Source: Allacma fusca | Lineage: Eukaryota > Arthropoda > Collembola > Symphypleona > Sminthuridae | Direction of reading: 5' to 3' | Assembly: GCA_947179485.1 (NCBI GenBank) | Contig: OX359245.1 | Span: 47,355,067-47,419,066, forward strand | Length of the DNA: 64,000 nucleotides | Shown: piece by piece, positions 1-64,000 of the stretch | How the letters are laid out: each line of letters begins with the position of its first letter | Position numbering within the stretch: position 1 is the stretch's first letter | Notes under the pieces: generated by a model | Database searches by the model: none | Seen by the model: only the letters and a program-made list of their open reading frames with translations | Told to the model about the DNA's origin: nothing | Translations under genes and position numbers: made by a program

Positions 1-1287
1 TACATGAAGCCAGGAAGTAACTTGAAAAGATACCTTTGGTTTCTTTTTTACTTCCACAAAATCCTTCGAATGATTTTGTGTTTGTACAGTTTTGCACTTT
101 TAACGTTAGAACGGAATTATGTCCCAACAATTTATGAGCTGGCACTCCACCAACTAGTTATTGTAGGTCTTAGTATTGGTGCCATAGTCGAAACACTTAT
201 AATTATCCGAAATTCAGGGATAACAATAATGATTTTTAACTTCATTCTCAGAGAAGATAAAAATGGTAAGTACACTATTTATAAATTATATATGTATATA
301 TTTCTTCTATTATATATGTCTTTTTCACTGTTTTCTCAAAGAACGTTTTATCCCTTAAATCAATTCTCTTGTGATGAACTTTAAAGCTGTAATGTTTAAA
401 TATTCCTGAAAATGTTTTTTTCACAGAGACAGCAGAACGCAAACGTTGGAAGGGATATTCTGCAAAAGAACTAGTTGCCATTCTGATTTCGCCCACTGCA
501 GTTATTATTGTTAATGCATTGACGGTATTAATAGCATGCATCTGCACAAAACTTCTTATTTATCATTTGCTGCCGAAGTCTTGGCAAAGTCTTTGGTCTT
601 ACATATTTCTTTTTGCCCATGATGCAGTTTTATTACATTCAACAGCGTTGAGTGTTATATTGGGGCTTGAAAACATGCTTCTTTTTTTGGAGAGGATAAC
701 GCATATTTTGAAATACGAACTGATCTTGTTGAGGTACGTGTTATCAAGGAATCGTAAGGAGAAATTGGGGATTATAAAAATTAAATAAACTTTATTTTTA
801 CAGGAAGCAGGTTTTAACGAGAAATTGTACTCGGCGTTGCTATACTCAAAGCAGATATGTGGAACTTTTGGTCACATTATTCAACTCAGGATATTCGTCA
901 GTAGTCTATAGTATTAAGATAAGCTTCTTGAGTGTGTCGACAGTTTCTTTATTTGTTTCTATCAAGTCGTATTCAGAGCATCCGGGTTCGTCCATAATAT
1001 TCCTGAGTGTCGCCTCCTACACGAGTTTCACCTTTACAGCCACTTTTGGAAAAGCCTTTAACATCCCTGATTGTATGAGCACATTAAAAAGCGAGTTAGT
1101 TAAATGTTCAAAGTTAGTTCGACTGTCTGCAAAGGATGCGTTAATAATTAAAAAACAAGTCAGTTCAATTAAAAATATAGGCATCAAAGTTGGAGGCTTT
1201 CATACAATGGAGAGAGAATCCACGCCCATCTTTATCGATTTCATTGTCAGGGCCGTTGCTACACTTCTGATCAGCTCCCAAAAGTGA
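1..1287 (+). CDS. Chemoreceptor-like seven-helix protein, partial at 5' end, three exons
   Basis: Spliced gene cut by the window edge. Exons are 1-265, 427-733 and 804-1287. The junctions are GT-AG (GTAAGT at 266, TTTTTTCACAG ending at 426, GTACGT at 734, TTTTTACAG ending at 803). The phases (1, then 2) join the three reading frames exactly into about 350 residues ending in TGA at 1287. About seven hydrophobic segments can be counted: one near residue 10, one near 45, two in exon 2 and three in exon 3. The C-terminus (GGFHTMERES, then a last hydrophobic segment FIDFIVRAVATLLISSQ) resembles the final-helix region of insect gustatory receptors, though the usual TYLxxLxQF ending is altered. Members of that family are ligand-gated cation channels in sensory neurons. 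The ATG at 4 may be internal, because the frame stays open to base 1. The family call is by pattern; an orphan multi-pass protein is the alternative. Confidence 0.65.
266..426 (+). other. Intron 1 of the chemoreceptor-like gene
   Basis: 161-bp intron with donor ATG|GTAAGT and a T-rich acceptor ending CACAG. It splits a Glu codon (G|AG). Its AT-richness and length suit a compact arthropod intron. Confidence 0.75.
734..803 (+). other. Intron 2 of the chemoreceptor-like gene
   Basis: 70-bp intron, GAG|GTACGT to TTTTTACAG|GAAG. It splits an Arg codon (AG|G). Without splicing the frame would stop at 788; with it, the frame runs on into the 159-codon last exon. Confidence 0.75.
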
Positions 1288-1456
1288 TATGGTGCTTTCA
1301 TTTAAACTTGCCTATTTGATGTAATTGAGCTTTTATTGTATGTACTTTAAGCTGTAAATTATATTTACCAAAATCAATCTCTTAGTTATACAGGAAGTAC
1401 AACACGAGATTTATGTGAACGAAGTTATAATAATTATGAGGATTTCTTATAAGGAG
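1288..1456. other. 3' flank of the chemoreceptor-like gene
   Basis: AT-rich flank. I see no canonical AATAAA polyadenylation signal, no ORF and no repeat. Confidence 0.5.
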
Positions 1457-3582
1457 CAGGGATGGGAATGGATTATTTATCCGGGATTAAATGAATCCCG
1501 GATTACAAAATTTATAAAAAATAATTAATCCCAATCCCAATCCAAGTGTTGGGGAAACTTGAATCTAATCCTCACTCCTCAATCCCGGCTCAATGCTTTC
1601 ATTTTAATATATTAGTTTAATCCAATTATTTACATGGCAACAAATTAATCCCCAATCCTAATCCAAAACTTGGTGAATTATTTGGTCAATCTTAATCCCA
1701 AAATCCATTGCTGTCAGTAGTATGATTGGATTATATCTCCTGCTATGTCATTGCTACTTTTTTCTCACGTTTTTAAACATCTAGCGGTTTCATAATAAAC
1801 ATGCAGCTTGTGTTTGTTGACATGTCACAATTCCAAGGATAGCGATTTCAAACAGGAATTATGCCATTATAGTTTGTAGAAATATAAATCTGAGAAAAGA
1901 ACGTCGGAGCATTGTAGGGGCTTTAAGCTTTTTTGTATTAATTACGGAGTACCAAATTTTCTTTAAGTTTGCCTCAAGTATTTGCATATTTTGATTTCTA
2001 GTATTTCAGCTGTTTAATATAATAATTGAAATGTGTATCGTAAATATGTAGGTAGAAATTACGAATTGACCTACATCTTTCTCGTTTAAGCAGACAATTA
2101 CTGGTTCCACTCCATCCACAATAATTTGCTGCATACTATCATCTATGAATAAATGGGACCAACCTTGTAATTTGAACCACTGAACTATTAGGATATTTGC
2201 GGCATCGCATTATCCTAATATAAATTACCGAATTTATGGTGTATGTATTAATGCATATAATCTTTATTCGGGTCGATTTTATGGCGTAAGCCCTTACAAC
2301 CTTTAGATTCGTGTACATTATTTCTTAAAATAGTTTTATAATAATACTCTTAACCTACTTAAATTAGTTATTCACAGTCAGTCATATAATTATAATACAA
2401 TTGTCTTAGTTTTACCGCGTATCACCAGAATATGTATAAGTTCTTATATTCCTGTGTTGTCATTCCATCTTTAAACATAAGCGTTAAAAAGTCACTTCTC
2501 TTGCATTGATCTTTATTTAGCTTTAACAAATGCCTACCGTCTTTGTAATGTGGGCAAATAAACATCACATGGTAGGTATCTTCTGTGCCATGTAGATTAC
2601 ATAGTTCACATTTGTATGTTTTATCTATTTTCCAAAGTTTGTTGATTCAATTCAGTTTGTACGTCTTTTCAATAACGCTTATGTAGGGCATTCCTCCTCT
2701 GAGTGTTTGGATAAGTCTTATTACATTCCAGTTTAAATCACATTCAAAGTGTTGGCTCTTGCTTATGTGCGTTTTGAAACTGGGAAACTGGGGAAATTTT
2801 TGACTTTGTAACATTTCCTTTACATCCTGGTTTACAAGCCATTGGAAGTATTTTGCTACTAATATATTAATGTTTGTATTCATAGTCTTTGTTTAGCTTA
2901 TTGTATTCCTCTAGCATGTTAGCTTCCCTAAACATTATCTTAACATTATGTATCCAAGTCATTGTAGTATCCTCATTCTTTTTACATTCAAGGTAACAAT
3001 TCAGACTTATATTATCCTTTTCCTTATTCAATATTCTCCTGATGAGTTTAACCGTGTCTCTAAATATTATACCCTTAACATAAGCTGCTCCTGTTTCTAG
3101 CCTTAGCATGAAACCCGGCAATAGGTTTGAAGTGTGTAGTAATGTTCTTAGGAAGTTTGTTTGGAATGGTGTATGTATTAAGAAATTTTGACTCGTAAAC
3201 GTCATTCTTATAAGATTTAAATTGGTCTATGTGCTAATCCTAGAATTTGTTTCAGTTTTATTCATCAATCCTTAATATTTGCATCTTTATTGGAAATCCA
3301 ATGTAAATCTGCGAAGTTTTATTCATCCAAACGTTAATCGAATCCAAATGTTTGGAGTTTCCCCATCAATCCCTTAATCCAATCCAGGTGATGGCAAATT
3401 TTTTGCTTTAATCTGTTAATCCAATCCAGGTGTTTGGATGTTTTTGCTTTAATCCGTTAATCCAATCCAAGTCATCGGAATGTTTTGATTTAATCTGTTA
3501 ATCTAATCCAAGTGATCGAAAGTTTTCCCTTTAATCCGTTAATCCAATCCTGCAGGTCGTCTGTGTAAATTTCCCATCCCTG
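1457..3582. mobile_element. hAT-like TIR element with AATCCAATCC-type subterminal arrays
   Basis: The left end CAGGGATGGGAA is the exact inverse of the right end TTCCCATCCCTG. The flanking 8-mers ATAAGGAG and ATTATGAG match at 6 of 8 positions, so the TSD is diverged. An exact ATTATGAG also lies 16 bp further left, which leaves the true TSD uncertain. Both ends carry irregular tandem copies of a word like TTAATCCAATCCAAGTG (about 1500-1730 and 3330-3560), the usual layout of non-autonomous hAT elements. The interior includes a LINE remnant (2422-3205) that probably inserted later. The rest of the interior (about 1740-2400) has no recognisable coding sequence. Confidence 0.65.
2422..3205 (-). 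pseudogene. LINE reverse transcriptase C-terminal end, broken
   Basis: Minus-strand remnant of the region after the reverse-transcriptase domain in a non-LTR retrotransposon. One open stretch runs 3205-2867. The next continues in another frame from 2883, has a TGA at 2649-2647, then carries on in the same frame to a final TGA at 2424-2422. The diagnostic part lies at 2610-2554: CELC, nine residues, then His, four residues and Cys (HVMFIC), followed by PHYKDGR. This is the Cys-Cys-His-Cys knuckle, followed by CP-x-Y and an Arg, seen at the C-terminus of many LINE ORF2 proteins. Upstream, RLIQTLRGGM fits the usual Arg/Gly-containing stretch before the knuckle. At least one frameshift and one internal stop make it non-functional. 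The clade cannot be assigned from this piece. Confidence 0.7.
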
Positions 3583-3671
3583 ATTATGAGTGGTCCGGAC
3601 GAGAAAGTTTGGTCCGTTCTGGTCTGTTTCGGTCAGTTCCCTTTTTACCAAAGGACCAAATGTATCTGGTA
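3583..3671. repeat. Fragment of another TIR-type element (GGTCC-rich)
   Basis: Short GC-richer stretch with GGTCCGGACG, GGTCCGTTCTGG and AAAGGACCAAA words, unlike the AT-rich surroundings. It looks like the end of a further subterminal-repeat element, cut by the insertion that starts at 3672. No TIR partner was found. Confidence 0.35.
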
Positions 3672-4102
3672 TAGTGTTTCTGCTCGGTATCGGGAATTCC
3701 CGAGGTTCCGGTTCGGTTTCGGATCAACGATTCAAAGAACCGTTACATTCCGTCCGGTTTCGGGTACAAAAATCAAAACCGAAAGTTTTCGGGAAGGGTT
3801 TGTTAAAGCTGCCTTTTTGGATGAAAACGCGAAACATGAATTTGTCAAGCATTTGTCAACTATCATTTGAAAACGCGTCGCAATTTCGACTTCCATGAAA
3901 ATGAATTCTATGCATTTTCTGCCTGTTCGGGAAGGAACCGGTCCGGGAACCGATTTTATTTTCCGTATCGGTTCCGGGAATGCAAAAATGTTCCGGACTC
4001 GAACATATCTGTTCCGGTTTCGGGAACAGAAAAGGGATTTTTTTTCGGTTCGGGAAAACGAGTCGGGTCGAGTCCTTGTTTTTGGACCGTTCAGAAACAC
4101 TA
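3672..4102. mobile_element. hAT MITE, family 'TAGTGTTTCTG', older copy
   Basis: Starts TAGTGTTTCTGCTCGG and ends CGTTCAGAAACACTA, the same termini as the copies at 28475, 35708 and 37289. Shorter (431 bp against 495) and more diverged. No matching 8-bp TSD is visible, so one flank was probably rearranged. CGGTTTCGGG/GGTTCCGG words fill both ends. Long overlapping ORFs on both strands here come from this GC-rich repeat structure and are not genes. Confidence 0.75.
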
Positions 4103-6405
4103 GTGTGAACTAACAAACTCGTAGTATGTCAACTTATTTATATTGGCGTGAAAGCTGAAAACCCATTAAAAGTAATTGAGGTGAGGTTGGTATTAAGAAA
4201 AAGTCTTTTTATGACAATTCAAAAATTTTCCAGTGTATTTGTAGGTTTTAAAAACGATTTTGTTCAATGATAGGTAGGTTGATGAGAGTAGACTCAAATG
4301 AATCCCCTGTAACTTGTTTGCAAAATCAGGTTCCCGGAAAAATCTATGAACGCCGAACTGTCCATGTAAAATTGAGGATCAGAAATTCTGTCCTTCTGCA
4401 ACTTTCTCGCTTCTGCTCCTGAATCTGAATTACTTTACAGGTTTTGGTCATGACCATATTTCTTACCAAACAGTCCTAATTATAAGAAAAGCAGCTTAGT
4501 GAATCCATTAAATATTTTAGAAATTATACTCAAAACTGTGTCTAAATTAATGTTTGAATTAATATTTTGAAGAACACCAACTCTGCTTAACACTTGACCC
4601 TGTGAGCTCAAATATTGATGGTGGATGGAGTTAATTTTAAAAAATTTGTAAGGATTTTTACTACAACCTTGGTAAGAAATCAATTACTTTCATTTGCATA
4701 AAATCGAGTTGGACTCCAAATTTAAAGTTACTTCCAAATGTTTTTACAGGCCCGTTTTATAAGGCTGGTTCAAAATAGGGTTTGGTTCAACTCTGTACTA
4801 AAATGTACCCGTTTTTTGAGGTAATTTTCCTGAGTGTTTTGTAAATTCCTTTCTTTCAGAAAGAATTGAAAGTCAACATCAAGTGAATGTTTGACATTGT
4901 TAATGAATAATTCGCAGAAGGTTTTCTAACCTCAAAATTACATCCAGTCGAGGAGTAAGAAATACTAATGTTGCATGAAAGCGAAGCAAGTCATTCTCAT
5001 TTTCTAAATCAGCATCGTCTCTCTTGTAGGAAAGGTGTGTGACCCGGCGTGTTTCTAAATGCTGCACTATATGCCTAATTTATTGTAATTTTAATTAACT
5101 TAAAAGTTTATTATAATTACTGATTTTGATCACCTTTATTTTTGAGTTTAATTAAATCAATTTGAAATCCAGATAAATACCTCTTGCTGGTATTTAAATC
5201 ATATCAGATATGAATTCCAAACTGAAATAGATGTTACTTATAAAGAACCATCATTGTCGAGTGGATTTTAAAAAATGTAACGAGACAATGGTAGTTGTCA
5301 AAGTAACCAATATTTTATTTTAATTTACCTATTTTACTCCCCACCCTGTAAAACAAATTGCACTCAAACACTCTCTAATAATTTTTTTTAAAATTCAATC
5401 GATTTAAACGGGTTCAAAAGCTTCAGTTTCAAAACAAATCAATTTCAAAAATCTCACAGAGAATTTGCTAACGAAGGGGAAATTACATTTTTGTAAGACC
5501 TTTTCCTGGTCTAATGAGCGAATAAATGTTATGGAAATCGGGACCGGCAATTAAAAACTTTCCAAAATGGTAATATTTACAATCATGAGAGTTATTGAAC
5601 AGTCTGTTTAAAATTTTTATTTTGTATAAATATTCCCTTACACCAAGAGATATTTTCGTTTTGTAAGGATGACTCCGGTCCAAATACACGAGGAGAGAAA
5701 ATTTTGCACGTCTTGCCAGTCTGGTTTTGGTCGCTTGAAAATGCCAAGATGTCTTGAGTATTTTACTGCATGATTCTGGACTTATTTAATAAAATATTTG
5801 CATTGCAAAATTCGCAGGACTCAGGACAATATGTACAGGAAAACTCTTTAAATGACGAATTGAAACGCCACGATGGATAATTTCTTTGTATTGTTGCAAG
5901 TACTGTTTCAATAGTTTAAAGAATTAACAATGTCCAACTTGCATATCAAAATTAATAAATTCAGTATTCATTGCAAACCAACGTTTTCACAGCTACAGAT
6001 ATTTCTACAACCGTGATAATAATGTCGTGGCGTTAAAAATAGTTTTCACCTTTTTCAATAAACTAGTCGGATTTATTATTCTGATAGTATCTACCACTTC
6101 ATCTTTCGAGGACGCAAAAGCAACTTCTTTTTTTAAGCTTTTTAAGCTATTAATTTATTTCGACATTTTGGACTTGTAAAGCTACAGTACTGGATAGCCT
6201 AGTTGAAATATTTCAGACAATAATGACTTTTGCCAGTGAAGTGCATGAACGTAATTATTCGCTAATTTTTGGAAGTTTTGTTAAAGTGGAAAATTCAAAT
6301 TTGAACCAACCAGAGCGATATCAATGCATGATAGAAATCATTTAAATTAATGTCCGACAATGTATTAATGGACCCCAAAGTTAATCTTATAGTGTGCTTC
6401 CACTC
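4103..6405. repeat. Old array, first partial unit
   Basis: No credible gene. Decayed copies of blocks seen elsewhere: GGCGTGAAAGCTG block at 4144 (also near 8154, 8874, 40570, 45071, 57478); TTTGCTTGACACTT-type block near 4585; ACTTCCAAAT/TTTTTGAGG block at 4708-4910; GCATCGTCTCT block near 5010; and an exon-like block at 5480-5690 (see findings). From about 5700 to 6400 I see only AT-rich, weakly repetitive sequence. Confidence 0.6.
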
Positions 6406-6408
6406 TTA

Positions 6409-6632
6409 GGGTGTACTCACATAAAGCATGTTTTGTCCGTGCACGTAAAATTTTTCTCCGTTACGGAGAGACCTCTCACATAAGTTCAGACCGTATGTAA
6501 TTCCTTAAGAAAGTGTAAATGCGAGATGTCTGTTCGTAAGCGGTTGAAATGTTCTTTCCGTTTAGTTCCTTCCGTGTTGCCGACAAAAATATTTACGGTT
6601 ACGGAAGGAACATGTTTTATGTGAGTACACCC
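6409..6632. mobile_element. PIF/Harbinger-type MITE, copy 1
   Basis: 224 bp with perfect 17-bp inverted ends (GGGTGTACTCACATAAA at the left) and a TTA TSD at 6406-6408 and 6633-6635. The 3-bp TTA duplication and size fit non-autonomous Harbinger elements. A second copy, in opposite orientation, lies at 50300-50522. Non-coding. Confidence 0.85.
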
Positions 6633-6635
6633 TTA

Positions 6636-9600
6636 CCCAAAGTTTGAATTTAATCATGGTGGTTAAAAGTTAATGAGTGATCATATTAGTCACACTGTAC
6701 TAAATATTCAAAGGCGTACACAAAAAATGGTAACTTATTCGAATTAACCATTCAAATTCCAAGATTCAAGATTTTGTAACTTGTTGAGCATTGCGGTATT
6801 TCCTTTCTCTCTTTTTCCTGTTTTTTTACTCTAAATCGGCATTATTTTTGTTGACTTGAACAGGACTAATTGTAAGTTGTATTAACACTTGGTTACTATA
6901 ATTATTTAAGCCTACCCGAGCAAACAAAAAAGAAATGCTAAACAAAATTCATTTCGCGCAGCGAAAAATCAGGACATTTTTTACACAAAAGAAAGAAAAA
7001 AGTGAACCGATATGCTCAACATGTCATCTACATATTAAGTGACCGGTAATCCAACTTAAGGATTAAACTAATATTAAAGAGATGATCCCTTAAACATCAC
7101 ATCACCGAAATTTTATTGCCTCATCCTAGTTTTGAAAAGCGTCTCACAACAAAATTTAATACATTTCTGATTAGTGAAACTCCCTCAAATATTTTCCAAC
7201 GTTAAATAAGCGGTGACCATGCAAGTTAAATTCGCTGTTTGCTTCAATTTTTTATTTTTGCGAAGAGCTATACGACTACGCGTTACGGGACCACAAAACT
7301 GCATGAAGATTCACAATGATCTCCCATTGACTTTAATCTTTCATGGTTGAATTACATCAAGCTGTTCAGGAGATATTCAGGAAAGTCACTTTTTGAGGTA
7401 TGGGTGAAAGCATAGGTTTTGCTTTTTAGGGGTTCTGGACAGACCTAGGCTCGTAATCTTTAAAAGCAACTTCTCAAAAACTACTGTTGTTTTTAAATAT
7501 TTTAAAAATAACGCTTTAAAATAAAATCAGTGTATATTAGGACTAAATTTGCCTTGTATGATGCTCAACAGAAAAAAAGCGAATCAATTTAAACTCAGTT
7601 GCGCGAACTTAAAACCCCAATTTTTGTAATTAATTACAAAAATATTGTGGCAATTCAGATTTGAAAAATTGTACAAAAACAATATCCTAAAATCAGTAAA
7701 AAAAAAGCTGCTAATTTTTTTTTTGTATGTATTTTTTCATTTTCAACCCAAATTCTGTCCAGTAAGTTTTTTTTTGGAAATTCAAATCATTTAATCTGGA
7801 TTAAAAGCTTCAGTTTCAAATTTTAAAAAAAGTTGCAGAAAATATTTCCGCTGTGAACGTAGTGGTAAAAATGGCGGAAATCGACAAAGCAGCCCTAAAG
7901 CATTCTTTCAGAAGAGCAAACGATCATACGACATCTCTGGAATTCAGATTTTGACATTTGTGCGAAAACGAAATCCTAAAATCAGTAAAATAGAATCTGA
8001 CAATTATTACATTTTAGTCTTTTTTCATTTTTATTTACACAGCACAAGCGTTAATTTTCATTTTGCAGGCACATTTATGATGCGTTATTGGAAATAAAAG
8101 TTACTGTCTTCACAAAACAATGAAACCGGAACATCCAAAATTATTTCAGATGGCGTGAAAGCTGTAATTCCATAGAAAGCAATTGAGGTGAGATTGATTT
8201 CCAGAAAAACTCCTTTTATAGCTATTCAATAGCTTTCCCTTGTATTTGTAGATTTTAAAAACGAATTTGTTCACTTAGGTACACGGGACTAGGCACAAAT
8301 GAAACCATATTAAAATTTTCTACAAACCTTTTCTCAATTGGTCATTTCACCCTAGAAGGGAAAATATTTTAAATTGAAAATCAGGATATTTTCAAATTAA
8401 ATTAAAAAGACGTGATCGTTTCACTTAGAATCAGAATCGAAATTCTCACTTTTTTGTAACAATCGGACTACAAAAGTTATTGGTTCGCCCTTGGTGAAAG
8501 CTAAATATAGCAAAATTGCACATTTAAAATATATATTTATATATATATATATATATATAGATAAATACATTTGACATTTCAGCAATAATCGGCAAGTTGG
8601 GTCCAAAAATGTTTAAAAAAATGGAACGGAATATGTTCAAACTCCTAAAATGTATTCAGCTGCACTTCTAGGTAGGATTTTCAGACAAAATATCTTGTTT
8701 GGCGTGAATGCTAAAAGATTGTACAAATCTCCAGGCATAAAATACCATAAAGAATAGGTAAAGCGACTGCTGTGTGATAAACGAAGTTCACAAAAGAAAG
8801 AAAACGAGGAAAATAAAAGAAAGAACAATACCTTCACATTAATAAAACCGATACAATGAAAATTATTTGAGTTGGCGTGAAAGCTATGAATCCATAAATA
8901 ACAATCCAGGTGAGATTGGTTTCAATAAAAACTCCTTTTATAGCTATTCAAACACTTTCCGTTATATTTATAGATTTTAAAAACAAAGATAATCACTAAG
9001 GTAGACGGGGCTAGACTCAAATGAATCCCCATTAAATTTTTTGCAAACTTAGCTTCCCAGAAAAATATATGAAGGCCGGATTGTCCATGAAAAATTGAAG
9101 TTCAGAAATTCCGTCACTCTGCAACTTTCTCGCTTTTGCTCCTGAAGCTGAATTTCTTCACAGGTTTTGGTCATGTCTGTATTTCGTACCATACAGTCTT
9201 ATGTAATACTGTAGCAGCTTAAAGAATCCATGAAATGTTTTACATATTAGGCTCAAAACATGTTTCCATGACACCTCTTGATCCTGTGACCTCAAATTTT
9301 GATCCACATCAATGGGCTGACCTTTAGAAAATATAAACCAATGTTTGTTGCAACCTTACGGAGAATCAGATATTTTATGAGACATACACGTTTTCGGACC
9401 TTAGGTGGACACAGTAATTATGGTCATTTCATTTTTCCATATGAGCACTGTCTCTTCTTTTATTTTAAATGAATTTGTATATAAAGTGTGAGTTAAAATT
9501 CCCAAAAACCTAAGAGACAATTTTTCCCACAATTAAAAATCCAAAACTGCAATTGATGAATCGATTTCAACAGACGCGAAGCGCTACTCCCTTGCTAGTG

Positions 9601-12600
9601 TGAGCTCGACTTGAAGTTGTTGTAATTTTGGTCGTTTGGGTAGTTGTTACGCCTGTAGTTGTAAATGTATGTTAAGAGTAAAGTAGGTTGATATAATAAC
9701 CGTTTATTTTGCATTTTTTGGAAATGTCCTTGAACGTACAATGTCTGAGTGGGAAATATATACCAAGGTCTCATCATGCGTCTTATTTCCTGGTCTTTGT
9801 GTGGAAGCTGTTTTATACCTTGTCATCATCGAAATCAGTTTCGTGGTGAAAACGAAATTGTAACTTTAAAGTTTGAAATTTCACTGCGTGGAACATTTTA
9901 TGTGTTCATTATGTTGCCAATACACTAATGCCGTGGCGGGGAACGTATTTTCCACGTCCTTGGAAGTCAAGGAATTCATTTCTGTGGTTAAATGAAGCTT
10001 TTTTACGGCCTTAGTGATCAGCGAGTATGTTTCTGTGGTTAAATCAGGTTTTCACGTCAATTCGAAATTTTGTCAAAATTTTATGATTTGTTTCGAAATT
10101 TTGTCAAACTTTTATGATTTTTTTTCGAAATTTTATCACAATTCGAATTTTGTGGTGGGGAAGGTATTCTCCACGATTATAATGATCAAGAAATTCCTTT
10201 GTGTGGTTGAATCAGGTGTTTACGTAAATTCGGGGAATTTTCAAAATTTCATGAAATTTCGAAAATTCAACAAAACAACTGAAAATTCTGGCTTTGTTTC
10301 GTTAGTGACCGCTGGGACCTCAAGATTTGACAAATAAAACACACTACTGAAAAGAATTTCCTAGACAATTTTAGAATCAAATATTTTGTGAGTTAGTCCC
10401 TGATTAGGTCCAATATGGAGAAATTGATATTTATGATTTCAGACCTGACATTATTTCCAAGTCCAAGGATGTTTATTTCATGCCTGATATCGACTTAATT
10501 TTGTAGCAAGGAAAAATACCCCAGTTTATATTACAACAACTATAATTTATAATAATTTACCAATTGAATTGGTTTCAATTGAATACGTTCAAAATCCAAA
10601 AGTCACAGAAGTCCAGATGAATGACATGTCAACACCGAGTGAAAAACTGCTGTTGTTGAGACTCCAACGGAGTAGTAAACAGATTTATTCGCATTTTATT
10701 ATTTACCACATGTCGAAGAGCTAGAAATAGCTATGTGGCGTGAAAGTAAAGCCTTAAATATACAAAGTCATTCTCATTTTCTAAATCAGCATCGTCTGTA
10801 GGAAAGGTACGTGAACGCGGGTGTTTCTACCTGTTCGCAGCATACATATACGTAAATTATTACAATTTTAATTAACCTGAAAGTTCAATTTTATTGATTT
10901 GGATCCGCTTTATTATTTATTACGGTTTCCCCAGTATCAGTTACAATTGCATAAATTCCATCTGAAGTGTTGCTGAAGGTGCAAATCTAGGTTTGTAGCG
11001 AATGTGTTTCGGAGGAACTCTGGAAGAATTTTGGGTTTTTCAAAATCTTAGTAATGTTAATGTGCAGGTGTACCAAGAAGTCATTCCGGACAGATATCAT
11101 GCATGCTATTTATGAGTCATTACATTTTAGGAAGCAAATGAGAAAGTTCCAGTCACATGTGAACATTTTTTTAGTTGTTTTATTGTTTTAAAATAAAATG
11201 TTGATTTAAATTGTGACCTCGATGTTTTTTTAGTTGTAAGCATTTGTTTCCTGAGGACGGAAGTTGAGCTTTAAATTTGATATTAAATTAGATCAAATTG
11301 TTCCCAAAATGTAATTCGTTATTGTTACAAACTTATTTAGTGTTTGTATGTAAATATCGTTTTTGTAAGGAACATTTTCTAGTCATTAATTTTTTATATT
11401 CAATATCTTTTGCGTCATTGCATGAAAGAGTCACAGTACACGGTACAGGAGTAGTAAACATCCCAAGAAGTTCCAAAATTATTTCCTTTGGTGTTTTCGG
11501 AGCAATTCGTAATCAATTCCAGGGACATTCAAAAGAGACAATTTTGGGAAAGTTTACGGCGAGAGTGGAATAAAGTAACCCCTGCCATGTGCACTCAGGT
11601 CATGGATCTTCCAAACAAAGATTTCTTGGTTTCGAAAACTTAATCAAGATGACAATAAAGAATTCACTGCCTCTCTATTCTATCTCATTTTTTACCATGT
11701 GCTTTACAAATAGTATCATCATATTTTGCTAGATTCCATAAAATTCAGTTTAAGCCACGTATATAATCCCACGAAACGCTCCTGCAAGGGAAAATATTTT
11801 AAACGGCGTGAAACCTCTAAATTTAAAACACACTTAAACCTTCATGAATTTGTCCAGACTGGCTTTCTAGCTTTGTTAGCTTATGCTTAAACTTAATTTC
11901 TTTAAATTTACTCAATTATATTATGCTATGTGAACAATTCCCACTATTTGTTTTAAACATAATCCTAAAAAGCACATTGGGGTTCAACCAATTTCATATA
12001 AGATTTAATCTGCTTCATTTTTGCAGGGGATATTTTTCACATCTGTTTTGATATTGAATCCGAAAATAGAACTTTGGAGACCATCATTATGATACAGCAA
12101 ATCTTGATCTTTTTGCAACAAGTACAATTGTGTCGCACAGAAGATCCTCTTTGGATCTGTACAAGCGGTTCCAGGTTGTGAAAGAGACATCGGTTGGCGG
12201 TATGTATGTGTAAGTTTGTATGCAACAATCACTCTGCGTTACAATATTTAAACAAATTTACTAAATGTTTTTCAATTAATACAGGGTTTCTTTCCAGAAC
12301 TTATTTAGGGGTATTTATGGAAGATCCATACTCTTAAGTACGAACATTCGTAATATAAAATTGTAACGTGAGAAAAATCTCCAAACAATATAAAGGGTGT
12401 GGAAGATGCAATTTAATGTTTTTTTTATTTAATTTTATATACTAACTTAGAAGCGCTCTCTCATTTACAAGTAAACATTTTTTGGTGCCCCTCCAGATTT
12501 TTGAAATTCCACCAAAACTTGTTTGTTCATATCCTGAGTACTGCTTTAAGTCACACCTGCCACCTGAAAAATCCATCGTAGCTTAAAATAATTGCGCGAA

Positions 12601-13032
12601 GTCAATTTGTCCGGAAAATCAAAACTGACCATTTTAAATGGCATTTAACATGGAGAATTACAAGTTTCACTTACACTTCGAAAAGTTGAAGCTTTTTGTC
12701 AAACGGTTTTCCGTATCCCAGTACTCTGCTACTTCTGCCAACAATATAATCAGCTAAAAGCGTATATTAACGACAATAAGTTTTGAAATTCACCACATAG
12801 TCAACAGTAACCAATGCTGTAATTAGTTGGCCATTTTACATTTGTAACCCGTCCCGAAAAACCACCTGTTTAATTTTTAAAAGCGAATATTCGAAATAAA
12901 TTATTTTGAACTCCGTTTATCAAACATCCATTTTGGAACATACTTTCTTGATAGAGTAACAAGTGTAAGAGTGTTTTCAAATTTTGTTATTTTATTATGA
13001 TAAAATACATTTTTCTTTAAAGCTATTGTTTT
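6636..13032. repeat. Old array, unit restarting near 7.5 kb
   Basis: No credible gene. Marker blocks in order: TTGCCTTGTATGATG near 7549; GGCGTGAAAGCTG at 8154; the GACTACAAAAGTTA block near 8467; an (AT)n run at about 8530; a second GGCGTGAAAGCT at 8874; a GGTGGACACAGTAA block near 9404; a CCAAGGATGTTTATTTC block near 10463; GTGGCGTGAAAG at 10735; a GGAGTAGTAAACATCC block near 11448; GGCGTGAAACCTC at 11812; and an open stretch around 12.0-12.23 kb, similar to 33.2 kb. The same order recurs downstream. Stops and indels are frequent. Confidence 0.65.
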
Positions 13033-13034
13033 TA

Positions 13035-14049
13035 GGGTGGCGTCAGCCCCCTAGTAAAATAGCCTTGTTCCTACGTCCGTGTGTCCCTCCTCACGATAAC
13101 TCAAAACCAGGGTTGGGGGTTTTTTTGGTTTTTTTGAAAAAAACCAAACAACCAGGTTTTTTTGGTTTAAACCGGGTTTTTTTGGTTTAAACCAGGTTTT
13201 TTTGGTTTAAATAAATTTTCAATCCAAAACATTCATTAATATGCAAAAACATACGAATTTGAACAAATTTACTTATTTCCCAAACTCAGTAAGTATCACT
13301 AAGCATTAAATATTTAATAATTTTAGATATAATTTTAATGATAACTTTGCAGCATAAACACAAGTTTGGTATTTTTAATTTTACAAATGATTCCGAATTT
13401 CTAAATGCACAAGACTAAAAGCTAATAGTATTATTTACTTCACTAAAGTTTAACTACACAATATCGCAGTAACTGCACAAGTTTTGTGCACGACGAAATA
13501 TAAGCATTTTGGATGGAAAATATTAAAATTTTAGGTGTTTGGTTTAAACCATTGGTTTTTATTAAAAAACCGTTTGGTTTAAACCATGGTTTAAACCATG
13601 GTTTAAATCATTTGGTTTAAACCAAACCAACCCTGCTCAAAACCCGCTGGTCCGATTTCAATGAAATTTGTTGTGGACATTACTTGCGTCAAACATAAGG
13701 CTAAGCTCGTAGTTGGTTGAAATCGGCCGGATATTTTGTAAGAAAAAAAATATTGAAATTTTGGACTTCAAGTCAAATGACAGTTATCTCCAAACTACTA
13801 TTTATTTCAATGAAATTTTTTGTGAATATTGCGTATGTAAATAGTAATAGTTGTAGGAATCGGCCTTATAAGTTTTTTGAAACAAAATCTTGAAACTTTG
13901 CACTTCAAGTCAAATGACACTATCTCTAAAACTATTGAATAGATTTCAACGCAATGTTTTGTCAACATTGCTTATGTAAATCGGAATGAAAAAAAAATGA
14001 AAAAAGCTAAAAATTCATCCTACTTTGACGGTGGTGGCTGACGCCACCC
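13035..14049. mobile_element. TA-flanked TIR element (mariner-like MITE)
   Basis: Left end GGGTGGCGTCAGCC and right end GGCTGACGCCACCC are perfect inverses, flanked by TA at 13033-13034 and 14050-14051, as in Tc1/mariner-type insertion. Its own length is about 480 bp once the hAT element inserted at 13108-13635 is removed. The interior has three related stretches, each with a TTTCAA-x-GAAATTTT-like core and a CTTCAAGTCAAATGACA word. No transposase is visible. Confidence 0.7.
13108..13635. mobile_element. hAT MITE with GGTTTAAACC arrays, nested
   Basis: Starts CAGGGTTGG and ends CCAACCCTG, with the perfect 8-bp TSD CTCAAAAC at 13100-13107 and 13636-13643. Both ends are packed with GGTTTAAACC words (for example 13155-13210 and 13540-13620). 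It lies inside the 13035-14049 element, so it is the younger of the two. Non-coding. Confidence 0.88.
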
Positions 14050-14051
14050 TA

Positions 14052-16573
14052 CGCGAAGCCTCAAATTATCGGCGTAAAATTATCGGAAATGATCACGTAG
14101 CGATTATTTTTAGGACGTAGTAAGATGCGTGACATGAATGTTTAAACATTTAAAAACTAACAAAAGCAATTTGGATGAGCATTTAGCATTTGAATAGAAT
14201 TAAGTATACCAGGATAACTTTTATTTCCAGTACCTTTTGCAGGAGCTTCCTCTTTTATTGCCGAATGTTCATGAACTGTAACGACCATCTCACTATATTT
14301 GCCCGGAGTTTATTTCTGGGTTTTAGTTTCAAAATGTTGTAATTTAAATGAGTAAAAACGATATATTTTAATATATGCTTTTACTTACACAGTCCAGATC
14401 TTTCAACAAATTAATAATTAAGCCCGTGTAGTGTATGTTATTGTGAGGGTCGAGGAAGCTATAAATATTCAAGAATGAATTTAATCCTCACAAATATTTC
14501 ATTCCTTCTTAATTTTAAATTTAGTTTAACAGGAAACTAATTAAAAACAAAATTCAAAAAAACATATTGCAATCGCTTGACCGACAGCTCAATAAGCGTA
14601 GCGAAAGGTCGTTAATGTTTGGGGAATTTTGATGGAGGGTATATCAATGTGAACTTTAAAACTTGAATTTTCGTTGAATAGTAAAAATACAAAATTCATC
14701 AACTTTCAAAAATTGGAAGACAGATCTAGATAGAGAGCTGAAGACGTGTCGTATCATTTTAATATTTGAAAACTTTGGTGACGTGCCCTAAGAGAACGGG
14801 GCAAACTGCACTCCAGTTACATGAGTTTTGAAACATACTAGGGGAGTAATATAACGAGTGCTATGCTTTGTTTGAATCACGTGTACCATCCCAAAATATT
14901 ACCTTGTAATTTGAATAGCGTGCGTGAGCCTTTGTGTCCACAATGTGAGAACCGAGATTATTATATTACGGTAAATTCGTAAAAGTTTGTCCCTTGCAAG
15001 CACTATCCCTTATTATTAGTATAATCTTATATATTTTGCAAATGGGGGTTGCAACTGCAAATCACAGTCCCTTTTATCGAAAAATAATTTATAAGGGTAT
15101 CACTTATGTATATGACTTAGGTCACTGTACGAAGAAGATCTGAAGATCCTGGATATGAATGATGTTGATACGTGCGTGATTATCATCAAACCAAGCATTT
15201 ACACTTAAAATAACCGTGAAATTAACACCTACTCTTTAGATATTCCTAATGCTTTTTGGGAAATTCAATCTAGTAAAACTCAAACGAGGATATTGATAAA
15301 TCAAATATTTTGTACAATTAATAATGCAAGAAGGAACCCTTTACTAATTATTGGAGTGTTGAGCCAAAAAATATATTTAAACTAAACTTCAAATATTGCT
15401 CATACTCAATTTCAGATTTAAATTTACATTTAGTTCAGAATTACCGTTTCAGGCACCACTCGAAATCAACCTCGGATTTATTATTACACTCCAATTAAAA
15501 ATAAAATTTGTAATTAAACCTGATTTCAAATAATTACTAATCATAGTGAAATCAAGTTAAATAATTCTGAAATGTTAAATTTTCTAAACACAACTAGTAA
15601 TAAATAGCTCAGCATATTCGGAGCAATTCTTTTTTTAGATTGAAAGATAAAAAGAAACTTCCGATTGCCCTGTCAGGAATTTTTGGAACGAATTGTGGAT
15701 CTTGAACATTTCAGAGTTTTCAAAATCTCTCCATTTCTAACATAAAGGTCTCAATTGAATTTGAACCGAGTAAGGGGGAACACAATTTGTACTCTCCAAT
15801 TTGGGTACAGATAGTGGTATGGGACTGTGTATGGAAAAGTTACTAAAACTAACAATGATATCAGTTGTGAACTTATCACAAAATAAATATTGTGCTGCAA
15901 AACTTCTGTACAACTGTCGTTATTCATATACAACTGTTTGTACATTCTAGTTTCTCATCACAAGCATTGCATTTCTTGCAATTACTGGAAATTACTTCCT
16001 CATGTTGCCATGACAATTTCACTTGATTTGTGAAACCAATTTTGTAGTAAATCGTAATTTTATTTTATTTTAATTGAATCCACTAAGTATTTAAACTGGA
16101 GTTTATATAATTTAATTACATAATTTGTATTTCTATTTTTATTATTATTATTAATTATAATTAATTATTTCTGAGACAAAAAAGTGCCGCCTGTCAATAT
16201 TTAGTATAAAACTATAAATGTTTTTAAGCTATTTTTAAAATAATAGTGGAAAATAAAGTAATAGCGTATGTTAGAAGTAAAATTTGATTTGTATGATTCT
16301 CAACTCGAAAGAATTACAAAGGAATCAATTTAAAATCAGTTCTCTGGACTTAAAACCCAAGTTCGTAAAAACTCCATGATTTGTTATACAAATGAGACTT
16401 GAAACTGTTTTAAAATAATTTTTTAAAACAATATTTTGAAAAACCAACTTTGCTTCACATTCTTGATCCTGTGAGCTCAAATATTGACCCAAATGGATGT
16501 AATGTATTCTGGCGACATTTGCTACAACTTTGGGGCAAATTAAATATTCTATCAGATATACACGTTAGCGGTT
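14052..16573. repeat. Old array, end of one unit and start of the next
   Basis: Blocks shared with 22.9-24.4 kb and 34.4-39.2 kb: GTCCAGATCTTTCAACAAAT near 14393, CCGACAGCTCAATAAGCG near 14580, a TTTGTGTCCACAA block near 14930, ATCCCTTATTATTAGT near 15004. The next unit opens with AAGTGCCGC near 16184, GTGGAAAATAAAG at 16246 and the TTTGCTTCACATTCTTGATCC block near 16449. An (ATT)n run is at about 16140. No supported gene. Confidence 0.6.
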
Positions 16574-17710
16574 TTGAGTTTTTTTATTGGGGTTTATACT
16601 CCGATTTCTTGCCCTTAAGGCCTTACAGAGTTTTCTTTTACCTCCTTTATTCTCTTTAATTTATTTACAAACTGGAGCCATTCTGGTCGATTAGCTGCGT
16701 ACTGTGAAGTGGAGCGGCCGCCCATTCCACACTTACTCAACCACAGGTCTGCATGTAAACTCGTCATCATATGACTAATAACCGAAGGTAGAGGTCTAGG
16801 CCCCCGCTACGTGAGCAGTCCGCTATACATTACCACATACAGTTTCAAAGCACATACCCGGTGTCACATACAGCATCCCCGCAGTATCGCAAGCATGTAT
16901 ATCACCACACACATACGCAGACTTAGCTATAGAGAGAGTGAAAATGTGGAACTACAGGTAGAGACAGAGGATATGCAGACAAGGGAGGAGACACGGGACA
17001 TGCCACGGACACAATCTTATCCGAGATATCAGCAGTCGAAGTATATACAAATACACCAATTCATCTTACGAATCATTATCAGTGTTCGGCACACAATACT
17101 CCTGCTGATACTCTTCCAAGAATGCCAAACATGCCTCCAGACCTCATTGGCATATCGATAGTGTAAAGAGAAAGATAGAAATGAGCTGAAATTTTTTTGG
17201 GGTGAGCTAGATTCGAAAGCCGACTCTTCTGCAACCTTACAGATTCACTACACCGGCCAGGCAGTGGTGGCTGAGTTGTCAGAGCGTCCCGTTCGTTGCG
17301 GCTGGAATTGGTTTTCGATTCCAGTAAAGCTCTGATACTTTCAAAATAATTTCCACTGCTCTTTCTATCTTCTACTGTAGCTTTGTGTAAGGGGAGGAGA
17401 GGGCGTGAAAGGGACTTGCACTCTGAAGACTGGAACCATGGCCTGGAAGCACAGAGGAACTAACAGTGGACATCCTTAAGACGGAGGGGAACTAGGAGAA
17501 GCTGCCAATCTGCAAAGATCGCTAGACATTCCAGTCAAATGAGCGTCCGTTAATCCGTTTCGAACCTTACTCCTCTCTCTCCCAAATTACCTCCTACTCT
17601 ACATTTCCCCAGCCGGAGCAAAGACTTGTGATATACTCCCTAAATGGGAGGAATGAACTGATGGGTATTTGTCCCACTCGTCTAGCTCTGTGCCAGCTCT
17701 AGGTGGATGC

Positions 17711-18976
17711 CAGTGCTGGGACCTCTACTCTACTGAAAATAGAGGTAGTGGTAGAAATAGAGTAGGGTCGTTAAAATCAGCAAAACATTAGTAGAGGTGT
17801 AGTAGAGGTATACAGAAATTCTAGCATAATAGAGGTAGAGGAAAATAGTAGGCTAACATAAAATTAAGTGAGTAGAGGAGCGTTATTTAGGGTTACACTT
17901 TAGATACCAGTAGTAGGAGTAGAGGTAGAACAGTACATCGTATTCTAATGATAGAGTAGAGGTAGTAGTAGTAGTAAGCTTATAGTAATAAGAAGTAATA
18001 CATAAATTTACCATTTCCCTGAACACCCAATTTAATACTCGGAATGACATCTGATGTCCGTATATACAACCTCACTTCACTTCATCATTACAGTAACCCA
18101 TGAACGTGTTTTGTAACTTCAAATGCAATAGAAAGGAATTGGAAATACATAACCAAATGTCGTAACCAAGTAATTCCCTTTATAAACGCTAGTTTTTAAG
18201 CTTTTATCTAATTTAGCTTGTGGTAATTTTTTAGCTGTACTAATGGGGTACTGATCTTATTGTATTCAATGAAGCCTCAATATTAATGTTAAACTAGCAG
18301 AAATCAGGGCTGTCACGGGCCTAAATACCGATACTTTTTTAATTATTGAGATACGACGGAAAAATTTAGCACAAAGATAGGTATTCATAACTTTCAATTT
18401 TGGAGAGGATTTTTTGAATACCAATTCCAATTCGAATTATTTTTTAAAAACCCGATTTACAGCTATTGTGAGCACCGGAATTCAAAAATTCTTTTTGGAT
18501 TCCAATTCTACTATTAGTGATATATTTTTTCATGCTCACAATTACCCATGGAAAATGACCATTTGAATACAAACGAGGGTCAAAGTTTTCGGGGTAATAC
18601 GCAGTTTGAATTCCGATATCCAGCCCTAGCAGAAATTGAATGATAATTCAGATTCTTAATGAACCATTTATAGGTACAAGTGAGGACTATTGGTTCTAAC
18701 TTCATTACTGTTTATAACTGTATTTTTTCGGTAGAGGTAGTGGTAGCTAGCAGAGCCAAAAACAATTTAGAGAGTAGAGTAGAGGTAGAGTAGCGACAAT
18801 AACTTCAACATATAATAGAGTAGAATAATAGCTAGCAAGTCAGCTAAACATAATAGCAGTAGAGGTCCTCTATTCTATCCAAAACCTCTGGTAGAGTAGA
18901 GTGTCATAGAGGCGGCAACTGTTGAAAAATACAATAGAGTAGAATAGAATAGCGCTTGCTGAAACGACCATCACTG
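17711..18976. mobile_element. hAT element with GTAGAGGTA arrays, nested in the SINE
   Basis: 8-bp TSD GTGGATGC at 17703-17710 and 18977-18984. Ends CAGTGCTGG / CCATCACTG (8 of 9 inverse match). GTAGAGGTAG-type words crowd both subterminal regions (17735-17990 and 18730-18950). It contains a further element at 18305-18628. No transposase reading frame is visible. Confidence 0.82.
18305..18628. mobile_element. Innermost hAT-type MITE (324 bp)
   Basis: Perfect 8-bp TSD GCAGAAAT at 18297-18304 and 18629-18636. Short ends CAGGGCTG / CAGCCCTA match inversely except at the terminal base. It holds ATTCCAATTC/GAATTCCG-type words. This is the deepest level of the nest. Confidence 0.75.
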
Positions 18977-19194
18977 GTGGATGCCGTGTGTACGATACCC
19001 AGTACATGCGGTTTCCAACCATCTATCAACCGACGAGAGCCGGTATAAGCTTCTCAGTTGTAACCTCACAAGTTAGAAAATCTGTGTATGGCATGATGAC
19101 TAATGGTCAAGTCAAGAATAAAATGCGCCCTTGTGGGCCTATTATTATTAGATTCACTACACCACCAGACCGCAGGCTCGGTCTTGGTCTTGAG

Positions 19195-21285
19195 TTGCAC
19201 ACAACAATTATGATATTGTATGTATGCCCTTTTTTTCCGTATGTTCACTGTCGCTCCTTTAATTTTAAATAAAATTGGATATAAAGTGAAGTTAAAATTA
19301 CAATATTCCTAAGAAAAAAGGGTCTCATATTTAAAAATATTCCCTTGTTCTCCGTGAATTTCAACAGGCGCTCTTTGTAGAAAATTCTGAGGGAGAAGTT
19401 TTGTGGAGGAACTTCATTCTGAGAATTATGGCAACGAGTCTTAATCATATTAAACAAGATTAAAACAATTGTTTAGCCCTAGGGGTGAAACTAAAAATCT
19501 ATGAAAAACCTGACTTTTTATTTTTAGTGAAGGCGAAGTGAAGTGAGTTATTTCCTTATATTGTCTAATTGGGGGGAAATATTATTCAGGAACGCTGAGA
19601 TAAGACAGAACATTATTCCCACTTCCAAGGATATTTATTTTATACCTGATATCAACGTATTTTTGTTGCATGGAAAAATATGTAGTTGGTGACACAGTAA
19701 TAACTTATAATAATTTAACAATTGACTTCTCTTCAATTTAATTTGCTGTGAATACAGTTGGAAGTCATTCTAAACTTGAAGTTACTTCCAAATATTTTAG
19801 TAGCCTTTTTTATACTGCTAGGGTCAAAACAGAGTTTAATTGAACTATATCCTAAATTGTAAACATTTTTTGAGGCAATTTTCGCGAATGTTTTGTAAGA
19901 CTCTCGCATTCAGGAAGAATTGTAAGTCAACATGAAATGACGTGTGGTATTGTTCAGATTCAAATGGAATATACATTACCAGAAATGAAGCGAACCTGAC
20001 TGATTCCAATTCAGCATCGTTTCTTTGGTAGGAAATGTGTGCGACCCGTTGTGATTCGAACTGTCTGCTGCATATTCGTAATTTATTGCAATTTTAATTA
20101 GTTTCAAAGTTCAATTTTATTGATTTTGATTGCCTTTACTTCTGAGTAAATTAATTCGAAATAAAGGTAATAGTTGTCTCTTCCTGGTATTTAAGTCATA
20201 TCGGTTATTAATTTTAATTGTCTTAATTCCCGTTACATTACAAGAGTAAATCGTCTTTCCAAACTGAAACTGATGATATATTTATTTCCAAAAACTCATG
20301 TAATTTAAATCTGCTCTGTGGGGATTAAATCTATTCACTTACAACAGCTGTTGATGAGCTTCACATGTTCCCGGCAGAAATTTTTTGATCAAATTGTTTC
20401 ACTTACAAGGAAAACAATTGTCAAAATCTTTTCCCAACAACATTGTATTGGAAACGCAAAACTGTTCTGAAAATTATCATTTATTTTGAAAAATTTGTAA
20501 TTGTCAGTACAGAGTTCAATAACATTTCGTCTCCCATTATACAAGAAATTTTCATAATATTCATATTTGCACCGGTTTTTTATACAAAAGTATTTTTGCC
20601 GTTTAAATTCCAAATGTACTTCAAACTAAAACGCCCACATTCAGAGCTCCCCACCAATATGTTCATATTGGTGAAAAATATAAAACATAAACTAAAATAT
20701 TTCAATTCAACAGAAATTGTTTTACAAATCAACATTGATGGTCTGTTGATTTCGAGAACGTCAAACCGGCAGTTCTGTCTTGTCCTTGCAACAATTACTA
20801 AAAACTTACGGAACTCTGTCTGCAAGATAATAAAAGAGGATTTTATTTGAAGACAGCCTCAGAAAATTTTTAAGACCATGTGTGTTCTCTGGGTAGCTTA
20901 CCCATGTCCAGGATTAGAAAACGTTGCTCAGACCTTGCGCATATTACCCGGGATTTTTTTGCGTCATTAAATGAAAGAGCCACAGTACACAGCACAGGAG
21001 TAGTAAACATCCGAAGAAGTTCCAAAATCTACTTCCTTTGGTGTTTTTGGTGCAATTCATGTTCAATTCTAGGGACATTCAAAAAATACAATTTTGGGAT
21101 AGTTTACGGAAAGAGGGGAATAACGGAACCACTGCCATATGCACTCAGATCATGGAATTTTCAAAGCAAACAATCCTTGAGTTCAAAAAAGTAATTAAGC
21201 CGGCATTATAGAATTCACTGCCTTGCTAGTCCGTGTTAAATTTTGAACATCTGTACTGAACATTTGTACCATGTGCTTTACGAAT
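19195..21285. repeat. Old array, unit II middle
   Basis: Blocks in the usual order: CACAACAATTATGATATTG near 19200, CTCCGTGAATTTCAACAGGC near 19353, ACTTCCAAGGATATTTATTT near 19620, CAGCATCGTTTCTTTGG near 20011, GGAGTAGTAAACATCCG at 20996. Minus-strand sequence at 20389-20880 matches that at 51.8-52.2 kb in part. No supported gene. Confidence 0.6.
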
Positions 21286-21293
21286 CGTATCAT

Positions 21294-22416
21294 CAGGGTT
21301 GGCCAAATGAAAATGCCCTCGGTTTTATGCCTGCCCGCTTGAAAATGCCCTGAAAATGCCAAAAATGCCCTGAAAATGCCGAAAATGCCCTACGTTCAAA
21401 ATGCCCGGCATTTTGGGCATTTTCGGCAGGCATTTTGGGCATTTCCGATTTATTTTTGTAAATAATCATTATTTACCTCTCTTTTTTAGCGACCAGATTG
21501 TTTTAAATGTCAAACTTCATTTAAAAATGTACATTTTACAGAATGAATTAATCTAAAGCTTCGCAATTTGTAAACTATTAGTATTCCTACATTGTTTCTT
21601 CCCCTGTGCATTGTTAATCTAATTCAACAATATCCTCAACTCAGCTTCGAACTCGTGAAAAGTAAAACTATAATTTTCGTCATCTAAAATATTTTTTTCC
21701 AATTCAGGGAATGCATTGATATTTTATACACATGATAATCATGTCTAATTTGTTTTGATGAACTCGGTTCTGGCTTTGTTGAGAATTATTTCACCAACGC
21801 TGATTCTTGTGAGCTTAAATCGATTTCTTTTGTCACATCGATGTCCAGAGCAATACACGTTTTGGTAATAAATTTGGATAATTCCCGTTTTACCTCCACT
21901 TGGGCTTTTAAACTTGCATGCGAGCACGCCACTTCATGGTATAATCCAACTGCTTGTTATGAAAGTAATTACACAACATTTTATTTTCACCGATGTCTGA
22001 CCAATGAAGCTGAATATTGTCATTGATTCGAGGTATCCTGATTAAATCTCAGGTGAAAATTAAGAAAATGGAATGAGATTTAAAATAATGATAATACAAA
22101 TGTTAGTATAGCGAATCAAGACACGCTACAATAATGAAATTTCAGCCATGCATTTATAAAGATATTTGCATTGATTCAAACAAAAAATGTATCGAAATTT
22201 ACCTCGCTGAAAAAATAATAGAAAGAGTCCAGGCAGAAGTATCCCAAGAAATGATTGAATATGCCCAAAATGCCTGCCCTACGCGGATTATGCCGAAAAT
22301 GCCGAAAATGCCATAGATGCCGAAAATGCCAAGAATTGAAAATGCCCAAAATGCCCGGGCATTTTCAGCAGGCAAAATGCCCAAAATGCCATGGCATTTT
22401 CAATTGGCCAACCCTG
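21294..22416. mobile_element. hAT element with GAAAATGCC arrays
   Basis: TSD CGTATCAT at 21286-21293 and 22417-22424. The TIR begins CAGGGTTGGCCAA and extends to about 24 bp with one mismatch. Subterminal arrays of (A/G)AAAATGCC lie at 21310-21450 and 22255-22400. Related empty sites (TATCATCATATTTT) occur near 11717 and 31863. Short ORFs inside (for example 22134-22316) have no recognisable domain; a transposase remnant cannot be excluded. Confidence 0.88.
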
Positions 22417-22424
22417 CGTATCAT

Positions 22425-22841
22425 CATATTTTATTAGACGATTCCATAAAAAACATTTTAGATGAAGCCTTCCATTTACCTTCATTTATATCTCTCCCTA
22501 ACAGGGTAAATATTTTAAACGGCGTTAAAGCTCCAAAATTTAAAACACATTTTATCCTTACTGAATTTGTCCAGACTGGCCTTCTAGCTTTGCTGATTGA
22601 CCCATGGGTTTACTCCCAGGTAAATTGCATGTACAGTCAGGCGTTATGGAAAGGGTCGACGAAGCTGCAAATCTTTAAGAATGAATTTAAGCCTCACAAA
22701 AATTTCATTCTTCTGAACACAATTGAACCACAATATGTTTTTATCCTATATTCCAATTTGGAACCGCTGTTAGGGAAAGAAATATCAAAAAGATCAAAGC
22801 TTAGAAAAAATGGTCTGCTAACTTTAGAAGTCGTGTACTGA
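22425..22841 (+). pseudogene. Unidentified ORF in old array, possible exon remnant
   Basis: Outside the hAT element the frame is open from its right TSD to TGA at 22841, about 139 codons. I do not recognise the product. Part of it (YSQVNCMYSQ, then KLQIFKNEFKPHK) recurs at 22995-23195 as YSHVNCMHSQ and KVQIFKNEFKPHK, also open, while the copies near 14.45 and 34.6 kb are broken. No start codon of its own is evident, since the upstream ATGs belong to the hAT element. It may be a decayed exon of the amplified sequence or a chance ORF. Confidence 0.3.
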
Positions 22842-25800
22842 GTTCATATGAGTTTCATTTTTGCAAGGGATATTTTTCACGCCTACTTTGATATTGAAAA
22901 GTTGTTACTTAAATAAATAAAAATGATATATTTTAATATATGACCTCTACTTACACAGTCCAGATCATTCAACAAACTACTAATTAAGTCGTGTATGTTC
23001 AACCCACGGATTTACTCCCATGTAAATTGTATGCACAGTCAGACGTTAATGAAAGGGTCGAGGAAGGTGCAAATATTTAAGAATGAATTTAAGCCTCACA
23101 AATATTTCATTCTTCTCAACGTCCCATATCACTTCCTTAATTTTAAATTTCTTTTAACAGGAAACAAATTCAAAATCAAATTCAAAAAGTCCTAAATTGC
23201 AATCGCTGGAGCGACAGCTCAATAAGTGACAGGCGAAGGGCATTACGTTTTTGAGAATTTTGTTGGAGGCTATATCAATGTGAAAATTGAAACTTGAATT
23301 TTCGTTAAATAGTAAAAAACAAATTAATCGCCTTTCAAAAATTGGAAGACGGATCTAGAAAGACAGGTCCCTCCCTACCTGTGGTATCGTTTTAAATTGG
23401 AAAACTTTGATGACCTGTCCTTAGAGAACGGGGCAAAATGCACTCGAGTTAGATGAGTTTTGAAACAAGCTAGGAGAGTACTAAAACATGTTTGAATCCG
23501 CGTGTACCTTCCCAAAATCTTGTCTTGTAAGTGTTGAATTCGGAGTCATAATATTGTGCTTCCTAAATGTTGTCATCTAATTTTTCATTTACGACGTTCA
23601 GGACGTCATAAAATGTGAGGTAAGCTAAGGAGTACGTTCCCTTGCAAAGTTTAATTATAAAGAAGTTTTACTTTTTCAAGTTTTTTGTTTTCAACGCATA
23701 AATTTGAAACAGTTGTGATGTAATTTCTGCCAAAAACTATATTTAGTGGCGCCAAAGCATGAGTTATTTTTAGTTTTCGCATATTTTTGAGATACAATCT
23801 TGACACAACTCGCAGGATTGTTCTAATTTGAAATGTGGCTATTTGCTATGGAGTTTTAACAAACCTTTAAAACGATTTCCTTAGATTTTTTAAATACAGT
23901 GCAAAATCACTAATTTGATACTTCCCTTCCCTTCAGCGAATAAGATCCGAAGATCCCATAAATGAATGATGCCCATATTGGCCAGATTTTTTGCAACACT
24001 AATAATGTGCATTTAAAATAAGCGGGAAATTACGAATTGTGATTTCCTGTTTAATTGTTCCTAACGTTTTTTGTGATTACCTTTCCCGTGAAACTCAAAG
24101 GAGGGTATTTATAAATCAAGTATTTAATATAATTAATAATGCAATAAGAAGCATTTTAATAATGTGGTATCCCCATATAGTGCAAGGTATTTTGTCATCC
24201 CTGGGGAACCACTATATAAGAAATTCGCTGTAATTACCCTGTCTAGAGTTTTTGGAACGAATTGTTGATCTTGAACACGTTAATAACAAACAAGGTATCC
24301 ATTGAATTTGTATTGAGTAAGGGGGAATTTATTTCTTGTGTAATAGGCTGACTGCTTGACCTTGATCTTGACTTTGAGAAACAAACGTTTTCATTAACGC
24401 TGTAGTAGCGACAATCCCTTTAGGTTTAAAAATTATTTTTTACCTCTTTCCGAGGAAACTACGATACGTACTGCATACGATGGAAAATTATTTTGTGCAG
24501 CGTTGGGATTCAGCAATTTTGTAATATTTTGTTTCAGTTTCGTTCAGGATTTAAAAAATTATTACTTAAAAATCTTACTTGGTGGAAGTGACTTTGAAAC
24601 TCTTAAAAGATAATTGGGCGGCAACAATTTGTTCGACGCTTCACTTCACTCCAAAACGGGGTAACAATTTCAATTGTATATTTCCGGAGATTTTCAGACT
24701 ATTTCCGAAAAATATGGCCAAATATGAATTTCCATCAGGAAAAGGGTAAACAAGGGAATTTCCTGTTATAGTAAGTAAACATGAAATTGCTGCAGGACGA
24801 TAGCTTGTACATTCACGATGTTTCACTTTGTTAATGTCGATTTTATTTTGGCTTTCGTTAAACCGCTGTAATGAATTAAGCTATAATGATAGTTAAGCAC
24901 TTGAGGCAGGAATGTCTTGTGTGGCGTTGGTGCTAAAATATTTAAATAAATATTTTCTACACAATTATTATAATTATTAATTTTATTTTAATTAAAGCCA
25001 ATAGCAATGCATTTCATTTGTAGTATTTTACAAGCACTTGTCATTTACTACTGAATTGCGGCACATGTTTAAAAATAATTTTTAATTCTTAGTAACAATT
25101 GGCTTCTTCAATGGTAGAAATCTACTCTTTGCTCCACTTTAGTGATCAGCAAGGGTTCGTATTTTCTGGTATCTATAATTTCCTAAAATCGATTCCTTAA
25201 AATTCGGGTACAAATTTTTCACATCCGTACCCGCAATGGATCTTGAATCTTTTCTTCTTATTTTATTAAATATTCTCTCCCGTACCAAATAATCTCCTTT
25301 ACGTTTCCCCATAAATAATTTTCTTTTTAATAATCATTTTTCCTAAGCTAAGCAAAGATACAAGAAAATCAAACTTTACATTTTTTAATTTTATTCACTC
25401 ACAATCAGCACGGGCAGTTGTTTCAATCTGTTTGACAAACACAATTAATCTGGGAAACAACTTCTAAACTGAAGCTGAATTTCTTTGCAGTTTTGGGTAA
25501 TTTTTACTAATGTGCGCTGTCAGATCATTCATTTTAAATAAACTTACATAGATGTGAAATGTACGTTCAATTTTCAAAAAATCTAACGAAAATGGTCTCC
25601 TACATTATTATTATTATTATTTGTAATTATTTATTTTTGAGACAAAATAAGTGCCGCTTTTCAATATTTGGCTTAAATTATAATTATTTTAAAATATTTT
25701 AACAATAGTAGTGGAAAATAAAATTATAGTGTAAGTTAGAAGTAAGATTTGATTTGTACAATTTTCAACTGAAAGCAATGAAAATATAATTAATTTAAAA

Positions 25801-25970
25801 TCAGTTCTCCGGAATTAACACCCAAGTTTTGCAGTTACAAAAATATTACGGTTGTTTTTAAACGTTTGACACCTTCAAAGATTTTGGCTTTGCTTTTCCT
25901 TTCCAAAGAGTTTGCAGAAACTTCCTCTTGTACTTCTGAATTGCAAAGTAGAACACATGACATATCTCTG
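22842..25970. repeat. Old array, end of unit II and start of unit III
   Basis: Marker blocks: GTCCAGATCATTCAACAAA near 22967, CGACAGCTCAATAAG near 23209, GTGTGGCGTTGGTGCTAAAA at 24920, an (ATT)n run near 25607, AAGTGCCGC near 25649, and the unit marker near 25747. No gene recognised. Confidence 0.55.
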
Positions 25971-27861
25971 GAATTTAGATTTGGGGGGCAACTATTATTC
26001 AGGAACGCTGAGACAAGACTTGACATTATTCCCATGTCCAAGAATATTTATTTTATGGCTGATATCGACGTATTTTTTTGCATGGAAAAATATCCAGTTG
26101 GTGACACAATAATAGTTTATAATAATTTACCAATTGACTTCTTTTCAATTTAATTTGCTGTAAATACAGCTGAAAGTCTCTCCAAATTTAAAACAACATC
26201 CAAATATTTTTGGTAGCCCCTTTAATACGGCTATGGTCAAAACGGGGTTTAGTTGAACTGTATGTTAAAACGTAAACATTTTTTTCATTCCCGAATGTGT
26301 TGTTAAATTCTTGCATTCAGGAAGAGTTGTAAGCCACCACGATATGAACGTTTGCCATTTGTTTATTATTTTGCAGCTCAACCAAATATTGAGACTCCAT
26401 TGGAATAATTGCCAAACTGGTTTAATTTCTTAAATGTATTAGCATGAGGAGCAAGAAATAGTTACGTGGCGTGAAAGTGATGCCTTAAATATACTAAGTA
26501 ATTGTCATATTTTAAATCAGCATCGTTTCTTTGGCAGGAAATGTGTTCGACCCGACGTGTTTCTAACTGCCTGTTGCAAATGCGATATTTATTGCAATTT
26601 TAATTAACTTCCACTTTCAATTTTATTGATTTTGATAGTTTTTAATTTTGGGTAAATTTATTTGAAAAAACAATAATAATTATCTCTTGCTGGTATCAGT
26701 TATTAATTTTAATTGTCCTAATTCTCGCTACACTGTAAGAGTAGATCGTCTCTCAAAACTTAAACTGATGCTTTTTCGTATGGGAAAGTCATAACGGATC
26801 CATCCAAGAATAAAAGTAGTAAATCCAAATCATAGTGCAAGAAGCCAGCAAAATGATTTTATCGAACTGCAAAGTTTGGAATGCTAATTTTGATTTAAAG
26901 CATTGATTTATTTCCTAAACCTCGTGCGATTTAAATCTGTTCTGTGGGGATTAAATCTAATCATTTACAACAGCTGTTGAGCTAAATATGTTCCCGGCAG
27001 GAATTTTTGATTAAATTTTTGTCCCCAATTAGGCTAGAAAAAGGGAAACCGTTGAAAAAACGAGAATTTCTAAGAGTGCAACGTAAATGTACGATTTAAG
27101 AAAACTTTAAATAATGATAATTTACATGACTTAAATACTTCGAATAGATAATTATCTGGATTTCAATTTGATTTACTTAAATTAAAGTGGATGAAAATAA
27201 ATAATTATATTGAATTAAAATAAATTTACTATAAATTAAGCATATGCTGCAGACAGTAAGAAACACGCTGGGTGGCAAACATTTCCTACCAAAGAGACAA
27301 TGCTGGTTTAGAAGCTGAGAATGACTTGGTATATTTAAGGCTTCGCTTTCACGCCACATAACTATTTCTTTCTGGACGTCTACCAGAAATTTGAGGAGGT
27401 ATTGATCGATTTACAGTTTAAATCGCTATAGTTTGAAAAATAGAAGACGCTCAGTTGAGGTTCACTTACGATTCTTTCTGAGCGCAAGAAATTTACAAAA
27501 AAAATCGGGACAATTGCCTAAAAAACTCGCAAACATTTCAGTATACAGCTATGAAACGGTCGATGAAAAAAGTTTGAAACAACTTCAAATTTTTCGTGAC
27601 TTTCAACTGGAATTTGAGCAAATCAAATAGAAAAATATTCATTTGGCAAATTATTATTAATTATAATTGTGTCATAAGCTGGGATATTTTTCCAAGGTGC
27701 ATAAATATTTTAACATCCTTGGATGTAGAAATAGTTTCAGATGTTATCCCTGCGCTCCTGAATAATAATTGCACCCAATTAGACCATATAAGGGAGTAAC
27801 TCAAAAAATATTTGATGCCCCAATTTTCCTGGAAAGTCTTTTCTAGTAGAGTTTGTTTCAT
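25971..27861. repeat. Large inverted repeat within the old array
   Basis: A forward arm (about 25980-26600: GGAACGCTGAGACAAGACTT, the CCAAGAATATTTATTTTATG block, and GTGGCGTGAAAG at 26465) is matched by a reverse-complement arm (about 27250-27860: TTTCACGCCACATA at 27346, and the reversed block near 27700). The arms are diverged and separated by about 650 bp. Further reversed array sequence runs on to about 28370. Confidence 0.65.
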
Positions 27862-28466
27862 GAGTCAGTTTTTGTGGTCCCAGCGGTTACTAGCGAAACA
27901 AAGTCAGATTTTTCACAGACAATCAATTTGACCCCTGGCAATAAATATTTGTCTCATGATTGTTTAATAGGATTAAGTCTCAATTTTATAGGTAAAGATC
28001 CGTCATATAGCTCCCTGGAAAAGCTTTCCGAATTTTAATCAAAAAGAGTCAGAACATTAGAAAACCCTACTCTGGCGGCTGTTGAAATTCACGAAGGTCA
28101 AGGAAATATTTTGAATGTGGGAAATCTGTTTTCTTAGGTTTCTGGAATTTGAACGTACACTTTATATCTAAATTCATTTAAAATGAAAGGAGCGACAGTA
28201 CACATATGGAAAAATGAAATGTGCCATACATACAAGATCATAATTATTATTGTCTCCATCTCAAGTCCTGAAAAGTGTATTTGTATCATCAAATATTTTA
28301 TTCTTCTTAAGATTGTAGCAAATTTCATTACAGATTTTTTAGAATTCACTTCATCCACATGGGTCAATATTTTAGCTCACAGGGTCAAGAAGTGTCAAGG
28401 ATAGTTGGTTTTTTCCAAAAAAATAATTTGAAAATTATATTCAGTCACAATTTCGAACGTAATTTG

Positions 28467-28977
28467 GGAAACATTAGTGTTTCTGTTCGGTATCGGGAAT
28501 TCCCGAGGTTCCGGTTCGGTTTCGGTTCCGGTACAGTTTCGGGTCAATATTTTAAAGAACCGTTACATTTCGGTCCGGTTTCGGGTCATCGGTTTATGAA
28601 CCATCAAATTTCGGGACGGTTTCGGGTACAAAATTCAAAACCGAAAGTTTTCGGGAATGGTTTGTTAAATCTGCCATTTTGGATGAAAACGCGAAACTTG
28701 CATTTGGCCAGCATTTGTCAACTATCATTTGAAAAGGCGACACAATTTTGGCTTCCATAAAAATGAATCATATACATTTTCTGTCGGTTCGGAAAGGAAC
28801 CAGAACCGGTTCGGGAACCGCTTTTATTTTCCGGATCGGTTCCGGGAAGCCAAAAATGTCCCGGACTCGAAAATATCGGTTCCGGTTTTGGGAACAGAAT
28901 TGAGATTTTTTTCGGTTCGGGAAAACGAGTCGGGTCGAGTCCATGTTTTGGTACCGTTCAGAAACACTAGGAAACAT
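28467..28977. mobile_element. hAT MITE, family 'TAGTGTTTCTG', with TSD
   Basis: The element is 28475-28969 (495 bp), with TSD GGAAACAT at 28467-28474 and 28970-28977. Ends TAGTGTTTCTG / CAGAAACACTA are perfect inverses. CGGTTTCGGG and GGTTCCGG words fill both halves; the core has GATGAAAACGCGAAAC and CATTTGTCAACTATCATTTG. Diverged from the 35.7 and 37.3 kb copies, so an earlier insertion. ORFs on both strands are by-products of composition. Confidence 0.9.
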
Positions 28978-29679
28978 GAAACGGATTTTCTAAGCTATTA
29001 TTTATACTTTATTATTTATTAAGCACGTGCATTTATTTATAATCGTTTTCCAAGCACAATTAACCTGTGATAGCGCAATTCCAGTACGTTGTTCTGACGG
29101 ACAATAGAATTATTTGAAGTACAAATATTGAAGGTCAGAAACTCCGTCACTATGCAACTTTCTCGCTTCTGCTCCCAAAGCTGTATTTTTTTACAGTTTT
29201 TGGTCATGTCCTCATTTCTTACCATACCAAATCCAGATAATTATCTCTTACTGGTATTCATGTCATGTCAATTATTAATTTTAAATGTCTTAATTCCAAT
29301 TGCATTCTAAGAGTAAAGCCTCTATGCAAACTGAAACTGATGTTACAGGAAATTATTATGAACCTACATTGTTTTGAAAAAAGCAACGGGACAATGGTAG
29401 GTGACATTTTTATTTAAGTCCAAGTAACCAGAACTTTATTTTAATTTTCCTCTTTTACTTTTAGAATGTAAAGACTTTGATAAAAATTGTGACCGGGATT
29501 TATTAGGGAATTATATTTCCGACGAAATAAACGACAAACTTGAATTACAAAATTGGAAACTCAAACACTGTCTAGTAAGTTTTTCGTAAAAATTCAAACC
29601 ATTTAAACGGGTTCAAAAGTCTCCCTTCCAAAACAAATCAATTTCGAAAATCTCGCAGAGAAGCTATCGAGGGGGTAAA
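28978..29679. repeat. Old array, short piece
   Basis: Blocks GAAGGTCAGAAACTCCGTCAC near 29127 and AATTATCTCTTACTGG near 29237, then the CTCGCAGAGAA block near 29650 shared with 5455 and 42420. No gene. Confidence 0.5.
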
Positions 29680-29764
29680 TTGAGGATCCACTCATGAGAG
29701 AAGCCATATACATACGTGTGGAGTCTGTGGAAAACGTTTCCTCAAACAGTCATCCTTCAAAAGT
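29680..29764 (+). pseudogene. C2H2 zinc-finger fragment, broken
   Basis: One reading frame gives LRIHS*EKPYTY, a decayed LRIHTGEKPY linker between C2H2 fingers. The next frame gives TCGVCGKRFLKQSSFKS, the first half of a finger with the C-x2-C pair and CGKRF. A stop replaces the Gly of the linker, and a one-base shift separates the halves. The His pair is missing. C2H2 proteins bind DNA through tandem fingers, but only about one finger survives here, embedded in array sequence. It was probably captured or is a relic. Confidence 0.6.
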
Positions 29765-30492
29765 TAAAATTATCCCGAAACACTTCTCTCCTGAGTTTAA
29801 AAATGTTCTTGCTATTTAAACGTGCATTTTATCCTTAATATTTTAAACTTGTCTTGCAGTTTAATGGTCAACGGTGATTTGTAAAATTAAAATTTTCCAG
29901 TGAAATTTAACTATACATGTATTTTTTTACTGCATCATTTTTATTCGCTATAAAAATGATAAGTTTTTCTAGTCCATCCGAACACACCAACGGAGTAATC
30001 ACGATCAAAATTTACGATATCGTACACATATTACGATTTTCGTAATTTTGACTAATTTTTTATTCGCTGTCGTTACACCTCACAATCAGACAAGTGGAAT
30101 TGTTATAAAAGACCAAAGGTCTGAGTTACTCACCACAGAGTTGGCTCAACTCATTCCCTATTTGATTTTCACCATTTACAGTAGATGAAAAGAAATTAAG
30201 AGCAAACTTGTCAGACTATAAATTTTCAAGGGTGAAGTTCTAGATTTTTACCCAAATTTGCGAAACATGTTTGATTCCCTATTTTTGTAGAATTATTTTG
30301 GAAAATTTTTGAAAATCGTCATTAACTGTTTTTAGATGCCATTAAAATTATATGAATACGATTTTTAAAAATTTCAGAGAAATCAGAACTTAACTGTGAA
30401 GAATCCGATAAACGAATAGAATAAAGGAATAAAAACTTACAGTTAGGTGTTTGTTGACTTCGTGTATAGCACAAGAGATTCGGAGCGATCCC
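29765..30492. other. AT-rich stretch without a recognised feature
   Basis: No credible ORF and no match to the array markers that I can see. A short GTAATCACGATCAAAATT / ATTACGATTTTCGTAATT region near 29995-30050 is weakly palindromic. Confidence 0.4.
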
Positions 30493-30720
30493 TTACTCTA
30501 TTTCCTCGCCATTCTGTTTCTTTGGTAGGGTCAACTCAATGTTTAGAACGTAGCATTGAAACACGTAGTCTTCAATAGGAACGACGGACAGGTGCATGTT
30601 GCATCTCCAGGGGAAAACGTAAACTAAAGCCGGACACTCCAAGGTACAGGCTTCTGTAACGTGGAGTAGAAAAAGTGAAAGGGAACACTTAATGTTTTGG
30701 GACACTTTTAAAGCGTCCAT
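30493..30720 (-). CDS. Unidentified small ORF (75 aa), possible first exon
   Basis: ATG at 30720 to stop at 30493. The sequence begins MDALKVSQNIKCSLSLF and has four Cys and a charged tail (KKQNGEEIE). I do not recognise a family. Codons 1-10 are repeated at about 30869-30830 (MDALKVSQKIK, then a stop) because this stretch is part of a partial tandem duplication. It could be a small secreted or orphan protein, an exon of a split gene, or a chance ORF. Base composition is less AT-rich than the neighbours. Confidence 0.3.
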   Translation of the reverse strand: MDALKVSQNIKCSLSLFLLHVTEACTLECPALVYVFPWRCNMHLSVVPIEDYVFQCYVLNIELTLPKKQNGEEIE

Positions 30721-30965
30721 GCGTTGTACTCACGCATGGCAGCAGCAACTTCCACAGTAGAACCTTTTCCAGAAGAAGCAGGGTTTCACATATGTACAGT
30801 ACACTCTATACAAAGGGTAAAGAAGTGAAAGGGTACTTAATTTTTTGGGACACTTTCAAAGCGTCCATGCGCCTTACTCTGAACTCACAAACGACAACAG
30901 TCACCACGTTATTTACCTTTGAGTTCTCCAGAAGCAGTAGGGATTGACACATATATATTTATATT
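30640..30965. repeat. Two-copy direct repeat around the small ORF start
   Basis: Segment at about 30668-30795 (GTGAAAGGGAACACTTAAT, TTTTGGGACACTTT, AAAGCGTCCATGCG, CCAGAAGAAGCAGGG) recurs at about 30826-30950 with a few differences. Recent local duplication. Confidence 0.7.
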
Positions 30966-32146
30966 CAGTACACCCGGACTATAAGAATCTACTTTTAAGA
31001 GCATTTTCTCTACAGGGGTAAAAACAAATGAAACTATTCACATTAAGCCCAGTGATTATTTTTGTCTGTACCGTAGCATCTCATTTAAAAAGATTACTGA
31101 CTATCAAGTTCCGAAAATAATTTAATACAAAATAAGAAATTAATTTCATTAATTTAATATATGCACATACGTAGTAATAAAATTATTTCTAGCAAGCACT
31201 GACAACTTAGCCCATAATTTAGCAAATCTTCTTCCAGATATTTCAAAAACGGCAAAAGTGAGACTGTACAATGCGCATATTACCCGGGATTTTTTTGCTC
31301 CATTTCAATAAAGATTCACAGTACACGTCACAGGAGTAGTAAACATGCCAAGAAGTTCCCAAATATATTTCCTGTGGTGTTTTCGAAGCCAATTCCTTAT
31401 TCAATTCCTGTGCCATTCAAAAAAGACAATTTTTGAAATGTTGGAAACGTTTACGGAGAGAGTGGAATAACGTAACCCTTGTCATGTGCACTCACAAGTA
31501 AACCTTTTTTGGTGTCCCCTCCAGATTTTCTAAATTCCACCAAAATTAGTTGCCATTTAAATTTTGCAGTTTTGAATTTCGAGACAAATTGGCTTCGTGC
31601 CAAATTTTTTAAAAAACTACGAAGAATTTTTCAGGTGGAAGGTATGAAGTAAAGTTGTACTCAGGGTATGAGCAAACTAATTTTGGTGGAATTTCGAAAA
31701 ATCTGGAGGGGACACCAAAAAAGGTTTACTTGCCAGTTCATGAAATTTTCAAAGCAAACCTTACTAGATTTCAAAACCGTAGCTAAGCTGGCACTAAAGA
31801 AGTGCTTTTCTAATCCGTATTGAATTCTGACCATCTCATTTCGTACCATCTTTAGAAATTGTATCATCATATTTTACTAGGCGTTTCTATAACATTTGTT
31901 GCGAATCACCTCACTTTACTACTGGCTTTTGGAAGAGAAATTATTTTAAACGGCTTAAAATCATACACATTTAATCCTTAATGAATTTGTCCAGACTGGC
32001 CTTTCCAGACTGAGCTTTGCTAACTTTCAATGGATTTCAAAGCGAAGTTTACGTTAAAATTAATTTCCTTAATTTTACTTCGTTATGTTATGCTGCCTGA
32101 CCAATTCCCACTATTTGTTTTAAACATAATCCTAAAAAGCACATTG
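30966..32146. repeat. Old array, later blocks of unit III
   Basis: Blocks ATATTACCCGGGATTTTTTTG near 31277, GGAGTAGTAAACATGCC near 31340, GGTGTCCCCTCCAGATTTT near 31511 (with an inverted partner near 31699), TGTCCAGACTGGCC near 31987. No gene. Confidence 0.6.
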
Positions 32147-32154
32147 GGTTTAAG

Positions 32155-33089
32155 CAGAGATGCGCATTCACAGTTTCGTTACGTTACGTTACACTATTAT
32201 GATGGGTTTTTAAATTGTCGTTAATTATAGTTACATTACTAAATATCGTATGAAAAATTCAGCGTTACCGTTCCGTTACTACAAGACAACGGTAACACTC
32301 CAGCGTTAATTTTCGTTACCATTAAAAAATATAAAATAGCCGTTACTTTTCGTTATCGTTACTATTATTGTCCGCTCGTTATAAACTAAAATTTCAAACA
32401 ACTAGTGTTGCCAGACGTACCTGGTATGCAGAAAATGTAGCAAAAGGCAATTTACAGTTTCTGTGTAGTTCTTGATTCACCTGCAATGTGATCCGCATCC
32501 CGACTACCCGGTGTGGGAATTTTAACATTTGTACTTTTTTCAAATTCATTTTTCTCCTTTTCCTAGCAGCAGTATTCTCCATGGTTAGTTCTTATCTACT
32601 AAAAACTTCGTTAGAAATAAAACTGAATTCGTAAGCCGATCACACATCGTTTTTTGTGAGCAAAATCGTGTGGATTGAGCAAAATAAAGGGTCAAAAACG
32701 TCCTATTGAAATTTGCCATGCTTTCAGTAACGTACATAAATGATACTCAGGGATCAGGGTATCCACAACCAACTCAAGTTGTTAATATTTCCCCCGTTTA
32801 TTTGCACGCACAGTTACTCCAAGCAAAGCCAATAATACATATAATTATACAAATAGTATTATAGTATATAATAATGTACATGCATATATTTGTTTGATAG
32901 CGTTACGTTACGTTACAATATCGTTTTCTGTTTACACACGCTTAAGCGTTATAGTTATTCTGATAAATGTTTAGCACACCCTAGTTCCGTTACCGTTACG
33001 TTATTGCCTGCTCCAATATAGGCCGTTACGTTAAAAACGGCGTTATTCCGTTATTGTCGGGTAAAAGTAACGTAACGGGCGCATCACTG
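32155..33089. mobile_element. hAT element with CGTTACGTTA arrays
   Basis: TSD GGTTTAAG at 32147-32154 and 33090-33097. Ends CAGAGATGCGC / GCGCATCACTG are inverse except at one base. CGTTAC words are dense at 32170-32370 and 32900-33080. The related empty site is near 11977. A minus ORF at 32394-32582 has no recognised domain. Confidence 0.87.
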
Positions 33090-33097
33090 GGTTTAAG

Positions 33098-33344
33098 CCT
33101 ATTTGGAACCACTGATAGGGCAATTATTATTAAAAAGATCAAAGCTTAGAAAAATTGATCTGCTAACTTTAGAAATCTTGTGTTGAGTTCATATGAGTTT
33201 TAATCTACTTCATTTTTGCAAGGGATATTTTTCACGTCTATTTTGATATGGAAAAACTTTGGAGAGCATAATTACGATAGAGCAATTCTTGATTTTTTCT
33301 TCGGGGAACAGGTAAAATTGTGTCACATTGAAAATCCTTTTTGG
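33098..33344. repeat. Old array block, interrupted by hAT insertion
   Basis: Contains TTAGAAATCTTGTGTTGAGTTC and GGGATATTTTTCACG, matching 12.0 and 22.85 kb. The array resumes at 34286 with GGGGTTCCAGG, as at 12166. No independent gene. Confidence 0.55.
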
Positions 33345-33352
33345 TACTGTAC

Positions 33353-34277
33353 TAGTGTTTCTGATCGAGTTCGGGAAACCCGAGGTTTCCAGTTCGAGTC
33401 GGGTTCGAGTCGAGTTCGAGCCTAATATTTTTGGTACCGTTTGCTTTCGAGTCGGTTTCGGGTATCAAGTTTTCCACCCGAAAAAATCGGGTCGAGTTTG
33501 CAAAATCTACCGGTCACTACCAAAACTCGAAAATAAAAACTTATTTTGGAATTATTGATTTATGTTACCTTAACAATAAAAATTGGCCTTCCTGCCACCT
33601 CTGATTAAAAAAATATGCAGTTTTCGTGGAAAACATCAAAGAAAACAAAACAGTCTCCGAACGCAGCAAGTATTTGTACATGACCGTATAACACTCCTCA
33701 TACCTAAGTTTTATTAGCGCCCGAAGCTACGCACCCTAATATGGCAAGGGTGGCGCGTGAATTCTTGGGTGTTCCTGGCATTCCTATCGAGCGTGCTTTT
33801 TCGTTGGCTCCGACATTTTAACACTGAAATGTTTGGCTACTCAAGGAGATACGATATGGAAGTTTCCGCTTTTAATATCGTGGTTAAAGTTGGCATATAA
33901 CAAGTTTATCGAAGCAACAATGAAGATCATTACGGAGGTTGCCGGTTGTACCAAATTATAATGAAAATTTGAAATTATATTGAAAAAAATGAAAACAACA
34001 CAGTGATTGCTGCATTATTGAAAAGAAATGATTTGTTTGATGCTCATTTTTCGGGACTGTGTGATGTTGTATTTTGCGTAAATTTTGTGTCTGGTTTCGG
34101 TTCGAGTTCGAGTCGGTTTCGGGTATAACATTTCTTAACGGTCTCGGTTTCGGGTATAAAAAAAATTTCCCGACTCGAATGTCCCGAGTTTGAGTTCGAG
34201 CCCAAAAGTGGAATTTACACCGGGTTTTTGTTTCGAGTCGAGTCGAGTCCAACTATTTGTTACCGATAGAAACACTA
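33353..34277 (+). mobile_element. hAT element related to the 'TAGTGTTTCTG' MITEs, carries transposase remnant
   Basis: TSD TACTGTAC at 33345-33352 and 34278-34285. It starts TAGTGTTTCTG and ends TAGAAACACTA. Subterminal words are GAGTCGGTTTCGGG/TTCGAGTC, cousins of the CGGTTTCGGG words in the 495-bp copies. The uninterrupted related site TTTGGATCTGTACAAGCGG is present near 12152, which supports the insertion. The transposase remnant is listed separately. Confidence 0.9.
33723..33821 (+). pseudogene. hAT transposase dimerisation-domain remnant
   Basis: Open stretch of about 32 codons with THPNMARVAREFLGVPGIPI followed by ERAFSLA. This is the conserved core of the hAT C-terminal dimerisation domain (Pro, hydrophobic Ala-x-x-x-Leu, then P-x-s-S-x-x-x-E-R-x-F-S). 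A stop follows at 33819-33821, and the usual downstream Arg and Leu-Asn part is only faintly readable (LAYNKFIEA near 33893). It is clearly broken. Hosts of this domain form transposase dimers on element ends. Confidence 0.75.
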
Positions 34278-34285
34278 TACTGTAC

Positions 34286-35188
34286 ACGGGGTTCCAGGTC
34301 GTACTAGAGACATGTGGCGGATGTTGTGTGTGTAAAAGTGTACATGCAACAAAAGCGTTTAATTTCCTGTACCTTTTGCCGAAACTTCTTAATTTACTGC
34401 TGAATGGACATGAACTGTAACGACCATCTTACTATGTTTACCCAGAGTTTATTTCTGCGTATTAATATAAAAAAGTTGTAATATTTTATTATGTGAATTT
34501 TACTTACTCAGTCCAGATCTTTCGATAAATTAATAATTAAGCCCCTCCATGCACAACCCACGGGTTTATTCCCAAATAAATCGTATGTACAGCCAGACAT
34601 TATTGAAAGGTGTGAGGAAGCTGTAAACATTTAAGAATTAATTTACAAATAATAAATTCCAAAATATTTCATTCTTCTCAACATCCCATTAGTACTCCAT
34701 TGTTTTCAATATATTTTAACATGAAACTAACTAAAAATTAAATTTAAAAAGTCGTAAATTGCAATCACTTGACCGACAGCTCAATGAGCGAAACGATGGC
34801 CGTCGTATGCGTTTCACATGAGTGTAAATTAAAATTAATTTTGCAGCTTGTTCCGGTAGCAAAATGTTTTTTTATGAGTGAAATTTTCCCGGCGATCTGG
34901 GAAACTGAAAAAAATAAACTGGTTTGCATACACACTTGCCGACAGGTTAGGAATTTTAGAAAACTGGGAATTTAGAAGTTATTGTTTGACCATTCGCAAG
35001 GTCAGAGGAATGTGTAAACCAAGTTTAAAGGGTAAATATTGATTTTGATTTGTGTCGAAATTTTTTCAAAATATTCTACATTGCAAAATTTGAATTTTGC
35101 ACATCTAAGTGGTCAAGTGGTTGGACTGCAGAAATTGGTTTTCAGCTAATTGTAAGTTGAACAGCATGGAAACCTTTGTGTCCACAAG
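34286..35188. repeat. Old array, unit III end blocks
   Basis: GAACTGTAACGACCATCTTAC near 34411, GTCCAGATCTTTCGATAAAT near 34511, CCGACAGCTCAATGAGCG near 34773, TTTGTGTCCACAA near 35175. Same order as 14.2-14.95 kb. No gene. Confidence 0.6.
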
Positions 35189-35196
35189 GCGTGAAC

Positions 35197-36539
35197 TAAA
35201 GGCGTGGCCCGCGGGTAAAAATTCGGGTCGGGCCTCGGCCCGACCCGCCCGTGCGGGTTACGGGCGGGTTCGGGTTTAAGGCTTTGTCGTGTTGCAAGTT
35301 GCGGATCGGGTTGGGTTTTTATTGTATTTCAACGGGGCAGGTCGGGTTGAAATTTATGCACATAGTGCGGGCTGCGGGCGGGTTCGGGCAGGATTTAAAT
35401 ATACCTTGGGCCCGCAAGCAGCCCGCAAAACGTTTAAATTTCAATCACCGACGTTTAGGATTTTTCCAGAATTATATGGTTTGCGTCCGTTTGTGATTGC
35501 TCACGTTTCTGCCTTTGTAAGTGTTGGTTGTTACTATTCATCGTGTTCTTCGCTTATCATTGTGTGACTGTGACTTGTAACGTTTTGAAGTTGCTGCTCT
35601 GAAATCAAAAGCATGTAAAATTTGTTAGAGCAGTATTCTTACCATTAGTTAACGTTTCCTGCGAAGGGATTTTCAAACACAAATTAAAAATCGAACCAGC
35701 TACAGATTAGTGTTTCTGTTCGGTATCGGGAATTCCCGAGGTTCCGGTTCGGTTTCGGTTCCGGTACGGTTTCGGGTCAACGATTTAAAGAACCGTTAAA
35801 TTTCGGTCCGGTTTCGGGTCAACGGTTTAAAGAACCGTTACTTTCGGTCCGGTTTCGGGTACAAAAATCAAAACCGAAAGTTTTCGGGAATGGTTTGTTA
35901 AAGCTGCCTTTTTGGATGAAAACGCAAAACATGCATTTGCCAAGCATTTGTCAACTATAATTTGAAAACGCGACACAATTTTGACTTCCATGAAAATGAA
36001 TCCTATGCATTTTCTGCCGGTTCGGGAAGGAACCGGAACCGGTCCGGGAACCGATTTTATTTTCCGGATCGGTTCCGGGAAGGCAAAAATGTCCCGGACT
36101 CGAACATATCGGTTCCGGTTTCGGGAACAGAAAAGGGATTTTTTTCGGTTCGGGAAAACGAGTCGGTTCGAGTCCATGTTTTTGGACCGTTCAGAAACAC
36201 TACTACAGATATTGAAAATTTTTTAAAACTTAAATAATATTTATTCTTCGGTTTCTACGGTTTATACTTTTGTTTTAGACATTGTGATGGGAAGCGAATC
36301 TGACAGCGTTTTACTAAGTTCTTAAACAATTGCGGGCCCCGCGGGGGCCCGCAAGCTGGGTCGGGCTGTGTCACCTGAAACTCAGCGGGCTGCGGTCTGG
36401 CGCGGGCCTAAACAAATACTGTCGGGTCGGGGCGGGTCGACGTTTCAGAGGTTGACTTTCGGGTCGGGCGGGTTCGGGTTACGTATTTGTGGGTAAGACT
36501 CGGGTTGGGTTGGGAAATCTCCTGCGGGCCACGCCTTTA
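35197..36539. mobile_element. hAT element with CGGGCGGGTT arrays, contains a nested hAT MITE
   Basis: TSD GCGTGAAC at 35189-35196 and 36540-36547. TIR TAAAGGCGTGGCCCGC against its exact inverse at the right end. Very GC-rich subterminal arrays (GGGTCGGGC, GGGCGGGTTCGGG) at 35220-35420 and 36310-36520 contrast with the AT-rich host. Its own length is about 840 bp after removing 35708-36210. The pre-insertion sequence is recognisable near 14938 (CACAATGTGAGAACCGAG). Confidence 0.9.
35708..36202. mobile_element. hAT MITE, family 'TAGTGTTTCTG', young copy 1
   Basis: 495 bp, TSD CTACAGAT at 35700-35707 and 36203-36210. Inserted inside the 35197-36539 element. By eye it is identical over its whole length to the copy at 37289-37783, but with a different TSD, so the two result from separate recent insertions. 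Confidence 0.93.
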
Positions 36540-36547
36540 GCGTGAAC

Positions 36548-36710
36548 CGAGATTATTACATTACAGTGAACTCGCAAACTATTTCCCTTATAAGCACTAT
36601 CCCTTATTATTAGTGCAATTTGATACATTTTGCAAATTGGAATTGATACTTACATTCCCTTTTATCGAAAATCCCTTATAAGGATATCCCTTATAGGAAG
36701 AGTTCACTGC
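36548..36710. repeat. Old array fragment between young elements
   Basis: CGAGATTATTACATTACAGTGA and ATCCCTTATTATTAGTG as at 14.95-15.05 kb. No gene. Confidence 0.6.
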
Positions 36711-36721
36711 GTATAACGTAG

Positions 36722-37283
36722 CAAAGGTGTCCAAAAGGTTCAGCCTACCTAAAATACTACATATTTTTTGCAGCTTTGCCTTCCCTACATATTAACCTAT
36801 ATTATTTATCAAAAATAAATTGCCTACCTATTTGCCTACATATATACTACTGCAATGTATCTGCCTATATTTTAGCCTATAAAGGCCTATTTTTTAGCCT
36901 ATAAACACCTATTTTTAGCCTAGAAAGGCTTATTTTTTTAACTAAAAATCATGTATGTATGTACGTGCAATCGTAACACATGAAAAAAATCGAACTACTA
37001 AAATGTCACAAGAATATTTTTGAGATTTATTTTAAGGTTAAATCAAATAATTGCTTGACAAATTTGTCAATAGATTATTAAATATGCCTATTTTTACCTT
37101 CGCAAACTGCCTACCTTGTTCCTAAATAAAAAGTGAACTCTTGCAGCTCCTACATATAATATAGGATTAATTTTAGCGGTGATTACTGCACCCTATTTTA
37201 CTACCTATAATTACTTGGATTTTGCATCCTGCCTATTTTTATCCTATGTATAGGCCTATAAATAGGATAGGTGGACACCTTTG
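36722..37283. mobile_element. hAT MITE with CCTATTTTTAG arrays, inserted at the edge of another MITE
   Basis: 562 bp. TIR CAAAGGTGTCCA / TGGACACCTTTG, perfect. TSD TAACGTAG at 36714-36721 and 37284-37291. The right TSD overlaps the first three bases of the 37289 element, so this element landed exactly at that junction. AGCCTATAAA and CCTATTTTTA words fill both sides. Non-coding. Confidence 0.9.
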
Positions 37284-37288
37284 TAACG

Positions 37289-37783
37289 TAGTGTTTCTGT
37301 TCGGTATCGGGAATTCCCGAGGTTCCGGTTCGGTTTCGGTTCCGGTACGGTTTCGGGTCAACGATTTAAAGAACCGTTAAATTTCGGTCCGGTTTCGGGT
37401 CAACGGTTTAAAGAACCGTTACTTTCGGTCCGGTTTCGGGTACAAAAATCAAAACCGAAAGTTTTCGGGAATGGTTTGTTAAAGCTGCCTTTTTGGATGA
37501 AAACGCAAAACATGCATTTGCCAAGCATTTGTCAACTATAATTTGAAAACGCGACACAATTTTGACTTCCATGAAAATGAATCCTATGCATTTTCTGCCG
37601 GTTCGGGAAGGAACCGGAACCGGTCCGGGAACCGATTTTATTTTCCGGATCGGTTCCGGGAAGGCAAAAATGTCCCGGACTCGAACATATCGGTTCCGGT
37701 TTCGGGAACAGAAAAGGGATTTTTTTCGGTTCGGGAAAACGAGTCGGTTCGAGTCCATGTTTTTGGACCGTTCAGAAACACTA
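37289..37783. mobile_element. hAT MITE, family 'TAGTGTTTCTG', young copy 2
   Basis: 495 bp with termini TAGTGTTTCTG / CAGAAACACTA. Its TSD GTATAACG is at 37784-37791 on the right. On the left it is at 36711-36718, separated from the element by the later 36722-37283 insertion. By eye, sequence-identical to 35708-36202. Confidence 0.93.
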
Positions 37784-37791
37784 GTATAACG

Positions 37792-40700
37792 CATCGCTCA
37801 TAAAAACTAATCTGTTTGCGATTTACAGTCTATTGTTATATTATAACTTTAGGACATACCTTCTAAAACTTGCTGGAAAAATGTCTTCTGTGGCGATGAT
37901 GTTAAAATATTTGGGGGGATGATTATTACAAACGACTTATTTAATTGCCCATGGGCTTAGTATTGGAACATTTTTTGGGTACAGGTGCATTTCATGTAAA
38001 GGTACATGAAATGATTTAAATTGAGATCAGGTAAATTTGGACCTGTTAATTCAACTTTGTTATGATGAGGCATGCCAAAATCTCAACGTAGGAAAATATA
38101 TTGCTTCAAAATATATTAGTGAAACAATTTGATTCGAATAAACCTGTGTTAAATTGAAAATTAAAATCTCTAATTTTAGCCCCATTATTTTCCCTTAGCC
38201 ACTGCGGAGACCAAAACATTATCCAAGGTGAATTAAACGAGATTAAAAAGTTTGGGAGAAACTTTTCTTCAAAATGGGGCATCCGTATTTTGTGAGTTAC
38301 ACGTTTATGTGAGTTGAATGGGGGTAATAATATTGTGCTTCTTAAACGTCGTCATCTGATTCTTTTTTCACGCTGTACAGGGTGTCCCAAAATGTCAAGT
38401 AAGCAAAGGAGTACGATCCCTTTCTAAGTTTCGTTAAAAAACAATTTTATTTTCTCATGTACAAAAAAGTTTCACATTTTTAGATTTTACAGCGTGTAGC
38501 GCATAGCTTTGTGTTAGAACTGCAATTCAAGTAATGCTCGTACTCAAAGTCAGATTTAACTCTCCAAGTTTCAGGCACCATTCGAGCTCACACTCCGTTT
38601 TATTATTACACTCCAGTTAAAAACAAAATGTGCAATTAAACTTGACTTTAAATAATTACTAATCCAAATCGCGCCAAAGTGAGCGCCCAATCTTTTCACA
38701 ATTGAGCTTCAAATGTTTAGACAATTCTGACCTCAATGACAACCTGGCAATCCATTTAGATTTACAAAGTTTTAATTACCTTTTTCGGAGACAATTAAAG
38801 CTAGCTTTCTGCAACTTATTCATTTTCACGGTTGAAAAACATTTTGTGCAGCGTGGAGATTCAGCAAATTTGTATTATTTTTAAATTTTTGTCTGCGTTT
38901 CGTTAAGGATTTAAAAAACTCTTGTTTAAAAATCGTATTGATTTGGCAAAAGTGATTGGGAATTCCTCAATAAATAATTGGCCAGCAAAAAATTTTTCGA
39001 CCCATCATTTCACCCCAAAACGTGGTAACAATAATAAATAAAGTTGAAATCGCTGCAGTACAATACAAGGAACTGTCACGATGTTTCACTTTGTTATCGT
39101 CGATTTTATTCTAGCATTAGTTCCAAAAGCGCTAGGCGAAATGTAACGGTTTGAGACATTCGTGAATAGTTAGTAGAATGTCTTGTGTGACGTTAATGTT
39201 AAAATATTTAAATAAATATTTTGGAGACAATTACTATAATTAACAATTATTATATTTAATTATTATAATTAAAGACACCAGCAGTGCATTTCATTTTTAG
39301 AATTTTGCAAACACGTGTAATTTACTACTGAATTGCGGCACAAGTGTCAAAATAATTTTTTTTAGCAGAAATTTAATTTTGAAAGGAATTCTTCAATAGA
39401 AATCCTGGCCTTGCTCCATTTCAATGCTCAGCAAGGGCTCTCATTTTCTGATATCTATAATTACCCGTACTAATGCCTTAATATTCGGATACAAATTTTT
39501 CACATCCGTACTCGCAATGCAATCTGAAACCATATACATACGTGTAAATACCTGCATTGTACCGTACCCAAAAAGTACTTGAAAATTGTAACCACACTTG
39601 AACATCTCAGTGTTGAACTCCATACTCGTACCAGGGTACTTTATCCCGAATTGTTCAAATGTAATAGTATATTATATACAACGATGTATGATATCTTAGT
39701 GTGTAATTTGTTTTTCTTATTATTTTACAAATATTCCATCCCACAATAAATAATCTCCTTTACATTCCCCATATCCAATTTTCTTTTTAATACTCATTTT
39801 TCCTAAGTTAAGCAAAGCTACAACCAAATCAAGCATGAAACTTTTTAATTTTATTCACTCAGTACAGTCATTTGTTTCTATCCATTTCACAAACACAATT
39901 ATTTTCCGAAACAACTTTTAGGTCATGGCCATATTTCTTACCTTGGAGTCACAATTGGAAGTAATAGCACCTTAGAAAATCCATTATATATTTTAATAAT
40001 TAGGATCAAAAACCTGTCAGAAAATTATTAATAAAAAAGTGCCGCTTGTCAGTATATGGTATACACTTTAAATTTTTTTAAAAATATTTTAAAAATAATA
40101 ATGGAAAATAAAATTAAAGCTGTTAGGTATGTTAGTTGTAAAATTTGCCTTGCATGATGTTCAACTGAAACAAATGAAAATTCTATCAATTTAAAATCAG
40201 TTGTCCGGACTTAAAACCCAAGTTTACAAAAATATTGTGGTTGTTTTTAAAAGCTTTACACCTTAAAAGATTTTGGATTTGCTTTTAATTTCCAAGGAAT
40301 TTTGCAGAAAATTCCTCTTGTACTTGTGGATTGAAATGAAGAGCTGAAGTGCATATGATAAATCTCTGGAATTCATATTTGGGCATTTGAAATCCTAAAA
40401 TTAGAAGGTTTGCAATTATTAAATTTTAAAATCTTTTTATATTGATTCACAAAGTACAGGCGTTTGTTTATGTTCGTTTCGCAAGCACATTTAAACTTGA
40501 CGAAAGAATAGATTCAACGAAACAACTTCTCAAAGCAAGGAACCGCGAGGCAGGTAAAATTACTTCAGGTGGCGTGAAAGCTGTAAATCCATAAAGAGCT
40601 ATTGAGGTGAGATTGGTATTCAGAAAAACTCTTTTTTTGGCAATTCAATATTTATATATATATGTATTTATATTTGTAGGTTTTAAAACCAATTTTGTTC

Positions 40701-43253
40701 ACGTAGTTCGATAGAGCTAGACCATTAAATTTTCTGCAAACTAAGCTTCCCGAAAAAAAATGTATGGTCGCCGGAATGTCCATGAAAATATGAAGATTAG
40801 AAATTCCGCCATTCTGCATCTTTCTGGTTTGCTCGTAAAGCTGAATTTCTTTACACTTTTTGGTCATGTTCACGTTTGTTTCCTTACAGTCCTAAGTTAT
40901 CGCAGCTTAAATAATACATGAAATGTTTTAAGAATTAAGCTCGAAACTGTGTCAAAATAATGTTTAAATTATTATCTTGAAAAACCAACTTTGCTTGACA
41001 CTTCTTGATCCTGTGAGCTCAAATACTAACCCAAATCAATACAAGGAATTCTAGAAAATACGTGACAACATTTGCTATACATCCAATTATTCTATAAGAC
41101 ATACCCCTTTGCGGACTTGAGGTGGACATAGTAATTATGGTAATGTATATATGACATATTTTGTTTTCGTGTCCACTGTCGCTCCTTTAATTTTAAATAA
41201 ATTTGGATATATGAAGTATAGGTTCAAATTACAAAAAACCTAAGAAAAAAGATTTTCCACACTTAAAAGTATTCCCTTGGCCTCCGTGAGTTACAACGAG
41301 CACTCTTTGTAGAAATTTCTGAGGGTTTCCAGGGAAAGTTATGTGGAGGATCTTTACACTGAGAATTGAGTTCAAAAGCCTTAATCATATTAAACAAGCT
41401 TAAGACAAATATTTAGCCTCAGGGGTGAAACTGAACATCTGCGAAAAATCTGACTTTGTTTTTTTTTTGTGAAGGCTAGGACCTGAAAAAAAGACAAACA
41501 AAGCAAACTCTACTAGAAAATAAATGTCTGAAAAATTGGGGAATTAAATATTTTGTGATTTATTTCCTTATATTGCCTAATTGGGGGCAACTAATATTCA
41601 ATAAAAAATTGAGATAATTTTCCCGAATGTTTTGTAAGATACCTGCATTCCGGAAGAATTAACATGAAGTCAACGCCTGGTGTTCTTTTTTCCCCATTGG
41701 AATAATCGGCACAGATGATTTTACCTTTTTAAAATCCAGCAGGTGAGGGGCAACAAATAGTTACGTGGCGTGAAAGCGAAGCCTTAAATACACCACGTTA
41801 TTATCATTTTTTAAATCAGCATCGTCTCTTTGGTAGGCAATGTGTTTGACCCGACTTGTTTCTAACTGTCTGCAAGTAGTGCTTAATTTATTTCAATTTT
41901 AATTAAATTCAATTTTATTGATTTTGATCCACTTTATTTTTAAATAAATTAAGTTGCAGTTACGATAATTATCTCTAGCTGTTATTTAATTCGCTTCAGT
42001 TAATATTTCTAATTGTATTAATTCTGGTTGCATTCTATCAATAAAATATAACAATAAAGGTAAGAGTATATCGTCTCTCCTAACTGAAACTAATGTTACA
42101 GCAAATTATAAAGTACCTACATTGTGAAGCGGATTTTGAAAAAATCAACGGAATATTTGTTGTTAGAATTTTTATTTAAGTCCAAAAAATGAACATTTTA
42201 GTTTATTTTTCCTCTTTTACTCCTCAATTGTTACGACTTTGGTAGAACTTATAACATAGTGGAGCGATTTATTATGGAGTTAGATTACTAACAAAACAAA
42301 CGAGAAACTTAAGTTAGAAAATTTTAAACTAAAATTCAGTCTAGTAAGTTGTTTGTAAAAAATCAAATGATTTAAACTATTTTGAAAGTTTCAAAACCAA
42401 AACAAATCCATTTTAAAAATCTCACAGAGAATTTACTTTCGAAGGGTAAATTAATTTTTTGTAAAACGGATTCCCTTTTCATGGTCCAATGGGATATGAA
42501 ATTTTGTGGAACTCGGACCATTTACAAACTTTTCAATATAAAAATTGATTTTCAAAATGGTTTGGAATTTACAAAACGAGTTTGTTGTGGAAGAGATTTT
42601 GACAACTACATTTTCAGCAAAAATTCCTTCAGCGATCATTAAGAGACAGAACTTGACGAGGGAAAATGATGTAAGTCCTATACAAATTCATACATTTTCC
42701 CTCTTGTGTGACGATATTGCACAGCAGAACTTACAACATCCATACATGCATATCCACAGGAAACATTCACCTGGCGTGGAAGTTATAGATCTTAAAGTAA
42801 GTAATAAATTTATCTCTTAATCGATATCGTCTTTTACGCCAAAAGATTACCGGCATCGATTTTATATGCCACTTTGATTTCAATCCAGATCCGATACCTA
42901 TTTCTTTAAAAAATTCATCTCGGATTAATTTATCCTGAGTGTGGCGGAAGGGGGCAAATCTTTAAAAACGCTAACATTTTAGTCAAAAAATTTGTGATTT
43001 TGAATATCCCGCCCAAATTTTGACTAGAATTGTGAGATTTTGGTTGAAAACATTGTAGGTTTTAAAACTATTTTTAATTAACTATTTAAACTATGTTTTG
43101 CAATTCTTATGCAAATTATTTAGTATTGTTTCCCCAGTATCTGTTACGCATACATAAATTCCTTAAAAGAAGTTACAAATCCATGTATGTAGTGAATGTG
43201 TTTCGGAGGAAATTTGCAGATATACCAAGAAGTTATTCCGGGTAGAAATCATG
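37792..43253. repeat. Old array, end of unit III and unit IV
   Basis: Blocks: a GTGGCGATGATGTTAAAATAT block at 37891 and GTGACGTTAATGTTAAAATA at 39187 (also 24920, 62828); AAGTGCCGC at 40036; the unit marker near 40147; GGTGGCGTGAAAGCTG at 40568; GGTGGACATAGTAA near 41122; GTGGCGTGAAAGCG at 41764; CATCGTCTCTTTGG near 41820. The ORF at 42382-42642 lies in an exon-like block (see findings). No gene is supported. Confidence 0.6.
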
Positions 43254-43255
43254 TA

Positions 43256-43997
43256 CAGTGAATTTCCCATATATTGGTTCCCTCTTAGATGGCATTCCCT
43301 CTTTACTGGCATCAAAAAATCCTCCCTAGAGGTTTGCAATGTTAAAGGTATACAGTATAGTGGCACGCGCTATAATGGTATTTCCTCTATAATGTCACTA
43401 TTATGTGTTACGGTGGCTCAGACAGTGTGAAACTATAATGGCAGTTGTCATAAAATTAGCTATGTAATGGCTACAAAAGTATAACATTTTTACCTTGGCT
43501 CACTTATAATAAGCTTCAATTCATTGTTGATTTTTTAAAATAAATTGAATTATTTATGTTGAACATTTAAAATGAGTAAAACAGACATTTAAGCAAAACC
43601 TCAAAGCGAAAAAACCCGCCGAGAACTCAGTGGAAGTAATTCCCTTTTCCATAATTTCATGAATCTGAAGACGTATATTGATTTCTGGGAGGACTCGGTA
43701 TTCTTCATAATATGATGTTTTGGAAAGTGTTCATGCAATAAAAACGCGGAATTCTTGTCAGAGTAGCTCCGACCAATCGGTCTGGAATGGTGACCTTGCG
43801 GCTTGCAGTCAAAAAGTTTGCTACGACTAACATTATTAATAGTATGAGGAAACCTAAAGTTACTGAATATCTTAAACTCAATGAAGCTTAGCTTACCTCA
43901 TAATTTTAAGTATTCTGTAACAATTAATTAATTTATAAATGCATTTAGTTACAGTAATTGTCTTAAAACATTAATAGTATATAGTTAGCCATTAATA
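43256..43997. mobile_element. pogo/Tigger-like element, truncated copy
   Basis: Left end CAGTGAATTTCCC after a TA (43254-43255), then CACTATA-type words. The interior matches the 61571-62445 element in opposite orientation. The far end stops about 60 bp short of the expected TIR, so the copy is truncated. No transposase recognised. Confidence 0.7.
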
Positions 43998-46900
43998 AAC
44001 CAATTTAATTTTTTGTAAGACAGTTTTCCTTTCCTGGTCTAATGGGAGATTAAATATTATGGAATTCGGGACTGGCAATTAGAAACTTTTCAAAATAAAG
44101 GTTGATTTTCAAAATAGTTGGGAATTTACAAAACGTGTTTGTTGCCAAAAAGACTTTGACAATTATTTTTCATGTAAGTGTCATGTGCATAGGATTTTAA
44201 ATAAAGCAGAATCATTAATAAATTCTACACTTCTCTTCTGGCTAAAATTTAATTTCCGTAAATGTAATTAATTATTTTATACTTTGTGACCATAGTCCAT
44301 TATTTTTTAAATCATCCTATAATGCAAATTTTAGTTCATTCAAGTTAGGACGGACAACATGTGGTTTAATTGTACTGTGATGCCATGGTTAAAATATATC
44401 AAATAGCGTGAAATTCGAACATCACTTAGAATCAAAATCGAAATTCTCACTTTTTTGTAACAATCCGACTACAAAAGTGAGTAGTTTGTCCTTGGTCAAA
44501 GCTAAATATAGCCAAATTATACATTGAAAAAAATATAATTGAATTTTCAACAATCGGCAAGTTGGGTCCAAACATATTGAAAAAATGGGACGTAATATGT
44601 TCACACTCCCAAAATATGTTCAGCTGCACTTCTCGGTAGGATTTTCAGACAAAATATCTCGTTTTTTGTTGTATTCAAAATGTTTTAGTAATCTCTAGGC
44701 AACAACGATAAATAATCGTTTAAGTGACAGTTTTGTGTGATAAACGAAGTTGCAGAAAATATTTTAGCTGTGAACGCACTGGTAAAATGGCAGAAATCGA
44801 CAAAGCAACCCTAAATGCATTCTGTCAGAAGAGGTGAAGAACATACGATACTTTTGGAATTCAGATTTTGGTATTTGTAAGAAAACGAAATTCTAAAATC
44901 AGTAAAACAAATCTGGTAACTATTGCATTTTACTGTTTATTTTAATTTTTATTTATACAGTACAGCCGTTTGTTCATGTTCGTTTCACAGGCACATTTGT
45001 ACTCCCACACTGCTAAAAAGATACAAACATTCTTATATCTGTCCAGAAAACAGCTAAAATTATTTGAGGTGGCGTGAAAGCTGCAAATCCATAAAACGCA
45101 ATTGAGGTGAGATTATTTTCAAGAAAAACGTTTTTTATAGCTATTCAAAAAATTTCCCTTGTATTCACAGGTTTTTAAAAACGAATTCCTTAGGTAGACA
45201 GGGCTACACTTAAATGAATCCTAATTAAACTTTTTGCAAACTTGTCTTCCCGGAAAAATCGTTTCACTAACACATTTAAAATTGCGACATCGCATACCCA
45301 GCGTTACATTCTAAATGCCTTCTACAGAGACTTACAATTATTTGAATGGCTAGAAAGTTATCTATCCATAAAAAGCAATGGGCGTGATATTGGTGTCAGG
45401 AAAAACTTTTTTTATGGTAATTTAAAAACTTTCCGTTGTTTTCATATTTTTTAAAACCGAATTTGTTTACGTAAATAAATGGGCTAGATACAAATGAATC
45501 TTCATTAATGTTTCTGTAAACTTAGCTCCCCGGAAAAATATATGAAGCCCGGAATGTCCATCAAAAATTGAAGGTCAGAAATGCTGTCATTCTGCATATT
45601 CCTCGCTTCTGCTCGTGCAGCTGAATATCTTTACAGGTTTTGGTCGTCCATATTTTTTACCATAACGTCCTTTATAATAGCGGCTTACAGAATCCATGAA
45701 ATTTTTTACAAATTAGGCTCGAAACTGTCTGAAAAATAAAATTTTACGAGACTCACAAACATTTGAAATTATTATTTAAACACAACATCAACTTTGCTTG
45801 ACAATTCTCGACTCTGTGAACCAAGTTTTGACTCAGATCAATGGGGTGAAATTTAGAAAATATAAACCGACATTTATTACAACCTTAGAGATAATCAAAT
45901 ATTTTATTAGACACACGTTTGCAGACCTGAGGTGCAAAATAATAATTATGGTCTTGCATTTAAATATGTTCCATTTCATTTTTCCATATGTGTACTGTCC
46001 CTTTGTTCAAGTTAAATAATTTCCGATATGAAACGCACGTTCAGATTTTATAAAGCCTAATAAAAAAGGTTTCCCACACTTAAAAATGCTTCCCAGACCT
46101 CCATGAATTTGAACATGATCTTTAAAGAAAAATCTGACAGTTTTTCAGGGAGCTATGTAGAGGATCTTTAGCTTCAGAATTGAGGTCACAAAACCTTAAT
46201 CAAATTAAACAAGCTTGAGACAAATAATTAGTCCCACGGGTCTAACTAAACATCTGTGAAAAATCTGCCTTTGTATTGTTAGTGACCGCTGGAATCTCAA
46301 GAATTGACAAATAATACAAACACTACTGGAAAAGAATTTCCTGGAAAATTTTGGAATCAAATGTTTTGTGACTTACTCGCTGATATGGTCAAATAGGGAG
46401 AAACTAAAATGCATGAAATTAGGGAACAGAACTGACATTATTTCCTCGTCCAATGATATTTATTTTATACCTGATGTCAACGTAATTTACTAGGCGTTTC
46501 CGTAAAATTCATTTCAAATTATGTCCATCTGTTGGACAATTTAATTAAGGGAAAATATTTTAAGCGGCGTGAAAGCTCTAAATTTAAAGCACATTTAATC
46601 CTCAGTGAATTTGTCCAGACAGTGGAGTGTATTTATTAGTTCAGTTAAAATTAGTTATTTAAACTGAACTTCAAGTAATGCTCATACTCATTGACAGACT
46701 CAATTTACATTTAGTTCAGAATTCACGTTTCAGGCACCACTCGACTCAACGTCGGATTTATTATTACATTCCAGTTAAAAATATAATTTGTAATTAACTT
46801 GTATTCAAATAATTACTAATCATAATGAGCGTCAAATATTTTTACAATTAAATTTCCAATGTTTAAATAATTCTGACGTGTAATTCTCTAAACACAATTA

Positions 46901-47100
46901 GTAATAAATAGATCAGCATATTTGGAGCAATGGTTTTACCAGATTAGACTTTAAAGTTTCTAACATCTCTCCATTTCTAACAGAAAGGTCTCAATTGAAT
47001 TTGAACCGAGTAAGGGGGAACACAATTTGTGCTCTCCAATTTGGGTACAGATAGTGGTATGGGGCCATGTATGGAAAAGTTACTAAAACTAACAATGATA
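43998..47100. repeat. Old array, unit after the pogo-like element
   Basis: Exon-like block at 44020-44185, CGACTACAAAAGTGAG block at 44467, GGTGGCGTGAAAGCTG at 45069, CAGACCTGAGGTGC block near 45923, CCAATGATATTTATTTTATAC near 46449, GCGGCGTGAAAGCTC at 46564, GGGTACAGATAGTGGTATGGG near 47043 (as near 15804). No gene. Confidence 0.55.
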
Positions 47101-47713
47101 TACTTCTTGTGTGTATGATGTGCATCTTCAATTTAAATGGAAATTCAGCACGTGGGACGGTACTCCTCTTGGACGTTTTAGTACCTAAGTAGGTCGAGTG
47201 GATGCGAGACGATGTAATAATCTATGAGACGATATATTTCTACGATGAAAAATCTCACGGAATCCGACAGGAGATCCGGATTTCGGCTGAGTGTTTTAGG
47301 GAATTTAACAAGTGTTTCCCAACTGTTCAATTTGTAGAAATGCAAAACAGGTAACTAATAAATAACTAGCAAATAAAGGCAATATACCTAAATATATGCA
47401 TAACCTATCTTAGAATCGTGGAGAATAAAACAAAACATTTTGACTCAGGTTTGTAACCTCAATGTATCCAACGTTGCTGGTACGCTTCGTTAAATTGAAT
47501 ATGCCAAATATATTTAAGTATGAAGTTATATTATGAGTGTTAAAGACATTGGTTGGGTTTTAATTAATTGCATCAGGTCTTACAGTGAACTCAAGCGTAC
47601 AATATACTACATGTCTTTGAAATTAATTCAAAATTTTGAGAGTGAATAAGTTCATAAAGAAATTATTTATCATATTTTATCGCCAATTAGGCGATAGTGT
47701 TTGCAGACTCGCC

Positions 47714-48899
47714 CTAAGGTTTCGAATTAACGAATTCGTAATCAATGTGGTTTCCGTATCGATTCATTTGTACAAACACTTGAATGAAGCCCGAAACCAT
47801 CGTACTAATACTTTCTATGCTCAACCAGAACGCAGCTTTCTCAACCTGGTTCAAATCAGTAAGGTAACTGTCGTCTTCCAGCAAATGTTTCACTTCATTC
47901 CGATAATCCAACACGGTCTGGTTGTGCTCCATGATGGTTTCTTCTTGGCTTGTTTAAATGTTAGATTTCGGGCTTCCATTGTAATCAAAACTCCGTTATC
48001 CACACGAATCTTTGTTTCCCGAGCATCCTCCAATTCTTTAAGGACACTTAGCAAATCGTTAATCATCCAGCCCGCCGTGAACGCCAGATTCATGAGCCTC
48101 TTTCAATAGAAATTTTCACGGATATTTGTAGTAACATGAATTCCCTCAAGAACAATAAAAAATTCAAACGGGAGTTAACATCCTTGAGTTCTTGTTCTGA
48201 GGAGGGGCCTCAAATTCAAGTCAAGTAAATGAGAGTTATCAATGCTTCCAAACCATGTTTGCATTTCGCAAAGTTCCCGGATGGTTCTAGCCAGGTAATT
48301 GGTCTGATCAGGGTCTAACGAAAATTCCGATTTCATGTCTTGTGTCAGATCAAAGAAGAGGAGAATGATGCCTTCCTCGAACTCGGTGATTTCCTTCATA
48401 GTAAAAAACAATGGATGCTGTTTTAGTTCTTCAGCAGTGTTAAACTCAAATAGAAAGATTTTTTGCAATAAGCGCCCCATGCTTTTCACAATTTCCGAGT
48501 ACCGGGCAAGACCGATAGTGTCTTCGCAAATATCATCCGAAATTATAATCAACGTAATGAACACACTGAACAAGGTCAATTTTTTATGATCTTCTTGATT
48601 TCTCTGGGACGATTGTTTTAATGGGGAGACGAGTGTAGCCATCCAAGTAAAATCCTTGACAGCTTTACCGTAAACACTTTCAATTGAATTTACGAATTCG
48701 ATATGTTTTTCATATATTCCAGCACTTCATGAGTATGCTGTTCAACTACATTCTCAAATTCAGTTATGTCTGGGATCCATTGGTAGGGCCAGCAGAATGT
48801 TATATCTCTCCAAAAATCTTTTTCTTCGGATTCAACAAGCTTTCTTGTGCTCCGCGAATTTCCAAATCTCCAGATAGAGACATTGTCCGTAACCCTCAT
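47714..48899 (-). pseudogene. Microbial-type class I terpene synthase pseudogene
   Basis: Class I terpene synthases ionise prenyl diphosphates with Mg2+ and cyclise the cation. Here the frame starts at ATG 48899 (stop just upstream) and ends TAG at 47714-47716, about 395 codons, close to the 320-380 of bacterial, fungal and amoebal enzymes, with no intron. Hallmarks: N-terminal WPYQWIPD region; Asp-rich motif DDICED at 48537-48520; Arg at 48198-48196, exactly 46 codons before the NSE Asn, the place of the pyrophosphate-sensor Arg; NSE triad NDLLSVLKE at 48060-48034; Arg-Tyr pair at 47761-47756 near the C-terminus. Lesions: frameshift near 48695, TAA at 48177-48175, TGA at 48105-48103, frameshift near 47935. 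The frame is conserved across both stops (LPFEFFIVLEGI lies between them). Substrate and product cannot be told. No poly(A) or TSD is seen, so retroposition is not shown; horizontal origin is inferred. Confidence 0.78.
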
Positions 48900-49950
48900 G
48901 TTATATATGTAATAAGGTGATCAGTTTGGATTCAAACAGGGTACAATTAGGAAATTCCGAAACGTGTTAAATGCTCAACACACAACAAGTTCTCTGGAAA
49001 TGAGATTGAATGAAGAAAATCACGCTCCTCTAGTACTGCCAACAATAAGAACATCAAAAACAATAGAAGAGCAGCTTTTATATGCTTGAAACGTTTGTAG
49101 TAAATTGGTTCACATGTAAAGCCGGGTTGGATGCAAAACAGATTCTAATCGACGAAAAAGAACATTCTAGAAACCCTTTGGGAAATTTTGAAAGTAACAT
49201 GAGAATTATTTACACGTGGAGTTTTTTATTATTAGATTCATACAGCTTGTATACACTCTGGGAAATTTCGTTCTGTTTTGGTTCAAGGTTTAAAGATTAT
49301 ATGAATGATAAATTCCAGTTGTGCTGGTATTTATATATTAATAATTGGTAAATATTGCTGCTTCCTATCATATTTAGACTGGTTTTACTTCAAGTATCAG
49401 AACTTTCCAAAAGCACGTGGCTTAAGTATTTGCACGTGGAGAATAAATGTTTAACAAAGTATATTAATTTTTACATTCAATAAAGTTGAAAATAATAGAT
49501 ATTTCTTGTGAAATTTATTTACCGCCTATCAAATTATCCAAAGCTGCTAGTAATGCATAGCGCAACTATATATACGGGCTATAGGTATTAGTGTTTGAGT
49601 ACAGGTCTCGCTATAGGTCCAAAATGGTTATCGTAGGAATATCCGCAAGCATTCCCTTGTTTTTTTAAATGTAAATTGGGGGTTCTATTATTCCATTATT
49701 ATGTGAACCTGAGGAGAGAAATTAAACCATCATTTCCCAAACATTTCCAACTTGACTAGGATTCTGGGGTATGTAAAGGTAAGTTGCAAAATACGACCGT
49801 ACGACATTCGCTCTATTAATATGCAATGAAAGAATTCCGAACATATAAACTAGTAATTTCTTCATTATTCCTTAACCTTTGGTGAGAGCTTGACGAAAAC
49901 TATATTTTTCGGATGTCCAAGTCTGCTTTTAAGTAATTTTTGGAAATTCA
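48900..49950. other. Unique flank upstream of the terpene synthase pseudogene
   Basis: With 47101-47713 this forms an island lacking the array markers. No ORF here is convincing; the longest (49082-49351, +) has no recognisable motif and starts at no special context. It would hold the promoter of the minus-strand pseudogene, but I see no element I can name. Confidence 0.45.
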
Positions 49951-50296
49951 AACGATTTCAACGGCTTTTTTGTGTCTTCTGTGACGATGCTGTGCAGACA
50001 ACGTTTTCATACAGATGAAACCACGTGCATAGAAAACAGTTATCTGCCATGGAGGTTATAAAATTTACAATATGCCATATATTATGCTTATCTCTCAATG
50101 AATGTCATCTTTTGAATGATATGTATACCGGCAGGTTAAGAGGATGTGTGTAACTTTGATTTCAGTAAAGATCCGAAATCGGGTTATTTTTTAAATTTCA
50201 AAACTAGCCGACACAAAATTAATTTTTTAAATGCATTTGTAAAATTCATCTCGGGTTAATTTACCTTGAATATGGGGAAATTGAGCAAGTGCCAGA
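49951..50296. repeat. Old array resumes
   Basis: CTTCTGTGACGATGCTGTGC and ATACCGGCAGGTTAAG blocks match 42708 and 42845. No gene. Confidence 0.5.
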
Positions 50297-50299
50297 TTA

Positions 50300-50522
50300 G
50301 GGCGTACTCTCATAAAACATATTCCTTCCGTAATTGTAAATAATTTTGTCGGTATTACGGAAGGAACTAAATGGAAACAATATTCCAACCGCTTGCGAAC
50401 AGACATCTTACACTCACAATTCGTAAGTAATTACATACAGTCTGAACTTATGTGAGAGGTCTCTCCGTAACGGAAAAAAATTGTACGTGTACTGACAAAA
50501 CATGATTTATGTGAGTTCACCC
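50300..50522. mobile_element. PIF/Harbinger-type MITE, copy 2 (inverted)
   Basis: 223 bp, TTA TSD at 50297-50299 and 50523-50525. Ends GGGCGTACTCTCATAAA / TTTATGTGAGTTCACCC. The interior is the reverse complement of 6409-6632 with scattered differences, so both are moderately old. Confidence 0.85.
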
Positions 50523-50525
50523 TTA

Positions 50526-51586
50526 TTTGTTCTTGGCGAGAAAAAGTTTTCATGCAAAAATTAAATATCCCGCTCAAATTTCTACTAGGATTTTGATATT
50601 TGGTTTGAAAGGATTTTAGGGTTTAAAACTTTTATTTATTATCAATTTAAATCAAGTTTTGAATTTCTTATACAAACTATTTATTACTGTTTTCAAAGTA
50701 TCTGTTACAATTGTATACATTCCTTCTGAAGCGTTCCTGAAGATACAAATATATGCTTGTAGCAAATGTGTTTCGGAGGAACTTTGGAAACATTTTGGGT
50801 TTTGGGAATCGTAGTAATGTCAATGTGCAGATGTACCAAGAAGTCATTCCAGACAGAAATCATACACGCTATTTATGAGCCATTACAATTCAGAAAGCAA
50901 ATGAGTAAGTCCCAGTCACATGTGTACATTTTTCTATTTATTTTATTGTTTTAAAATAAAAGGCTGATTTAAATTGTTACATTAATGGTTTTTTAATTTT
51001 GAGTATTAGTGTCGCACAGGTTATTTATGCATGAACTGCATTGTGTTCATATTGCTTTAAAATATTTATATGCATATTTTTGTGTTTATAAAAAATGTAC
51101 TAGTCCATTCGTTTACCGACAGAAGTTAATCTTTAAATCTGACAATAAATTAGAGCAAACTGTTCTGAAAGGTTAATAATTATTATAAATTTAATTCGCT
51201 ATTAATTCAATTCATATTTTTTTTGTATGTAAACACTTTTTTATAGTGCACATTTTCTAGTCATTAATTTCTGATATGAAACTCTGTAAGCAATTGTAAA
51301 ATTAATTCTAAGCAGCATATACATGTGTGCACTGACGAAACACCGAAATAAGGAAAATATCAATTTATTCAGTATTTATTCACCCAATTTAAGATGCTAG
51401 GATTGAATTCACTCATTTCTTGAAACAGCGAAGATTTTTGAAAGTGATTTTGAAAAAATGCAAAAACAAAATGATACGCTTAAAAGTGGCAATATTTTGA
51501 GAAATGTATAATTAAAACTTGGCCTTGAATTCTAGATCTCAATTTAAAATTTTCAACTACTTTTAACATTGTTGCAATCATGATTG
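50526..51586. repeat. Old array stretch
   Basis: GTGTTTCGGAGGAACTTTGG at 50768 (as at 11007 and 43199) and ACCAAGAAGTCATTCCAGAC near 50835 (as near 11071). The ORF at 50766-50954 lies in this repeat and is not supported as a gene. Confidence 0.5.
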
Positions 51587-52203
51587 TTAGATTAGTTTGT
51601 TTGAAAATTCGAAACTAAAACTAAAATCGACCACCACTGGTTTTTTAGAAATGTAAGTTTCCACGCCGCTTAAGACATTGTTCGCATTGTTAACAAACGC
51701 TCTTAAGTAGATAATAACGGAGACATTTTTAACAGAGTAGCAAGAATAAAGACCATTAGAGAAAATTTGAACAGTTTGTTGAAAAGCAAAATTTTCTAGA
51801 AATTTCGACACATCCAGGGATATTTTTTTTCAATGGATGACTCGGTACACGAGGCGGGCTTTGGACATATTGCGATCTTAAATAATAAAAAATGTGGTGG
51901 TAAATTAGTTAAATCGGTACTAACCGGTGAATTTTTGTAACGATTAAAAATGTATGGCCTGTCAATGAATCCGTAGTGTGTAACTGTCTTTGTGTGTTCC
52001 AGTTCTGCATTCATATCTATACTTGTCGTAGTGGCTGCATCCCAAAAGCACAATAGTTTAGGATGATAACCGTACGACTCATATTTGCGCCAGTTTTTGC
52101 CGTACAAATTCCGTACGTACTTCACAAGAGACCTAAAGATGATTATATTTGAAGACATCCTCAGGATATTTTTAAGACCATGTGTGCTCTCTAGGTATAT
52201 CAA
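51587..52203 (-). pseudogene. Unidentified minus-strand ORF pair, possible gene remnant
   Basis: Two adjoining open stretches: 52203-51796 (136 codons, with KYVRNLYGKNWRKYES, then YGYHPKLLCFWDAATTTSI) and 51811-51587 (about 74 codons) in another frame. A GTTAGT...TTTATTATTTAAG segment at about 51927-51880 could be a 48-bp intron. The first part matches broken minus-strand sequence at 20613-20540 (FSLKYIWNLNGKN). I recognise no family. It could be the coding core of the amplified unit, best preserved here, or a chance ORF; the length is near the upper limit expected by chance in this composition. Confidence 0.3.
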
Positions 52204-54427
52204 TGTCCTAAATTAGAAAACGTTGTTCAGACCTTGCGCATGGTAATGTATGAAAATTTTTCCAGCTTCCTTTCAGTTCTACGATCAGATTACTTTTACC
52301 GCTAGAACATCCGTGAAATAGATACAGTGGCGTCGAAGGATATATATTTTCAAAGTTTTCGTATCTTAATTCGGCAAAATAAATTTATGTCAAAGCTGGT
52401 GGTTTTTAAGACCTAATAATTATGTATGCATATTTTAACATGAATGTGCAGACATTTTTAAAATATTGGAAGGCAATTTGAATGATGAAATATTTAGCTA
52501 TTGTCAAAGCGGATAAATTGCATTCCGTGGACGTCATAACTGGCGTTGTTCTGACCAATTGTTAATGCTGTCAGCTGTAACATCTACGCACAGAATAATT
52601 TTTTGATTGTAAACTTTCTATTTACTCCACACGGTCCGACTCAGAATCTTAAAAAACTGGGTACTCCAGAAATGAATTCTGGCTCTAAAAATTTTTCCTA
52701 TGGTTAAGTCACGAAACTAGAACCTAAGTCTAAAGCCAATTACATAAATCTACACTTGTTTTTAAAATATTAAAGTTGTATGAAGCTATGTATAAAATTA
52801 TAGCGTATTTTAGGAGTGAAACGTTGCCTTGCATTATGCTCAAGAAAAATAAATAAAAACGAATCAATTTAAAATCATTTATCCGAAATTAAAACCAAAA
52901 TTTTTGCAATTACAAACATACTGTATTGGAGTTGTTTTTAAAAGATTCATTTTCAAGGAAATATGTAATATATCGTCGCCTAAATTCCAAAAAGTACCAT
53001 TTTCATTTGCGAACCCGTTTAAAAAGCATAGGCCGTGAAATGAAAATGGTGCTTTTTAGAATTTAGCCAACAATTTATTCCCTTCCTAAGGAAATATCGT
53101 TTTGTACTGTATATCTGAATTGCAAAGAAGAACTCGAAGAGCATGCGATGTATCTTTCCAATTCAGATTTGTACGAAAACGAAATTATTGAATTAGTAAA
53201 AAAGCCTGTAATTATTACACTTTAGCATTTTTATTCACACATGTACTAGCATTTGTTTATGTTCGTTTCAAAAACACATTTATACTGCGACAAGACATAA
53301 TAATTTTGGCCTTGTGTGTTTGCTCCAATTAATTTTTCCATATGTTGACTGTCACTTTTTTCATATTAACTGAATTTGAATATGAACTGAAGACAAAAAA
53401 CGTAATAAGAAAGGTTTTCAATACTTACAAATGCTTCCCTGAGCTCCGTGATTTTCAAGAGGCGTTATTTGTATAAAATTCTGGAGGTTTTACAATGACA
53501 GCTCCGTGGAAGAACTTTATCCTGACAATTGAGGTCACAATAATTTAATCATAATGAACAAGCATGAAACAAATATTTAGTCCCAGTGGTCATACTGAAC
53601 ATTTGTGAAAATTTTGATTTTATAGCTTGTGACCTCAAACCCCACGCATCAATAGCACCAAATAATTATTTCTGCAATGCTGTCGCAAAGTAAATAATCT
53701 ACGACATTTTACGCTCAATTTAAAAATACAAACACTTTTGGAAAAAATGGTTTTGCTAATTTTTGTAATTTTATTTCGAATTTATCCAATAATGTTTAAT
53801 TTATGTCTGTTCTCAAAGTATTTTTGTACCAACGTAAAATATCCCAGTTGGTGACACAATTATAATTCATGATAATTTAAAAATGGAATTGTTTTCAGTT
53901 TCATTTTCTCAAAATCCAGTTGGAAGTCACCCCAAATTTAAAGTTACTTCAAACTTTTTTCAGTTTTTTTTTGTAAATTTCTTACGTTCATACACAACTG
54001 TAAGTTTAATTCAAGTGAACGTCTGAAATTGTTGAGCTTCCAGTGGATTACATTAACATGAAACTACGTATTTACAAGCAGCCGAGAATTAGAAAAACGT
54101 TATCTGGCGTCAAAGCGAAGGATTATTTATAACAAGTCATTTACTACTTCTAAATCAGCATCGTCTCTCTAGTAGGAAGGCTCTGTGACCTGGCGTGTTT
54201 CTAAATGTATGAATAATATGCGCAAGTTATTGTTATTATTCTAATTAACTTCAAAATTTAATATATGAAGCTTTTAATCTTTTTAAATTTTAAGTGAATA
54301 AATTTAAAATCCAGATAATCACCACTTTCTGGTATTTAAGTCGTGTAAACCATCATTATTTTTAATTACCGTAATTTACGTTACGTTCTAAGCAATTCGT
54401 TTTTAACAACGTTTCCATTTTCTACTT
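52204..54427. repeat. Old array, unit restarting near 52.8 kb
   Basis: GATACAGTGGCGTCGAAGG at 52321, the unit marker near 52830, an ATTTTTCCATATGTTGACTGT block near 53331, GGTGACACAATTATAATTC near 53850, CTGGCGTCAAAGCGAAGG at 54103, GCATCGTCTCTCTAG near 54160. No gene. Confidence 0.55.
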
Positions 54428-54780
54428 ATGGACAAGCTCCAGGCAGGTTATCTATTGAGCCTACTCCCAGGCCTTTGTCCAGTGCAGTGGTTTTTTCCTT
54501 CCCCGTCCTTATACTCCCTATCCTCACAGTGTAAGTGTCTTGACGTTCCCACTTATTATTGCTTAGCCATGGTTTTGGCTTCTCATACATGTGCCCTTTG
54601 TCAAACAAAAATTAGAACTAGGGCTTTGTTTCTGAAGTGTTATGGTTGCAAACTATTATATCACCGCACCTGTGTGAAACTAAGCCTAAAAACATACAGA
54701 TCTATAAATCTGGACCTGTGGTCTTGTGTTGCCGGTGTGAGTACAGCAGAAAAAGGCGCTGACAGTATTCTACCAAATGA
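54428..54780 (+). pseudogene. PHD-finger fragment of a non-LTR retrotransposon ORF1
   Basis: Open frame with a PHD-type zinc-binding pattern at 54590-54736: CALC, 12 residues, CYGC, four residues, His (KLLYHRTC), then WSC about 17 residues on. The ligands are C55, C58, C71, C74, H79, C82 and C100. The eighth ligand, expected at residue 103, is Gly (GGT instead of TGT), so the last site is lost. PHD fingers occur in chromatin proteins and in ORF1 of some CR1-like LINEs. The isolated, repeat-embedded context favours the LINE reading. The start at 54428 is arbitrary, and the frame runs on into the adjoining SINE. Confidence 0.6.
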
Positions 54781-54783
54781 AAG

Positions 54784-55318
54784 ACCGGGCCTGCGGTCTG
54801 GTGGTGTAGTGAATCTGTAAGGTTGCAGAAGAGTCGGCTTTCGACTCTAGCTCTCCCCAAAATAATTTCAGGTCATTTCTATCTTTCTCTATACACTATA
54901 GATATGCAAATGAGGTCTGGAGGCATGTTGCGCATTCTTGGAAGAGTATCAGCAGGAGTAGTGTGTGTCGTACACTGATAATGATTCGTAAGATGAATTG
55001 GTGTATTTGTATATACTTCGACTGCTGATATCTCGGATAAGATTGTGTCCGTGGCATGTCCCGTGTCTCCTCCCTTGTCTGCATATCCTCTGTCTCTACC
55101 TGTAGCTTCACAATTCACTCTCTCTCTCTCTATAGCTAAGTCTGCGTATGTGTGTGGTGATATACGTGCTTGCGAGACTGCGTGGATGCTGTGTGTGACA
55201 CCGGGTATGTGCTTTGAAACTGTATGTGCTAATGTATAGCGGACTGCACACGTAGCGGAGGCCTAGACCTCTACCTTCGGTTATTAGTCATATGATGACG
55301 AGTTTACATGCAGGCCTG
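54784..55318 (+). mobile_element. SINE-like retroposon, second copy
   Basis: Begins GACCGGGCCTGCGGTCTGG and matches the reverse complement of 16730-17254 plus 19150-19189 along its length, with the two later insertions absent. tRNA-like head: TGGTGTAGTG-type A box and TTTCGACTCTAG-type B box. It ends near ACATGCAGGCCTG without the poly(A) part, so it is 3' truncated. ORFs on both strands here (for example 54879-55118) are shared with the other copy and are not genes. Confidence 0.7.
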
Positions 55319-58300
55319 GGTGGAGAATCTTTACCACAAGAATTGAGACCACGAGCCTAACGCAAAAAAACAATGTAGAAGTGTAAGGCGTAAGAGGAGA
55401 ATTCTTGAACTTTCTATATAACGTGTGTATGTATGCGGGTATGCGGTAGCAACAGTAATGTACATATTGATGAGTGCAAGTATTATTGCGAATCAAATCT
55501 TCAAGGCCGTATAATGTAATGTCATTTTAATTGAATCGGATTTCATCGGGATATCGTTAAATTCTAATATCAATACTGATACTTACTTTCTAATTGCAAT
55601 TAGAATTCCAATACCTAATTCTACAATAATTTTAATTCCGGTGCCGATCCTAATATTTTAAATTTTCGGATTCTTTTTCAAATCCGATTCGAATTTTCAA
55701 CCCTGCAAAATCAAAATGTTTACTTTTTGTAACAACGAGACTGCAAAAGTTACTGGTTTATCTTTTCTCAAAGCTAAATATAGCCAAGCTGAACATTTAA
55801 AAAAAAACCTGCTGTAATAGGCTTTTAAAAATTTGATTTCTTTAACAAAAATCCTGGTTTTCTTCCACGTCTTTAAGAGAGTTGTATCAAGCGTTTTGAG
55901 TTAACGGAACGAGACAAATTAGGAAATATTTTGAAAACATTTTGTGCAGAATAGGAGAGAATTTAAAGTTCGTTGACGTTTTACTTGCTTGGGTTTAGTC
56001 TGACTTTACGATTTTAAAACATATGGTTAAAAAAATCGCTTTCTATATCTACATTGGTTTGTAAAGGGGCACATACCTTTGGACAACGAAACAGAATTTG
56101 CCAACAGAATCAAGATTTTGCCAAAAATCGGCCGTGTTGTTTGTTAATTTGTTAAAACAAGTGTCAAAATAGTGGCATCCCTTAAAAAACTGAGATGGCA
56201 ATTGTGTGATTAACTGTAAAGATTTTGCTATGTAATCCAGTAGTCTCTAAAGGTTGTAATTCCCATAACATAATTTTCCTCGGATTTCAATACCGTAGCC
56301 ATGTAGTTTTATATTAAACCTCAAATTCATGATGCTAACTTTGCAGCATCTGAGAGAATAGATACAATGGCGTCGAAGGAAAAATATTTTCAAATTTTGG
56401 TATTTTAAATCGGCAAAATACATTTTGTTTCAAAGCTGCTGATTTTCAGGGTATAATACGTAGTGTGACATGAATGTTCAAAAATGTTTTTAAATATCAA
56501 AAGAAAATTTAAACGAGCAAATGTATTGCCGTTGTCAAAGCCAACAAATTGTATTCGGCTGGACGTCATGACTGAACTTTGTTCGGACCGATTGAAGTTA
56601 TAAGTTAACGCTATAAAATTGACACACTGACCAAGGTTCTTGCTTAAATAATTAACTCGAACCTCCATCAAGGATTTCTAGACAGAATATTTTGTGCGGC
56701 GTGAATGCTAAAGCAATTTAGAAATACCTAGGCAAGAAACATCATTAACAGTTGTTATGTGATTGTTGTGTGACAAACGAAGTCCCAGAAAATATTTTGA
56801 CTGTGCACAATTGTAATGGGAAAAATCTTCTAAAATCTTCAATTTTGCTCCTGTTGGTGATAATTATGACCGCATTCTATCTCATCGGTCAAAACATGAA
56901 ATTTTGAAAATCTGGACTAGAATTTCTTGACAGTGGGGGAGTAATTACGTCGTACATTATAGAGACTAGTGGTGCAAAATGTATGTAAGATAGTAACTGA
57001 TATTATTCAGGATTTTAATTTCAAAATATTTATTTCAAATTTGAAAAAATATTTGAAGAGCGAAAGTTAAACATTTTATTTTAAACAATTGTTTGTCGAA
57101 GAAATGAATGTTGACTCACAAATGTTTTTATGAGTACGTCACGTAACTCGTACCTAGGTCTAAAGCCAGTTATATAAAGTACATTTGTTTTTAAATAGTT
57201 TTAAATAAAAAAAAGTAGACTAGGAGCAAAACATTTGACTACTTCTGTATCCAATGAATAGCTAAAGAGCATAGATATGTCTCTGGAATTCAGATGCGGA
57301 ATTTGTACGAAAAGGATATCCTAAGATTTTTAAAAAAATATTATATTTTCGTATCTTTTCGTTTTGAGTAGACAATACAATACAGGTGTTTATTTATGTT
57401 CGTTTTACAAACCCATTGAAACTGCGACAACGAAACTTCAGTAATGTGCAAAGGGAGGAAAGTAAAATTATTTGAGTTGGCTTTAAAGCTGCAAATCCTT
57501 TAAAAGCAATTGAGGCAAGATTGATGTTAAGAAAGACTATCTTTTTGAATGACAATTCAAAACCTTTCCCTTATATCTGTAGGTTTTAAAACCGAATTTA
57601 CTCACGTGGGTGGGTGCAGCTAGACTCCAATGAATTTACATTACCTTTCGTGCAAACTAAGCGTTCAGGAAAAAATGCATGAACAATGATCACGGGACTG
57701 TCCATGAAAAACTGAAGATCAGAAATTCCGTAATTCTGCATCATTCTCGCTTTTGCTCTTGAATCTGAATTTCTTCACAGCTTTTGGTCATGTCCATATT
57801 TCTACCCTAACAGTCCTACGCACTTAGAGAATTCATGAAATGTTTTACAAATTAGCCTAGAAATTGTGTTTGAAAATTAATATTTTGAGAAACATCAACT
57901 TTGCTTGACACTTCTCAACTCAAGGAGTTCAAATATTGACCCGGTTAGATGGAGTGAACTCTAGAAAATTTGTAACGACATTTGCTATTACCTTAGGGAG
58001 AATCAAATATTTTATAAGACATGAGGACTTGAGGTGGACAAAATAATAATGGTCTTGCATGTACATATGTTCCATTTAATTTTTCCACATGTACACTGTC
58101 CCTTCTTACTTTTTAAATAAATCTGGATGTGAAGGGTAGGCTCAAATGACAAAAAATGTTTCCCACACCTAAAAATGTTCCCTTGATCTACGGGAATATC
58201 AGCAGGCACTCTTTGAAAAAAATTCTAAAGGATTACCAGGGAAACCTGTGTGGAGGGGTTTTACCCTGAAAATTGAAGTCACGAGAATTAATCATAAGAA

Positions 58301-59407
58301 ACAACCGTAAGACAAATATTTATTGCCAGGTGTCAAAATGAAAATCTATGAAAAATCTGAGTTTTTTTCGTTAGTGATCACTGATACCTCAAAAATTGAC
58401 AAATAAACCAACCCCGTACGTACAAAAAACGTATTTTGATATAAATTGTAATACATCTCTATCTCTCATCTAAATTTGCGGGAACGTGTGACATATTAGA
58501 TATTTATTTGTGCCTGGCTGTCGCATATTAAATAATCTAGACCAGATGCTTTCATGTAATTTTATTTTTACACTAGAAATACTTTCAAACAGATTTTGAT
58601 AGGACGTGCAATTTTTCGTTACGATTTACTCCAAACAAAGTACATCAAAATGCAGTCTTGATCAACAGGCCTTCAAGCTTATGCGTGAAAATGGTCTTGC
58701 TGCAATAGAACTTCATCTCACACTACAGCCAACACGGCAAAAAGGCACTCAGTGGCGTGAAAGCACAAATTATTTTTAATTATATTCCACTTACAAGTGA
58801 CTTTTCAAAATGAAGTATTTAGTACATAGAAAACTTATTTTTGTACCATGGAAAGATGTCCCAGTTTTTGGCACGATTTAAATTTATATGAATTTATATT
58901 GAATTGTTTTTAATTACAATTGCTCAAAATCCAGTGGGAAGTAACTCCGAATTTAAAGCTACTTCCAAATTTTGTAATGGCCCCTTTTATACGCTTAGGT
59001 GTAAAACCGGGTTTTCGAACGCTGTACTAAAATCTACACATTTTTTGAACGTATTTTTCCGAGTTTTTAGTAAATTTCTTGCGCTCATACAGAACTGTAA
59101 GTCAAAATCAAGTGAACGTCTGAAATTGTTGAGATTCCAATGGAATACGGAAGAAAGGAGGTGGAAACCGTAACTTCACCATTGACCGAGGAGCAAGAAA
59201 AAGTTATCTGGCGTCAAAGTGAAGGGCTACATGTAACAAGTCATTTTCTACTTCTAAATCAGCATCGTCTCTCCGGTTAGGAAGACTCTTTGACACGGGA
59301 TGTTTAAAGTTAATTCCACATTTGTTTAATCGCTCGTTTTACAAGGCAAGGGTCAAAACAGGGTTTATACTAAAATGTACACATTTTTTGAGGTAATTTC
59401 CTCCTGT
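55319..59407. repeat. Old array stretch
   Basis: TGGAGAATCTTTACC near 55321, AACGAGACTGCAAAAGTTAC near 55734, ATACAATGGCGTCGAAGG at 56363, GCGGCGTGAATGCTAAAG at 56697, GGCTTTAAAGCTGCAAATCC at 57479, GGACTTGAGGTGGAC at 58025, GTGGCGTGAAAGCAC at 58752, CTGGCGTCAAAGTGAAGG at 59208. No gene. Confidence 0.55.
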
Positions 59408-59415
59408 GTTTGTAA

Positions 59416-60673
59416 CAGAGCTGCTTTCAGGTATCAGGTAGTACCTGAAAAATACCCGTCGGGTCGGGTTCGGGTCGGGTTCGGGTTAACTAAAATTAAG
59501 TACCTGGATATCGGGTCGAGTGCGGGTAGGTGTAAGATCCGCACTAGAAAATTCAAGTCGGGTTACCGCCAAGTTCGGGTAAAATAAAATACCTGAACAA
59601 TTTATCGGGTTCAAGTTCGGGTCACAGTATTTGAATTACCTGAACCCGAACTTGACATTTCAGGTAATTTGCAGGTATTTATTTCCGCCAAAAAAATCAA
59701 ACTTCACGCGAATAAAACCTTCCATTCTTCATGCAATATTTATAAGGACACTTGGGTTGGGAAAAATAGCGAATACCGAAGTGTTTAGCAAACCGTCAAC
59801 CAGGCTTGTACAGTGATTATCGATGAGAGTTAAAGTGCAATGGTTTTTTATTTAACAATTATTAGAAATAGGTCATAATTTCGATATAATTAGCATGAAC
59901 TTTAAGTATGTTTGAATTGAAACTGTAAGAATTCAACATAAGTGAAGAAGTAGCCGAAATCATCGAAGAAGTAAATCAAAGTGAAGATGACTCAAAACAT
60001 GGTCATAATCCAGAGAAAAAATCAATAGCATGCAGCCATTTCACCGACTGTGGTGAGACTCATAAATACACTTGTAATTATTAGTTCATTTACTCATAAA
60101 CTTCTAAAACAAAGCTGCCGGCATACCCTACATTTTTGCTAAGTAGATAAAATTGTAGGTTATGCTCAAATGTTTTAATATTTTGTAGGCACTTGTATAT
60201 AGACTGCATATTTCGAGGAACAAATATATATCGTTGGAACAAATCTCGGGAGTGATGTATGCAGGTTGTAGGTAGGGTCAAATCTCAGGAGTGATCTATG
60301 AATGTAGGTTAAACTGTAGGCTCTACGAAAGAATCTAAAAATATGTAGAATAAAATTTAAGGTATGCAAATATTTTGCCCAGCTTAGGCTAACAATAAGA
60401 TTAACATTAAATCAGTGGGTGAAATACCTGAAAGTCAAGTACGGGTTCAGGTTCGGGTCAGGTTCGGGTCGGGTTTACATTGGATCCGAACTTCAGGTAA
60501 TTTTTCAGGTACGGGTATCCTAGAAATACCCGAAGAAAAATACCTGACAAGTAAAGTATTGGCTCGGATCCGACTGAGCAAGTTCGGGTCGAAGAAATTT
60601 TTTACCTGAAATGTCAGGTGCGGGTCGGGTTCAGGTGCGGATCCTGATTTTTTGGTACCTGAGAGCAGCTCTG
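59416..60673. mobile_element. hAT element with GGGTTCGGGTC arrays
   Basis: TSD GTTTGTAA at 59408-59415 and 60674-60681. TIR CAGAGCTGCTTTCAGGTA against its inverse with one mismatch. Arrays of CGGGTCGGGTTCGGGT and TACCTGA at 59420-59680 and 60420-60660. The interior has short CTACATTTTTGC/GTAGGTTA words and no transposase. Confidence 0.9.
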
Positions 60674-60681
60674 GTTTGTAA

Positions 60682-61568
60682 GTATCTTGCGCTCAGACAG
60701 AATTGTGAGACAAAATCAAGTGGACGTCTGATATTGTTGACATTCCAATGGAATAAGAGAAGGAGATGCTGTTAGCTGCGTTGAAACCCAAGGTCTAGGA
60801 GCAATAAATAATTACTTGGCGTCAAATCGAAGGCTTAAATACACCAAGTCATTTTTATTTTCTAAATCAGTGTCGTAACTCTGGTATAGAATTAGTGTTT
60901 GACCCTGCACGTTTCCAGACAGCATATGCGTAATGTATTGTAATTTTAATTAACGTCAAAGCTCAATGGTTTGGACTTTTGATCCACTTTAATTTTGAAA
61001 TAATCTTTCAGTATAATTGCTAACATAATAATTGTAGTTGTGACATCATGCAAAGATGTCAAAGTACATATGTCATTAAGATAATAATTAGACTTTGACC
61101 AACCTAGACGTAAAAACCCGTCATTATAAAATAATTAGAAACGTACGAATTACCAAATAACGTTTCTACAGATAATACTCTATAAAACTCTCAAAAAGGT
61201 CTCAACATAGCACAGACGTTTCAGCAATTCATTTCTACAATTGACCAACTACGCGAGCACACAACCACTTTTACTCTCAGTAATTTAAATTTAAGGAACG
61301 ATGGTCCCTTCGAACCATGCGTTAATTTAGATAACTTCCAAACAGCTTACAGCCCTGTTGATAATTTTCGGAACGAAAGTGTGGATCTTGAACACTTTTG
61401 AATACTAAACATTCATAGTTCCAATTAAATTTTAACTATGGTTAAATGGTAATTTATTTATTTAGTAATTAGCTGAGTTCACACGAGACCGTGTTTGCGT
61501 AGTCATGTAACATGTTGGTGAATTTACAACCTGTTTTGGTGTAACTTAACAACTTCATGGAGAATAGA
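60682..61568. repeat. Old array stretch
   Basis: TTGGCGTCAAATCGAAGGC at 60828 with flanking blocks, then AT-rich sequence. No gene. Confidence 0.5.
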
Positions 61569-61570
61569 TA

Positions 61571-62445
61571 CTAGTGAATTTCCTATATAGTGGTTTCCAA
61601 GGGAGTGACAAATTCCTGCCACTATATAGGGATGCCACTATATGTTACTAATGGTTAACTATATACTATTGATGTTTTTAGACAATAATAGTAACTAAAT
61701 GCATTTATAAATTTATTTATTTTTACAGAATACTCAAAATTATGAGGTATGCTAAGCTTCATTGAGTTTAAGATGTTCAGTAACTTTAGGTTTCCTCATA
61801 CTATTAATAATATTAGTCGTAACAAACTTTTCGACTGCAATGTCACGATTCCAGAAAAAAAAATCCTGGAATTATGGCAATGGGAATTGCTTCCACTGAG
61901 TACTCTTTTTCACAATGAGGGTTTTCTTGACTGTCTGTTTAATGTCATTTTAAATCTTCAATATAATAATTCAATTTATTTTAAAAAACCAGCACGAATT
62001 GAAACTTATTAGAAGTGAGCCAAGGCAAAAATGGCAATGATTTGTATTATAACTGTTCGTTTTAACTTAAGTCACGGATCATATGCCGTAAATCCAGCTA
62101 ATTATACCAGGGCGTCAGTAAACCACAATAATAATCAAACTGTATTAACATTTGAAATTAAAATTGAACCAACCGAAATAAGCATTATTAACCGCCCGAA
62201 CGTTTATAACATCATGTTATACTTTTGTAGCCATTATCTAGCTATTTTTATGCCAACTGCCATTATAATTTCGCATTGTCTGGGCCACCGTAACACCTAA
62301 TAGTGTCATTATAGAGGGAATACCATTATAGCGGGTGCCACTATACTGTATACCTTTAACATTGCAAACCTCTAGGCAGGGATTTTTGGTGCCATTAAAG
62401 AGGGAATGCCATCTAAGAGGAAACCACTATATGGGAAATTCACTG
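61571..62445. mobile_element. pogo/Tigger-like element, full-length copy
   Basis: Left end CTAGTGAATTTCC and right end GGGAAATTCACTG, flanked by TA at 61569-61570 and 62446-62447. The left terminus has one extra T. Related uninterrupted sites GATACAATGGCGTCG (56361) and GATACAGTGGCGTCG (52321) confirm the insertion point. CCACTATA words recur near both ends. The ORF at 61749-62012 is not recognisable as transposase. Confidence 0.82.
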
Positions 62446-62447
62446 TA

Positions 62448-64000
62448 TGGCGTTGATTCAAAAGTATTTCCAATTGATTCGATTTGATTCCAACAAAATG
62501 AACTTTGCATCACAACTACTGATTTTCAGAGCTATGCCAAATAATGTCTCTCGGAAGTACATGTGAGAAAAAAAGCGAAAATACAAAATCCCATGAAAAA
62601 TAAATTTAACGAGTAAATGTTCCCATGCATAGTAATTTCAGCTGAATTGTTGAAAAATATGTACAATGGAATTTTAGGTCGTAGTAAATAAAGCTGAAAA
62701 TGCAACGGGACAATCCAACTAGCAGGCACGATGTTTCAGGTGTTCAGGTTTTATTTTGCTTAACCTTACAAGTCAAAATCAACTATGGAATCTCAAAAAC
62801 TACTTACTTATGAGCAAAATGTCTCGTGTGGCGTTAATGTTAAAATATTTAAATTTAAGTTTAAATAATTTATTTTATTTTTGCTGAGATTTCAAAACCG
62901 TTACGAATAAGTGCCGCTTGTCAATAGTTGACCTTAAGCATGGTCAAAAATTCTAGCTTTTATAATCTTATTGTAACCAGGTCCTTCAAATATTGGGGTT
63001 GCTGCCATTTGAAATATTTTAAGCACAGCACTGTGCATATTGAAATCGTTTAAAATCTTGTATGTTGTTTATTTGCTCTCAAATTTGTTGTTACTAGGAT
63101 ATAAACAAAATATTGTCTTGTGCATGTATACATGCACAATTTTTTAAAAAAATTTCAAAAAAAATTTTAAAGAAATTTTGCGAGCTTATAACTATAGGTA
63201 TAAGCTCGCATGTTTAATAATATTTAAAAACAGCTTATTTTGCTTAAATCGCATTCTATGAACCCTATCCCATTTTTGTAAAGATATATATGGTATGCTA
63301 TCGTATATACATAAACATACAATGATTTTAGGTAAAAAGTGCAAGATGTTTAATTTCCTATATCTTTTGTTGAAATTTATTCACATAGAGCATAATGGTT
63401 ATGAACTCTACTATTAGTAATTTTTAGCCTCTTATGTACATTAATAATATTCACGAATTTACCCGTCAACTGAATTGAGATTATGACACAGAAATATTTG
63501 CAGCGGCGTAAAATCTAAAAATATTTAAAAAGTAACTTAGACCTTTGAAGTATTTATTGTTCCTGAAAGTCTCAAAGTGTTAAAGTCTAAAAATAAAACA
63601 CTCAAATTTGGGGAAAAAATGAGTAGAAAATTGTAGTAAAGATTGCGATGTTGAATTTGATGAGATTTTTAATAATAATTTTTAATTCTCAGCAAGCATT
63701 GGCTCGTGAAAGTTTGTCTGGTGATTTGTTGAACGTTTTTATGAAGTATCAAAAAGTGGCGTCACTCGCAAAGTGAGATTATGTAATCCATTAACCCCTG
63801 GGCGTTAGGTTTACTTATGAAACATATTTTTCTCGGAATTTGCTACCGCCGTCATGTAATACTGAAACAACTGTAACAAAAATACCTTCTTCATAATACC
63901 TCTTAAGGATCCTGGGGAATAGATACAGTGGTGTTGAATAAAAAGTTTTTTCTAAATTTTCGTATTTTAAATCGACAAAATACATTTTGCTTCAAAGCTG
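62448..64000. repeat. Old array, right edge
   Basis: ATGGCGTTGATTC at 62449, GTGTGGCGTTAATGTTAAAA at 62827, AAGTGCCGCTTGTCAATAG at 62909, GCGGCGTAAAATC at 63503, ATACAGTGGTGTTGAATA at 63923. A short inverted word (GCGAGCTTATA / TATAAGCTCGC) lies at 63180-63211. No gene. Confidence 0.5.

Follow-up and report, generated by a model that had tools for sequence, protein, structure and literature searches.

A broken canonical class I terpene synthase gene and its paralogues in the springtail Allacma fusca

Bacteria, fungi and plants make their terpenes with a class of enzyme that animals seldom use for the purpose. A first-pass annotation of a 64,000-nucleotide stretch of DNA (contig OX359245.1, here C1, positions 47,355,067 to 47,419,066; the whole stretch is called the window) reported a decayed gene of this class in what it took to be an arthropod genome. 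The host is indeed an arthropod, the globular springtail Allacma fusca, rather than one of the trombidid mites for which the annotation cited such genes. The locus raises the question of what the gene encoded, how it was lost and what family it came from. An all-helical class I fold is common to the isoprenyl diphosphate synthase (IDS) and terpene synthase superfamilies, and so is a DDxxD motif. We conclude that the remnant is very probably a recently inactivated member of a large A. fusca family of canonical class I terpene synthases whose coding frames are uninterrupted. There is nothing unusual about the pseudogene itself; what draws interest is the size and turnover of its family.

The remnant of this canonical class I terpene synthase gene (47714..48899) lies on the minus strand, as do all of its features given here, and runs from an ATG at 48899-48897 to a terminal TAG at 47716-47714; the boundaries first assigned to it proved accurate. 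It consists of three pieces. The first (48711..48899) carries the start codon and the N-terminal 63 residues up to frameshift 1, with 59% identity to residues 1-66 of a paralogue, L076. The second (47947..48711) is the catalytic core, 62% identical to residues 63-319 of L076, and the third (47714..47944), after frameshift 2, is the C-terminus, 57% identical to residues 318-398. The overlap of the paralogue alignments places frameshift 1 within 48702-48714 and frameshift 2 within 47944-47950, and comparison with the paralogues shows two in-frame stops inside the core, at 48175..48177 and 48103..48105. These two frameshifts and two stops are the full count of lesions, which bears out the earlier description of a decayed copy. 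They prevent a full-length product, and with intact paralogues present the locus is a pseudogene.

The catalytic motifs have been kept. Aligned to bacterial enzymes and to the paralogues, the remnant shows the first metal-binding motif DDICED, of the form DDxx(D/E), at 48520..48537, the arginine of LRTRTQG at 48196..48198, the second metal-binding motif NDLLSVLKE, the NSE triad, at 48034..48060, and a C-terminal Arg-Tyr pair at 47756..47761. DDICED, NDLLSVLKE and Arg-Tyr thus follow one another on one strand in the order that had been described (48537-48520, 48060-48034 and 47761-47756, read on the minus strand). The arginine stands 46 residues ahead of the NSE asparagine, and we take it to be the diphosphate-sensor position of bacterial class I enzymes. 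A three-motif pattern with spacing limits, which were set after the case had been seen, occurred once in the window and in none of 400 first-order Markov copies.

We scored the core (48711-47947) against Pfam after replacing its two stops by a neutral residue. PF19086 was the sole family at E<=1, with 39.7 bits (E 5.7e-10) against a curated cut-off of 23.7, and the assignment to microbial-type class I terpene synthases thus stands. The annotation had suggested a profile scan of the fragments; among five pieces scanned singly, the 70-residue frame that contains NDLLSVLKE reached PF19086 by itself (E 2.3e-4, 21.4 bits, below the 23.7 cut-off), and the other four, one of them taken in a wrong frame, gave no Pfam match. 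A reading with four frameshifts was dropped when the paralogues showed that 48185-48106 (about 26 residues) had been taken in the wrong frame. Scores obtained with that join understate the match, since it is partly in the wrong frame: 25.4 bits for PF19086, with DUF6376 also at E 0.24; 17.7 bits for NCBIfam NF041167, whose cut-off is 400; and 57% identity to L076, for which the corrected value is 62%.

The presence of intact relatives elsewhere in the genome had been predicted, and a genome search for them was carried out over 392,743,791 bases in 91 contigs. PF19086 matched 44 places in A. fusca and none in 14 control genomes. A protein search with the nearest intact paralogue gave 65 matches. 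Merging both lists wherever the gap was under 600 bases left 59 places, of which C1 holds 38. This figure counts merged matches and not genes: short fragments are included, more than one match may belong to a single gene (C1:4,897,287 and L042, for example), and the number may be too low because the family search scores best candidates only. Among 11 stretches examined, L084 did not match the family model although it had been matched in the protein search; four short protein-search matches (C1:4,897,287, 43,940,705, 71,271,616 and 71,290,722) had no stretch of their own examined. One open frame covered more than 90% of the 391-position family model at 28 of the 44 loci, and 16, including the window copy, fell short. 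With one further unbroken locus, L079, there are 29 in all, which confirms the prediction.

The 28 unbroken frames measure 382-446 amino acids from stop to stop and have no introns in the coding frame, though untranslated parts may contain some. Both aspartates of the first metal motif are present in 25 of these paralogues, the sensor arginine in all 28 and Arg-Tyr in 27. The NSE pattern, with glycine allowed for serine, is also found in all 28 (serine in 15; glycine in 13, namely L036, L040, L041, L043, L047, L048, L055-L058, L062, L073 and L078). L045 and L049 have Gly-Asp instead of Asp-Asp in the first metal motif, keep NSE and RY, and are 90% identical to each other with an NG86 omega of 0.20; they possibly have an altered chemistry under constraint. 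Some members may be inactive, since L045 and L049 lack the first aspartate and Arg-Tyr is missing from L067, which ranks among the unbroken loci.

A different origin, from an IDS or from an insect-type terpene synthase derived from one, would also imply a class I helical fold and a DDxxD motif. Passages of PMC12246896 and PMC13143122 describe other insects that use IDS-derived enzymes for terpenes, and a passage of PMC6275457 says that the terpene synthases known at that date from Folsomia candida, another springtail, resemble, and are closer to, those of flea beetles. PF19086 was nevertheless the only Pfam match not just of the core but of all seven intact paralogues compared with the database (L079 with a limit of E<=1, the other six with E<=0.01). 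The view that the gene is not of the prenyltransferase-derived type agrees with the lack of any match to PF00348, either by the core at E<=1 or by the same seven paralogues. An IDS is also hard to square with the 28 unbroken paralogues, all of which have the NSE triad and the sensor arginine and 27 of which have RY.

A profile of 13 paralogues retrieved 48 rows from the PDB at E<=1, seven of them below E 0.01, and 47 of the 48 were terpene synthases. The remaining row was a V-ATPase subunit (E 0.2), and none was named as an isoprenyl diphosphate synthase. The best matches were (+)-T-muurolol synthase of Roseiflexus castenholzii, at 1.1e-6, and 10-epi-cubebol synthase of Sorangium cellulosum. 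With a single paralogue as query, three terpene synthases (best E 3.4e-4) and two unrelated dipeptidase-like proteins (E 0.12-0.14) were returned. We consider descent from an IDS or IDS-derived enzyme very improbable, and keep to a canonical terpene synthase.

One piece retrieved only Nup88 from the PDB (E 0.75), and the four-frameshift join retrieved nothing there at E<=10. Against a bacterial terpene synthase profile widened with selinadiene synthases, that join aligned in register from NSE to RY at 4.2 bits, and the score was exceeded by one of 500 shuffles. With a profile of 35 pentalenene-type synthases, the locus, as represented by the join, did not stand out among the frames of the window. 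When an alignment with bacterial enzymes was used as query, 194 proteins were found, and all 120 matches listed carry PF19086. The named proteins among those 120 are mostly actinobacterial selinadiene synthases because one such synthase sat in the query alignment. A protein database gave no hits with the join at E<=0.01 (2309 candidates) or with 13 paralogues at E<=0.001 (4747 candidates), in a search that needs shared 5-residue words and that relatives at about 30% identity can escape. Viral contigs and a prokaryote genome collection, the latter by short-pattern scan, contained no confirmed relative. Foldseek found no row at E<=0.001 for the predicted fold, and the resemblance of the model to bacterial terpene synthases is not independent, as the alignment behind it contained them. 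Two fold-search programs placed no isoprenyl diphosphate synthase in the best 50 rows of each, which, given that alignment, is no evidence against an IDS.

The lesions could be artefacts: the gene would then be intact in nature, and faulty assembly or short introns would account for its breaks. Five consecutive A adjoin frameshift 1, and two indels in 1.2 kb are possible as long-read errors in a poorer assembly. The published assembly of A. fusca, as described in passages of PMC10427803, is a chromosome-scale HiFi assembly of 392.8 Mb in 95 scaffolds with a QV of 58.7, and at that quality the lesions are unlikely to be sequencing errors. Errors of this kind also leave the two nonsense codons that accompany the frameshifts to be explained, and the near relative L046 has a stop codon of its own. 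As for introns, 29 paralogues have a single open frame of similar length, and the pieces in the window cover residues 1-398 of L076 with overlapping ends and leave no room for them. There is thus only a slim chance that the gene is intact, and the lesions are best read as those of a pseudogene.

In a tree of the 29 rows that reach 340 residues (a subset of the loci; midpoint root; four of 24 inner branches open), the window copy grouped with L076, its nearest unbroken relative. Support was 100/100, and the two are 62% identical over 391 columns; the tree program warned of long branches, L076 included. The other near relative, L046, is 84% identical to L076, and the region C1:71.258-71.324 Mb around these two holds five more partial matches. 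Nucleotide similarity between the window copy and its paralogues is confined to about the coding stretch and absent from the flanks compared.

Pairwise comparison of the window copy with L076 by NG86 gave a dN of 0.239 and a dS of 1.30. In a codon model of eight genes and 391 codons, with a fixed tree and one optimiser start each, omega on the window branch was 0.21 against 0.25 for the background (P=0.47), and an omega of 1 was rejected (P=2e-7). This constraint indicates that the copy worked for most of its separate history and died late. Among pairs of intact paralogues, 10 of 14 gave NG86 omega values of 0.14-0.42 and the other four were without synonymous change; by YN00, where computed, the values were 0.11-0.68.

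The same constraint, no weaker on the window branch than on the other branches, would be expected if the remnant still had a function, say that of a truncated protein or of an RNA that regulates its paralogues. An RNA does not explain constraint at the protein level, however, and the first frame from the ATG stops after 69 residues, ahead of every catalytic motif. Recent death explains the same omega. A present function is accordingly doubtful in the extreme, and recent inactivation remains our reading. The dead copy shows that losses have occurred in the family.

Enzymes of this class come chiefly from bacteria and fungi, and a contaminant or symbiont might have contributed such a gene. The window, however, lies at 47.36-47.42 Mb of an 81.9-Mb contig, repeat families that flank the remnant on both sides recur within the window, and copies of the family are found on five chromosome-sized contigs. 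The short-pattern scan of the prokaryote genome collection likewise yielded no relative. We give next to no credence to a foreign source in the sample and treat the gene as the springtail's own.

The surroundings of the remnant are repetitive. A second copy within the window exists for 48.5% of it, and the remnant sits in a 3.2-kb stretch without one (47102-50298). Two 495-base copies, at 35708-36202 and 37289-37783, are 100% identical, with relatives at 28473-28969 (92%) and 3706-4104 (93%). An inverted pair (16736-17254 and 54803-55325, 94% identical over 524 bases) adjoins a frame with a PHD finger (54407-54820), the one family over its cut-off when ten frames of the window were compared with Pfam; together they are perhaps a transposable element. 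At positions 1-1287 the plus strand has three open frames in succession, whose long hydrophobic stretches give the impression of a chemoreceptor-type membrane protein. None of the three matched Pfam at E<=0.1 and the last had no PDB match; this is possibly another broken gene, or one with short introns. Scans of the window for Rfam families, tRNAs and tandem repeats gave nothing that bears on the remnant.

The working ancestor of the remnant would have bound three magnesium ions through its DDxx(D/E) motif and NSE triad. It would then have removed the diphosphate from a prenyl diphosphate, presumably of C10, C15 or C20, and probably folded the resulting cation into a terpene. The family itself may have a microbial source and have reached the lineage by lateral transfer, perhaps by way of another arthropod; the enzyme class, the intron-free coding frames and the published cases point to lateral acquisition.

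Duplication, both tandem and dispersed, and frequent loss appear to reshape the family, and the window copy would be one instance of loss. Four terpene synthase genes, L055-L058, form a tandem array at C1:951,898-965,775, with a broken fifth copy, L071, at 947,492. Their repeat step is exactly 4407 bases and they are 99.97-100% identical over 3657 bases; the array is either a very recent amplification or an effect of assembly. That few animals, if any, have a larger family of canonical terpene synthases than A. fusca, whose family has deeply split clades, fresh tandem arrays and dying members, is a proposition for which we see the chances as evenly divided. If true, it would mean a fast-changing springtail terpene chemistry on laterally acquired genes, new for A. 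fusca. The dozens of springtail genes, many of them unbroken and constrained, offer a concrete set of enzymes for expression. They also make it possible to test directly whether springtails produce their own terpenes, and at what points and how many times arthropods gained such genes.

The literature holds several such cases. Chen et al. (2024, PNAS e2413007121) reportedly described canonical terpene synthases in fungus gnats, mites and springtails and proposed transfer between arthropods, and their abstract is said to name Collembola. Our literature search, which left out that paper and most subscription journals, found no paper on terpene synthases of Allacma. Laterally acquired terpene synthases in trombidid mites, to which the first-pass annotation had referred, do appear in print: passages of PMC6275457 describe canonical families of 39 and 17 members in Leptotrombidium deliense and 21 in Dinothrombium tinctorium. 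Other papers mention one such enzyme overexpressed in male dust mites (PMC12105342) and five such genes in a fungus gnat that are held to derive from mites (PMC12051294; compare PMC12246896). Transfer among springtails, gnats and mites is cited in a paper of 2026 (PMC13389597).

Among known systems, the IDS-derived terpene synthases of flea beetles, sand flies and termites likewise make terpenes from prenyl diphosphates, but their ancestry and motifs are unlike those of the A. fusca family, and their own Pfam family found no match in the core or the seven intact paralogues scanned. The trombidid mites, by their published description, share with A. fusca large canonical families of low identity to microbial enzymes, and A. 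fusca is a springtail. The arthropod enzymes of Chen et al. are reportedly of the same class as the A. fusca family. The bacterial enzymes that we aligned are only 13-20% identical to the A. fusca sequences, a weak resemblance, and in the latter the first motif and the sensor arginine stand about 16-20 residues further apart and 13 of 28 unbroken members have glycine in place of the serine of the canonical NSE triad. With the canonical bacterial and fungal class I enzymes of PF19086 (Terpene_syn_C_2), however, the A. fusca family has in common the same motifs in the same order and spacing, a single domain of about 390 residues and a score over the curated cut-off.
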